From assembly GCA_001414485.1 (NCBI GenBank), contig LLEY01000046.1, positions 352,306 to 416,305 of the forward strand: a stretch of 64,000 nt of DNA, in the 5' to 3' direction. The notes below the pieces were generated by a model. The model did no database searches. It worked only from the letters and a program-made list of their open reading frames with translations, and was not told the DNA's origin. The position numbers and the translations under genes were made by a program. This document shows positions 1 to 64,000 of this stretch, piece by piece. The DNA comes from Calycina herbarum (Eukaryota > Ascomycota > Leotiomycetes > Helotiales > Pezizellaceae). The stretch's first letter is position 1; the number at the start of each line of letters is the position of its first letter.

Positions 1-2390
1 GTTAAGAGAGCTAAGCTTAAGAAAGGGGTCCTTTATAGTTAAGTTTCCTATATATAGAAGTTGAGTAAGAAGTAGGAAGTGGTTAGAGCTATACTTAAAT
101 ATAAGGTCAACCTTAGTAGTAGCCTCTCTCTAGTAGAGGTTATTAGAGTAGAAGGCTAGGTCGAGGGTATTACCGAGGTTATAAGTTCGCGTATTAGAAG
201 GGGTAGAGAGCTGTAGCCCTCTGTCCTCTATCTAGTTAATAAGCGGGGAGGACTATGTACTTTCCTACTCTAAGAAGTCCGGCTGCTAGAGTTAGCTCTT
301 TAGGTTAAAGTCGCCAGCTATTAGAGTATTAGTTATAAGGATATATACTAAGCTAAGAACATAGTTAACAGCCTCTCCTACTCCCTTAGCACCTAGAGAG
401 GCGTTATATACGTTAAGTATATAAAGTAGAGGGCTTTAAGAGGAAGTGATCTCGATATAAACAAGTTCTCGGTATTTAAGTAAGAGTATAGTTGGTGATT
501 GTTAACTTAAGAGAATCCTCGCTCTCTTTCGTATAAAAGTGAGGACTCTAGGAGAGTTAACGTTCTAGTTATATATAGATATAAAGCAGGTATAGTTTAG
601 ATGTCGTCTTATAATTTAATAGTTGATCTTCTTCTAGTAGATATATAGTTCTTAGATAAGAACTATATCTATTCGTCTAGAGTAGGTTAGTTAGAGTACT
701 AGCTCTTAGTACTTACTAGACTTATATATATTAATTTATAAGACTTAAAGGCAGTATTACTTAAAAGGTCCTCGTCTACTTATAGAAGAGAGGGGTAAGG
801 GTCTAGGCTCTCTAGTTGAGAAGGGAGGTTCGAAAGCGGGGAAGAGGCGCTTATAGGAGCCTCTTTACTTAGTTATAGTAAGTTCGAGGGAAGGGTAGAA
901 GTAGTAGAACAGCTTATTTCAGTATCTACGTTACTATAGAGCGAGTCTTCCTCTTTTCTTAGGCGAATCTCGTTATATACTTATTATATAGATCTCTTAT
1001 TCTCTATTAAAGGCGGGGGTCTAGAGGCTTTTAGCCGGAGTTAGTACGTAGGGTTGTCTAAGGCGTAAGAGCTGTTATAGTATAGGCATTTTAATTTATA
1101 TTAAGAGTGCTTTATATACCTTAGGTAGAAGGCTTCTAAGTGTTTTATACTACCGTATAGGCGGCATCGTTGATTTTTACCGTAGTTCTATAAGTTATAC
1201 TACTTCTAGCACTTTAAGTACTAAATTATAGTAGAGACTTTAAGAAGACGCTTAAGAAAGGCTCTGCTACCTAGGAGTAACGTTATGTCTAGGATAGTAG
1301 AAGGACCTCTTACGTCCTCTTCCTTAAAGAAGGCGATCTAGGTAGTATAAAACAGCTCGTTTAAGAGAGAGCTAGCAGCTATGTTAACTTTTATAGGTGC
1401 TATTCTAATTTGTTCCTTTATTACTATAGCTACTACTTCGGCTATAGTAGGGATAAGGGTTAAAAGAATCGCTCCTTCTTCGCTAATCTAGACAGTTTCT
1501 ACACTTCGAGGTATACCTATTATACGGTATACTACCTAGTCTTACGAGACCTCTATTTTAGCTATAGTAAATAGGGTTTAGATATAGGCCCTCTTTGTTA
1601 TTAAAAGAGTATCTAGAGCTTCTTTGTTTTTAGAGACAATAGCGAAACTAGATTTAACCGAGAGTACTTCTTATACTAGCTCTTTATAGCTTATTTTTAG
1701 GTTGTAAAGTATAAGGAAGATAGCTTAGGTAGAGTAGTTCCTGTTAGGAGAGTCCTAGAGGAGTCGGATAAAGACTCTAAGGTTAGATTTAGCCGGTGTT
1801 CTCTTATTCTTTTGTAGCTTAAAGGCGGCGGAAGAGAGAGGTGATGTAGTTGTTGTTGTTGTTATTATTATACTTATAGCTTTGGCTTTGTTTTTAGGCG
1901 CTAAGGCATTCCTTATAGTCTATGCGTATGAATTTTTCCTTACAGGGCCTAGAGAGGAGGAGGGAGTCGACGAGGGCGTAGGGGCGTCCCTATACTCTAA
2001 GTGAGTGTTAAGGGCTAAAGGAAGTAGAGGTGAGGTCTCTTTAGTAAATACCTGGTGGAAAGAAAGGCTAAGGTCGGCTACTTAAGTATAAAAGGCTTAG
2101 AGGAAGGGCAAGAGTTCTAGAGGGGCACTATCGAGAGCAGTGTTAAGGTAGTGGTCTATAGCTTCTCCAATCCCTCTAAAGAAGGTTTGGGCTATAGCTC
2201 CACGTTCGAGAGCTCTGGTGGTCTTGGAGACGAAGTATTATTGGATGTTCGGGATAGAGGGAATCGGGCGAACCCCTCTCTTCCTTATGCCCCTTCCTAG
2301 AGGCGTAGGCGAGGACGGAGGCCCTCCTAAGAGAGACTCCATGGAAGGAATTTAGCTTATTAAGCGGAAGCAAGAGAGATTGAGCTTTTT
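1..2390 (-). mobile_element. RIP-degraded LINE (Tad1-like) retrotransposon, 5' part
   Basis: AT-rich sequence whose minus strand decodes to a non-LTR retrotransposon full of stops. At about 1125-1212 the minus strand reads as a gag-type zinc knuckle in which most cysteines have become tyrosine (the frame includes NYGKNQRCRLYGS). At 301-318 it reads AGDFNL, the core of the endonuclease domain of LINE ORF2, followed by stops where Trp is expected. A plausible ORF1 start lies at 2342-2340, so the element's 5' end is near 2390 and it runs off the left edge of the window. The C-to-T pattern (Trp to stop, Cys to Tyr) is what repeat-induced point mutation produces. No intact ORF remains. The short open frame at 2176-2373 is not the element's coding frame. 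The reverse transcriptase domain would lie outside the window. Confidence 0.8.
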
Positions 2391-3491
2391 AGAACAAAAA
2401 TTTCAATCTGCGAAAAAAGGTGTATGCCTACGGCATCTCTTAATATTACGCTTTTTATAGCTTAACAATTCCCTACTATGTTAAAAAGATGTTAGCATAG
2501 CTTAAGATAACATCGTATTGACTTGTTAGCTAATTTTTCACGTTGGACAAACATGAAGAACTAGACATCGCTGTTCACAAAATGAAACCATGAGTAACTA
2601 AGGTCATGATAGAATAAGTATGTTTGTGCAATGCTGAGAAGTCATAGTGAATAGTAGAGCTTGGGTATAGAAGAGAGTTCACAGTCAACCTAGAATACTC
2701 CATGAGAACTTCAATACAACATGTCCAAGAAAATATGTTTCCTTCTCTGACCTCTAGGCTGCAGCAAGCAATTGTACAAAGTCTTGGTATACCATAGTAG
2801 ATTCTATAAGATGAGGTAGTTTTTCAAGGACAGAATACTATTTCTTCATCTGTTATTTTATATAATTTTCGACAGTAATAAGAGTTTCGACAGTATTACA
2901 ACAATTCTTTTAACATGACTCAGGCTTCAGCGTAACCCAGAAGAGCAACACAGAAGTTGAAGTGCAAAGAGTAAACCAGGCCTAAACAGGACACTATAGG
3001 TAGGACTTGCGAGGAAGAATTCTCACGTCTCCAGGCATAGAACCTAATATCTGTCTCTTTACTTGCTAGCCTTCCCACGATCAAGCCATATTGATCTTAT
3101 AGCACACCCTCAAGAGAGGATAGCCTCACATCTTTGCCAAGAAAGCATCGTACAGAGGAGCAAAGAATTACAGGCGCAAAGAGCAACAAAGAACAATAGT
3201 AACTACCTTCATCCTTTAAAAAGCAACTCAGCATTGTCATAGCTAGTACAAAGTTACTTGCGCTTCTTGATGTCTACATTTACAGCACTTAGCTTTCCTC
3301 TCTTCCATACTTGGTTAAATGACCACACTTGATTGCCGGAAAATAGAAGATTTTCAAAGTAAGCTAAAGGCAATTAAACAGTTGACTGTCAATCTACCCT
3401 CTAGGCTTGTTAAGGGAGAAGGAGAAAGATATTTTGGTCTCAATGAATATTGATAGAAAAAATCGACAGCAATAAATTCCACGATAACAAA
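2391..3491. other. Gene-free AT-rich spacer between transposon remnants
   Basis: No convincing coding region on either strand. It holds one copy of the paired TCGACAGT motif (2869-2894) and a degenerate second copy near 3463-3488. Some phrases resemble 6080-6360 (for example 'gagtaaaccagg' against 'gagtagaccagg'), so both stretches may descend from the same non-coding repeat. Confidence 0.5.
2869..2894 (+). repeat. Paired TCGACAGT motif, copy 1
   Basis: TCGACAGT at 2869-2876 and again at 2887-2894, 18 bases from start to start. The same spacing occurs in four copies between 16.7 and 18.8 kb. Confidence 0.6.
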
Positions 3492-3562
3492 ATATTGAAC
3501 AGCGTAAGAAATGATTAGATTAGATTGGATTAATTGATTGATTTAATTAATATGGCACGTGA

Positions 3563-3592
3563 CCGTCCCGGGGGTATCGGAGGCCGGGACGG
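3563..3592. repeat. GC-rich inverted repeat in AT-rich surroundings
   Basis: CCGTCCCGG at 3563-3571 pairs perfectly with CCGGGACGG at 3584-3592. It lies in a block of about 80 bases that is strongly GC-rich, unlike the RIP-degraded sequence around it. It may be terminal or subterminal sequence of the neighbouring hAT-type element. Confidence 0.5.
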
Positions 3593-3810
3593 GCCCCGGG
3601 ATGGTGTCGGAGTGGCGTTCCGAGAGCTTAAGCGAGACCTCCTAAGCAGTCTTTTTACGACGTAACTTCTTTATTTTAAGCTTTAATGAATTAGCTATTA
3701 ATTATTTAGTAATAAATAAATATTAATAATATATCTAATTAATAATACTAAGCTTTATAAGCTTTATAAGCCTTATAAATACTTTGATATAACTATTCTA
3801 TTCTCTCTAT

Positions 3811-3967
3811 ATTAGCTAGGAAGTATCTATAAACACCTGCTACTTCGGCTCCTAGCGAGAGACTCTTTAGTTAAGCTGCTTTAGTCATTATAAAGCAACG
3901 TAATAGATTCTCTAGAGAGACCTTTGAGGCTATTACTAGCTTAAAGAGCTGGGGGTTTCTATATAGA
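3811..3967 (+). pseudogene. hAT transposase C-terminal fragment
   Basis: The plus strand decodes to a hAT-family C-terminal dimerisation domain with two internal stops. It includes the hallmark TPATSAPSERLFS, then IKQRNRFSRETFEAI and LKSWGF. This matches the usual order of the family: a PATSAPSER core, an R-R-LS motif and a closing LKSW. The upstream catalytic part is not recognisable. Both stops fit C-to-T mutation. Downstream the frame runs into an AG-rich low-complexity stretch (3970-4050). Confidence 0.75.
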
Positions 3968-4105
3968 GAAGGAGACAGAGGAAGAGAAGAAAGAGAGAGC
4001 AAAGAAGGAAGAAGAAGAGAAGAAGAAGGGAACGAAGGAGCCTGAATTTGAGGATAATTACTTTATTATTAATTAGTATATATATATATATATATATACT
4101 ATATA

Positions 4106-4131
4106 ACGTGTTTCACAAGCGAGCTGGCCAC
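4106..4131 (+). repeat. 5' terminal inverted repeat of the pogo-type element
   Basis: Begins ACGTGTTTCACAAGCG and ends GGCCAC. It is a perfect inverted match over 26 bases to 5912-5937. Confidence 0.85.
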
Positions 4132-4193
4132 CTTTTAAACTTTATAATAATTATTAACTTCTAGTTATATTATCTCTACTAAACAACGCCTAA

Positions 4194-5816
4194 ATGTCTC
4201 CTAACGAAAACAAGATTAACTTAGCTATCTAAGCACTCGAAAACGACGCGTCAATTACCTAACGAAGCGCTGCGAAGGCCTATGATGCCCCTCGATCCAC
4301 TATTTCAAGCCGACGCGCCGGAATCTAACTAAGACGCGATTGCGAGCCTAATTCGAAGAAACTTACGAAGCTAGAGGAGGAGGCGATAATTGGGCATATA
4401 TTAGAGCAGGATTCGAGAGGGTTTTCGCCTACAAAGGATATAGTACGAGATATAGCTAACAACTTGCTAAAGGAGCGCGATAGGCAGCCTATAGGCAGGA
4501 ACTAGCCGGACAACTTTATTCGGCGTACACCTAAGCTAAAAACTCGATAGAGTCGTTCTTATAATCATTAGCAAGCTTTAACTAAAGATCCGCGGATTAT
4601 TAGCCTATAGTTTACACTTATATAGTCATTTAAGGACAAACATGGTATTATAGACGAGGATATATACAATTTCGACGAGACCGGTTTTATAATAGGTGTT
4701 ATATCATCTCAGCTTATTATTACAAGTTCAGAGATACACAGGAGACGTAAAAAAGTTTAGCTAGGCAATCGCGAATAGGTTATAGTTATTTAAGGAGTTA
4801 ATACAACAGGTTAGGCAATCCCGCTATTTATTATCTTTATAGGTAAGGTGCTTATATCTTCTTAGTATAAGAACATAGATATACTACGCAACTAGGTTAT
4901 TAATATTAGTACTAATAGCTGGACAAACAATAAGCTTAGGGTTATATAGTTAGAGTATTTTAATAAGCACACAAAAGCACGAAGCGTTGGAGAATATAGA
5001 CTACTGATTATTAATGGTTACGAAAGCTATAACTCGCTCGAATTCCAGCGACTTTGCAAAGACTTTAATATTATTACTCTTTATATACCTCCACATTCTT
5101 CACATTTATTACAGCTGCTTAATGTTGGCTGTTTTTCGCTATTAAAGCGAGTATATGGAAATAAGATCTTCGGCTTAGCATATAATTATATTAACCATAT
5201 TACTAAAGAAACCTTCTTTCAAGCTTTTAAAGTAGCTTTTTATAAAGCTTTTATAAAAGATAATATCTACGCGAGTTTTCGAGGCACTAGACTAGTCCTA
5301 CACAACCTAGAAGTTATATTATCAAAGCTTGATTTAAAGCTTCGTATACCGACCCTAGTTATACTAGAAGACACTCTATAGGAGTCTAGAACACTAAGCA
5401 ACGCACGCGAGATAGAGGCTCAATTAACACTTATTCAAGACCGGATTCAAAGACACCAAGACTCGTCACCTAGTTCTATTATTAAGTCTCTTAATCAGCT
5501 AGAAAAAGGCTCTACTAGAATAGTATACGATATGGTGTTAATGCGGAAAGAAATCACAGATCTTCGCGAGGTAACTAAGGCCGCAACCAAGCATAAGAGT
5601 CGTAAAAGGAAATATATTCAGAGTTAAGAGACATTAACAGTAGAGGTAATTAGTTTAATTACTCCCACAGAAGATAGCGATCAGGAGGGTAGCAGAGAGA
5701 TAAAAAAGAAGGTTCGGGCAGAGAGGCACTATAGGCGTTGTAGCAAAATTAGACACAATTCTCGTACTTATCAAGTAGAAATAGTAGATACCAAAGATAG
5801 TGACGACTCTGAATAA
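4194..5816 (+). pseudogene. Pogo/Fot1 transposase, RIP-killed
   Basis: From ATG 4194 to TAA 5814-5816 is exactly 540 codons in one frame, with 17 internal stops by my reading. All fit CAA to TAA or TGG to TAG. An N-terminal helix-turn-helix-like DNA-binding region is followed by a DDE_1 catalytic core. The first Asp survives in YNFDETGF (about 4675). The second motif reads LIINGYESY where LI-DGHGSH is usual, and the third reads LLQLLNVGCF where L-QPLDVGCF is usual. Two catalytic Asp have therefore become Asn. A C-terminal CSKIRHNSRTY resembles the CG-TGHNARTC knuckle of Fot1-type proteins, again with a Cys lost to Tyr. The lack of frameshifts suggests RIP acted on a recent, intact insertion. 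Confidence 0.85.
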
Positions 5817-5894
5817 TCTTATAGTATCTTATATAATATAATAGCTTATTCTAGTATTAAGTAATTTACATTTAAAAATAAGTTGTTCGGAAAA

Positions 5895-5937
5895 GTGGCC
5901 AGCTCGCTTGTGTGGCCAGCTCGCTTGTGAAACACGT
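5895..5937 (-). repeat. 3' terminal inverted repeat with tandem 17-base duplication
   Basis: The outer repeat is 5912-5937. Its inner 17 bases (GTGGCCAGCTCGCTTGT) are duplicated directly inside it at 5895-5911, so the 3' end carries one and a half copies of the repeat while the 5' end carries one. Confidence 0.8.
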
Positions 5938-5945
5938 TATAGTAT

Positions 5946-7003
5946 ATTAGTCAATTAATCAATGATTAAAATAGATTAATTAATCTAATCTAATCAACAC
6001 ACGTGCTAATCATTAATCAGATTAATAATTGATTAATTGATTAATTTGTGCTCACACTGATATTGAACAGCAAGATAAGAATTCCCTTGAAAGCATTCAG
6101 ATTCAATAACAAGCCAAGAAGAGTTTGCAAATGAGAAAAATCCAGAGAGTAGACCAGGGTGGAGTTCATAGCCTACAGGTCTCCAGAACTATCGAGGAAG
6201 AGAGGAAGAGAGTGACCCGAATAATAGTGGATGTGGTGCTCCTTATTTGCTTGCTACCTTTCTACTATCAACCTATACTCAATTTATACTAACATCTCGC
6301 TACATGGGCGAAGAAAATCAACCCCACAGAGCAACCAAAGTACTAGCAAGTACAGCAGCGAATAAATAATGTCTGCTCAACTTTATCTCCCCCAGTGCGC
6401 CAGTAAAATATACTTCAACCTTCCCTCTATCCTCCGCCAACCTATTTAAGCGAGAACCCCCCTTCCAATCCACCTATGCTAACTTCGAGAAAAACCATAC
6501 CCCAATTCTCTCACTATCCACCTCCAGTGGAGCTCCATCTGAGCGTCTACAAGCAGGTCAAATGACACCATCACCCCTTAAAGCCCCACCGTGCGGGAAG
6601 TCCTAGTTGACCAACACCACAAGTCTCGGAAAATTGATTCGAGGGGAATGTACATCAAGACGAATGCCTGCAAGCCCTAGCTGGCGAGTCAAGAGAGAGT
6701 CGAAAACCCCCCAAACACATCCATACACACACACACTTGATGGGGAAAAACAGGATGCAATCAAAGTTCTCAATTGCTTATTCTCAAAGTGCTCAAATGT
6801 GGTATTCCCCAACTCCAATCTACAGATCAGCATGTATGTTCTGACAGACTCGCAGGGCTGGCTATTCGCTTTCTCAATAAAATATACAAAGGTGGTGGTA
6901 CCCGGATTCCCCAAATCCCACCCGTTCATTCATTTCCTCCCCTCCAAACAATCACTCGTCCAATCAGTCAATCAACCGATCAATCAACTAGTTAGTAAAT
7001 AAA
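5946..7003. other. Gene-free spacer and 3' flank of the WD40 gene
   Basis: 5946-6050 is (GATTAAT)-rich border sequence. From 6060 to about 6500 no coding signal is seen. 6500-7003 is probably the 3' untranslated region of the minus-strand WD40 gene. It has CAATCA-type and CATCAT simple repeats at 6955-7022. The open frames on both strands at 6603-7002 show no protein-like composition. Confidence 0.5.
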
Positions 7004-9426
7004 TCACTCATCATCATCATCATAATCCTTCTCCGGAACCTCAGCCCATCCACAACCCCATCTCCTTCCCTCACCCTCCCCATACTGTCTCAATTCCCTT
7101 GCCTCCTTCTGATCCTCCCGCCAAACTCGAACAAGGTAATCATCACCAACAGTAATAAGATCTCCCCGATTACTCCAGGCCATTGATCCAACCTCTCTCC
7201 TATCATGACCACGCACCAAAGCTGTACCGTTCTGAGAAATCGGGATGGTAGTGTCAAATCGACTAGGCTTCTTCTTCGCCTCGATTTTCTTCATGAAATC
7301 AGGCATTGCATCCTCCAGTTCTAGCGGGGAGTCTGAGAGAGCACTAGGGAGATACCGTTCATCGGTAGGGAACAGCATCGCAGAACCGTCACTGCTACCA
7401 ACTGCCAAAAGCTCACTGTTGCCATCTTTTGCCTTTCGAAGGGCAGACTTGACGTAGAAGGATGTAGCATACAGCTTTGGATGGCGATATCCGTAGATGG
7501 GTCCCAATCCTTCTTGCGTACCTCGCTGCGGTAGTCGGCGACCAACGGCTTGTGAGAATTCTGGGGCATGACCAAGAATGAGATGAGCGGTGGAGTAAGC
7601 GTATACAGTATTGTCTTTGCAGACAGTGTATAGCCTAGTACCGTTGGTATTGACACTCATAGCTGTAACACCAAAATGGCGAAATTTATTATGGCTTTCG
7701 GGTTTTTGAGTTGAGGAGATAGGAACTTGAGTCCTTCGTCTACTAGTTCTGATATCCCATAATCTGACAGAAGCATCGGCCTCAGAAGCAGTCAAAAGTA
7801 AGTGCTCTTGTCCTGGTGGTAAAAAGTGGATCGAGGTAACAGAGACGTCCCCAGCTCTTCGAGGAGCCTCACCACTAGAAGGTGAATCCGTAGCACCGTC
7901 AGTGGCATGTTGGTTGGAAGCACTATGAGCTTCCCATATGCTGTTGATGGGGCGGCCGTATTTCACCTTGGTAGGCGTAGGCGCATTTCTACGAGGCGGG
8001 ACCGGGACATGGAATGTACTTTCAGGGCCGTTTGAACCTTTGCATCTCAAATCCCAAATTTGAACACTTCCATCCCTACTCGAAGTTGCAAGAACATTAT
8101 TATTGTTATAACCGGGTTGAAACCGTACTTGCTTAAGCGAGGCGCTGTGGTATCCGAGAATGGCAGTTGTGGTTTGTGTAGTCATGTCTATAACTCGAGC
8201 CGTTGAGTCCCCAGAAGCTGTGGCTAAACGTGTATCGTCCTCAGAGAATGACATGTCGATGATAGCGTTGGTGTGTACACGAAAGACGATATGGGCAGTA
8301 TTGAAATCTGGTTTTTGATTGACCGCCGATTCCAGAAGGCTGACCCGACCTTCTTCGTCTCCAACTGCAATCAAGGAATTTGCTAGTCCAGGTCAGCAAG
8401 GGAAGTTTCGAAGAAATAAACACGAAGCACTTACTATTGAGACTGGCTGTGCAAAACGGAATGCACAGATTGATGCCCGCAATATTACGACAGGTGTAAA
8501 TTCCCGTAGGTACACTGCAAAAGGAAGCCGTCTCACTTCGCCAATCTAAGCAAGTAAAGTTAGAAAAGAGTCAAATGGGGGAGGGAATCTCGCTAACCAT
8601 TGACGGGGTACTCAATTCGCCGGCGATTACCTCGAGAGGAGTTTGCGAAACTGAGCTGTAACAAACGTGCATTGAGACCGCGCTCGACTAATGGATTGGA
8701 GATTCTTTTGGGTGTTGGAACAGCCCATATTAAAGGGTCGTCTTCTCGGACCTTAACTTTCTTGCCGGAGGAAGCTCGTTCGCATGGCGAGGATGGAATT
8801 GTCGTAGCACGAGTATATGGATGGTCCGGAACATTTCTATTATGAATTTGTTGATTCTCCGGTGACAGCGCATTAACAAAAGAATGTGCATAGACCGGGG
8901 CAGTCGGGTTATCACGAAGGTATGTAGCACGAGTGTATGGGTAGTCCGGGATAATCGTATCCACAGCTGCTGAATCCTGACCTCGTCCACCACTCTTATT
9001 GCCAGGAGATGACTCGGTGGAATGAAGAAGCTTTCGTCTCTTCAAATCCCGCGGAAAGTATTGAGAGTCATTGTCTTGGGTATTGGTTTCCACCGTAGGC
9101 AGTAACGGCTCTGGTAGAGGACTCGATTGTGGTATATGTTGACGATTGGCAGTTATGTCGTAGAGGGGATGTCGTTGGGCACTGTTGTGTTGAGGGCCAG
9201 TTGATATTGATCGAGGCGCGAAGAACTTTCGGAATTTTCGAGGGGTAACAGAGGGGTCTACTTTGGCCTTTCGTGGTTTGCGTGCGGCGGGCGCGGAGGG
9301 AGGAGGAGTCGATCTCGAAGATTGCTGTGGTTTTGACTGTGAAAGCTCTTGTTCTTCTCTTGTCGTCAATGGGGGAGGTGAAGATGAGATATCGAATGCG
9401 ATGGTGTTGATGGAGGACATCTTCAA
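7004..9426 (-). CDS. Cdt2/DTL-like WD40 protein (CRL4 substrate receptor)
   Basis: Three exons on the minus strand: 9426-8598, 8545-8435 and 8382-7004, giving 772 residues. Both introns are 52 bases with standard GT/AG ends and CTAAC/CTGAC branch points. The N-terminal 280 residues are low complexity and contain TPRKFRKFFAPRS, a basic motif reminiscent of a PCNA-binding (PIP) box, and two copies of a PYTRAT repeat. The rest is a beta-propeller with clear WD repeats (SGDSTARVIDM, SSRDGSVQIWDLR, ASEADASVRLWDIR, VGDDYLVRVW). Repeat layout and length fit Cdt2, the receptor of the CUL4-DDB1 ubiquitin ligase that targets Cdt1 and other S-phase proteins. That function is inferred; only the WD40 fold is certain. 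A second start lies two codons in. It shares a 545-base divergent promoter with SPB1. Confidence 0.7.
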
Positions 9427-9971
9427 TGGAATTGCCTGGAATGGTGGAGATGTACAGGTTCAATTTCATAACATTTTCAAGCTTCGCGGGGGCACACCAG
9501 AATGAAAATGCGGTTGAAATTGGAGTTGAGGTCGGAGTGGAGTTCCAGATTTTGGACCTCCCTGGCGCGTTTTTCGTGTAAAGTGGCTTGGGGGGAGAAC
9601 GCGAAACTCGTGGCTGGTGAGCCGCAAGCTGAACTAAGGCGGCAGGGAGCCGCCACTTGTGCTTCTATTCTAATACTTTATTCCGCGAGAAATCAAGAAA
9701 AAATATTTGTAATTGGAAAGCTCTTCAGTACACTTCCATCCATAGATTCTACTGGATTTTGGTTTTATTAATGTTCCCAATTGTGCTTATTTTGAGCTAG
9801 AAAAGGGTTCAAAATAGCTCCCAGCTTATCCAGCCGCTTTACTGACGGCTTATCGGTATCGGGCGGGCCTTGGCAAAGAAATCTTTCCTCCACTGCGAAG
9901 AATTTTGGGGTCCTCATTGAAACCTCCAAGTCGTTGCGCCAAACCACGCCAATTCCACCAACTTCGCAGCC
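9427..9971. promoter_or_regulatory. Divergent promoter between the WD40 gene and SPB1
   Basis: 545 bases separate the two start codons, so both genes are driven from here. No single element is recognisable with confidence. Confidence 0.5.
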
Positions 9972-12579
9972 ATGGGTATCCAGAAGAAGCACGGCAAGGG
10001 TCGTCTCGATAAATGGTATAAATTGGCCAAGGAGAAGGGATACAGAGCCAGAGCCGCCTTCAAATTGATTCAGCTGAACAAGAAGTATGGCTTTCTGGAA
10101 AAGACCAAAGTCCTGCTGGATCTCTGTGCTGCTCCTGGAGTAAGTTAATCTGCGATTCAAATAGAGTACCACCTAACTTTGCTACAGTCATGGTGTCAAG
10201 TTGCAGCAGAGGTCATGCCTCCCAGCAGTCTCATCGTCGGTGTCGATTTATCCCCAATCAAAGCAATCCCACGAGTTATTACCTTCCAAAGCGATATCAC
10301 CACAGACAAATGCAGGGCCACGATTCGACAACACTTGAAAACTTGGAAGGCGGATACAGTTCTTCACGATGGAGCTCCCAATGTTGGTACAGCTTGGGTA
10401 CAGGATTCTTTCAACCAAGCAGAATTGGCCTTACAGGCTATGAAGCTGGCTACAGAGTTTCTCGTGGAGGGAGGAACTTTCGTCACCAAGGTTTTCAGAT
10501 CCAAGGATTACAATAGTTTGCTGTGGGTTTTCAACCAGCTCTTCACGAAAGTCGAAGCTACCAAACCTCCATCTTCGAGAAACGTTTCTGCCGAAATTTT
10601 CGTCGTCTGCCAGGGATTCAAGGCCCCAAAGAGAATTGATCCAAAATTCTTGGACCCGCGATCAGTCTTCGCCGAATTGTCGGATCCTACGCCAAACAAT
10701 GAAGCCAAAGTTTTCAACCCAGAAATCAAGAAGAGGAAGAGAGATGGTTATGAGGATGGAAACATGACCCAATACCGGGAGGTTGCTGCTAGCGAATTTA
10801 TTCAAACCACGGATCCTATCGCCATTCTTGGAAGTCTGAACAAACTTACTTTCGAACAACCACCAAATGGGGATGTCGCTTTGGCTGCTCTCGACAAATT
10901 ACCAGAGACCACACAGGAAATCAGGGATTGCTGCGCTGACTTGAGGGTTCTGGGAAGGAAGGAATTCAGAAATCTGTTGAAATGGAGATTGAAGGTGCGC
11001 GAGATATTTGGCTTTGCAACAAAAAAGACTGCCAAACCCGCAGAAGAAGAGGTGGCCGAGGTGGAAGAAATGGACGAGGAGTTGAAAATACAAGAAAGAC
11101 TCCAGGAATTAACCGATAGAGAGAAGGGTCGAAGGAAGCGAGAGAGGAGGAAGGAGAATGAAAAGAAACAGAAAGAAATCATCCGAATGCAACTTCACAT
11201 GGTTGCGCCAACAGAAATTGGTCTCGAACAATCTGGTCCAAATGGAGATAATTCCATGTTCGGTCTCAAGGCAGTTGACAAAACTGGTTCTGTAGACAAG
11301 ATCGCCAAAGGAAAGATGGTTATTCTCAAAGAATCTGATTCTCGGCCAGACCATGATAGTGGGTTTGGATCGGAAGAGACGGACGAGGAGAGTGACGAAG
11401 AACAAGACAAATTAGACCGAGAGCTGGATTCCATGTACGACCAATATCAAGACCGAAAAGCTAGTTCCGACGCGAAGTTCCGAGCGAAAAAGGCGAGAAA
11501 GGAGCATGAAGATGGTGATTGGGAGGGATTTTCTGCGGACAATCAGGGTAGCGATGATGACGATGAACTGGAAGGAGATAGCAGCGATGAATCGTCCGAT
11601 GATGAAACAGAATCAAAACGCCCTCTATTAACTGATTTGGAAATTGCCGAGAAGAAATCTGGCGGTCTCTCTCGAAGAGCTGCACAATTCTTCGACCAAG
11701 ATATATTCAAGGATATTGGAGGTATACCCGAGGAAGAACCAGAATCTGAATTGGAAGAAGGGGAAGAGGAGATTGCCGCTGATTTGGATGCTCTCGACGT
11801 GGTCATGCAAGAGGCACAAGAGGCAGCTGGCATCGAGCCTGACTCTGATTCCGATATGCCAGATGAGGTGGACGAAGGAGAATCATCAGAAGACGAGGAT
11901 GGCTTTGAGATTGTAAAAAATTCTTCAAAAGACAATCCTTGGGAAGATGAACCTCGGAAGGATGGTAGACTTGGTATGTTAATTTCAGTCTCTCATTATC
12001 GCTCGCTACTAACACTTGCATCTAGACATCGACATCATCACAGCTGAAGCTATGACTCTCGCCCAGGCCATCGCCTCGGGAAAGAAGACAACAGCCGATA
12101 TAATTGACGAGAATTTCACAAAACATACCCTCAAAGACCGTGATGGTCTTCCCGAATGGTTCCTCGACGACGAAGGACGCCATGATAAACCACATCGACC
12201 CATCACCGCCGCCGGTGCCGCAGCCATTAAAGAAAAACTTCGCGCCCTCAACGCTCGTCCTATCAAGAAGGTCCGAGAAGCCAAGGACAGAAAGAAGTTC
12301 CACGCCGCTCAGCGACTCGAGAAACTCCGCAAGAAGTCAGCCTTGCTGCAGGATGAAGAGGGAATGACGGAGAAGGAGAAGGCTAGCAGTATCATGAAAT
12401 TGATGAGTAAGGCTGGGAAGAAGAAGCCTAAGCAACAGGTCAAGGTTGTGGTTGCGAGAGGTGGAAATAGGGGTATTGCTGGACGACCGAGGGGTGTTAA
12501 GGGGAAGTATAAGATTGTGGATGCGAGATTGAAGAAGGATGTTAGGGGTGAGAAGAGAGCGGCTAAGAAGAGGAAGTGA
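9972..12579 (+). CDS. SPB1: Spb1, 27S pre-rRNA 2'-O-ribose methyltransferase
   Basis: Three exons, 9972-10139, 10188-11973 and 12026-12579, giving 835 residues (yeast Spb1 is 841). Introns are 48 and 52 bases. The N-terminus is an FtsJ/RrmJ methyltransferase: the SAM-binding [15 protein letters not shown] spans the first splice junction, and the K-D-K-E catalytic set is visible in [33 protein letters not shown] and the Glu of SAEIFVVC. The middle is acidic and charged with coiled-coil stretches ([20 protein letters not shown]). The C-terminal Spb1 domain ([32 protein letters not shown]) ends in a Lys/Arg-rich tail. Spb1 acts in the nucleolus on the large-subunit rRNA precursor. The start has a good context (GCAGCCATGG) and begins with the family sequence [22 protein letters not shown]. 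Confidence 0.97.
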
Positions 12580-13880
12580 GGTTGTGCTCATTAGAATTTG
12601 TAAGTGGTAATGAAATTTTGATAGCAATCTGAAGCTCTTCTATTTTGCAGTGTTTTGGTGCTCTCGGATGACGAACTCTCATATTTTCGTTGGTAGGCAA
12701 TTTTTCCTTGGAAAAACAACTCCTGGAATATGAGTGCACAGATACTATCTTCTTGATTATTACTAGTATTTCTTTGGGAAGTATTTGGAAGCTCTGGAGG
12801 GGAAATTTGTAATGACGCCGTGGCGCGATCGCTGGCTCGAAGCGGATAAGCTTAATTGTTTCGGATGTGAGCTTGTCCGTCTGAATTCGCCCCCTTCTTA
12901 AACATCAACACCCTTTTGGGGAATCAAGTCGAGCAAACACCTATTTCGGCCAGATTTATGATTTTCACGACGCCACTATTTGTCTTCGGGATGTTTTACG
13001 GGTCATTTTGATATAAGTTCCCCAGCTACCGCGTGCATGTCTCTTCGGGAGCAAGTATCTCCGCTGTTGCCTCTTTGTTTTTCTGGGGTGGAGTTTTGGT
13101 TGGAGCCGTCATTCATATCCAGATGCAGGATGTTCCATTGCACTTGCCTCCCCTCTACTTGACCATGACAACAACAATTCTGGATGGAAAACAAACAACA
13201 TGCAAACATCCAGACCGTATCACGACCTGTGGGGATCAATTAATCACTTGACAACGGGAGTTCACGAACCTCCCCAATTTTAAAATGCAGTCCGTGATTC
13301 CACAACGCCTTTTGGGATGGAAGCTCTACCTTGGCTAGTGCCAGGTAGCTGTCAAAATGCGGCTCAAAGGAAATCTTCTTTTGTGTGGAGGTGTCGGCAA
13401 GCTTGCCACTACTAATTCGGCCATCTGACGAGCCGGTCAGGAACATAGCTGACTTGATCGTCAACATCAAGCCCTGTGTAGCTCACCTGGGTAAGCTTCA
13501 TAGATGGAGTGGGCTAGATGACATTCGTATCGCTGGGCGCAGCGTTGAGAACATCGATTTGAGTCGCGGGGTATTGACCCATCGCGGCTTCCTCCATTCC
13601 GAGCGAGAACAAGTGTGGAACCTGGAAGAGTTTTGACGATGCCCAATCTTTATTCTCCAAGATGAGGAAGGCATGACTTGGGTTTTGTGCTGTCATCGCT
13701 CCTTCCTCATAACACTTGCCTTCGAGTGTCCAGGTATATAGGTAGCTTTCCTCTTCCTCAACTTCTTTCTTCTCACAATCAACCGCATCTTGGCTTCTAC
13801 ACATTTGCTTCCATACAAATTTTGACTCACTGCTCTTGGCTGTTCATTCACTTGGAATATCATTTTATCAACCATCCAAA
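12580..13880. other. Intergenic region, SPB1 3' side and promoter of the ferritin-like gene
   Basis: No gene recognised in about 1.3 kb. Short open frames at 12980-13250 and 13385-13804 overlap on opposite strands, have no splice partners and resemble no family. The last few hundred bases are probably the promoter and leader of the gene at 13881. Confidence 0.5.
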
Positions 13881-15010
13881 ATGCGTTTCTCAACCTCCGC
13901 TACATTGGCTTTGGCCACTCTCGCAGCTGCTCGTCCACAAATTGTCAAGAAGCAGGCACCGATGAATATTGATCCCGCGATCTTGCAGTATGCATTGACT
14001 GTCAGTAACTCTTCCTTGCCTCAAGCACAACATACACTGACAGGAAACAGCTTGAACATCTCGAGAATGCCTTTTACAAGAGAGCTCTCTCCTTGTGGGA
14101 CCAGAAGTCCTTCACCGACGCCGGCTTCTCGCCTGCATTCTACGATCAATTGAAGTATATTGCACACGACGAGGAGGGACATGTTGTTTACCTCGCAGCT
14201 GGTACGCCTCGTTTGAATTCCCAGTCCTTTTTTTCCGAGCTAACTTCTTGCAGGTCTCAAGGCTGCCGGTGCTATGCCAGTCGAAGCTTGTACCTACAAT
14301 TTCCCCATGACGGATCCAAAGTCTTTCGTCAAGCTCGCATCAGTGGTTGAGGGTCTAGGTGTCAGTGCATATCTCGGAGCAGCAGCAGACATCACTTCCA
14401 AGGCATACTTGACGGCAGCAGGTAGCATCTTGGTTACCGAAGCTCTTCATGTAAGCTCCCCTCCCAGAGTATTGTCTCAATTGCTAATACCTTCTCAGCA
14501 ATCTGCCACTCGTGGTGCCAGTGGCGAAATCCCAATGGCAAATGTTTTCGGCACTCCTCTCGGTCTCAACGCCGTATACACCATCGCCAGCCAATTCATC
14601 GCAGAATGCCCATCAACCAACGTTGCACTTCCCGTCATGGCCTACGAGGATCTTGCCACCGTTACTGCTGGACCGACCGCAACAAACGCAATTGTTGATC
14701 TTCTACCAGGCGTGATGCCCAATGGTACTTATTACACCACCTTCGTATCTGGACTTGACATCATCCCAACCACGCCTTTGGGTGTTCGTGATGGTATGGT
14801 TCAAGCCACCATCCCTGCCGCTGTTCAGGGCCAGAGCTATGTCTTCTTGACCAAAGACAATTCTGGCAATTTGACGGACTCAAATATCATTGCTGGTATG
14901 TTGCAACTCCTTCCCCCTTCACATTGAAACGATACTAATTGCCTGCAGGTCCTGCCATCCTCGAGGTCACACCTGATTCGCCAACCTTCAACCTCACTAT
15001 AACCAGATAA
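13881..15010 (+). CDS. Secreted ferritin-like (Rds1-type) protein
   Basis: Five exons: 13881-14000, 14051-14201, 14254-14450, 14499-14895 and 14949-15010, giving 308 residues. Four introns of 48-53 bases have good GT/AG ends. The N-terminus is a short signal peptide (MRFSTSATLALATLAAARP). The body fits the ferritin-like family typified by fission yeast Rds1: helix 1 with NAFYKRALSLWD, then HDEEGHVVYLAAGLKAAGA with possible metal-ligand Glu/His, then AYLGAAADITSKAYLTAAGSILVTEALH. The C-terminal half is a beta-rich domain ending in ILEVTPDSPTFNLTITR. Fungal members are stress-regulated, often extracellular or wall-associated proteins of unknown activity; metal binding is not shown here. The start context (CCAAAATGCG) is good. 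Confidence 0.85.
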
Positions 15011-15837
15011 ACAAACGATACGAAAATTAATAATCTTCGGATATTTTTTTTTGGGAAGAACGGAATATCACGTCTCTCATGAAAAACAAAAAATAATCGC
15101 TGCTGTGTGGGATTTTGGAACCTTTTGGACGATAATGGTCTTTTGTTTTTTGGAAGAGATATTGTTGAGTGTTTGTTTGTGTCTGATTAATAGATTGATA
15201 CCTAATTGTAATTAATTAATTTGATGATGTCGAAAGATTCAGGGTTGGGGTTTGAGAAGTGAAGAGTACGAATTGTGAAGTGATTTCATCACCTTTCGGT
15301 GTTTACTTTGAAGTGATTCAATCCATTTGGATTGGATAGGAGAAAGATTTCTTCTCGAAAGGTTGAGAGGAAGAGAGGGATGTTCAACTCAGATATTCTT
15401 TTTGTGGATTGCTCACTTGTCGAATCAGTGCTTTTTATTTGGAGAGTCAATTATGCCACGAGCACAGTTTTACAAGAGTTTGCAAGTGGAGTAGGAGAAG
15501 TATATATTTTGGTGCCTACGAGCTCGTGAAACTATTTTCGCATTTCGTGAAGATTAATTACCAGCTTCCGACCAGCAGATGATTCTCAGGAAAATGAATG
15601 CTATTTAGGGCGTCCCGGATACACCAAAAAGGGTTAAATCGACTAAATCGCAAAGTGTCACTTTAAATAGGTAGATAATAGAATAATTTTCAAGTAAAAT
15701 TCTCTCCCCTCGCTCTCTCTCTTACTATCTGCGTAAAGGGATAGTAGAAATCACGTGTGGTGGGTTCTTCGTATGCACGCGCAACGCACCCACTGTCGCT
15801 CCCTCTCTTATTTATCTAGAAACAATACTAGAAACGA

Positions 15838-15893
15838 TGAGACAGCGAAGAGGCGAGGGAGAGAGGGAGAGAGGGAGAGAGAGGAAGACGGGA
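15838..15893 (+). repeat. Purine-rich (GAGAGG) microsatellite
   Basis: A run of GAGAGGGAGAGAGGGAG type with no coding frame. It lies downstream of the ferritin-like gene. Confidence 0.6.
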
Positions 15894-16002
15894 GGGATTG
15901 GGGAACGTGATTGTCTACCACTTTTTACTGCGATTGGGATGCTGTAATATTAAACTCCCAGCTTGACTGATAGAACTTACGAGAGTAAAGGTACCGCGAT
16001 GA

Positions 16003-16084
16003 AGAAAAGAAAAAAGAGCAAAAGAGCAAAAGAGCAAAAAGCAAAAAAGCAAGCAAAGCTAAAAATAAAAAAAATAAAAAATAA
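16003..16084 (+). repeat. A-rich tandem tract (AAAAGAGC units)
   Basis: Repeats of AAAAGAGC and AAAAAGC decay into (AAAAAT)n. A low-complexity tract without coding meaning. Confidence 0.6.
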
Positions 16085-16787
16085 CAACCCGAATGCGTAA
16101 TGCAAGAGCAACTCGACGCCCAGCGTAAAATCACCCTCATTCAACAAACTCCTTTCCACCTCCGCTACTTAATAGCTGATTTTTTTGTTTCACATATACT
16201 TGTTTGTTTCTAAGTACTTTCTTGGGAGTGGGTCAGTGGGGTGGGTCAGTGGGCCGAGGATGTGCCGCTGCCAATAAATTATTCATACAGCTTTCTGCAA
16301 AACAGTCACATTCTCGGTGGAATTTGTGGTTTCTGCTGTTTTCGTGTCCTTGGTAATTTACAAATGAATAATATAAGCTTGGCCTTTCGCTGGAGACCCT
16401 GGGATATGTAGAAATCCAGACATTAGAAACAGCAAAGAGTAAGTTTGCAAGGAAACCGGAGTATGCCAAAGCAAAATATCTTCGTGTACATTACCAAATT
16501 TGAGGATACCTTCTTCACTGGTTCCTCAGATCAAAACACGACCAAGGAACTTTTTATCATGTGTGCAGCTTACAACTGCTACTCCGAGGTTTGTTGCCAA
16601 GGAAGGGAAATTACTTGATCATGGATACTCATGGGTTCCAAAGGATGAACAAGTTCTGGTTGTCAAACACTCTCTCTTTCAAACTCCTTCCAGGGGGTTC
16701 TGGTTACGATTCCGCAAAAACAGAAACACAAACATAACAGCTCAATACAACAGTGTCTAAACTTATTACGCCATGTAATTTCAAGTT

Positions 16788-16813
16788 TCGACAGTGATTA
16801 CTTTTTCGACCAT
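16788..16813 (+). repeat. Paired TCGACAGT motif, copy 2
   Basis: TCGACAGT at 16788-16795 and TCGACCAT at 16806-16813, 18 bases apart. Confidence 0.55.
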
Positions 16814-17468
16814 GGAAAGTTCAGACAATAGGTGGAAAGAAAGGAAGGTTTGAATATTTTGGGCTACGGAGATTTTGAGATGACTTTGGACAGGTGAAGA
16901 GGTATGATTATGCTTTTGGATACGAACTACTGTCTATGTGGACCAGACTGAGAAGAGCTGGTGGCAAATATCCCAGATGATATTTGGGTTCTACCAGAAT
17001 GCTGTCTTTTTATAAAGTTATTTGGTTGATTGGAAACTGGGAGGCGTAGGAGGAGTGATCGGTATTCTTCCGCATCCTCCTACCTGATTTTACGAAATGG
17101 TCTAGGAAAACAGATGTGATTGTTTAGAAGTGGTTGGGCAAATCAGAACCTAAGTTTCAAATCTTCGGTGTTAAAGGATTTGAAGATAGTAGCTGCAAGC
17201 TGGCTACTCAGTGTTTGTCTCCCTTGCAGAGGGTTTTGAGGTGGGGTAGAGAGGAGGGAGTATATATTATTAGATTGTTCTTTCCGCAGAACATCAGCAA
17301 TAAAAACGACTCAACTGTTTACTATTTTGTCGTGGGCTTCAGTGGCCTCTCCCTTACCAAGCGTCAATATTGACGATCTTTTCGTCTCTGGATAGAGCAC
17401 TTATTACGACGGCGGTATTTGAGCTCCTTATATCTACTCTGGCCATCTTCTATATGTATCTTGGTATC

Positions 17469-17494
17469 TCGACAGTAAGATATTTTTCGACGGT
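17469..17494 (+). repeat. Paired TCGACAGT motif, copy 3
   Basis: TCGACAGT at 17469-17476 and TCGACGGT at 17487-17494, 18 bases apart. Confidence 0.6.
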
Positions 17495-18217
17495 AGGAAA
17501 GGTCCAGTTTCAGAAACTAAAACATGGGTAGTAGGGAAATTCCGACCCTTATTTTAGACTTTGTTTTTGCTCAGCTTTGTTTAGTGACAGCTATGTAAAA
17601 GATGACAATAGTACTTGCCATAATTCTCCTTCTCCTATGCATAAAGAGCAGTTGTATCGCCTTCTTTGCATTCGCAGCGAAACTTCCACAGCCCAAAAGT
17701 TCTGGCAGATCCCCCTTTAGCAAAAGCTAGTAGATAGATAGAAAAAGGCTAGCGAAATTCTAGCTCTATCTTATATATTAGCTAAAAGAACTCTTACGGG
17801 AGTGAGACGTGATTCAAAAGAATTAAACATGAACACAGCATTCAAAAGAATACTACTAATAAATACTCCAGGCGGGGATATAAGGTTATCTAGGTGAACT
17901 TGGTACTTTTCAATTCACTGGAGAATCAAAGTAATCTACTGTGATTCACCTTGTTTCTAAGCGAGGGGGATTGAGCACGGAAGAAAGCGAGTCTGAAAAC
18001 AGGAGAGGTGTATACTTCATGGTTTGAGCTAGCAGCGATGGCGAACCAGTGCCTCAGCTCCTATCTGCCTTGCATCAGAATCGTGCTTGTTTGATCAGTA
18101 TTCACGTTGAGAGTTAGCTCATGCTGAAAATAAGTCGAAGGAGAAATTTTCGGCTTCTTTTCCGTGGAGCTTTCGCCTTTGGAGTTAGTTAGATATTGTG
18201 CACAATTCTTTTGGGTC

Positions 18218-18243
18218 TCGACAGTGAGTGTTCTTTCGACGGC
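18218..18243 (+). repeat. Paired TCGACAGT motif, copy 4
   Basis: TCGACAGT at 18218-18225 and TCGACGGC at 18236-18243, 18 bases apart. Confidence 0.6.
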
Positions 18244-18751
18244 GGGAATGTTTAGAACAGGAGAAAGAGCAGATTTTAGAAAGAAAGAAAAAGGGCTTAG
18301 AAGCGTGGGAGATTATTGGTTCACATTTTCGACCATGGTGAAAGTTTTCTTCAGGTTATTCTCTCAAATCTAGCCAGCATAAGATAGTAAAAACATTAGC
18401 CGCTGGTGGTGTGTCTATACGTTGGGTTGGTTAGAGTGTAGAATCTCGGTTGCTTGACATTTATATAGCTATGCCTTAGTTCATTTGGTAAACAGATCTT
18501 CCGCATTTAGTACCTTTCCCTGGAATCAGTTCACGAGTGAACTAAAGTAGAGTATATATAAGGGAACACATCCGGAACACGGACATAAACTACTAGAGAA
18601 CAGTTTCTTACCATTCTACCACGTTAAGTATGCCTAAAATTGAAATCCCTATTGTAGGTTTCCCCTTTCAACCTTTGCTGTCTTTTGTTCTTTAGTTCAC
18701 TAGGACGATTTTCTTCCTGTTCTTGTTCTTTTCTTGAAAGGTGCTTCTTTT

Positions 18752-18777
18752 TCGACAGTGGTTCAGAGTTCGACAGT
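18752..18777 (+). repeat. Paired TCGACAGT motif, copy 5
   Basis: TCGACAGT at 18752-18759 and again at 18770-18777, 18 bases apart. Both halves are perfect, as in copy 1. Confidence 0.6.
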
Positions 18778-20494
18778 GATTGGCCATTCGAGCTTCAATA
18801 TTTCGGATTTCGACTCTCTTGTTGTTATTGGGTAGTTAGGTGGTATTCTCTAACAGCCTTCACAGCGTTAGCAAGTGAAGTTTCATCATCCTCCCTATAA
18901 CTGGGTTTGCATAGGCCTCCGCATTTCCTATATTGGAACTCTCACCATTGACAGCCCTCCCGTTCATCATTATTTGCCCTTATTTTAACATTATTCTACC
19001 ATACTCTCTCTAGGTGAAGTCACTCATCCGTAGTTAAGGCGAGAGAAAAAACTGGTTATCGTAAATTCTTTCTCTTGACGTGAGAATTGGTATACTTTAT
19101 TCACCAATTAGGCAATTGACCAACCACGTTGCTACTTTGTAGTATCAAGCCGTGAGTCTAGTAAGTTAAGCTATCAAATCCTATTTATTAAGAGTATTTA
19201 GTTTAATCAAATTAATTAAACATAGTGTTACAAGTTCTAAGAGTATGAAGTATTAGATACTTATCCGAGTAAGATTTATTTTATATAGATATTATAGACA
19301 GTTTAGAAGACTTAAGTTATTTCAACAAAGTATAGAGGTTACTTACAGCGAATTTAGAGTATGTCTAGACAGAACTAAATAGTAAACTGTAGGGTAAAAA
19401 TGATTCTTGGGTTGGGACGAAAGCTTTCTCATTCCAACTCGCAAGTGTTAGATGTGAGAAGCAAAGGAGTTTAAGTATGTGGTCGCCGAGATATGAAGAG
19501 TGAAAAATAAGATGTTGCAGTTTGATACATCCAATACAGAGAAAGCCGAAAGAATAGTAAGGACGAAAGTCTCCTGTCAAACAGACTTTCAGAGACAGAT
19601 GAAAAGGCCACGAAAGTCCTCAAGACCACATTCCAGTCAAGGAGGCCCTAAATTATTATAAATTATTAGAAACAAGAAAGAATCAACCACCCTAACACCA
19701 TGAAGTCTGCTAGCTGTGTCTGAGGTAGGATGTTCCTGGGATACTACATATCCCTGGGTCTCCAGCGAAAAGGCCAAGCTCAAATCTTTAATTTGTAAAA
19801 TGAAAAACACGAAAGAAGAAGAAACGACAAATTCCATCGAAACCGTAACTGAAATCTATTACGTTTACGGTCGAGAAATAATATCTTACTGTTGAATGGC
19901 CATGAAAGTCTTGGCAGAACTTTCGCAGAAAGCCAAACTGAGAGAAGGATTATTTTGCGTGGTTTACGTACCTTGCTCTTGGACGAGCCTGGCTCAAAGC
20001 TGCCACATCATGGATCACGCTCTCCGAATCGTTGTGGGAGAAGTTTCTGTTGAAGATGTAGATATGAAGCGATGAATCGGAGGTACAGACAGTACAATGC
20101 TTAGTCATAGGTTTTATTTAGCGCGTCTAGATCAAGGCGGGGATCTGTACAAGGGGGGAACAGGCGCTCAACACTTCCCATCCATCCATCACATCATATT
20201 TTATTTCTGCCAGTAGCAGGTGGCAGAATCTGGCGACTACGTAACTCGGTGCGCGCTATGCCGTCACAGGAACGAGATGCCTCAGCTTTCCAACAATAAC
20301 CACTCGTGAATACTCTCACACCCTTCTGCGACCCAAAAACCTCGAGCTGTGCAGGTGGGTTGAAGCCTAGAAGCGCATTCCGAACTCCTACACTTTCCGG
20401 TGGCTCCGCTATCCCGCCCGGCCGAGCTTCCTACAGAAGAATCAGATTTTCCAAGAGACACTTCCCATAGCAATTGGGAAGCAAAGCCTTCAAA

Positions 20495-22847
20495 ATGCCG
20501 CCCAAGGAGGATCAAGTGCATGAGCACATGCCCCAGAAGAATAAGCACAAGGAGAAATATCCCATGACAAACTGGATATACGATGTATTCCTCTGGACCT
20601 TCTCTATCTTGGTGGATCTCTTCTTCCGAGAGGTTCATCCTCGTGGTTCATGGAAAGTGCCACGAACAGGCCCTCTGATATTTGTAGCGGCCCCTCATGC
20701 GAACCAGGTACGTCGAAACCCCCCAAATGTTCGAATATGCCGCTAACACAATTGTCTAGTTTGTTGATCCTCTCATTCTCATGCGCACACTTCGAACAGA
20801 ATGCCACCGACGGGCAGCTTTCCTCATCGCTGCGAAATCCATGAATAGATGGCTGATTGGATGGTTCGCTCGAAAAGTTGGCGCAGTGCCTGTTGGACGA
20901 GCCCTCGATATGGTAAAACCAGGAACAGGAACAATATACCTCCCGGATCCGATTGAAGACCCCCTCCTCGTTCGAGGCATTGGCACAAAGTTTGAGAGCA
21001 AGGAAATTCAAATCGGTGGGCTACTGGTCTTGCCGAGTGTCAATGGAACTGCTGCCAACGCCGAAATCGCTGAAGTTATAAGTGCCGAGGAAATCCGACT
21101 AAAGAAGCCTTTCAAAGGCGCAGCTGCCATGATACAACTCACTGGGAGAGAAGATGTGGACGATAATGGGAAATTTAAAGACCAGGTCACCAAAGGAACA
21201 ACGCAAGGATTTCAAGGCATAAAATACAAAACCGCCCCGAAAGTTGATCAGACAGAAGTCTATGATGCTGTCTTTGATCGTCTCAGTGCAGATGGTGCAG
21301 TTGGAATCTTCCCCGAAGGTGGCAGTCACGACAGAACCGAATTACTTCCTCTGAAAGCTGGTGTGGCCATTATGGCGTTGGGTGCTTTGGCAGCTAACCC
21401 GAACAGCGGGTTGAAAATCGTTCCTTGTGGCATGAACTATTTCCATGCCCACAAGTTCCGATCTCGAGCCGTTATAGAGTTTGGAAACCCAGTTGAAGTT
21501 CCTAAAGAACTTGTTGATCTTTACAGAAGCGGGGAGCGGAGAGAAGCCGTGAGTCAGTTGCTGGACACGGTTTATCAAGCTCTTGTTGCAGTCACTGTCA
21601 CTAGTCCAGACTATGATACCCTCATGCTTATCCAAGCAGCCCGTCGTCTCTACAATCCCACTGGAAAGAAGCTTCCTCTCCCAATGGTCGTGGAGCTGAA
21701 TCGAAGACTTGTCAAAGGATACACACATTATAAAGACGATCCCAGAATCGTGTCTTTGAAGAAGTCAGTGGTTTCCTACAACAAGCAATTACGGTATATG
21801 AATATTCGAGACCATCAGGTCGAATATGCGAAGTTCTCAATTCCAAAAGCTGTCTTTTTGTTGTTCTATAGATTGGGCAAAATCTCAGTTTTGTCTATCG
21901 GCGTGCTTCCTGGTCTGGTCCTCTTCGGCCCCGTTTTCGTTGCTTCTAAGATTATCAGTATCAAGAAATCCCGAGAGGCACTCGCTGCTTCGACTGTCAA
22001 ACTCCAAGGTCGTGATGTTATGGCAACTTGGAAGTTGTTGGTAGCACTTGCGTTTGCGCCAATCTTGTACAACTTCTACACGATCCTCCTTACATATTGG
22101 ACCTACCGCAACAGAATCCAAGGGTACGTTCCAGATTATGTACCATTATGGGCGATTTGGGTCTTTGGATATGTTATATTCCCAGCAATTACCTTTGCCG
22201 CCCTTCGTTTCGGAGAGGTAGGCATGGATATCCTCAAATCTTTACGCCCACTCATCCTCTCACTCAACCCAACTTCAAGCAATACCATCTACAAGCTTCG
22301 CGCTCGGAGGGAGGAGCTTAGCGCAGAAGTAACTGATGTCATTAACACCTTGGGGCCCGAAATGTTTCCTGATTTCGATTCTGCTAGAATTGTTGCGGAT
22401 CCATTCAGGAATGGAGCCATGCCAGCATCACCCACAAGTTCGAGGTCTAACCGAAGAGGCAGTGAACAATCTGGAGTTTCTGGAACGTCAACTCCACCCA
22501 GCTTCGAGAAATTTGGAGATGGAGCAAGCAATAGCAATGGGCATTTGCCAAGGAACGAGTCGTTTAAGAATCTCGGGAACATTGCCCTCTTTGCCACACG
22601 GCCACCTTCAAGGAACCGCAGCCATAGCAGTAGTAGCGGAGGCGCGGCAGGTTCGGCATCGTTCCCGTTGCAAGCTTTTAGCACATTGGACTCGAAGGGA
22701 AGCTTCCATGAGGTGAGCCAGAAGATTAGAGGAGCTATGAGGGAAAGGGGACAATTGAGGCGAAGGCAGAGTGAGGTGGCCAGAGAAGAAGAGGAAGTGG
22801 AGGATGATGAAAGTGATAGTGATGTTGAAGTGAGGAAGAAGATTTGA
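20495..22847 (+). CDS. Glycerol-3-phosphate / dihydroxyacetone-phosphate acyltransferase (Sct1/Gpt2 type)
   Basis: Two exons, 20495-20707 and 20760-22847 (52-base intron), giving 766 residues; yeast Sct1 and Gpt2 are about 750. The first step of glycerolipid synthesis: acylation of glycerol-3-phosphate at sn-1 in the ER membrane. Seen in order: a membrane segment near residues 28-47 (WIYDVFLWTFSILVDLFF); the catalytic block FVAAPHANQFVDP, joined exactly across the intron; GIFPEGGSHDRTELLPLKAG, the glycerol-phosphate-binding block; and IVPCGMNYFHAHKFRSRAVIEFG. Three more membrane segments follow in the second half, then a Ser-rich cytosolic tail (SRSNRRGSEQSGVSG, SRNRSHSSSS) that resembles the phosphorylated tail of the yeast enzymes. 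The two yeast paralogues cannot be told apart from this sequence alone. The start codon lies in AAAATGCC with no better upstream ATG. Confidence 0.93.
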
Positions 22848-23492
22848 TGGGATGGTTTACTTGGTTTGGGCGGGAGATTTTCCTTCTGTTTTTGGGAAAA
22901 GGAGATTCGGAGATTATGTGTTGGTCTCTTATTTCACTTGTTTTGTAACAGCGAGGCGTTAACAGAGACAATACCATGTTCCTTTTGTTTGCAGGGTTCC
23001 TCATTTTGGGCGTTTTCACAATTATCAAAACGGAACCCTGTGGTACAATGTTGAGGCTGAGATTTTTTAGATTACAATAAGACAGTACTCTCCACATAAC
23101 GTGTTAAGCCTTCGATATTCATGGTTAGGAAATGAGCCAATATGACGCTTCAACACTGGCAATTTAAAAAAATGAAAGTATGATAGAGAAATAATGATCA
23201 TAACACATATTCAACGTATGCTTGTTGTGCCAGCTTGTGGGGGTAATCAATGTAACTTTTCTATTTACTTGGAACAATATAAAATGTCTACCTAGTCGTT
23301 TTAGAACAATCCAATCAGAACAACGAATATTTACTGCCGCTTTTAATGTGCACCGCGAGGTAGGGAGTATATTATTTGACCCCCTTTTCAAAACCGAAGT
23401 TCCGCCACCTGGGTTACAGCTAACCTTACCCCAGAATCCCCAGAGTTCAGGACGACCACAACTCAACCACGTTCATACAGACAATCGCTACA
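22848..23492. other. Intergenic region before ERG27
   Basis: 645 bases holding the 3' end of the acyltransferase transcript and the ERG27 promoter. Short opposite-strand frames (22735-23097, 23164-23521) look like shadows. No motif stands out. Confidence 0.5.
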
Positions 23493-25255
23493 ATGGGTTT
23501 ACCACCATGGGAGACGAGTGATAGCCAACTATTTGCCTTGATAACTGGCGCAAACAGGTAAGCGCGGCGGTTATGGCGAATCATTCTCATAGCTACCAAC
23601 CCCGCCGCGAACGTCAGATTCGCGCGGCTGCATGCTGCAGTTGGTTTCTGGGTTCCCTTTTTTACGAGTTTAGCGCATAATACTGATAGCTGGACAGCGG
23701 TTTGGGCTATGCAATTGCAGCCAGACTCATCGATGAATTCATCACCTCACCCGATACCTCTCCAAACAAGCACCTCATTTTGATCCTCTGCACCCGCGCT
23801 CCATTGAAGACCCGCTTCACCATATCGAGGCTGCGAGCCCATCTTCGAAGATGCGTCGAAAATTCGGCTTATGCTAAGAATCTGAGCCAGAAGGCAAAGG
23901 CACAGGGGAAAACATACAGATGGGAGGATCAGGTTCAAAGAGTGCATTTCTTGGGGGTGGAGGTTGATCTCTGCGATTTGAAGAGTGTATATAGACTCGC
24001 GGATAGGCTTGTCAATGGCACGATTGGTAGCCCAGATGCAACAACAATGGATGGTGGCAGACTGCCTCATGGGTCTCCGGGCACGCAAAGCTTTTCGGGC
24101 AATGTTCAACAGGACCGTTGGGCATTGAGTCAAACCCCCGGGTCTACTGGTGCTCAGAGATCGTGGGGCTGGGGGTTGAGTGGCATACGGATACCAAGGT
24201 TGGATGTGGTCATTCTGAGTGCGGGGATTGGGGGGTGGGTTGGTGTTGACTGGGTTCCTGCTATCCGGGATGTGCTCCTCGATACCGTGGAAGCCGTTAC
24301 CTATCCCAAGTTCAAAATACCAGACGTCGGAGCTCGTTCTAAGCCTCAGTCTTCGTATCTTGCAAAGATGACGAAAGACGAAGATAGCCAGCCATTGCTG
24401 TCAGAAAAACCAGAGTCTACGGAACCTCCGCTTGGTAACGTTTTCTGTTCAAACGTCTTCGGTCATTATATTCTTGCCCACGAACTAATGCCACTTTTAT
24501 CTCGCCCTGCTTCATCTACCTCCAAATCCGGAGGAAAGATCGTTTGGATCTCAAGTGTCGAGGGCCTGCCAGAAAATGTCGATCTTGATGATATCCAAGC
24601 TCTCAAATCCAAGACACCATATGAAGACACAAAGGGTCTGATCGACCTCATGACCTTAACCTCAAGCCTTCCCTCCGTTCAAAGGGTTGTCTCATCATAC
24701 TTCGATAGCTCGAAAACTGTTTCTGCATCAAAATCCAAACCCAGCGAGGAAGAAACAGAAGAACTTCCTCTCGTTAGACCAAGCATATATCTCACCCATC
24801 CCGGAATTTTCTGCTCTGAAATCATGCCATTACCTGGTATCTTAGTATTCTTTTATAGATTGATATTCATTTTCGCCCGTTGGATCGGAAGTCCGTGGCA
24901 TCCGGTTGATTCTTACAAAGCAGCCGTTGCGCCTACATGGATCGCTTTAACAGAGCCTGAAGCTCTTGAGAATATGGAGGGGGATGGTCTGAAGAAGGCA
25001 AAATGGGGTTCATCAACTAATAGAAGTGGGGATGAGCGGGTTATGAAGACGGAGGTTAATGGGTGGGGATGGACTGGTGTTGTAGAGGACACTACGGGAA
25101 AGAGTCTGGGAAGGAAACGGGGGGCGGTTGGTGTGACCAAGGAGTCGAGGGAGGACTTTGAGGTCTTGGGTGCTAAGTGTTGGGGCGAGATGGAGAAGTT
25201 GAGGGAGACTTGGGAGGGGTTTCTGGGAGTTAGGGATACAGAGGTTGAAAAGTGA
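23493..25255 (+). CDS. ERG27: 3-keto-steroid reductase Erg27
   Basis: Two exons, 23493-23557 and 23698-25255, with a 140-base intron that splits the cofactor motif; 540 residues. It is a short-chain dehydrogenase of the ergosterol pathway that reduces the C-3 ketone after C-4 demethylation, working in the ER complex with Erg25, Erg26 and Erg28. Seen: TGANSGLG at residues 18-25 (NADPH loop), LDVVILSAGIGGW in the NAG position, a conserved NVFGHYILAHEL, IVWISS, and the YxxxK pair in PYEDTK (Tyr330, Lys334). A hydrophobic segment (GILVFFYRLIFIFARWI) probably anchors the C-terminal half. It is longer than the 347-residue yeast enzyme, as is usual in filamentous fungi. It is known as the target of the hydroxyanilide fungicide fenhexamid; I did not assess resistance-linked positions. 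Confidence 0.93.
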
Positions 25256-25730
25256 TGTTGTCTATTTGGTAACTTGTGTGTATGTTTTACCTTCTCTCGT
25301 ACATCTTGTTTTAAAAGTTTTATTACCCTGATCGGTCAGACGGTGCAATTTGAATGAACAAACCTTGGCCAAACAATAGAGCCCCCTCCATGATGCTGCT
25401 TACCAGAAAAGGTAGGTAGCGAGAAGTCTTTTAACAAAAATTGCAAGAGTTTCGGCCATCTATTTTGCAAAGAATTATCCAAGAAGAGATACCCTCCCCA
25501 AGAGTTATCGGACAAGATCACGTTCAACGTACACCTCCCAGCTTCACTGTTCGAGACAATGACCACCTGAAGCTCACTTTCAAAGCAAGTGGGTTATGTC
25601 ACAGCAGGAGGACGTCAAGTTCACCTTTTGAGGGCTCCTTAGTGAGCGAAACGCTATAAAACCAAAGTTCTCCAGTTCAGAACTCTTTCTTCAACAACAC
25701 ACAACCATCAACACTTCGACAACGTCCTCC
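25256..25730. other. Intergenic region before the broken BTB-type gene
   Basis: 475 bases with the ERG27 3' end. The old promoter of the pseudogene may persist, with AACGCTATAAAACC as a TATA-like sequence at about 25649. No gene. Confidence 0.45.
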
Positions 25731-26816
25731 ATGGATGAAATCACCGCAGAGCCGTCGAGGATCTCATCAAGGTAAGAGTGCTCCATCGCAACACTCCGAT
25801 CTAATTCAAAAGCTCACACATGAATAGAAACTCGCGGGAACCGATATCAACTCCGACAGAGACCTTACCATCCGCCTATACACCATCAAGGATGTAGGAA
25901 CCAGTACCTTCGAGTCGGCTACCAACGGAGAGTCCATCCCAGGCAAGATCTTGATGTCTGTCAAAGTCACCCGTCAAATTCTGATCAACAACTTTGGGTA
26001 CTTCAAGCGGATGTTCACGAGCCAAAGATGGCTCGAGCATGACAAAACAGTCATCGACACGGAGTGTGATCACCCTCTTGCAGCCACTCTCTGGTTTCAC
26101 GCATATCATGAAGATGAAGTTCCGGAGAGCTTCAATGAGATGCCAGTTGAGGAGTTCTGGGAAGTCTTCCGTAAGTAGAGAATTCGATATGTGTTTCATG
26201 GTTCCTAGACCCTCATACTTGAAGCATGATTCTAACTCTCATACTCATATAGAATTTGGTCTTTTCCTCCAATCCAAACGCCCCAAGGAGGCCAATTTCT
26301 CGAAATTGAGAAATGGTTGGCCAAAGTTGTAGCCAACCAGTGTCAAAAATGCCATAACTCCCCAAAGAGAACGAAGAAAAATCCGCATGCTACTATATCC
26401 ATGTTACTTGTTTGATCTCCCGGCATTATTTGCGACTCTCACGAGGCTACTAGTTAAAAATTTTGCTGGTCATATTACCGAGTACAATCCTACGGGAAAC
26501 TACCACCTTCACTTGGATGGCAACATGATTGGTAAGTGAATATCCCGTCAGTGCATTGCTGGTGCGCCCATTCCCCTTTCACCTTGTAAGTGTAACCAGG
26601 CACGCAATAGGAGCCTTGAATGGAGCTTGGGACAGTCTGAAGTCTCAACTCATCGGTGGATTCTTCGAGCCCGAAGAGCAGTTCTTTCAAACCGATTGCA
26701 AGTGCAAGGAAAATCGCTCTATGCATATGCGGCGGTTGAAAACAAGACCGAGCTCTGGCCAGTCTAGAGACTTCAGCAAAAATCAATCGTTGACATTATC
26801 GATTGCGCTGGCTCTG
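25731..26816 (+). pseudogene. Broken copy of the BTB-like family (relative of the 53.5 kb gene)
   Basis: Exon order and sequence follow the intact gene at 53468-54826 but the frame is broken repeatedly. Exon 1 (25731-25771) starts MDEITAE and then needs a one-base shift to reach AVEDLIK. Exon 2 (25828-26170) is open: KLAGTDINSDRDLTIRLYT, then VTRQILINNFGYFKRMF and MPVEEFWEVFR. Exon 3 shifts frame twice between about 26300 and 26395 before resuming KIRMLLYPCYLFDLPALFATLTRLL and HITEYNPTGNYHLHLDGNMIG. The last exon (GALNGAWDSLKSQLIGGFFEPEEQFFQTDCKCKEN) shifts again near 26710 and meets a stop before KSIVDIIDCAGS. The C-terminal Cys-rich module is missing. The decay is by small indels rather than RIP-style transitions. 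Confidence 0.8.
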
Positions 26817-27017
26817 TAAGTGAGAATAATAAACGGTGTCTGGTTGGTGGCTCGGAAGACCATCGGTTGTGGCAAGTCGCGCGAAGTATAAGCGAGCAAA
26901 ACAGCATCCAATTGACGCGTACTAGCGCGCCTGTCGATTCCATACCACCACATTGATCTCTCCCATTTCCGCACAGCAGCACCTCCAATTCTGGATCTGC
27001 ACATCACGAACTCCACC

Positions 27018-28359
27018 ATGGCAGAAAAAAGAAAGGAGGGGCTTGCGGAAACGCTGGCCGAATACGCCAATGAAGAGAAAAAATTGAAGAAAGCGCTGAA
27101 GGCAGAGTTGAAGAAGGAAAATGAGAAATACAAGAAACGAAATGCGGAGATACACAAAAAGTACGACGATAAATTTGAATCATTACACCAGAGACGACTA
27201 GACGCAAAGGAAAAATTCGGTACGACACCTAAGGATGAAACATCAACAGAAACGGCCATCGAAAATTCATCAAACCGTCCTGCCAAACGTGTTGCGAGCC
27301 CCGAGCGCCCCTCCACCGAGCATTCTCACAAGAAGCAGAAAACGAAGAAAGAGGCAGATGCCACTGTGGCATCCCTCCCTGGCCAGAATGCTCACTGGTA
27401 CACGATTCCTGAAAACCAGACAAACCCCGGAACATCGAATTTCATATTTCACAAAGGCCTTGGGCTCTCGAAAAACCAATACCATCTACAGCAGTTAAGG
27501 ACCGACAAGGTTGCGAAGGCTGCATCTCTATTGTTGCCCGAGCTCCCCAACCCCTTCCCTACGAATGGCTTTAAAGATTTTAAAGTATGGTATTCGGAAA
27601 TTGTCGAGCCCATCCCACACAAACACATATTGAGCCAGCTTCCAAATCAACAATGGGTAAAAAAGGCCGTGGAGAACATGATGGTCAAGGCCATCTTTCG
27701 TGAAGCATCGAAGCCGGGTTTCAAATGGTCAGTTGCAGGATGTATAGGACTTTTTAAGCTGCACTGTGAGAGGAAGGGCGAGAACAAGGTGAACCAGGTC
27801 TATACGTGGAAATACGAGCGCGGACACCAGATTCAAATGCATTTCGAGGGTGCTTTCATATTCAAATCCACAGATCGCAACGTTATCATCAAGGATTGGG
27901 CCATCCGGCCTACTGAGAATGCCACCTTGAAATACGATACACAGAACTCCGACGTCGCTAAATGGGAGTCTGACGATGGAAGTTTGTCAATTTGGCTCAA
28001 ATTTGATGATGACAAGGGTCGAGGGAAGTTTTTGCGAATATACAGGGCGGGTTGGTCTGAGAAATCTCTGGTCCCAGAGTAAGTTGGCTTTAGATTACCT
28101 ATATTTCTTGTAGTATGTAACTAACTTTGATTGTCATAGAGCAAATCTTTTTCTTGGTGTCAGTGACCAACCTCCTCCTCCGGCCCTGAGAAATCCTTCC
28201 TCCTCAGCTATAAGCAATCAGCCTCACCAACCAACGGCGTCCGCACCACAAAATCGCTCCTCCTCCTCCTATGTCGAGAGGCCCTGGCCCTCCTACGGAC
28301 CCAGAATGCCCAACTGGGAGAAACCGGAAGAATGTTCTAAGAGGGCTTATGGAGAGTGA
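27018..28359 (+). CDS. Unrecognised protein with N-terminal charged coiled coil
   Basis: Two exons, 27018-28078 and 28140-28359 (61-base intron), giving 426 residues. The start has an excellent context (CACCATGG). Residues 1-70 are a highly charged, Lys/Glu-rich predicted coiled coil. Residues 75-120 are low complexity with a basic KKQKTKK stretch that could be a nuclear signal. Residues about 130-350 look globular, rich in aromatic residues (FKDFKVWYSEIVEP, WKYERGHQIQMHFEGAF, IIKDWAIRP, LSIWLKFDDDKGRGKFLRIYRAGW). The C-terminal 70 residues are Pro/Ser-rich. I do not recognise the family. It is convergent with the next gene, with 14 bases between stop codons. Confidence 0.75.
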
Positions 28360-28373
28360 TGTGGGGTCATGCT

Positions 28374-28976
28374 TTATATAGCAGTAAGCGACCAGGGAGT
28401 GATATGGTTGTACAACACCGGTTTAGTTGGAGATGTTGGTTTTTGAGTTGTATCTCGATGCAATGCCTGAATTGCCTCGAGTACCCTCTTTGCTACGAAT
28501 TTGGTATCTGAGCGTGCTAGGGTCTTGACAGCCGACGCGTTGCGGACATCGTCGTCTAAATATTGTAAGATTAAAGAGGAGGGGTTCCGAGTCTCGTCTA
28601 GAAGTGGGCGAATGGATGATGGGCCGGAGGCTTGGTAATGCTGAAGGATCTTTTGCTCCTGTGAGTGCAGTTCTGTGGATGATCGCGGTGTTAGTATTGC
28701 TCTTCCTAGAAGTATTCCCGAGGAGGAAATAGAGTCGTAATCCCCCTGAAATGGCTAAAAAGAATGAAGATGAACTCACTTGGAGAAGCTGTCTTGATAA
28801 TGACTCATTCGGATCGGGAGCCGCTTTTGCTACAAGATAGGTGAACAAGGAAAATCAGAATTGAGTGACTGAAGGACCTACAGACCAACCCATATGTTTT
28901 TGGCAAGCTTGGTGGAAACCAAGTAACTTCCCAGTCTGCCTTGGAGTGTTTGGCGAATCTTAATAGTAGCAGCCAT
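28374..28976 (-). CDS. Small unrecognised protein, three exons
   Basis: Proposed exons 28976-28886, 28829-28780 and 28745-28374, giving 170 residues. It starts MAATIKIRQTLQGRLGSY, basic and possibly a mitochondrial targeting sequence. The last exon is helical in character (EQKILQHYQASG, SLILQYLDDDVRNASAVKTL, FVAKRVLEAIQALHRD). The second intron would be only 34 bases, below the usual fungal minimum, and the first donor (GTCTGT) is weak. Reading through the second intron gives another open frame that ends at 28423, with Ser/Thr/Arg-rich composition that looks less like a protein. I prefer the spliced form because of its composition. No family recognised. Confidence 0.5.
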
Positions 28977-29761
28977 CGCGTTGCGTTGCGCTGTTGTCAG
29001 CACTGACTGTTGTGAGGTGTTGACTGAGTGGTTAGCTTATGAGATGTAGAAAGTGGTACAAAAGTACGCTAGTCTATGTATAATTACCGGACAAGTACCG
29101 AACAAATGACCAAATAATAATACTCTGTGCTTCCAACTCTATTTAGCTTGAACATACATACAAAGACAAGCTCATAGTCATAAAAATAGAAAACAAAAAC
29201 TCTCGCGGACCTCCTCAAGGTCCCACGCCCCCAAACCAAATTAATAACAAGTCAAGTAAAAAACCCAAGAAACCCTCAACTCGTCACATTCACATCCACA
29301 GCCACAAATTACAACAACCGTCTCTTCAAAAAGGCCAGGCATATGTATTATCTAACATTAATAAAATGTACACAGTAGCCTTCAATTCTTTCTTAACTTT
29401 TCTTCTCAGGTAGTAGTAAGACCTTCATCATACCCCCCTTTCCGCCCAAAATCTCAAGACGCCATGCTCACACCCCAAAAAGAAGAACCCTCTGCTCCAA
29501 CGAGAGAGCAAGAATCAGAAAAAGAGTGGAGAAAACAATAACATAAAATGCACCGCACGCATGCAAGTACGCTCATCCATATCCATATCCCAAAGTACAA
29601 CCCAGACCTCAAATAAAAACAGAAAAAATGCAAGTATTTTCTCTCTCCTATACCCCGCAAAAATCATAACAAAACAATGCAATTTTCTCTTGGTCTTCTT
29701 CTTTTTTTTGTTGAATTGGAGGAAAGAACGATTCTCGCTTGCTTGCTTGACTTTGCTGTTT
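28977..29761. other. Intergenic region, small-gene promoter and 3' end of the pyrophosphorylase gene
   Basis: 785 bases. The proximal 100 bases upstream of 28976 are probably the promoter of the minus-strand small gene. 29150-29761 is A- and C-rich and is probably the long 3' untranslated region of the minus-strand gene that ends at 29762. Short frames here have no protein-like composition. Confidence 0.5.
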
Positions 29762-31066
29762 TTACATAATGATAGCGGGGACATCCACATTAACCTTGAT
29801 GCTCTTGTGAGGAAGGATGCTCCCACCATTGACATAAATCTCATCACCAATCGTCACATCGTCACCCAACACACTGACATTTTCCAAGCGTGCCCACTTT
29901 CCAATAGTCGAGTTCCAGCCTACGATGGTGCTCTTGACCCACGCGTGGTCCTTGACTTTGGATCCCTCGAGGAGAACGCATCGTTGGAGACGAACACCAT
30001 CTCCTACGATAACATTTGGACCGATTGTGACGTTGGGGCCGATTCTGCAGTTTTTGCCAATCTTGGCAGAGGGGTCGATTAGGACGTTGCCTCCGTGGAC
30101 GTAGGATGTGTTGATGGGGGTGAGGAGCTTGGAACCCTTCTTGGTGAGGGAGGAGAGGTAAAGACATGTTCCGGTGAGGAAATCTTTTGGTTGTCCAACA
30201 TCCATCCAGAATCCCTCCAAATCGAAGGAGTGTAATTGTCCGTCGGCGCAAATCGCGGGGAAGGTTTCTTGCTCGATGGATGTAGGACGTAAATCGATGC
30301 GCTTGAGAACGCTGGGGTTCAGAATGTAAATACCAGCATTGATACGGTTTCCGACGAACTCGACTGGCTTCTCGACGAATCGGTCAATGCGTGAGTTGTG
30401 TCCTGGCTTGTGTACGACGACACCATATTTCGATGGTTCCTCGACCTTTGTGACTACAATTGTACCTTCTTGACCGTGAGCCTTGTGGAAAGCAGCCAAA
30501 TCAGCAAAAGGATATTCGCAGATGACGTCCGAGTTGAGAACGAAGAATGGGTCATCGTCTTTTCCGAGAATCTTTTCTGCGAGTTTAAGAGGACCGGCGG
30601 TGCCTAGAGGTTCGGATTCGATTGAGAATGTGATTTTGACGTTGAATTTCTCTTCATACTACCACGCCCCACTTCGTCAGCCTCGTAAATATTGGTAGGG
30701 GTTTTCGGGTTGGTATACCTCTTCTAGGTATTTTTCCATCACCTCTGGTCGGTAGTTGACCGCCAGAACGATATCTGTAACTCCGGCCTCTGCCAATGCC
30801 TCGACTTGGTGCAAAATCATGCGCTTGTTTCCAAACTCGACCAATGGCTTGGGAAGAGTGAGGGTCTGTCGATATGTCAGTCATTGTCGATATTGGAGGG
30901 TCTAGAGAATCTGCGGTCCAGGGTTCGAGGTTCTGGGACTTCGAGCGGGGTTTGAACGTACGAGAGGTCGTAGACGGGTGCCGAAGCCACCGACGAGAAT
31001 GAGGGCTGTTTTCCATGTCAGCAAGAGAGAAATTGATCTCTAAATCGGGAGCAGCTTACCCTTCAT
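29762..31066 (-). CDS. GDP-mannose pyrophosphorylase (mannose-1-phosphate guanylyltransferase)
   Basis: Four exons: 31066-31060, 31005-30962, 30865-30719 and 30658-29762, giving 364 residues (yeast Psa1/Vig9 is 361). It makes GDP-mannose from mannose-1-phosphate and GTP for N- and O-glycosylation, GPI anchors and cell-wall mannan, in the cytosol. Seen: the nucleotidyltransferase signature [22 protein letters not shown] assembled across three exons, [48 protein letters not shown], and a C-terminal left-handed beta-helix of hexapeptide repeats ([38 protein letters not shown]). The first coding exon is only 7 bases (ATG AAG G). Its donor and the intron's acceptor are canonical, and the result restores the family's exact N-terminus. 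Confidence 0.96.
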
Positions 31067-33348
31067 CTTGGGGGAAGTGGTAATGAGGAGTCTGTTGGGG
31101 AGGTGGTGTTGTAGTTAAAGGGGCACGAAAGGATACCCCACAATCCGATGGTTTATTTAAACTTTTGGTGAGCTTAAGGCGCAAAGAGTGAATGCGGTGG
31201 AAGACGTAGCGCAGGAATTTAGGGCTCAGCGAGAGTGGTCGAAGTGAATGCAGAAGTGTGGATTTGATGGAAGTGAAGAGGTTGGATTCGACAGGTGGTG
31301 GTGGTCTGGTCTTAGATCAAGGACACCTCTCAAAATCAATGGTTGCGCGGTCGAATCCCAAAGGGTAACTTCTCGCCTAGTGCCACCAGTGGAGAGATTA
31401 ATAGGGGCGCTTATTAAGGGACTAAGCTAGGTAAGGGACTAAGCTAGGTAAGGGACTAAGCTAGGAAGTGCTAGGGAGTGCTAGGGAGTAGGGACTGGAT
31501 ACGGGGCCGTGAGATTTGCAACCTGAACCTGGAACATCCTGATCTGAAATTTAACTGCTGCACCGGCTCGTGAGAAAGAGGCCAGCTGCACCACCGCTCA
31601 CCACGATTCTCACGCTTTTGAATTTAATTGCATGAGAGGACGACGGCCGTTTGGTTTGACGGCTACTCGAGTAGAGTGGTGTAAGGCTTTAATCTTAGTT
31701 ACCAAAACCAAACGAAAGACTACTTCATAGTACACAGTAGATGAGGTCACTTACTTGGGGGGTTCTAGATGCAGGAACCAGCCCCTATTGATTGTGATGA
31801 TATATGCGGCTCATTAGCTAGACCCGTCAATTACATTTTACGAGTGTCTTCTGATCTCTGATTTGAGGGGCTTTATTTCCTTAATTTTACGAGAGGAAAA
31901 CCTTCTTCTTTCGGTACATAGGAATAGGTACTTCACCCTCAGACCTGGTGTGTCATTTCTTGTAGTCCTTCAACCGCTTCGAAGCGGTGGGGGTTCCTCA
32001 TCTTCCTGGGAAAGATCCTTCTCCCTCTGACCACATTACCATTTCTTATTCCCAATCTCGTATTTCCCTAACATTCCACCTGCAACCTCCTAAAAGAGCA
32101 CCCAAACACGAGATCAAAAATAAGTCACCTGGTACCTCCCCAAAATATCACGAGGTGTCCAAAAAAAAAAGTGGTCTGCCAGTGGCTGTGCACTTCATCA
32201 ACGCCACAACCGCCTCGGTGGAATTTCATTTCCAGCTGGTTTCCTGAGGTGTGGACATTGGACGACGGTACTCGGTACTTAGTTCAACTGCATGCAGTAA
32301 GAACGTACCTAGAAGACCCAGATTACGTCGCTTCTTGCATACATAATAAACGGTGCTGGGTCCCTTTTTTCCCCAGGTGATCGGCCGAGGGGGTGGTAGT
32401 TTGTACGACCTAGTCACATCCTCTTAGGTATCAAGAAGTATCAAAATATCTCTGATCTCAAGAATCAAGAAATGCAACTCATTTAAAAGGGAGAAAGTCA
32501 ATATAATCGGTTGCCCATAGAATTTTTATTTTTCATCAAGTCATTTATCGTAAAAGTATCCTCCACTCCCACCTCAAAAGCCACCAATCCATTCCTTCTT
32601 CCCCCTCAATCCCAATTTTCCCCAAGCAAAAAGATAAACCAACCACCCAGTTGAGAAAAGAGAAGTCGTAAACGTCAATTCATTCAGAGAACAAAAGTTT
32701 CAAACGCTGCCACCACGCTGGCTAAATGCATGAAGGTAAAATGTGAAAAAAGGAAAGGTCTTCAAACCACCGCCCCCCAATGTCATGAAAATGGAAGAAA
32801 CAACAACACCTCTCCATGTCTTTTAAAAACTCAAGTGTTTGCAACGTAAAAAAGATGACCAGCCCCGTAAAGACAGTAAATTCAGAGTTGCCTCTGTTTC
32901 ATCAAGTGGCTGGTGCTGTATAATACCCACGCCTTGCCTCGAACAATTCTTGATATCGAAAAAAAGCGATGGGTCGTGTTGTAAGTTTGTATTTGTGTGG
33001 GAGGAAAATGGAATTCGTCCGTTCATTATAATTCGTTAAGGATTTGATTCTTCTGTCGCTCGTACTTCGTCAAAAGCAAAATAAAATTTTCTCGTGCCTC
33101 GTTGCCAGGCGGTTTTTCTTTTCTTCATTCGTTCGTTTCGTTTGATTTCGTAAAATGGGTTTGCCTTCGATTTCTTCAAAAGGAAAAGCCCTGCTCTAGA
33201 TCGGTTTCATCCAGAAAGTATGAGCAGAATTTGTGATTGGGTTTGGTGGTTGGTGATTGAAAAGAGAAGACTCTTTTGCTGCCAGAAGGAGAATTGACAG
33301 CTAATTCTTAGACTGTCGAAGAATGCGACGTCCAGGATATATAGCAGT
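31067..33348. other. Gene-free region upstream of the pyrophosphorylase gene
   Basis: 2.3 kb without a recognisable gene. The first few hundred bases are the pyrophosphorylase promoter. A 17-base tandem repeat lies at 31416-31466. 32500-33348 is probably the 3' untranslated region of the minus-strand dsRNA-binding-like gene, since it contains no competing frame. Confidence 0.45.
31416..31466 (+). repeat. 17-base tandem repeat, three copies
   Basis: AAGGGACTAAGCTAGGT three times head to tail (the last with one change at its end), followed by two shorter GTGCTAGGGA units up to about 31490. Confidence 0.85.
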
Positions 33349-33671
33349 TCATTCCGAAGATGTTGTGGAACTGCTGCTGCTCAGATTGACTGAATGTCTC
33401 CCCCCTCCTCGTTTCCTGTGTCGGCTACTGCTCTCATTGGCAGGCAGTCCTTGGACAACGCCATTGCGAGCCAGCATCCCTCCATTGACCGAGAAGTTTC
33501 GGCAGACCATAAACGCCCGCATTGCTGCGTTCTCCTGGGCCAATCCTCCGGACTCGTAGGCGAGATCGGTTTGATATTGTCGTCCATTGACCTCCACGTA
33601 ACAGGCGTATCCTGATTCATCTCTGTATGGCGAGTACACTGGATCTCCCCATCCACGACGTCGGCACAAAC
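33349..33671 (-). CDS. Last coding exon of a dsRNA-binding-domain-like protein
   Basis: The minus-strand exon starts after a good acceptor (CACCTAG at 33678-33672) and encodes 106 residues to a stop at 33349. Its core reads CRRRGWGDPVYSPY, then GYACYVEVNGRQYQTDLAYESGGLAQENAAMRAFMVCRNFSVNGGMLARNGVVQGLPANE in shorter blocks. The pattern of an N-terminal helix, a YxCxVxVNGRxYQTD strand pair and a final AQENAAMRA helix resembles a double-stranded RNA-binding fold. The tail is basic and then Ser-rich. The upstream exon or exons were not found with confidence: frame analysis shows a stop just before the acceptor, so the gene must start upstream, possibly beyond a long intron. This is a partial call. 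Confidence 0.6.
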
Positions 33672-36600
33672 CTAGGTGAGATGTTAGTGGTTATAATGGT
33701 ATATTAAGGTCACAATTCCCGTAATGAGTAGTAAATATAAAGAAAATAGACAGATGAAATGATCAACACAACCATTGGCACATCTACCCGAAATTCCGAT
33801 ATTGGGCATCAAAACCCCACGCCATTTTCGATTGGTACATGAATGTGATCTTCAATGGCTGATTGAGAAACATGACAAGTTTCATAAGTGGACATATTTT
33901 CTTTCCAGAACAATACCAAAAGGTCGTGTATCAGTGGAAGGTATCAGGGAAAATTTCCCCAAAAGCAAAAAGTTTCGGCAGGAACAAATCGACGTACTCT
34001 CCAAATATGCCATATAAAAACCACCCATTGTAACCTTATTCGACGAGTTTAATTGCCTAGACGAAGCGTTTCCAGGAACCAGCCTTTCCGCCGTGCAGAT
34101 GTGTGTGGTAGAACAAGTTTGATGAAAAGTGTCAGGGATGCCGAAGTAGGATTGCCCAAGGGAAATATCTGATGTTGAGAGATGCAATTGAGCCCAATCT
34201 CCAGAGTATACAGGGAAATATGCACCAAATCAGTGATGTGTATGTGAAGACAATGGATGTGTGGACGACGTTGTGGTGATGAAGAGTAGGGCTGACTGAT
34301 CGGGTGGGTGTCCTAGGAGGGGTTTGTGCAGGACCTCCTCCATCAACGGCGAGCCACTTGTGATTTATTGCAGAGTCTGTGATTAGCGCTATACAAGGAT
34401 TATGGATTGGATTCCCGTAGAAATATCCAGGCGCTCTCGAGATAGGACGAAGGGTTGAACCAGATGCAAGTCATGATGCGGCTCTTCATGTGTGACCCAT
34501 ATCGATGTGTTGGCGTAGGTCGTTGCCAGTTGATAAATGTCAAGAGATTAGGCAACTCCACCACAACATGGGAACGCATACAAAAGGATGATCTTTAACG
34601 GCTTGGAAATATCAATTCGCCGTTCTGAGGTTGGTCTGCAGCTACAGAAATTGTCGGACGATGCATCCCAGTGGCGAAAGAATCAACGGCCTCTGGTCCC
34701 CAACCCTCGATCTCGGGGCAAAAATTTTCTGGTATCCTGCTGCCGAAGACAAGGTGCAGCCAGTAGCGTTGATTCCAGTCCAGGGAAAAGAGACCGTTCA
34801 AGGTCTTTTCTGTGTACCATTTAGATCCGCTGGGCTGGCGACTAATGCACGGAAATCGATGGCAGCATGGGTCCAATGCACAATAAACGTCAGAGACTCC
34901 GCACATTTGCCCAGGGACAGGATCCTCCGACTCTCTTCATCCCATCCCAAGGCTACTTGCCCTGGAATGAAGGGCCTGATCAGAGAGAGGGGAGAGAGAC
35001 GGTCAAGGCCCATTGCTGCAAGTGGCTAATGTGTGAGATAGTCTCTGTCTGCCCCGCACTACAACGGTACCCCTCTGCCACTTGGGTGAGGGGCAGCGCG
35101 CGTTTGACGCTGGATTGACTGGAGAAGGGCTTGACACGAAGTCGGTGAGCGTGGAATGCATACAAAGTGGCTGGAAAGGACCTGCTCAGCAGCACGAATG
35201 TTTTTTTGGGGGGGAGGGGGGGATTGGGGGGTGCATTGGGTTGGGGTGTACGGATGAGGTCGGATGGAGTGAGATGATGGTTGTTGTTTGCAGATTCAAG
35301 CGAGGAGGCGAGGGTTTGGGTTGGGGGAGAGGAGGCAAGAAGGCGCGCGAGGTAGGCCGACGACTAGCCGTGAACAAGGTTGGTGCGCATGCAATGATGA
35401 GCTGGCAGTGCGCTGGAGGGGGTCTGAAGCAGTAACAATATGCCGTCAAAATCAAAAGAGGCATACGGCTGTATACGACGGCGTATATTAAGCAGGTTGG
35501 GGGAGGGAAGAGGGAATTGGTGTTGGAGGGGATGAGGAAAAGGGGAGGGAAGAGGCAATATTAAGAGAGACGAGGACAGCCAAGCGAGGAGAAGATATCG
35601 ATCGACCGGACAAGGATGAATCCCGCGAGACAGAGGGGGAAAGAGAGAGAGAGAGAGAGGAGGGCAAGCCAAACATTGACCGGCGGAATGTAGTAATGAG
35701 GGGTCTCGATCCTGGCCATGAACCCCGCGATGCTCCCGTCTCTGAGCCCTTCTGGCGGGCGAGGATGGCATCCACCACCTTTGGCAGAGGAAGGGTGGTT
35801 CGCATCCTGTATGATACTGTATGGGGTGAGATGGTGTGTCTTGTGTCTGAATTGACGTTGTCGAGAACCGGCTCGCAGGGTATTGGATTCGCCATGGTGT
35901 TGTCGTACCTGACTGATGGGATTTGCTGGGTGAGCAACACCATCCAATCCATGAGCATCACCGCAGTGGTTGGTCAATCGGTTGACCCGGCTCTTCCAAC
36001 GGGCCCTCTCAGATATTGACCTGGCATCTCGTCACCGTAGGTCGCTAGTGCCAGCGAAGAGTTGAGAAGCGACCACCCTCGTCTGGCACAGGATCGACGA
36101 ACTCGTATGTTCCTTCGACGATCAACCAAGCGACTACCGCCTCGAACGACTCGCTCATATCATATGCTGCTGACCAGAACAGGAATGTGGTGAAGAATTG
36201 GCTGGAGGGAACTCCCGTGGCAAATTGTCCAATGGTCTGGGTTGATTCGTACGATATCGCATTATGGCCTGCATGCATTTTTGCTGCATCGATGCATCTT
36301 GCTGCACTTCTTCCCCACCACTTAAATCCCTCTCCTGTCGACCCTGATCCAGTGGCGTCTCACCCGCTCTTGGAATCGAATGCGGAGAAAGGCACATGAT
36401 TGAAAGCGCACAATTGGAATTCTTTTTTGGTACACGCCAGGGCGGGGCGTGGAATTTCGTGATCATGGTCTTATCATAAGGTGACTTCACCAACGCCGGC
36501 GGTGTTAGCTATCGCCGCATGTATGTTCGTCGTATGCTTGTTTTCCCGGCATCACCGATAACGTGCTGTGCTGTCAGTAGCAATGGAAGGAATAGACACG

Positions 36601-37509
36601 TTACACGTACCAGAAAAAATGTGAGTGATGCAACGAACTCGGCCGAACCTGTGGTGGTGCGTCGGCAAAATCCCCTTTTTTTCGCGGACATTTCGCCTCA
36701 ACCTCGAAAAAAGTGTCATCATCTCAGCGCTGGAAAATTGGAAAATCCGAGGGCATGTCGGGTGCAATAAACTAACAAGATGAGTGACGACCATATTTGA
36801 CAGGTCAATTCCTGTTAAATAACCCGCTTGGCTTTCATTATTATATTTCCCGATGCTTACTTTCTGACTGCATAGAGTAAAGTCACGTTTCATTCTGCCG
36901 GCCTCAATATTGCCATTTATCATTATGCACGGGACGGATAATACCAGAGATCCCAATGTTTCGTCAGCAACAAGGGGGGTTTTTCCTCCTTCCGTTCTAA
37001 GTACTGAGATGTGTGAATAGCTATTTGTCCATCAAAAAATTATCGCTTGTCAGTTCTTGCAAAAACCATCGAAGGGGTGAGAACTTTCTACCTTTGACTG
37101 CCAATACAGCCGTGCCATTGAACGGTAAGAAGATGATAGGAAACTGCAGATGTTGTGCAGAAATCTATGTGAGAATAAGAATCTGACTAATTGAGTCTGA
37201 TACTCGTTGACATAAGAGAGATTAAGTATCTGCAAAGTAACGCTGCAGCTTTCCATTATCAACCGAAACAACCTGTATGTCAAGGATTGACACTTTAACT
37301 TGTAAGACGGGACTACCGCCGTAATTTATTCACGAGTCCTCGGACTTTCTTCCACTGGAAGCTGACAACAAGCGACTCGAAGTTCAAAGCACAAAATATC
37401 GAATTAGCTATGTCAATATAAAATTCCTCGCCAATGCTAAAATGCAAATCCCGCGCCATTAAATGAGTACTAGAACCCCAATTGTGGCGAAAAACATGCT
37501 AAAATTTCT
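33672..37509. other. 3.8 kb region with no firm gene, probably leader/promoter of the dsRNA-binding-like gene
   Basis: 34580-36500 is less AT-rich than other spacers and contains many overlapping open frames on both strands (for example 34631-35029 plus, 35488-35961 minus), none with recognisable protein character. A (GA)n tract lies at 35638-35664 and a G-run at 35206-35234. One or more 5' exons of the minus-strand gene may be here but I cannot place them. 36500-37509 is ordinary AT-rich spacer with the 3' side of the farnesyltransferase gene. Confidence 0.4.
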
Positions 37510-39243
37510 TCAGAAACCACCCTTCGAGGCGTAGTATGCTCTAGTTTCTTCCGCAACGCCCTCGGGTATCACGAAGATTGGATGCAAAGTTTTCACCCGA
37601 TCTTCTTCGTCGAAAATCTGGGGTTCCTCGGCTATAATTTCTGAAAGCCATTGATAGGCCGAAGTCAGGTTTTCGGCCCGTTCGCTTTTGCTTGCAGAAA
37701 GGTTGAAACGCCACTTATGTTGTGCAGAGCTGAGTCCAGCAAGAACATAACATGTGTGATACGAGTCAGACGAACTATAAAAATAAGAGTGAGCAAGAAA
37801 AATGCATAAGTGGCTCCAAGGAGATTTTTGCTTACTGGCTTGGCTTATCCCTCAAACCTCCTCGCTTCGATTGATCCTGGCAACAGCATAGGATGTAACG
37901 AATGAGACCCTCTCTGTTGTATATGCTGGTACTGAGGGTTGTTTTTGAAGGCAAATTAGGTGAGTATGGACCTTCAAGGCAGGCTTCGATTAACGGCCAA
38001 CAGCCTCCAACCCAATGGCTGTAACAACCATCAACCAACTTGTTGGTTCTACCAGAAAAACCCCCCTCGGGTGCATATTGACGAGCCGAAAGCCAGGATA
38101 TCAGTCGAGGAACATCGAGATGCCTAGTAAATTAGCTTGATGGTTGTGCTATAGGAGAACCTTGCTTACTTGGGTATCACGACGTGAGGATCGCCGAGGA
38201 TACAAAGGCATGCTAAAGCACAAAATGCGTAGGCACCATGTGCTTCAGCATCTGGTCGTGAAGAGAATCCACCTTCAAAAGTTTGACCTACATAGATTAG
38301 CGGGGTTGAGTCATGTAACGATTGACAAACTTACACTGAGCCACCCACTCTGGGAGTCCCGAAAGGAATGATGTAAACTCAGGTGACCAAGAGGGGGAGT
38401 CTTTGGGTAACTCTAGTGGTAAATCGAGAAGAGTGATGATCACAGATGCACAGTATGCACCGCTGCCGTGTGTCAGAAAATGTCTCAACCGGCCATCTGG
38501 TATTGTCAGACTTACCGCATGTCCACCTCCCCGCCTACGGACATTTGGAATGATCCATCTTTTTGTTTCAAGGCTCCAAGCCACTTCCACATGGCTTTTC
38601 GATCAATAACTTCCAGAGCCTCTTTACCACCCACCAGCGCTACGGATAACACGATAGCATATGTTGGTGCTAGGTGTGATGCTTGACCATTTCCCCCACC
38701 GAATCCGCCAGTTGCATTTTGTATTGGACGAGTTGTAGAAATGACTCTCTCCCGATACTGGGAAATGTCCTCACCCATAGTCCAAAGACCATTAAGCGCC
38801 CAGTAGAACATCCATGGTCTACTTGCATCGGCAGCAACATATGCCGCTGGCAATCTTGCTAAAGTCTTGTGAAGGAAAGCTATGTGCCTCTTTCGGTCTA
38901 AATTAGGAAGGCCATAGGCATTGACTTTGATATCTTCCTTGATTCCTGCCAGAAATGGGAGACATTCTTGGATTGTCTGATCTTGTATCTGAGAAGATCC
39001 TGTATTGAGAAAGTCGCGGATTGGCGGGAGGCTGGTGAAGAGGTCGGGGATCATGCTTTCCGTCGCTGCAGCCATGGTTATGGGACTCCCGGAGGCTACA
39101 GATCCAAATTCCGCCTCGTCCTCTGAGTTGATTTCCTCAATCACAAAACCAGATCGTGGCGGTAGTGTTTGTGGCTGTTCACTATATGAGGCTCGGTCGA
39201 AATTGCTTGATGACGATGAATTTGAATTTTCCGACCCCGCCAT
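37510..39243 (-). CDS. RAM1: Protein farnesyltransferase beta subunit (Ram1 type)
   Basis: Five exons: 39243-38516, 38462-38335, 38287-38170, 38123-37836 and 37774-37510, giving 508 residues; introns are 46-61 bases. Catalytic subunit of the CAAX farnesyltransferase that prenylates Ras, Rho-type proteins and mating pheromone, as a dimer with Ram2. Seen: the alpha-alpha barrel repeats NATGGFGGGNGQASHLAPTYA, QTFEGGFSSRPDAEAHGAYAFCALA, YAPEGGFSGRTNKLVDGCYSHWVGG and SSDSYHTCYVLAGLS. The three zinc ligands are visible: Asp and Cys in LVDGC and His in YHTC. A longer version starting at 39303 (MTFTIKEKK) is open in the same frame. I chose 39243 for its better context (AAAAATGG). The first 75 residues are Ser/acid-rich and poorly conserved. 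Confidence 0.95.
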
Positions 39244-41797
39244 TTTTCTTCTGTTGAAGAGGACTCTATGGTGGCGCTTCTTTTCTTTGATGGTGAATGT
39301 CATGTGAAGCTCTTCTTTGCGACGGCATTGTCGCACCTAACCGGCGCGATGGATTTCTGGGTTTGTACTGGAGTCACGGGAAATGCACTCGAACAAAGGA
39401 AAAGTGACGATGTTTGAGTGATAGGCGCGGGGTGAGGTTGGGCTTTTCGCTTAAGGCCTGCCTAAAAAAGAGAAACTCGGAGCGGTTAGTGGCCGAAGCG
39501 TGCAGGTTCTCTTGAGGTGACTTTTTTTTTTGACAACTCGATTTTGAGATTCAGATCTCAAATGCCTTAAAGGCTTATCCATGCATGGTCAGCTTGCAGA
39601 AGGCAAACCTGACGATACACAAAAACACTGCTGCTGTTCGGACGCAGTGATCGCTGGTTGTGTCTTTATAAAGCTATGGAGATCATATCACATGACCTTC
39701 ACCAAAGACCTTTAGTCTCACCCCATGGTTTACTAGAGTCGACACTTCAGTTGACAGGTCGTGAAGACCCCGCCATTAAAACGCCGACAGAATTGGCTGT
39801 ATGGTTATCGCGCCGATAAGACGCCCGGCACGCAATTTCCAGGTTATCTCGACCCCTCCTCTGAAGTGATACTTGTACAAGATTCGTTCAGCCCAGGAAG
39901 GCCTAGGACTTAGGAAGATTTGATGGCGGGAGGAAGGGCGACGTTATTGTTATCATTCTTGCCCTAACTGATGGAATCTCAAGGAACAGACGAAATTTGA
40001 GGCATGGCTATCAGTCGACCTTGCCACCGGCGCTCTCATGTCATGTTTGCAGCGTTGCATGCTGAGTATATCCAATGGTTTCCCCCCATATGCCGCACCA
40101 TCCTGCGGGCAGCCATCAGCAATAAGTGTTGCATCTGATGCATGAATATTGAGCAAGATGGCTTGCATCTGCAACTTGCAACTCGCTAGCGGGTGTGGGG
40201 AGGGGAGAAGATCGCGGGCAAGCTCCCATGTCGAGAATTTTTGGTGATTGATGTCCGTTTTTCCTGGGTTGTTTCTATCCTCGCCGGTGAGCTCGCGGAA
40301 ATCAACATCAAACTCCTGGAGGAATGAAACAATAAGAGTCGGGAGAGGAGGGGCAGTTCCTGACTCGCTGAAGCTGGACTTTTTTGAACCGGTTCCTGGA
40401 TTGTGGGACTTTTCCTGTCTTGGATGTCGTTATTTTTATTGCTTTTTCTCAAACGCTTAACCTGGGGGAGAAACGATGAGACGCAAAGGAAGAGAAATAT
40501 CCGGCCAACGGCGGGGCTATTAATTTTTCTCCTCTCCCCACCGGAAGGCCCTCAGATGCTCTCGCTCGATCTGTTCAAGGAAAGGGGCCCTAAATACGAG
40601 TATCTTATCCACCAGAATCTCGCTATTGTGTTTCGAAGGACCGGAGCTTCATTAATTGGGAAAGTGGGATAGGTGATTGTCAAGTGCAATTATCTATTTC
40701 TCGTCAAGTGCAATTGTCTATTTCTCGTCAAGTGCGAGTCTTCATACGCGGCATTGAAAACGCCAAGTTAGATCTGCCTTACCTTGATCGGTCGTGCAGT
40801 ACGAGCAAATCCACTTCCTAGTCGGCGAGAGTACGAAGCCAAAGGACACGAACCATATGATATTATTATGATCTCTCTCAACGAGGAGTAACTCGCCCCC
40901 TCCATCCCCGCTGTTGAAGATCGATCTGAAGGAAGCCGGCAAGAGAACTGTGCGCGCAAGCAAACGAAGAGTGCGGGTTGAATATTGGTGGTCTCAAGGA
41001 TGGACCATGAAGGTACCTTGGGGCTTAACAGATGTTGCCGGGCAATATCGGTTATTGATTCAACTCAAGACCAACATGCAACCACGAAACCCGTACACAT
41101 ACGTGGGCAGGAAGGACCATTTGTATGGGAACATCCCCTACACCCTCAACGGCCAAACCTGTTCTCGGTTGAGGGTTAAGCCCTTACGAGACGCAAACTT
41201 CAGGGGATTCAGCGCAAGCCGAGAGACAACAGGGTCTTTTGCTCTGGGACTGGGCGCAACTCCACCGCTGAATCCGGGCTGGATTAGTGTTGAGAGCGAG
41301 TGAGAGGCTTGTCGATATGACATGGCTCGGGCCACCCTGCCTCCACTCCTCCACGGAAAACACAGTTTTGTGTTCTCACAGCTCTGTCCACCAACCAACC
41401 ATTGTGTCTGCCGTCTCCCCACGCTCCGAATCGAGCATGGCCTCGCTCGATCCCAGCAGCTCGCCGTCTCCTGTCATTGGCAGAAATCCGGCCTCGTGCG
41501 CCGGTTGGCGTCTCCAAAATGCAGTGAGAACCTCGCTTGAGGCGTCAACCTCGGTGCTGATTCGTCGTTGCGGGTCGATGGCTGGGGATCCTCTAGGGTC
41601 GTCTGAGCAGGCTAGCAATTCTCCCGGCCCTCTTCACCGCCATCTCGTCCTCCTGAGGGCCCGCGTTGTGATCCTCCCACCCTACAACCAGACTCTCACC
41701 GACTTACATCGTGAGGTCGTCTCGTCCTCAAAGAGCGGTGTCACCAACACTCTTTCTTACAATACTATTGACATCCCGTGAGAAATACTCCGCGACA
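39244..41797. other. Gene-free region between farnesyltransferase and zinc-cluster genes
   Basis: A 2.5 kb divergent promoter region. It holds a 24-base tandem repeat at 40680-40738. Open frames at 40914-41303 and 41287-41781 (plus) lack an ATG with good context or recognisable protein features, and are more likely leader sequence of the regulator gene. A long 5' leader would be usual for a fungal transcription factor. Confidence 0.45.
40680..40738 (+). repeat. 24-base tandem repeat, about 2.5 copies
   Basis: Units start TCAAGTGCAATT and end CTATTTCTCG at 40680-40703 and 40704-40727 (one difference), followed by a partial third copy. Confidence 0.85.
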
Positions 41798-44161
41798 ATG
41801 ACCTCGAATCTTGACTTCTCCTCAGAGGGTCTACTGGATCTCAATTTCGACCAACGAGACTCCCGATACCCGTTCACCTCAAATATGGCGGCCAGGTCAA
41901 CATGGCCAATGCCTCTCGATATGGCCTCAGGAGCTACGGATGAGAGGCGAGAAACATCACCAGGCCAGAGTTCACATCAGCAATTTCCTCAGGCAGGGCA
42001 TCACAATTCCCCAACTCTCCTGACAGACTGGCCCATGCCTCAGCAACCTCAACAACTCCCACAGTATATTCAAGAGAACTCTTTAGTGGGAACTCAGTTC
42101 AACCCATTTGCGGGTACCTTCCAAACATCACCACTCGAGTATCACCTCCCCTCGACGACAGCAGGCTTCGAGCCAGGACTACAGATGGAGGCGCCATTTA
42201 ATGGACTGGCACAAACGGTGGAACAAGCGGCGATGTGGGCAAACTGGCAGGAGATTGAGCATGCGATGAACTACACTGGTACAAATGATGGATTACCGAG
42301 TTTAGGACGTCAAAGTCTCGGTAGCAACTCGCCAACAGGAACATATCTAGAAGTTCTTTCTCTCCCAAGCTCAAGTAGTGACAATGGATGGACTACCGTT
42401 GATACCTTTCCCAACTTCGAGGCATACCAACAAGCACAAAATGCCGCAATCTTCAACCCAGGACAAACATTGCATCTGAGAACCCACTCGGACTCGTCAC
42501 AATCAGACGGTACGGGACATACAATGGAGTCCTTCGGAAGCTTCGAGGACATTGCATCTTATCCCCCGTACTCGCCATACTCGCCCGAATCCGACAACTA
42601 CGTCGATACAACTGGCCACCGAAACTGCTTCCACGGAGAGTCATCACACCAACACAACCATGATATTGTTAGCCCTGCAGCCGTAGCCGCTCCCGTTCCC
42701 ATCAAGATGTCTGCTTCGAATAGAACCACCCCATCTTCAACCTCTTCACCTCCGGCTCGTAGAAACTCCGCCCCTCGAAAAAGCCCGACGGCCAAAGCCA
42801 CCAAGGCTGTTATCCGCCGCACCTCGTCCAACGGCAAAAAAGATACAGAAAAGCGTGTTGGTAGACGGCGTGGTCCATTATTACCTGAGCAACGGAAACA
42901 GGCAAGCGAAATCAGAAAGCTCAGAGCATGTTTGCGTTGTAAATTCCTGAAGAAGACTTGTGATAAAGGAGAACCTTGTGCTGGTTGCCAGCCATCTCAT
43001 GCTAGATTATGGCAGGTTCCTTGTACACGTATCGATATCAAGGATATCAGTTATTTCATGAAGGACTGGCGAGCGGATCACGAACGTCATATCGGTCGTG
43101 GTGTCTCTGTCTACAACATCAAAGGCTTTGCCCAAAAGGAGGAGCTGATATGGATCACCCACGGATATGGTTTTGCTATTCCAATCATGGCACGTGAAGT
43201 TTACGTCAGTGACGACAGCTGCTTCCAAGTCGACTGGGTCGAGACAGCAGATCATGATGAGCCTCTTGAGTTTGATACTCGAACCGAAAGAATGTCAGCT
43301 GGCGCTGAAGGTGTTTCAACTGAGGCATTGTCAGAATATCTGGACAAACATCTTGAGGGTCCGTTTGAAGAGTTTATCGATGAGTACTTTGAGGGAACTC
43401 CATTCATCACAGAGATCTTGAAGACCGCCCACCGCTACTACACCAAAGAGAAGGTTCCAGTTGTTCGAAAAGCTCTCAAGCTTGTCCTCGCTTACAACCT
43501 TACTCTACATGTCACCATGGTTGAGCAACGTGGAGATGAGCACCCAATGGAGGGATATATCGATGATGAAGACTCCAAGTACAACGGAAAGGTCATTGCC
43601 CCTGTCATGATCAACTTTCAAGTCAAGTGCGCTCTTGCGGATATGTGGCGTGAGCTTCAAAAGGAAATCCTTGAAGAGTTGTCATCTTTGTACTCTAGCG
43701 TGTACAGTGGTGACAGACTCAAGAATTGGCCTACCATCTTCATGCTTGCCTCGATCCTTCTTGCCGTATGGGAGGAGATGCAATTTGATTGCCATTACCG
43801 TGTTCCCGATACTGTGGCAGTCAACAAATTCTGCAACGACATGGAGACCACCCCAGTTGGTGTCATCGTTGGCCTCTTCCACGCCATCTCCCAAAAGCTT
43901 CCTTCCTTCACCGAATGGGAGACCAGAAGACATGGTCAATTACTCAACAACAACGTGGCCGTCTGTGAAGCCATGACTGAAATGCGAGGACATGTTACGA
44001 AGCATGGTAAGATATCTCAACATCCAGAACAACTCAAGCTATTTACTAACCAATCAACAGAGGATTATCTGAAAACCCGCCCCAACGCCAAATTCGACCG
44101 AAGAGACTTTGACTGCTTATCCAACAAGTTCCTCTCAAAACTCGTCATCCGGGCCAACTAG
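41798..44161 (+). CDS. Zinc-cluster (Zn2Cys6-like) transcription factor
   Basis: Two exons, 41798-44006 and 44061-44161, giving 769 residues. The 54-base intron is a multiple of three with no stop, but it has a GTAAGA donor, a TACTAAC branch point and a CAACAG acceptor, so it is almost certainly removed. The N-terminal 330 residues are Gln/Pro/Ser-rich, as in an activation region. A basic stretch (NGKKDTEKRVGRRRGP) precedes the zinc cluster at residues 378-409: CLRCKFLKKTCDKGEPCAGC and a sixth Cys after a long spacer. The remainder (about residues 415-769) is a conserved helical regulatory domain (YFMKDWRADHERH, DEYFEGTPFITEILKTAHRYY, INFQVKCALADMWREL). It probably acts as a nuclear DNA-binding regulator; targets are unknown. 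The first ATG of the frame follows CGCGACAATGA. Confidence 0.85.
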   Translation: MTSNLDFSSEGLLDLNFDQRDSRYPFTSNMAARSTWPMPLDMASGATDERRETSPGQSSHQQFPQAGHHNSPTLLTDWPMPQQPQQLPQYIQENSLVGTQFNPFAGTFQTSPLEYHLPSTTAGFEPGLQMEAPFNGLAQTVEQAAMWANWQEIEHAMNYTGTNDGLPSLGRQSLGSNSPTGTYLEVLSLPSSSSDNGWTTVDTFPNFEAYQQAQNAAIFNPGQTLHLRTHSDSSQSDGTGHTMESFGSFEDIASYPPYSPYSPESDNYVDTTGHRNCFHGESSHQHNHDIVSPAAVAAPVPIKMSASNRTTPSSTSSPPARRNSAPRKSPTAKATKAVIRRTSSNGKKDTEKRVGRRRGPLLPEQRKQASEIRKLRACLRCKFLKKTCDKGEPCAGCQPSHARLWQVPCTRIDIKDISYFMKDWRADHERHIGRGVSVYNIKGFAQKEELIWITHGYGFAIPIMAREVYVSDDSCFQVDWVETADHDEPLEFDTRTERMSAGAEGVSTEALSEYLDKHLEGPFEEFIDEYFEGTPFITEILKTAHRYYTKEKVPVVRKALKLVLAYNLTLHVTMVEQRGDEHPMEGYIDDEDSKYNGKVIAPVMINFQVKCALADMWRELQKEILEELSSLYSSVYSGDRLKNWPTIFMLASILLAVWEEMQFDCHYRVPDTVAVNKFCNDMETTPVGVIVGLFHAISQKLPSFTEWETRRHGQLLNNNVAVCEAMTEMRGHVTKHGKISQHPEQLKLFTNQSTEDYLKTRPNAKFDRRDFDCLSNKFLSKLVIRAN

Positions 44162-45700
44162 AACAGATTTTCTCCTCCTCTGCATATATCGTTTCATATA
44201 TACCCATTGTGCATATTCGTCTACAATTTCGCAGCGATGCTGCCACTGGAGGATCTCGCCGAACTCAAACTTGAGCCGGCGGGATCTAACTTTGATTTAT
44301 TTCCTTTGTACAGCAGAATAACTTCTCATTTGTTTTTGAAAAAACTACATCCATGGGATTAAGGGAAAGCCAAACAGCGAGGGCGAACATCATATTTTTT
44401 GCATATTTTTTTGATGATGGGAGGAAGAAAGATTTTTAATTTTTCTTTTCTTTTTCTTCCTTTTTTACGATTTGATTGGGCATAGCGATACTTTTAACGG
44501 CCACCCCTTTTATGATTGTTTTTGTTTTTGTCAGGTCAGGAAGCCTCCTCTTGTATGAATGATCGATTTAACTTATGATGATCATGGATTTAAGGATTTA
44601 ACGTACGTTTTAACGGTTTTATGTTTTGAATTTTTTTGATTTTTTGATTTTTTTGAGAGCAAGCAGAGCGGAGAAGTGGAGAAAGAAGGAATTCAACTTT
44701 TTGGGTGTTGGAAAACCCAGGGGCTTTTTGCTCAACCTTATTCGAGGCACAGACAAGGGCCTGCATGTCTGCAGCAGAGAAGGATATTTACCTCTTTTTT
44801 TCCTTTTTTATCTTCGGAACTTTTGTATACCAGATATACAGAGGGAATATTTTTGAAAAAAAGACAATTACTTTATCTAGATAAAAAAATGTCAAAACTG
44901 ACGGATTTACTCCTAAACCTTTTCGTGTATTATTTTTGTGACGCTTGTGGATGATGAATGGCGTGATTGGTTCAATGTGACTTTTCCATCAAGTGATCAT
45001 AAGTCGGTGCAACATTAATCATCAAATGATCAAAATTTTGGATCAACTACCACCCACCCCTTTTTGCCCCCCTGGGAAATCAGGAACATTGTCTGAGTCG
45101 GTTTTGTTTGCCAATAATGCACTCAAAGGGGATACACGACTCTTGATGCGAGTTAGTTCATGATTATGGGGGCACATGCAATGATCAAAAGTCGGTCACG
45201 GAAATAGAGTGACCAGCCCCTTGCCTCGCTGTTCTGGATTGGGCTAGTTGAAGGGAAGGTGGGGTGTACAGTTGTTTTTGAAACCTTCCTTTGAGGGTCG
45301 AGTTTTGCTCCAGGCTTGTAGGAATTCGTGATTGTCGTCTTGAAGAACTCACTGGTGACACTTTCCTTTTCCAATAATTGACCCAGCCCTTCTGGAAGAA
45401 CCAAGTCGAAACGAAATATATTCAATTGTCCTAGCCCTTTTAGAAAATCGAGTTGATTGTGCCAGTCTTGGTGAACTATCTACTCCTAGCACCTGGGATA
45501 CTGCACTTCCTCCAAGTGGCGCTAGACTTATTACTGCGAGACCACTTCATGTCAGTACTAATTCTAGATTCCAAGCGTCAAATTGCTTTATTAGCAAGAC
45601 ATAATTGTGAGATGAATTCTTTCTTTGTCAATGAGCCTCGCGAGACAGCTCCATAAAAACGGCAGTAGATACTTCGGGTTCGTACCTGCCTTTAGCTCTC

Positions 45701-45755
45701 GTTGTTCCAACTTTCTAGGGTATTTTGAAGTACTTATCCTTCAAGTTGGAACAAC
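45701..45755. repeat. 13-base perfect inverted repeat (hairpin)
   Basis: GTTGTTCCAACTT (45701-45713) is perfectly inverted as AAGTTGGAACAAC (45743-45755) around a 29-base spacer. Beyond a five-base gap on each side, CTTTAG and CTAAAG extend the pairing. Confidence 0.8.
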
Positions 45756-46401
45756 TAACTTCTAAAGCTTTTGGAGTAAGATCTTGGACGGTTTAGAACA
45801 AGGCAGTCGGGGACTCACGCCGGGGATTGGCCGGCCCAACAGAAAATCAATTTCGCTCGCTTCCGGATCAACTTGCTGCGAAGGTTTCCATCACAGAATG
45901 ACGTCTTCGTCTTCGTCTGCTCGGCCGTTATCGGTTATCCTTCGGAGTTCCCGCACCGCCTCGATGCATGCGCAGGCGATGAATAATCATTCGATGCGAG
46001 AAGGTGTGCCTGTAATATGGAAAAATTCGAAAACGATTACAAACTCCTTGTGAATAGCGTCATGTTTGATGATTTTCAAACCCCCTTTTCTGGTGGCTGG
46101 TAGTGTTGGGCTGGGAAGTGGTCAGTTTGAGAGTGAATGGGAGAAGGCGGGAACCTAAAGGCGGGGTTTGCAAGCGGCAAGAGGGTCCAGTGACTCCGCC
46201 CTTATCGCTCCTCCCCCACGATTTGAGAAGGGTGGTGGAACGATCCCGATGGCTACGTGAATTGGGAAAGGCTACATGTAGAAGAAATCAATGAAGAAAG
46301 GCTCGAAAATGATGGCAGTTTCCAGTTCACTTTAATATCTACTTCTAAGCTTGCATTGAGTCATACGGTGGAGGAGTATCAAGAACAGCCTGGTGCAGCC
46401 T

Positions 46402-46553
46402 AGAAGCTTCGCCCCAGCAGTCTCTTGCCTTATTCACAACCGTGCTAGTAGGCGCTTGGACCACCCCTCCGCCTCAGGTGGTGGTTAAAAGCCTCCCCTC
46501 CTACTTCTCAAAGTCTCCCAACTTCTTCTCCAAAACACAAACACGCGACCCCT
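46402..46553 (+). promoter_or_regulatory. Stress-type elements upstream of polyubiquitin
   Basis: A heat-shock-element-like inverted pair AGAAGCTTCG at 46402-46411 and three CCCCT words (STRE-like) at 46464, 46495 and 46549, all within 240 bases of the start. This suits the known heat and stress induction of fungal polyubiquitin genes. Each word alone is short enough to occur by chance. Confidence 0.35.
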
Positions 46554-46639
46554 CTCACCATCCACTCTGCACACTCTCTGCATCCTGCACTCCATCTACA
46601 ACAACATCTCCATCAATCTTCATACACCACATCGTCAAG

Positions 46640-47712
<1,073 letters not shown>

Positions 47713-48142
47713 GTGTGTACATATTTTCCGGATGGGTTCTTTCTTCTGCGATGGCGTTGGTGATCTTATGAGATCTGGAGTCTGATACCTGGGCGTAGGC
47801 AAACTCCATGGTGCACTGGCATGTGCAAACCAAATAAGTAGCCAATAGAGTATTCTTTACTCAATATTCATATGAATAATGATTTGTGACATATGTGATT
47901 GTCTTACTTTCTCGTAAATTTCTTGCTCCCTCGTTTTCCGGCGTTCTTTGTTTCGTAAATTCCGTGCTATCAAATGACCCCGCCATAATGTCTGCAAAAT
48001 AATATTTGCCACATTCACGTACACTTATCTTGCCACTTCTCATTGTGAATGAAGCGCTGACAGTTCTACTCCAATTACGCCATAGCCGCCTAGAAATTTC
48101 CATGTTCAACCTTACAGACCGTCGCATGCCGCGACTGATAGG
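47713..48142. other. Spacer between polyubiquitin and the BRAP2-like gene
   Basis: 430 bases with the polyubiquitin 3' end and the next gene's promoter. No feature identified. Confidence 0.5.
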
Positions 48143-50511
48143 ATGCCCTCCTACTACTACCATCTAAAATTCGAGCTATACCCAAATCCCGAACCTACAA
48201 ACGCGAAACATCCACCACAAGATCGAGAGAGCCAATTCTGGATACCACCTTCCAACGGCGATATATTCCTCCAAAAGGACTGGCCAAATCACCAACGACC
48301 TGCAAGAGCACATTCGCGACAGGAGAGCGCCGGTGGGAGGAAAATAACGACTGAATCACATCTGCCAAAGCAAGACCTTGCTCCTGCTCTAAGATCCGAG
48401 ATCGGAGGCGGGGTTATTGATTGTGGTCCTTCGAGAGCTTCGAGTGGGAATAGGGAGGTCGGCGATAGTGATACGGGACGAAATATTGTTGCGAGAACTG
48501 GAGAGTTCCCTCCGCCTGCGCCGCGACCGAAGTTAGGGGATTTGGAGACTGCGAGGAAGGATTGGAGGTTTGAGCGGATACGGGTGGAGAGTTTTGATAT
48601 GGGACCTGTGAGGGGAGGGGGGTTGGGTAGACCTGCTGGGCATATGAGGGGGGAGAGTAGTGGGAATGTTGCTGTGCGGCAGGGGACTATTGGGCATAAT
48701 GGGATTAATGCTGGATTGGCGGCGGGGGGTGTAGGGAGGGTTACGAAAGCTATGTATGAGGTTCTTGAGGGGAAGAATACGGAGGTTGGATGGGGGATTG
48801 TACATTTATATCGGGATGGGGAGGAGACGCCTGCTCTGGGGATGGGTGCTGCTGTACCGGGCGAGCAGACGCTTGAACGAGATCTTGCTCCTCCTTCTGT
48901 TGCTGGATTGTGGATTGCGGATGAGGTGGAGGAGGAGGGGGAGGGGGAGGGGGAGGATTGCACTACGCTTTGTATTCCTGCTGTGCCTAGTTACCTTACG
49001 CCTAGCGATTTCCTGGGGTTCGTGGGTGAGAAGACGAGGGAGCAGGTTAGCCATTTTAGAATGGTTATGACGGAGAGAATGAATCGGTATCTTGTTCTCA
49101 TGAAGTTCAGAGACAACGGGGAGGCACGAAGATGGAGAACAGAATGGGATGGGAAGGTGTTCAACAGTATGGAGGTGAGAAAACCCAATCCTCATGTATT
49201 TTTATTCTCTCTTCTGACACTTGGAAATAGCCAGAAACTTGTCATGTCGTATTCATCAAGTCGATTACCTTCCAAGCACCAAATTCCTCTCGGTCGAGTA
49301 CCAGTTTTCCTGAACTCTCCCATGACCCTTTTACACCATCTACCGCAGCTTCAACCTTCTTGAAACCATTTCCACCACCTACTCCAAATCTCGTCGAGCT
49401 CCCAACATGTCCCGTCTGTTTAGAAAGAATGGATGACACCACCGGCCTCCTCACTATCCTCTGCCAACACGTCTTCCACTGCGCCTGTTTACAAAAATGG
49501 AAAGGAAGTGGCTGTCCCGTATGTCGACACACCAACCCTTCCCCAGGCCAAAACAGTCCCAATACATACCCCCAAGATCCCTCCAATCCACCCTTCGGAA
49601 GTGGTGAGGCCCAACTTTGCAGTGTCTGCGATTGCTCTGATGACCTCTGGATCTGTCTCATCTGCGGAAACGTAGGCTGTGGCCGCTACAAAGGTGGTCA
49701 CGCAAAGGAACATTGGAAAGAAGTAGCTCATAATTTTGCGCTGGAGATTGAGACGCAGCATGTGTGGGATTATGCGGGGGATATGTGGGTGCATCGCCTT
49801 ATTAGGGATAAAGGGGATGGGAAGGTGGTGGAGTTACCTTCTTCTTCTAGACCTGGTGTTGGTGGTTTTGGTGCTGGCAGGGGGGATAGAGATGATGTGG
49901 AAATGGTTCCGAGGGAGAAGTTGGAGGGGATTGGGATGGAGTATACGCATTTACTTACTAGTCAACTTGAGAGTCAACGGGTTTACTTTGAGGAGTTGGT
50001 TGGGAAGGCGGTTGCTAAGGCTGAGGTTGCTTCTTCCTCTGCTGCTACTGCTTCTGCTCGCGCCGAAGAAGCCCTTTCCCGTCTTCAAATCCTGGAGGTA
50101 GAAAACAAGAAGTTGAAAGAAGATACCATCGCCAACCTCGAAAAGGACCTCTCCCGCGAACGAAAGAAAGCCGAGAAATCCTCCGAGGTGGCAAGGAATT
50201 TCGGGAAAAGCCTTATGGAGGAGAAGAAGGTTAGTGAGGGCTTGATGGAGAGGATTGGCCATGTGAATCGGGGGATGGAGGAACTTAATGCTGAGATGAG
50301 CAAGGTGAGGGCGGAGAATGAAGAGTTGAAGGAGGAGAATAGGGATTTGCTGTTTAGTATTACGGCGGGCGATAGGTTGAAGGATATGGAGGCTCAGGAA
50401 GGGGAGGGGGGCACGTTGGAGACGGGGGATATTGAGGGGGGGACTGTTAGTGTGCCTACGCCGCCACCGCCTCCTGAGAAGAGGAAGGGGAAGGGTAGGG
50501 GGAAGAGGTAG
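48143..50511 (+). CDS. ETP1: BRAP2/Etp1 homologue, RING and UBP-zinc-finger ubiquitin ligase
   Basis: Two exons, 48143-49174 and 49231-50511 (56-base intron), giving 770 residues. The order matches human BRAP2 and yeast Etp1. First comes an N-terminal RRM-like BRAP2 domain (TTLCIPAVPSYLTPSDFLGFVG, MNRYLVLMKFRDNGEARRW, then CHVVFIKSITF after the intron). A RING finger follows from residue 404 (CPVCLERMDD, CQHVFHCACLQKW, CPVC). Next is a UBP-type zinc finger at about 474-540 (CSVCDCSDDLWICLICGNVGCGRYKGGHAKEH, HVWDYAGDMWVHRL). A long coiled coil (about 600-720) and a basic tail end the protein. The protein probably binds ubiquitin and nuclear-localisation signals. In yeast Etp1 affects ethanol tolerance and nitrite signalling; the role here is inferred. 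The first 250 residues are fungal-specific and poorly conserved. Confidence 0.92.
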
Positions 50512-51406
50512 TCTTTGGACGAAGGGTTTCGAATGGATCTGGGATCAGGGTGGGCGTGTCAAGATTGTTGGTATGGTGCATAGCATAGCATAGAGTGGCG
50601 TACTGGGATTACTTGATACCAAAGATGGTAAATGACCATAGCCTTTGCAAAATGAAATTAAACGATGTCTTTCTCAAATTCTCTTTTCTGTCCTGAGACC
50701 GAAGCAACAGGGCAACTGAGATGAATATCTCTTGCACGAAGACTTGGATAATCCAGAGAGTCACTCTTCCATTCAAGTATTGGTTACCATGGTTGGTGAG
50801 GTCAACTAGGCTTCTTCAAAGGAGAGAGACAGTGGGAGAGGGAGAGAAAGCTGGAGAGCGTGGAGACTTTCGATTGGTTTGTTGGATGTGAAAGTTTACT
50901 GGCGAGAGAGAATTGATTTCAGCCTCCGCTTTGAGTATTAGACGTAGGGATGCCGGGAATGGTCAGCGTAGGAAATGGGTGGAGTAGAGTAGTAAGGTAG
51001 AGTGGTAAGGTCCTACTTGACTTTACTCTTTTCTGCTTTGAACCTGCCATGGGTGACTTGGAATAGTTAAGAGTTAACTCTTTACTCTACTCTGAGTAAC
51101 CCCGAGTAACTCCGAGTAACTTTGAGTAGCTGAGTACTTTGTTTTTTACGCTGGAAACAGTTGCGTGTACAGAGTTTGAGTATGAGAAAAGAATTTATGC
51201 TCCGTATGAAGCTGTGTTGGATGTCTTAGGTCTTTGCAGTCTTTGAAGTCTGGAAGTTCGCTTAGCATTTACTTCAACCTACTTTGGCACTGCACTTTTT
51301 TAATCATGAGTTTCGAAATTGATTGCGTGCTTCATGAAATCATTTGCTAGTTTTCCCACCAGCAAGAAAAATCCCTGAATGAGAAACCCTCACGGTTGCT
51401 TGCGCG
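50512..51406. other. Spacer with 10-base tandem repeat
   Basis: About 900 bases, the convergent 3' ends of the BRAP2-like gene and the broken BTB-type gene. It contains GAGTAAC-type repeats (51094-51133) and a loose AGTAGAGTAGTAAGG-like stretch near 50980. No gene. Confidence 0.5.
51094..51133 (+). repeat. 10-base tandem repeat (GAGTAACNNN), four copies
   Basis: GAGTAAC or GAGTAGC begins at 51094, 51104, 51114 and 51124, an exact 10-base period. Confidence 0.75.
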
Positions 51407-52911
51407 CTAAAACCGGGTCCCACAACTCTGAACCTTTTGCTTGAAACTCCTACAACCCCCAATTCTAAGCACCAGCTCTCCTCTCACGCTCCGCTTTCTT
51501 GCTTTCTTGGTTTCTTGGTACTCATTCATAACTTCATTTCTGCCCATGTGCGAGAAATACCACGATGGTTGAGTATGGTAAACACGGCAACCACTGCTCC
51601 ACTGTCTTAGTTGATGGTGCATCCAATAATCCGCGTCTGGATCTCCGGTTGTGCTAATCTTCATACAATCCAAGCATAAACCGTGGAAGGCGCCGCTGAC
51701 ACTGGCACAAACCTTCTTAGCGACAGATCTCCGTGGCAAGTCTCGGCAACGCATGCAAGTGCCTTCGGGAAGCCCACACTTGAAATTCTTGCAACCTTCG
51801 CTGTCGAGAACATCCGAGATAGATCACTTACTCAACTGGGAAACTTTCCAGAGTTTGGTTTTTCTCAATGCCTTGATGTATACCTTCAGTGAGTTGCCGC
51901 TGCATTTGCAGGGTAAGTCCAGAAGGCGTCTTGGGGGTCGAAGAATCCTCCTATAAGCAGGGTCCTCAAACTTCCACGAGCTCCATTTACTCCCGCTAGG
52001 TTTTAGTTAGCATTCCCCAAGATATCCATGAAGCTGGATAAATGAGACTTGGACTTACCCATCACGTTTGGACGCAGATGAAGCGCGTTCTGAGAATCGT
52101 CCGTGGGGTTAAATTCTGTAATGTGGCCGGCGACCTGGTATGCAAGCAGCTTGGTGAGATCCGCAAAGCCCTTGGCCTCATCGAAAGCAAAACAAGGATA
52201 CAGGAACACTCGTATCGTGTCTTCATTGTAGTTGTATTGCTTTGGGTTTGAGAGCTTGTGGTGGTCGTAAACCTTTGCAAACCAAGGCTTCAGTCTCGCA
52301 AGATCAACAGCATCATTGGCCATGACCTGGAGATAACCGCCAGTCTCTAAGAGAACCATCAGTCCCGTCACAAAGTAGAAATGTCAAAAGGTAAATGTAG
52401 AATGAATAGTCCTGTATCGAAAAGAGGCCAGGAGTCGGAAAGTAAAGGCAGTGGATTCACCAATTATCAGTAGAAACTTACGGATGACTTCCCAAACCCC
52501 TCCAGCTGGCATCTGATACATGAGTTCTGGGAGGTCGCATCCATGGTAAACCCGGAGCCAAAGATTCATTGCAAGCGGTTGCTCGTAATGCATGTCAATG
52601 ACATTTTGCTCATACTCCGCCCATCGGTCCTCCGTGAACATGCTTCTGAAATACTTGAAGTTGTCAATGAGAACCTGACGGGAGACCTTGACAGTCGTAG
52701 TAATCTTTCTAGGGATTGACTCTCCATTTGCGGTGGATCTGAAGGTTCGGTCCTCTTCTACATTCTTCGTAGTATAGAATCGAATTGTGAGATCACCTTC
52801 AGAGTTAATATCGATCCCTGCAAGCTTCTAGCTATGCGTAAGTTATTGAATGATTGGGGGGTATTTAGTATTCCGTACCTCGGTCATATCCTCAATCTGT
52901 CTGGCTGCCAT
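51407..52911 (-). pseudogene. Broken BTB-like family member, tandem neighbour of the intact copy
   Basis: Exons 52911-52879, 52827-52482, 52346 to about 52065, and 51995-51407 follow the intact gene at 53468-54826. The first three are open: MAARQIEDMTE, then KLAGIDINSEGDLTIRFYT, VSRQVLIDNFKYFRSMF, and TGGYLQVMANDAVDLARLKPWF. In the last exon a one-base loss near 51912 shifts the frame just before a Cys-x-Cys. Restarting in the right frame gives VYIKALRKTKLW, a TGA stop near 51823 where the relatives have Lys or Arg, then the conserved C-terminal module (FHGLCLDCMKISTTGDPDADYW, GCRVYHTQPSWYFSHMGR). One shift plus one stop make a full-length product impossible, although a truncated one of about 250 residues could be made. 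The changes look recent because the rest is well preserved. Confidence 0.78.
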
Positions 52912-53467
52912 GTTGTAGTCGGAGTCTTGCGAGTTGTTTGTTGTGGTTGTGTTGTTGAAAGGAAGAGAGCATCGAAGTTGAGACTTTATTTTTATACTCG
53001 CTTTGTCTCGCCAACAACTCTCTCCTCCGGCAATTTTTGACGAAGGTACGTTTCCAAGCGAGAAGCAGCATAAGATGCCCCAGGAGTGAATTGAAAATGT
53101 GTGTGAATGTGTGTAGTATGTGAGAAGTTGATTTTGGGTTAGGGTTTTTGAAAGTCGGTTTTTGAAAAAGGATTGAGGACAAGCTTGTTTTTGATGTGAG
53201 CAAGAGCTTGTAGCTCTATAAAGGAAAACTGGTTTCCCATAATAGCACGCTTTGAGAAGGACAGAGTAAGTAGTTGCACTCAAGAGGTGTGAAACTGGTT
53301 ATGTATTTCAAGAGTTTAATTACTAGTTTTCCCACTAGCAAATGAAGCACTGAGAAATACACCGCAGATAATTGCTGCTGATCAAATAATCCCCGTTTTC
53401 CTTTTGCGCCTTGACATCTTCCTTTCTCTGCTGTCGATGATTTGCAATCACCTAATGACCCCTCGTA
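52912..53467. other. Promoter of the broken copy and 3' flank of the intact copy
   Basis: About 550 bases. Short TATA-like 'TTTATAGAG' on the minus strand near 53215 and a TTTTATACTC near 52990 may belong to the promoter. No gene. Confidence 0.4.
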
Positions 53468-54826
53468 TCACACGGTAAGGCAAGGTATCCTCTCCAATAT
53501 CCTAGTTTGTCTCTTCTTATTGTCCATGTACTTCCTCATGATCGATCTCCGTCCCATGAACGAAAAGTACCAAGTTGGCTGGTCATGGTTAATACGACAG
53601 CCTGCATCCCATTGGCGCTTGTCGTCATGTCTCCAATAATCTTCATCGATATCGCCTGTCTTGGTCATATTGATACAATCCAAACACAAGCCATCGAAGT
53701 TGTCGGCAATATCGCTACGAAGTGTATCGATCTGATAACTAGATAAATTATGGGTGCAGCTCTCACACGCATCCTCTGGGACCGTGCATTCAAAATTGAT
53801 AAAACCTGGGCTATGAATGATGTCGTTGATGGATTTTCGGTGTTGTTCGTGAAGGGGCCAGATCCCTGTCTTACTGATTGCTAGGCAATAGGAGAATAGA
53901 GACGCCATCTTGCACTCACAGACGGATTTCAAGAATTTGCTGACAGGTTCGAAAATCCCTCGGAGGAGCTTCGATCTCAAGGTACCGCGGGCTGCATTGA
54001 TCGCGCCTAAGGAGAAAAGTATTAGGTAGGTGCAGATATGATAGAATGGGCTTTGATTAGAACTTACCAATGATGTGATGGGTTATGTGAAGATGCCCAT
54101 ACATGGATGGGTTCCGTTCTGTGATGTGAGAAGCTCTTTCGTACGCCAATCGTCTCGTGATAGTGGCAAACCCCTCAGCGTTGTCAAATGCATAACAGGG
54201 AAACATGAACATTCTCATATCCTCTTCTTCCATGTCCTCGGGGTTGTATTTGTCAAGAACCTTCTCGAACCAGTCCGTCAACTTCGAAAAATCCGTGTCG
54301 TCCGCCTCCGGTGTGGCTTGAAGAAACCCGCCAAATTCTAGAGGTAGAGTAAGCTTCAAGTCGTCCTGGGTTTGATAAAGATGGCTGCTTACGAATCACG
54401 TTCCAAACCTCCTCAACGGGCATCTCAAACATAGCATTGGGAAGTGGGTGACCGTGATAGACACGAAACCAGAGATCTGCTGCTAGAGGGTGGTCCCATT
54501 GGATGTCGACGACATTTTGTGAATGCTCAGCCCAATGAGACTTGAACATGTTCGCAAAGTAGACAAAGCTGTCAATTATGACCTGACGTGTAACTTTCAT
54601 GGTAGAGAGAATCCTTCCTTCGATGGGTTGGCCATTAGACGCGGCTTCAAAGGTGCTACTGCCGACATTCTTCTTGGTATAGATGCGGATGGTGAGATCG
54701 CCATCATCGTCGATGTTGATTCCCTCGAGCTTCTATAATTGGTGTTAGCAATGAGGTGAATTTCCGAGATTATGGGAACCGTACCCTAATGATGCGCTCA
54801 ACTTTGCGTTGGGCTTCTGGATCCAT
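53468..54826 (-). CDS. BTB/POZ-like protein with novel Cys/His/Trp-rich C-terminal module
   Basis: Four exons: 54826-54785, 54732-54393, 54337-54068 and 54006-53468, giving 396 residues; introns are 52-61 bases. Residues about 15-215 resemble the layout of BTB/POZ proteins of filamentous ascomycetes: DLTIRIYTKKN, VTRQVIIDSFVYFANMF, the VVDIQWDHPLAADLWFRVYHG segment, MPVEEVWNVI, then FMFPCYAFDNAEGFATITRRLAYE. The C-terminal third is a conserved module with CEC, CTVPEDACESC, DGLCLDC, TGDIDEDYW, and GCRINHDQPTWYFSFMGR. It is kept in the broken neighbour, so it was under selection. The Cys/His pattern suggests metal binding. I do not know this module by name. This is the only copy of the three in the window without breaks. 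Confidence 0.8.
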
Positions 54827-55425
54827 GATGATTGGGGATGTTCAAGACGCGCAGTACTTGATTCGGTCGCTCACAGGGAGCTTCGGATTGGGAGAAGCTT
54901 CGATAGAAGCAAGTGAACTTGTGTGAGGTAGGTGTTATGGTTGTAGTCGTGGGGGAAGAAGAAGGAGCGACAAAGTAATTTATACCCGCTAGACCCCGCT
55001 AACGAGCTCTTCAGGGTGAATTTTGAAATCCCTCATGCTGTGGTGTAAGCCCCACTCAGTTTGCAGTTTTTGCCGAAAAGTGATCTTCGAAGCGAGAAGT
55101 AGTTTCTGGTGGCTGTTTCTCTCAAGCAGTGAACCGAAGGTGATCTCCTCAAGAAAACGGAGCTTCAGCTGCCTTCAAAATTTCCTCAGTAATCTTAAGA
55201 AGGTGTTTAGAAATATGGACCCTTGCTGTCTTCCACTCCCCAGAAAGCAAAAGTCTATTCTACTCCAAATGGAGCTTTGAGGTTTTGAGAGAGGAAACAA
55301 GAAGTATGAGTGAGGAGCGGGAAAAAGAAATTTGTATTATTAAGTATCTATGATTCTGGCCATGAAGTAAAGTGTTCTTTGCCTTGCCATCTAAAGAAGG
55401 GGCTTCATGAAATTTGCGACAAAAC
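54827..55425. other. Spacer between the intact BTB-type gene and acetoacetyl-CoA synthetase
   Basis: 600 bases. Minus-strand promoter of the BTB-type gene (TATA-like TTTATACCCG read on plus at about 54980) and the 3' end of the synthetase gene. The plus-strand frame at 55023-55280 is unremarkable. Confidence 0.45.
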
Positions 55426-58400
55426 TTAATTCTTTCTGGCCCATTCTCTGTACCATTCTAGACATTCGGCGTTCGCGACACTGGCACTGGTTTGAACATT
55501 TATCCCGCAGAGGATTTGTTTGACGGCGACCTCGACCCTGTATGGTCGTTAGTAAAACTCGTTTTTGTGGTCCGTACTATCCTCTTCTCAAAAGAGACGG
55601 GGGAAAGGAAAAAAGAGAATACAAAAAGAAAGATTCGAGACTCACTTCTTCCCATTCCCTGTAACCGGAATCTCAAAACAAACATCAATAACCCCCGGCA
55701 CATGTCTAGCACTCAACTCCCTCCTAACAACCCCCCTAATCTCCGCCCTCAGTTTCTCATCCAAGTTCACATCCTCACACATTTTCAAAAACAAAACAAC
55801 GACCTCATCATCATCTCCCTCTCTTCTTCGGCCGATACAAAGTCCCTCCTCCACCTTCCCCCCAAAAAACTTAAGAAGCAAATTATAAATCTCCGCACTT
55901 CCAAACCTCACACCACTAGGTTTCAGAATCCCATCCGAACGACCCAGCATGTAAATACCGCCTGTTTGGGGGTTAAAACGAACGAAATCGCCGTGGTGCC
56001 AGAGTCCAGGAAAGGTTGTGAAGTAGGAGGTGCGGTATTTTTCAGGGCCCGAGGGACCGTAGAAGGTTGTTGGTTGGGAGGGGAAGGGCTTCGTGCATAC
56101 TAGGTCACCGGGTTGGGAGGTGGTGATTATTTCTCCTGAGGGAGTGACTGCTGCGATGGCCATTCCGAGGCCTTTTTGTTGGATTTCGCCAATGTAGACG
56201 GGGGTGAGGGGGCATGGAGCGCCGAAGAGAGAGATTATGTCTGTGCCGCCTGTTATGGAGGCTGTTTGGATTTGGGAGCCGAAGGCGGTGGAGATGTATT
56301 TGAACTTAGGGTTGGAGTTAGCTTTTTGTTTTTGGACGGCTTTGCAGGGGGCCAAGGTTTCGTGAATTTGTCGAGTGAAATGAAAATTTAGGACTTGTAA
56401 CTTACTGTGCTAGGAGCAAGTGGAGAACCAGTTGAGTATATCGCTCTAAGAGAAGCAAGACTCAACCCCTCGTTCTTTGGAAAAACATTCTTCTGTTCCA
56501 AGACACTCAGATATTTGGCAGAAGTACCGAATTGCTTGATTTGCAGTTCATCGATCAATTTTGGCATTGTTAGGGGACCATGAGGATAGAAGGGACTTCC
56601 ATCGTAGAGGATTAAAGTTGCTCCACAGGAAAGACCCGAAACAAGCCAGTGCCACATCATCCATGTTGTGGTAGTGAAATAGAAGAGCCTGTCCTTAGGA
56701 AGGATATCGCCATGAAGTATATGTTCTTTCTTGTGCTGCACCAAGGTTCCTCCTGCTGAGTGGACGATACACTTTGGCTTGCCTGTAGTTCCCGAACTAT
56801 GTGCTTGTCAACCACGAGTCAAAAAATGGTTATGTGTGAAGCTTACCTATAAAGAATATAAACCGGGTGACTAGCGGGAAATCGTTCAAATTTCATTTCC
56901 TTGCTGGTAAGTCTGGCTCTCATCTTCTGATAAGCTCCAAGCAACGTGTCGTATGGCAAACTTCGTCCCGGAACAGCACGCTTGTCACCCATTGAATGGC
57001 GTTTGCAAGCGAGAGACTTAGCGCATGGTTGTCCATCCTTTAAAACGCCGCATTGTCTCTCAACATCTACTTGACCACTAAAATCGGGTTCGCTGTCAAA
57101 CAATTAGCAAATGTTGCCAAGGGGAAAGAGTGATATGCTTACCACTTGATAAAATCTTCGTAAATAAAAGCTCTACCCGCTGGAGGCTTCAGGGTGTTTA
57201 TTTGCGAGAGGATTTCGGTTCCTGGGATTGCTTCGAAAACGACAAGTGCTTTCAACTTTGGAAGTGAGGCTCCTATTTCTCTGACTTTAGTAGTTGTCTC
57301 GTGAGTTTTGCCATTGTAAAGTGAGGCGTTATCGGCGAAGAGAATCACGGGCTCGATTTGTTCTAGTCTATGTGTGGTAAGTTAGCACTGGGAAAAGAAG
57401 AAGAAAAGACAGTAAAGAGTTCTTCCAAGGATGATTAGATAATTTGGGTGGCTCGATGACTTGAGCCAGAGCAGAGACATCCAACAAAAGAGGTAAATGA
57501 TACTTACCGATCAAGCACTGCTCCAACTCCCGTGTCCGGACTGACGGCAGTCCAAATGGCACCAATAGCCGTCGCAGCAAGCATCGCAACGATAGCATTT
57601 GTATTATGACCTAAAGCACCATGAGTACCAGACAAAAATAAAAATACACTCAAGAAATCCATACCTATGAACCCAGCGACCCGATCGCCTTTCCTCACAC
57701 CTTGATGCAAGAGTGCGAAATTGCACTCAGCAACCTTTTCCCTCAATTGACTCCAAGTTACCTCAGAGCGTGTCGTTTCAGTGGCAGCTATGATGGCAAT
57801 ATCACCATCTTTGATTTCTCCTGCAGGGTGCAGGGGGTAAAGTAAATTTTCGGCAAAGTTGAGTTTGATGCCTGGGAAGAAATCTGGTCTGGGGTACATT
57901 GGAGCATTTTGAGGTAGAATCTGGGTGGGGAATTAGCGAATGATAAGTCATGAAGGTCAAATGAAACATTAGAGAAGCCTCGAACGTGAGAAGAAATAGC
58001 ATTGCGACGGAGTGGTGGTTGCCAATAGCGAATATCTCAACTGAACCTAGGGAATGCGGGGCAAATCATTCATCCTGAGCTTTGGTCTGCGTACACCCCA
58101 CCCACCACCCTCCATTGTATCGTGATTTTCGTGACAACTCACAATATTGCCCGAGAACGTTTAGAAGAATGGAGAATCAGAGTGTTTCATTCTTCTAAAC
58201 CTTCTCAGACAATTTAAGTAATTATCCTAGACTCGTATAATCAAGTAAAGGAGGTGTACTCGGAGCAAAGCTCTTGTTTCTTACCACAAGCGGAAAATAT
58301 TGATCCCTCCCAATCATGAGCAGCAAAGTAGTGGCAACAGCAAAACCAATGCAAAAAAAATTGAAGATTTCTCAAATCACCTGATCAAACAAGCTGTCCT

Positions 58401-58668
58401 TTGCTTTCGTCCTTGGAAATACATGATTCGCATCTCCGTTAGCTACCAAAGAGCCATCCAAAGCCGAAGCATGCAAACCAGTAAAGATACAAGTCTCCCT
58501 CCAGAAATCGGCAATATTTTCAATTGACCAATTATAGAGGTCTTGATAATCTCTCAGTGTAACATTGTACTTCTTCTCTACGCCGAGCTTGAAGAGCCAC
58601 ATCTGAGTGGTCTCTGGTGAGGGGTGAGTCCACAGCTCTAAAGGGAGAGTGGGAGCGGATTCTCCCAT
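55426..58668 (-). CDS. Acetoacetyl-CoA synthetase with an inserted SCA7-type zinc module
   Basis: Eight exons: 58668-58381, 57920-57665, 57610-57508, 57367-57143, 57092-56847, 56796-56406, 56304-55646 and 55537-55426, giving 759 residues, against about 670-700 usual for the family. It is an AMP-forming enzyme making acetoacetyl-CoA from acetoacetate, ATP and CoA. Seen: [24 protein letters not shown], the ATP loop SSGTTGKPK at residues 373-381, [61 protein letters not shown] and GNGKK with the catalytic Lys. Exon 5 begins normally (EPDFSG), then carries about 50 extra residues (299-348) that read as an SCA7 domain, then resumes with [14 protein letters not shown]. All junctions keep frame. The first intron is long (460 bases) and contains a hairpin. 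The other introns are 50-140 bases. Confidence 0.92.
56921..57070 (-). other. SCA7-type (Sgf73/ataxin-7) domain coding segment inside the synthetase gene
   Basis: Residues 299-348 of the synthetase. They read VDVERQCGV, then [28 protein letters not shown] and LLGAYQKM. This is the SCA7 signature: CGV-x5-PCA-x-SL-x-CK-x-HS, then KRAVPGRS and a closing AYQK. The likely zinc ligands Cys305, Cys314, Cys320 and His323 are all present. In Sgf73/ATXN7 this domain anchors the SAGA deubiquitinase module and binds nucleosomes. It has no known place in an acyl-CoA synthetase. Boundaries are sharp on both sides and no stop or shift occurs. Confidence 0.85.
58153..58206. repeat. 19-base inverted repeat within the first intron of the synthetase gene
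   Basis: 58153-58171 (GAGAACGTTTAGAAGAATG) pairs with 58188-58206 with one mismatch around a 16-base loop. Weaker pairing extends outwards for about six more bases (TTGCCC against AGACAA). RNA from either strand would fold into a strong hairpin. Confidence 0.85.
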
Positions 58669-60553
58669 TGTGTGTTGCAGATGCTAGTCAAGGGGAGGTC
58701 TTCGGTCTGGCAATGAGAGATGTCCGATAGATGTTGTGGAGTATGTTTAAGCTTAAATTGAAGACGTTGGTGAATTGGAATTTTTGGGCGGAACTAATGT
58801 GGGGGTGGGGGGTTCAGGAAGGTTGTCCCATGGGTTCCTGAATTGAAGCCTTTATCAATTACTAGAGGGAGACACTGGAGCTGTTGATGAGGCTTGAGAT
58901 AGGAAGAATCTATGTGAAAGATGGATATAGGGAATTTGAAGTTCTTGATTTGCCCTTACTTGGTCGTCGGGTGGCACTCGGGTTTCGAGCCGAGGCTGTG
59001 TGACTAAACTACCTAAAAGCCACTCTCGAATTACTCATACCTACCTTATACATCTTTTCGTTGGATTTTATCTTGGAGGTAAAGACGACGAGATAAATAG
59101 ATATATGCATTTTGGTAAACAAACAGCATTTTCCTCAACTTTTCCATGGCCGGTTGGGCGGCACTTGATGTACTAGAGTCAGGTGATGGATACTTATTCC
59201 TTGTCCTGCATGAGCTGAACCTTGTCAATATGTAGGCGCGCCTTGTCAACGGTCGATGAGCTCATTATCTGATGATATTTCACTACAACTACATTGGTTT
59301 GACACTAGATTCCTTGATATTTATGCACGGGATGTTGATTGTTTTGAAGGAGAAAAGGAGGTACTTGTAATCTGAAAATATAAAATTAGTGGTGATCTTC
59401 ACAGCTGCAGTGGGGGGTTTCAAATTGATGGGTGCGGCGAGCGTAAATTGGGCGATCGGAGCCGATGGGAATTTTTCAGATCCCGATCAGCTGGAAACCG
59501 AGAACAAAAGTCGAGACCGACTGGTGATGCCTCGATCTGCGAGTTGTAGAAACGCTCTGAGAGGGGGTTTATTGACACTTTACTTGGCTCTTCATGATAA
59601 TCGTAAGATTATCAATTAAGAGGGCCGTTTCTAGGATTGATGTTTGCAGTGCACCCAACTCGCTCAGGTCGCTTCTACCCCCTCCAAACTACCCTGGGCT
59701 CACGCAAAAGACCGGATGCTTCGGGCCAGCCACATTTCCGACTCTCCGAACCCGCTCTTCCCTCAAAGTCACTCCACCGCAATTTATAAAGAGCGCTGAC
59801 GAAGATTGTACATTAGAATTCTCTCGCCCAACGAGACCTTCTCTTTTTCTACCTCTTACCTCCTCTTCTCCCCCTCTTCTCGAAGTCCTGTATCGCTGCC
59901 GCTTCATTGCGTTGGTCGGACTTTTTCAATCAGGTCAAGTTGCAGCTGTAGCTCGTAGCTTCAATCAACTCTACTTGGAAAAGACGGCGCAACGCGTGTG
60001 GCGCCACCTCCCTTTGAAGCTTCCCGACCTCCGACTCCTGAGACCAACCCAACACCACCAAGCGCGCCTTCCCCACGACAATCGCAGACTCCAGTACCAG
60101 CCTCTTAATTCATTGTCGTAGATCAAGCAATTGCACTTCCTCGGTATGTATTCTTTCTTCTCTTTTCCCCTTTGCTCCCCTAGAAACCGCCCAAGAGGAG
60201 GCTTTGCTCTCCAGTTCCAACAAGAGCTCTAGAGCAAAGCCCGACATTCGCCCTACGAATCCGTTCATACCAATACCTCTTTCAAAACAAATCCTGTACA
60301 TCTGCGAATATAAGCCCTTTCTTTCCAATTGATCGTCCAAAACCACTGGAAAGCCCATTGCTAACAGGAGGACTTTTCTCAGGCTCAGCCACGATTTAAT
60401 TACCTACACCGCTGCGACCGCGATCATTTTCCGCGCCTCAATTGTTGCGACAGCATACGACGACATATCCTCGAGCCTATTTCCTCCTCTTTCCACCTGC
60501 TTAAAATACCAATAAGCATTCCGCTACAAAATCAAAATCAACACACTTGATCC
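58669..60553. other. Divergent promoter region of acetoacetyl-CoA synthetase and LCB2
   Basis: 1.9 kb between divergent starts. 59780-60550 is pyrimidine-rich and probably the long transcribed leader of LCB2. A plausible leader intron runs from GTATGTATTC at about 60144 to an AG near 60381. The open frame at 59594-60121 (175 codons) is Leu/Pro/Arg-rich with no recognisable feature and is probably not coding. Confidence 0.45.
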
Positions 60554-62602
60554 ATGATCAAAATGCCTCAAAGACTCCCACGAAATCCGTTTGCCAGTTC
60601 TACCACCAGCCCGGTTTCGATACCGTCAACAGACAGGCCCGTTCCTCGACGACCTTCGACATCGAAAGGAAACCGACTCGCTCAGTTTTTCTCCTCCTCG
60701 CCCAAGAGTAAAGAACAGCAGACGGCACAAGCGGCACTATTATCTGCGGTAGCAGCACAGCAACAGCACCTCCTAAACAACCCGTCACCACATATCAGTG
60801 CCCCGTCTCTGTCACTCCCCACTATCTCTCTATCAACAGCCAAAGCCGGTGAAGCAAATATGGATGAACCCCCAACCACTCTTTTCCAGCCACCTTCAGT
60901 AGCGGAGGCAAAGAGACAGACAAAAATTGATGCCCAATTCGGTCCCCTAGGAAACCAAAGTCACCGATATGTGAGCAAACACATGGGGGGAGAATTGGTG
61001 GAGCCAGTTATTGACGAGCCACCATACTATTACCTTTTGACGACGTATATCAGTTATCTCATTCTGATTGTTTTTGGGCACGTTAGAGATTTCTTCGGAA
61101 AGCGTTTCAAGGCGGAGCATTACAAACATTTGAAAGCCGCCGATGGATATGCTGCTCTGAACAACGATTTCGACAACTTCTATGTCCGAAGATTGAAGTT
61201 GCGCATCGACGATTGCTTCGCTCGCCCAATTACCGGTGTTCCTGGCCGATACATGACTTTGATGGACCGAAAGACGGATGATTTCAACGAGCACTACCAA
61301 TTCACAGGCACCTATACCGAAACCTTGAACATGAGTTCTTACAACTACCTTGGATTTGCTCAATCAGAAGGCCCATGTGCGGATGCTGTTGAAGAGACAA
61401 TTAAGAAATACGGTATTAGCTCCACAAGTCCTCGTGCCGACGCTGGAACCACCGATTTGGCCCTGGAAGTCGAAGACAGAATCGCAAAATTTGTTGGCAA
61501 GCCTTCTGCAATGGTTTTCTCCATGGGATTCAGTACAAACGCCAGCTCTTTCCCAGCCTTGGTTGGAAAGGGTTCTCTGATCATCTCCGATGAACTTAAC
61601 CACGCATCGATCCGTATTGGCGCTCGTCTTTCTGGAGCCATGATTGCCTCCTTCAAGCACAATGATATGGACGATTTGGAGAAGAAGCTTCGGGAGGTTA
61701 TTTCGCAAGGTCAACCCCGTACCCATCGACCTTGGAAGAAGATTTTGGTCGTCGTCGAAGGATTATACTCCATGGAAGGGACAATGTGCAATTTGCCCGG
61801 CCTCGTTGCTCTGAAGAAGAAGTACAAGTACAGCCTGTTTGTGGACGAAGCCCACTCAATAGGTGCACTCGGTCCCCGTGGCCGTGGTGTGTGCGACTAC
61901 TTTGATATTGATCCATCTGAAATCGATATCCTGATGGGTACGTTAACAAAATCCTTTGGTGCCAACGGAGGTTACGTAGCTGCGGAAAAGCACATTATCG
62001 ACAAACTCCGATCCACAAATGCCGCTACCATCTATGGCGAATCACCAACTCCTCCAGTCCTGATGCAAATTCTGAGTGCTCTCAAGATTATCTCCGGCGA
62101 GCTTGTTCCTGGCCAAGGTGAGGAACGTCTTCAACGTATTGCATTCAACTCTCGTTACCTTCGCTTAGGATTGAAGCGTCTTGGTTTCATCACTTATGGA
62201 CACGACGACTCACCTATCATTCCTATCGTTCTGTACAACCCTGCCAAGATGCCTGCATTCTCCCATGAAATGCTCCGACGAAAAATCGCCGTTGTCATTG
62301 TTGGATACCCCGCTACTCCTCTGATCTCCTCCCGAGCCCGTTTCTGTGTATCCGCAGCTCACAACAAAGATGACATGGATCGCTTGCTGGCAGCATGTGA
62401 TGAGATAGGCAACGTTCTTCAGCTCAAGTTCTCCACTGGTGTTGCCGGTGGAGCCGAACACCTCCCAGATGGTGTGACCCCTGAGATGGAGCACGAATGG
62501 AGACAAGCGAATGGATTACAAGGGGTTGTCAAGCCACCCCGATGGACGCTACGTGAGGTTATTGCGAATGGTGTTCAGGATGTGAAACAACCTTTACGAT
62601 GA
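60554..62602 (+). CDS. LCB2: Serine palmitoyltransferase subunit 2 (Lcb2)
   Basis: A single exon of 682 residues. The PLP-bearing subunit of serine palmitoyltransferase, the first and rate-limiting enzyme of sphingolipid synthesis, in the ER with Lcb1. Seen: a Ser/Pro/Gln-rich N-terminal extension of about 110 residues; a membrane segment near 155-172 (YLLTTYISYLILIVFGHV); LNMSSYNYLGFAQSEGPC; SPRADAGTTDLALEVE; FSMGFSTNASSFPALVGKG; DELNHASIRIGARLSGA; VVEGLYSMEGTMCNLPG; FVDEAHSIGALGPRGRGVCDYF; and the cofactor-binding GTLTKSFGANGGYV with Lys466. The C-terminal domain ends with VGYPATPLISSRARFCVSAAHNKDDMDRLL. The ATG at 60554 is followed by a second in-frame ATG three codons later with similar context. 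Confidence 0.97.
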   Translation: MIKMPQRLPRNPFASSTTSPVSIPSTDRPVPRRPSTSKGNRLAQFFSSSPKSKEQQTAQAALLSAVAAQQQHLLNNPSPHISAPSLSLPTISLSTAKAGEANMDEPPTTLFQPPSVAEAKRQTKIDAQFGPLGNQSHRYVSKHMGGELVEPVIDEPPYYYLLTTYISYLILIVFGHVRDFFGKRFKAEHYKHLKAADGYAALNNDFDNFYVRRLKLRIDDCFARPITGVPGRYMTLMDRKTDDFNEHYQFTGTYTETLNMSSYNYLGFAQSEGPCADAVEETIKKYGISSTSPRADAGTTDLALEVEDRIAKFVGKPSAMVFSMGFSTNASSFPALVGKGSLIISDELNHASIRIGARLSGAMIASFKHNDMDDLEKKLREVISQGQPRTHRPWKKILVVVEGLYSMEGTMCNLPGLVALKKKYKYSLFVDEAHSIGALGPRGRGVCDYFDIDPSEIDILMGTLTKSFGANGGYVAAEKHIIDKLRSTNAATIYGESPTPPVLMQILSALKIISGELVPGQGEERLQRIAFNSRYLRLGLKRLGFITYGHDDSPIIPIVLYNPAKMPAFSHEMLRRKIAVVIVGYPATPLISSRARFCVSAAHNKDDMDRLLAACDEIGNVLQLKFSTGVAGGAEHLPDGVTPEMEHEWRQANGLQGVVKPPRWTLREVIANGVQDVKQPLR

Positions 62603-64000
62603 TATGATCTTTATCCTGGCTTTATCGCCTCGACGAGGCTGTTTGAATCCTTTTGGTCAGCCCTACTTTCTGGAGCACGAGGCAAATGTCTCGGGGATAC
62701 ACCCCACTCGTTCCGAGCCGCTCAATCCCTATCACACAAAAACAGCAGACCAAAGATTCATCCGTTGTCCTTCGTGTTACTTTGTACATTTGTTTTTTTT
62801 AAACATGCATTCGTTTTTGATGGTGCACGCAACGATACCCTTTGCTTGTTGCCTAGTTGTTTTTTCTATTCTTCTATGAAGGGGATTAGGCTTGAAGAAT
62901 TGCAACTATTTTTTTGTGTCGGTTTTTTTTTATTTACACTTCTCGGACACACACTCGCTTGGTAGAGTGCAAGATATGAATGGAGAACTGGGAATGGATG
63001 AGGAAGGAAGGGTAATTATTAATAATTTTAATACCGCCATACATGGATGGAGTGATTGATTGATATGATACGGGGTATTGGTGTATGGTGTTGTGTTGTA
63101 TATTTGAGATGAAAGTGGACTGGTGGTGACAAGGAGGATGGAGGGATGGAGAGCAGTTGTAGTGTGTAGCTAGATGAGTGGGTGTTGAAATAGAAGAAGA
63201 TTGGAATTGTTCTCTGTTATTTTTTATGCTTTGGGTTTGTGATTTTTTGGTTGCTGGTTAGTTGGTGGCTTCAGTATTCTGTGCCGGGGTGTGGTCATCG
63301 GCAACAATCCGAGTTATACTACAACAACATTCTATGCGATACATTTGAAGAGGACGCTTGAGGTGAGAAGACATGTTGTTTGTTTGATGGAGTCAAAAGC
63401 AAATTTGCTGGGAAGATTTTGTAGATTACAGTAAAGCCATATATGATGTTTCAAGATTGGTTGATTATAACGTTGCTACCTATTCAATTTGCTCTTTTGA
63501 TTGGGTCACGCGAATACCTTGCTTAAAACTTTGAGTGCTTTGACTGTTAAAACAGAATTGAAGCTGTTTTTGAGAATCCAGAGCCAAAACAACTGATGCG
63601 ACCGCGTGAGCGGGCCAGCAGGGTAATTTTCGCTTAGGTTCTTAGGCGATCATCTCACCACCTCCCGATCTCAAAGCCTACATATTAAAAGACCCCCCAA
63701 TAACTCCACAAATACATACATTCCCCCTTCCCTCAAATACCAAGAAGGATGAACACAAATTAATTTTTAAGTTGTTTGGTAAGGACTACGTTTTTGATCC
63801 AGTTACCGAAGCTTTTTGAATAAATTTTGCAACTTGAACATATATACGACGATATACTCTGTTGTACAAGCACGTTATTAATTGGCTATCTCCGAACTAC
63901 TTGCGATTAGTTCTGCTGTCGCAAAAGTTCATAGAAACGAAGATGATATTGTAAAGTCAGGAGTATTGATGTTCAGTGACTATCCTATCGTTCTATGAGT
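62603..64000. other. Gene-free right end of the window
   Basis: About 1.4 kb. 62603-63000 is probably the LCB2 3' untranslated region. The rest has no recognisable gene on either strand and no repeat that I can see. A gene may start beyond the edge. Confidence 0.5.

Follow-up and report, generated by a model that had tools for sequence, protein, structure and literature searches.

The acetoacetyl-CoA synthetase (AACS) gene of Calycina herbarum contains, in frame and within its fifth exon, a SCA7 domain that most likely stems from the SGF73 gene of the same genome. We propose that an SGF73 exon was captured by AACS and that it is now mainly a zinc-stabilised surface module, an account to which we assign as a whole a probability of about 0.6. 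The gene lies in the window analysed here, a stretch of 64,000 nucleotides of contig LLEY01000046.1, and its features are collected in Table 1. Within the reach of our searches, SCA7 in AACS is a domain architecture not seen before, although the process behind it is known; the literature searched yielded no joint mention of SCA7 and acetoacetyl-CoA synthetase, and no mention of PF08313.

Table 1. Positions in the window of the AACS gene of C. herbarum and of the features in and around its SCA7 insert.
Feature	Position	Strand	Description and basis
AACS gene	55426..58668	-	8 inferred exons, 759 aa; exon joining, TIGR01217, alignment with 13 relatives
AACS exons 1-4 (inferred)	58668-58381, 57920-57665, 57610-57508, 57367-57143	-	
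AACS exons 5-8 (inferred)	57092-56847, 56796-56406, 56304-55646, 55537-55426	-	exon 8 includes the stop
Exon 5 of AACS	56847..57092	-	EPDFSG, then SCA7 insert, then 19 residues
SCA7 insertion	56906..57073	-	168 nt in frame, 56 codons, Q298-T353
Zinc-ligand stretch Cys305 to His323	56996..57052	-	SCA7 motif alignment
Stretch alignable to the SGF73 SCA7 exon	56920..57071	-	gap-free; blastn, 126/152 nt identical (83%)
Proposed cassette	56927..57070	-	144-nt GT...AG stretch; judged ordinary coding sequence inherited from SGF73

Judged from its sequence, the 759-residue protein is an acetoacetyl-CoA synthetase, for which activity with acetoacetate is predicted. It reaches 653.4 bits against NCBIfam TIGR01217, whose curated equivalog cut-off is 520.9. 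The Pfam search returned an AMP-binding domain, SCA7 inside it, a sub-threshold ACAS_N match and no further domains. At the place of the tryptophan wall, the second W of DTWWQT in the acetyl-CoA synthetase 1pg3 stands opposite the first G of SITGGTD in the C. herbarum protein, and glycine in place of this tryptophan is a feature of AACS (PMC9426453). With other members of the family, represented by TIGR01217, the structure 4wd1 and Kbc1 of C. neoformans (PMC9426453), the protein shares its full length and the conserved positions. Among 120 listed relatives, 217 columns are nearly invariant (at least 97% one residue), and 216 of these positions are kept in the C. herbarum AACS; the residue found at the single deviating column is also present in Hymenoscyphus fraxineus. 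If Amylocarpus serves as outgroup, the C. herbarum AACS has 25 changes on its branch and the H. fraxineus protein 28; the counts are 15 and 23 with Glarea, and 16 and 17 with Tricladium. Due to these counts and the retained invariant positions, we see no sign of decay since the insertion, and the host enzyme looks intact. The genome search detected one AACS locus. Its remaining matches, SGF73 and three places with identities of 24-30%, did not include a second, insert-free AACS.

Elsewhere in the window, a polyubiquitin-like open frame, in which a 228-bp unit is repeated about 2.9 times and three stretches match the ubiquitin family, lies at 47020-47712 (+), and a 17-bp tandem repeat with three copies and 100% match at 31415-31465. 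An open frame for a class I/II aminotransferase (683 aa; 60551-62602, +) is transcribed away from the AACS gene.

The segment inside exon 5 is, by its sequence, a genuine SCA7 domain with all four ligand residues present. Pfam PF08313 matches residues 296-348 of the AACS protein with an E-value of 1.9e-21 and 76.2 bits, the cut-off being 23, and in a six-frame genome search with the SCA7 profile exon 5 scored 81.3 bits; a chance match is ruled out by these two scores. The family search across the whole genome (68.8 Mb, 379 contigs) yielded two SCA7 places, namely AACS exon 5 and SGF73. Residues C305, C314, C320 and H323, whose numbering in the first-pass annotation holds by count on the 759-residue protein, align with the same residues of Sgf73 proteins. 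We take these to be the zinc ligands of SCA7 domains, and zinc binding by the insert is predicted accordingly. The annotation's central claim, that a complete SCA7 module lies in frame in exon 5 of a real AACS, is borne out.

The domain is an insertion into an otherwise conserved protein. In an alignment with 13 relatives, C. herbarum alone has 56 extra residues, which follow EPDFSG. The best-scoring relative, P0007, a hypothetical protein of 701 aa from H. fraxineus, has the same residue as the C. herbarum AACS at 609 of the 701 positions aligned and keeps both flanks of the insertion point (KCVPASEG / SKEIKFERF), so that this point is clear within a few codons. Between the conserved residues corresponding to L254 and H366, the C. 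herbarum AACS has a stretch of 112 residues, in contrast to 34-58 in the 120 listed relatives. The module had been described as sharply bounded, under the interval of exon 5; it is indeed a bounded insertion, yet narrower than that interval (Table 1), with edges uncertain by a few codons as its last six codons no longer resemble SGF73. PF08313 was absent, according to the Pfam assignments, from all of the best 120 AACS-type proteins listed of 7999 scored, P0007 included; the relatives' AACS proteins are gene predictions. A protein search with the insert region (6 hits, 12 candidates) likewise gave no other AACS with SCA7. This search is of low sensitivity, having recovered 5 of the 120 listed Sgf73-type proteins (120 of 1774 found), and absence of SCA7 from AACSs other than the listed ones is therefore not proven by it. 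As a separate observation, the AACS-type protein P0038 of Elasticomyces elasticus (883 aa) has an extra PF08592 domain and a long N-terminal extension, and it may be a gene-model fusion.

An assembly error, a contamination or a dead gene copy could in principle also place a SCA7 sequence within an AACS gene. However, the insert is merely 83% identical to SGF73, hence SGF73 reads were not simply misplaced, and on this ground we reject mixing with SGF73 during assembly, in agreement with the earlier argument against assembly noise. A dead copy is opposed by the single AACS locus, the intact reading frame and the kept positions of the enzyme. We consider an origin of this kind extremely improbable.

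The insert-free P0007 was modelled with 49 of the 120 listed relatives (mean pLDDT 83.1). In this model the insertion point follows G295 and lies in a coil between helix 283-288 and strand 309-315, where the local confidence is moderate with a block mean of 75. The first PDB match of the model by E-value was the AACS of Streptomyces lividans, 4wd1, with a TM of 0.71; several acetyl-CoA synthetases score higher, up to 0.79. A model of the exon 5 segment alone, built on 7 sequences, was poor (mean pLDDT 53.3), too poor to speak for the folding of the SCA7 insert, and the case for folding rests on the sequence.

The donor family of the insert is Sgf73/ataxin-7. With these proteins the insert shares the domain (PF08313), the four zinc-ligand residues, a 12-residue core and kinship at the level of DNA, and its sequence matches in the PDB are 9ynu, 6tb4, 6t9i, 2kkr and 7ktr. 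Unlike in Sgf73 and ataxin-7, SCA7 here stands inside an enzyme that has no other recognisable part of Sgf73, as judged by comparing the DNA with the SGF73 locus and by Pfam. We read the second SCA7 place of the genome as SGF73 because its spliced product matches a SCA7 protein of H. fraxineus over 99% at 85% identity. Among the Sgf73-type proteins with PF08313, P0147 is named “esterase” in its source record, a name that is probably wrong.

The genome's own SGF73, which the first-pass annotation suggested comparing with the segment, turned out to be a good candidate donor. The two loci share one stretch of 152 nt at 83% DNA identity and no further significant DNA stretch. The SCA7 exon of SGF73 lies on the reverse strand at 1661-1488 of the SGF73 locus; it measures 174 nt, is divisible by three and has introns on both sides, these limits being derived from splice signals and other Sgf73s rather than from transcripts. 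An exon of this form is suited to shuffling. The insert, with 168 nt, begins at or near the start of this exon, and its right (3') edge is blurred, since the last six codons have diverged and permit no confident alignment. At 42 codons both copies encode the same residue, and 28 of these codons match in all their letters, while 16.6 would be expected from the codon usage of the gene. The motif KDGQP in the insert is common to the Sgf73 proteins of C. herbarum, H. fraxineus, Glarea lozoyensis and Amylocarpus, whereas those of Venustampulla, Tricladium and Lachnellula have KDGVP. This pattern hints at a donor in the neighbourhood of the C. herbarum lineage; many other Sgf73s, with the longer form LPNGQP, likewise have Q here. 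The insert reads VLKDGQP and the Sgf73s of C. herbarum and H. fraxineus read VMKDGQP, a difference that requires either a single change or a donor of greater age. On the sequence, SGF73 of the own genome is the most likely donor, and a transfer from the SGF73 of a close relative is a possible but less likely alternative.

Exon shuffling, or in-frame insertion of a domain from another gene of the same genome, is a known process. The present case resembles it in that a putatively intron-flanked exon has a counterpart of closely matching length in frame in another gene. It differs in that the insert became part of a host exon, and a comparison of the AACS and SGF73 loci revealed no donor intron sequence next to it. 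The sequence is compatible with copying from DNA as well as with copying through RNA.

The SCA7 segment might also be an intron-like cassette that is always or sometimes removed, or a later acceptor, CTTACCAG, might cause it to be skipped. The first-pass annotation had proposed such a cassette with a GTAGAT donor at 57070 and a TATCAG acceptor ending at 56927. The letters and the length of 144 nt are correct, GT...AG ends thus exist, and both options keep the frame, with FIKCKEMKF resulting from the later acceptor, which lies where the insert ends. However, the letters of GTAGAT and TATCAG stand unaltered in the coding sequence of the SGF73 exon, and inside the cassette there is no CTRAY branch motif, which is present in 5 of the 7 inferred introns of the AACS gene. 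Both introns flanking exon 5 are of the GT-AG type; the one at 57142-57093 (intron 4) has a CTAAT motif 15 nt before its end and the one at 56846-56797 has none. For the later acceptor CTTACCAG, in contrast to the native one of intron 4, the only such motif lies 204 nt upstream. Splice signals alone are not decisive, as 2 of the 7 AACS introns also lack CTRAY, and GTGATT, a donor of the AACS gene itself, is as far from the donor consensus as GTAGAT is. The low dN relative to dS described below further argues for translation of the segment. A splice cassette is unlikely on these grounds, and we attach very little probability to removal of the segment in any of these forms. Due to the SGF73 origin of the proposed sites and the missing inner CTRAY, constitutive inclusion of the SCA7 segment is expected.

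Between the insert and the SGF73 exon, dN is 0.10-0.11 and dS is 0.56-0.79 (three methods, 51 codons), and 42 of 51 compared residues are unchanged. With this dS, the copy is not recent. If the silent changes are divided equally between both copies, the insert's branch would comprise about 0.28-0.40 per site. We simulated neutral change starting from the present SGF73 exon (kappa 2, 4000 runs for each distance) and counted the runs that ended with at most 8 changes in 50 residues and without a stop. None of the 4000 runs for each distance did so at 0.28, 0.33 or 0.40 substitutions per site; the share was 0.1% at 0.20, 3% at 0.15, 21% at 0.10 and 69% at 0.05. These simulations leave two options, namely constraint on the protein sequence of the insert or a branch of the insert that makes up much less than half of the distance. 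Provided that both copies kept the same clock, the insert appears to be constrained as protein. Selection for mere folding inside the enzyme would be enough to explain this constraint.

The insert differs from Sgf73 at four positions that are fixed or nearly fixed there. R, T and S (each 118/118) and A (117/118) are replaced by K, A, R and D; these counts refer to 118 of 121 proteins, P0141, P0150 and P0230 being left out as they did not fit the residue pattern, and this pattern allowed no residues other than R/K at the first of the four positions and S/T at the third. Contact of some of these positions with SAGA is conjectural. The change of four near-fixed positions favours a tolerated or repurposed zinc loop. 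A zinc-stabilised surface loop and a chimera with a link to chromatin had both been offered in the earlier reading. The former fits best, with the loop and the zinc themselves predicted, whereas for the latter the intact SCA7 domain speaks in favour and the four changed positions speak against it.

A repurposed module might bind a partner outside chromatin or sense zinc or redox state, and thus regulate the enzyme after losing its role in SAGA. The low dN relative to dS together with the substitutions at near-constant positions of Sgf73s would agree with such a role; however, selection for folding alone explains the pattern equally well, and we regard this possibility as rather unlikely.

According to another explanation, the SCA7 domain would dock AACS to SAGA or to nucleosomes, where the enzyme would supply acetoacetyl-CoA to Gcn5 for histone acetoacetylation. 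The derivation of the domain from a SAGA subunit and the 42 unchanged residues speak for it. SCA7 has been termed a previously reported nucleosome-binding domain (PMC8080568), about 100 central residues of Sgf73 are buried in the SAGA core (PMC10226619), and Sgf73 connects the deubiquitinase module to SAGA, a complex of which Gcn5 is also a part (PMC8080568, PMC10226619). AACS is reported to play a key part in regulating histone acetoacetylation in human cells and to raise this mark in HEK293T cells, with GCN5, p300 and PCAF as writers (PMC13175576). Overexpression of GCN5 also raised histone acetoacetylation in a study whose main subject was HBO1 (PMC10477889). A fusion of AACS with part of Sgf73 would therefore make sense given the presence of Gcn5 in SAGA; binding, nuclear location and the mark are all hypothetical. 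Against this explanation stand the four changed positions and the finding that AACS overexpression did not raise the acetoacetylation mark in HepG2 cells (PMC13175576), and the main text of PMC13175576 and of PMC10477889 does not contain the word “yeast”. Docking of the enzyme to chromatin is in our view unlikely, and direct delivery of acetoacetyl-CoA to the Gcn5 of SAGA on chromatin by an AACS with the captured Sgf73 exon is quite improbable.

We therefore return to capture of the exon followed by its use as a surface module. The SCA7 exon of SGF73, most likely the own one, would have been copied in frame into a surface loop of AACS that precedes the ATP loop, either after the split from H. 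fraxineus or earlier with subsequent loss in H. fraxineus. As this loop varies in length among the relatives, the enzyme probably tolerated the insert and would still be active. The segment is presumably translated constitutively and may fold as a zinc-held knob while the AMP-forming core is unchanged. Purifying selection would keep the insert foldable, and residues that are near-invariant in Sgf73s would have drifted. The insert would thus no longer work as a part of SAGA but mainly as a surface module stabilised by zinc, and it perhaps offers a new face for docking or regulation.

In conclusion, the AACS of C. herbarum is a rather clean case of a metabolic enzyme that received one exon's worth of sequence in frame. 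With the likely donor and the host in one genome, the steps of domain capture are open to testing. Loss of the AACS gene in C. neoformans caused no growth defect on standard media (PMC9426453), so that fungal AACS may tolerate such experiments. If the SCA7 domain still docks to SAGA or nucleosomes, the protein would offer a natural test of on-site acyl-CoA production for Gcn5, and if it indeed tethers the enzyme to chromatin, it would be a natural fusion linking ketone-body metabolism to histone acetoacetylation.
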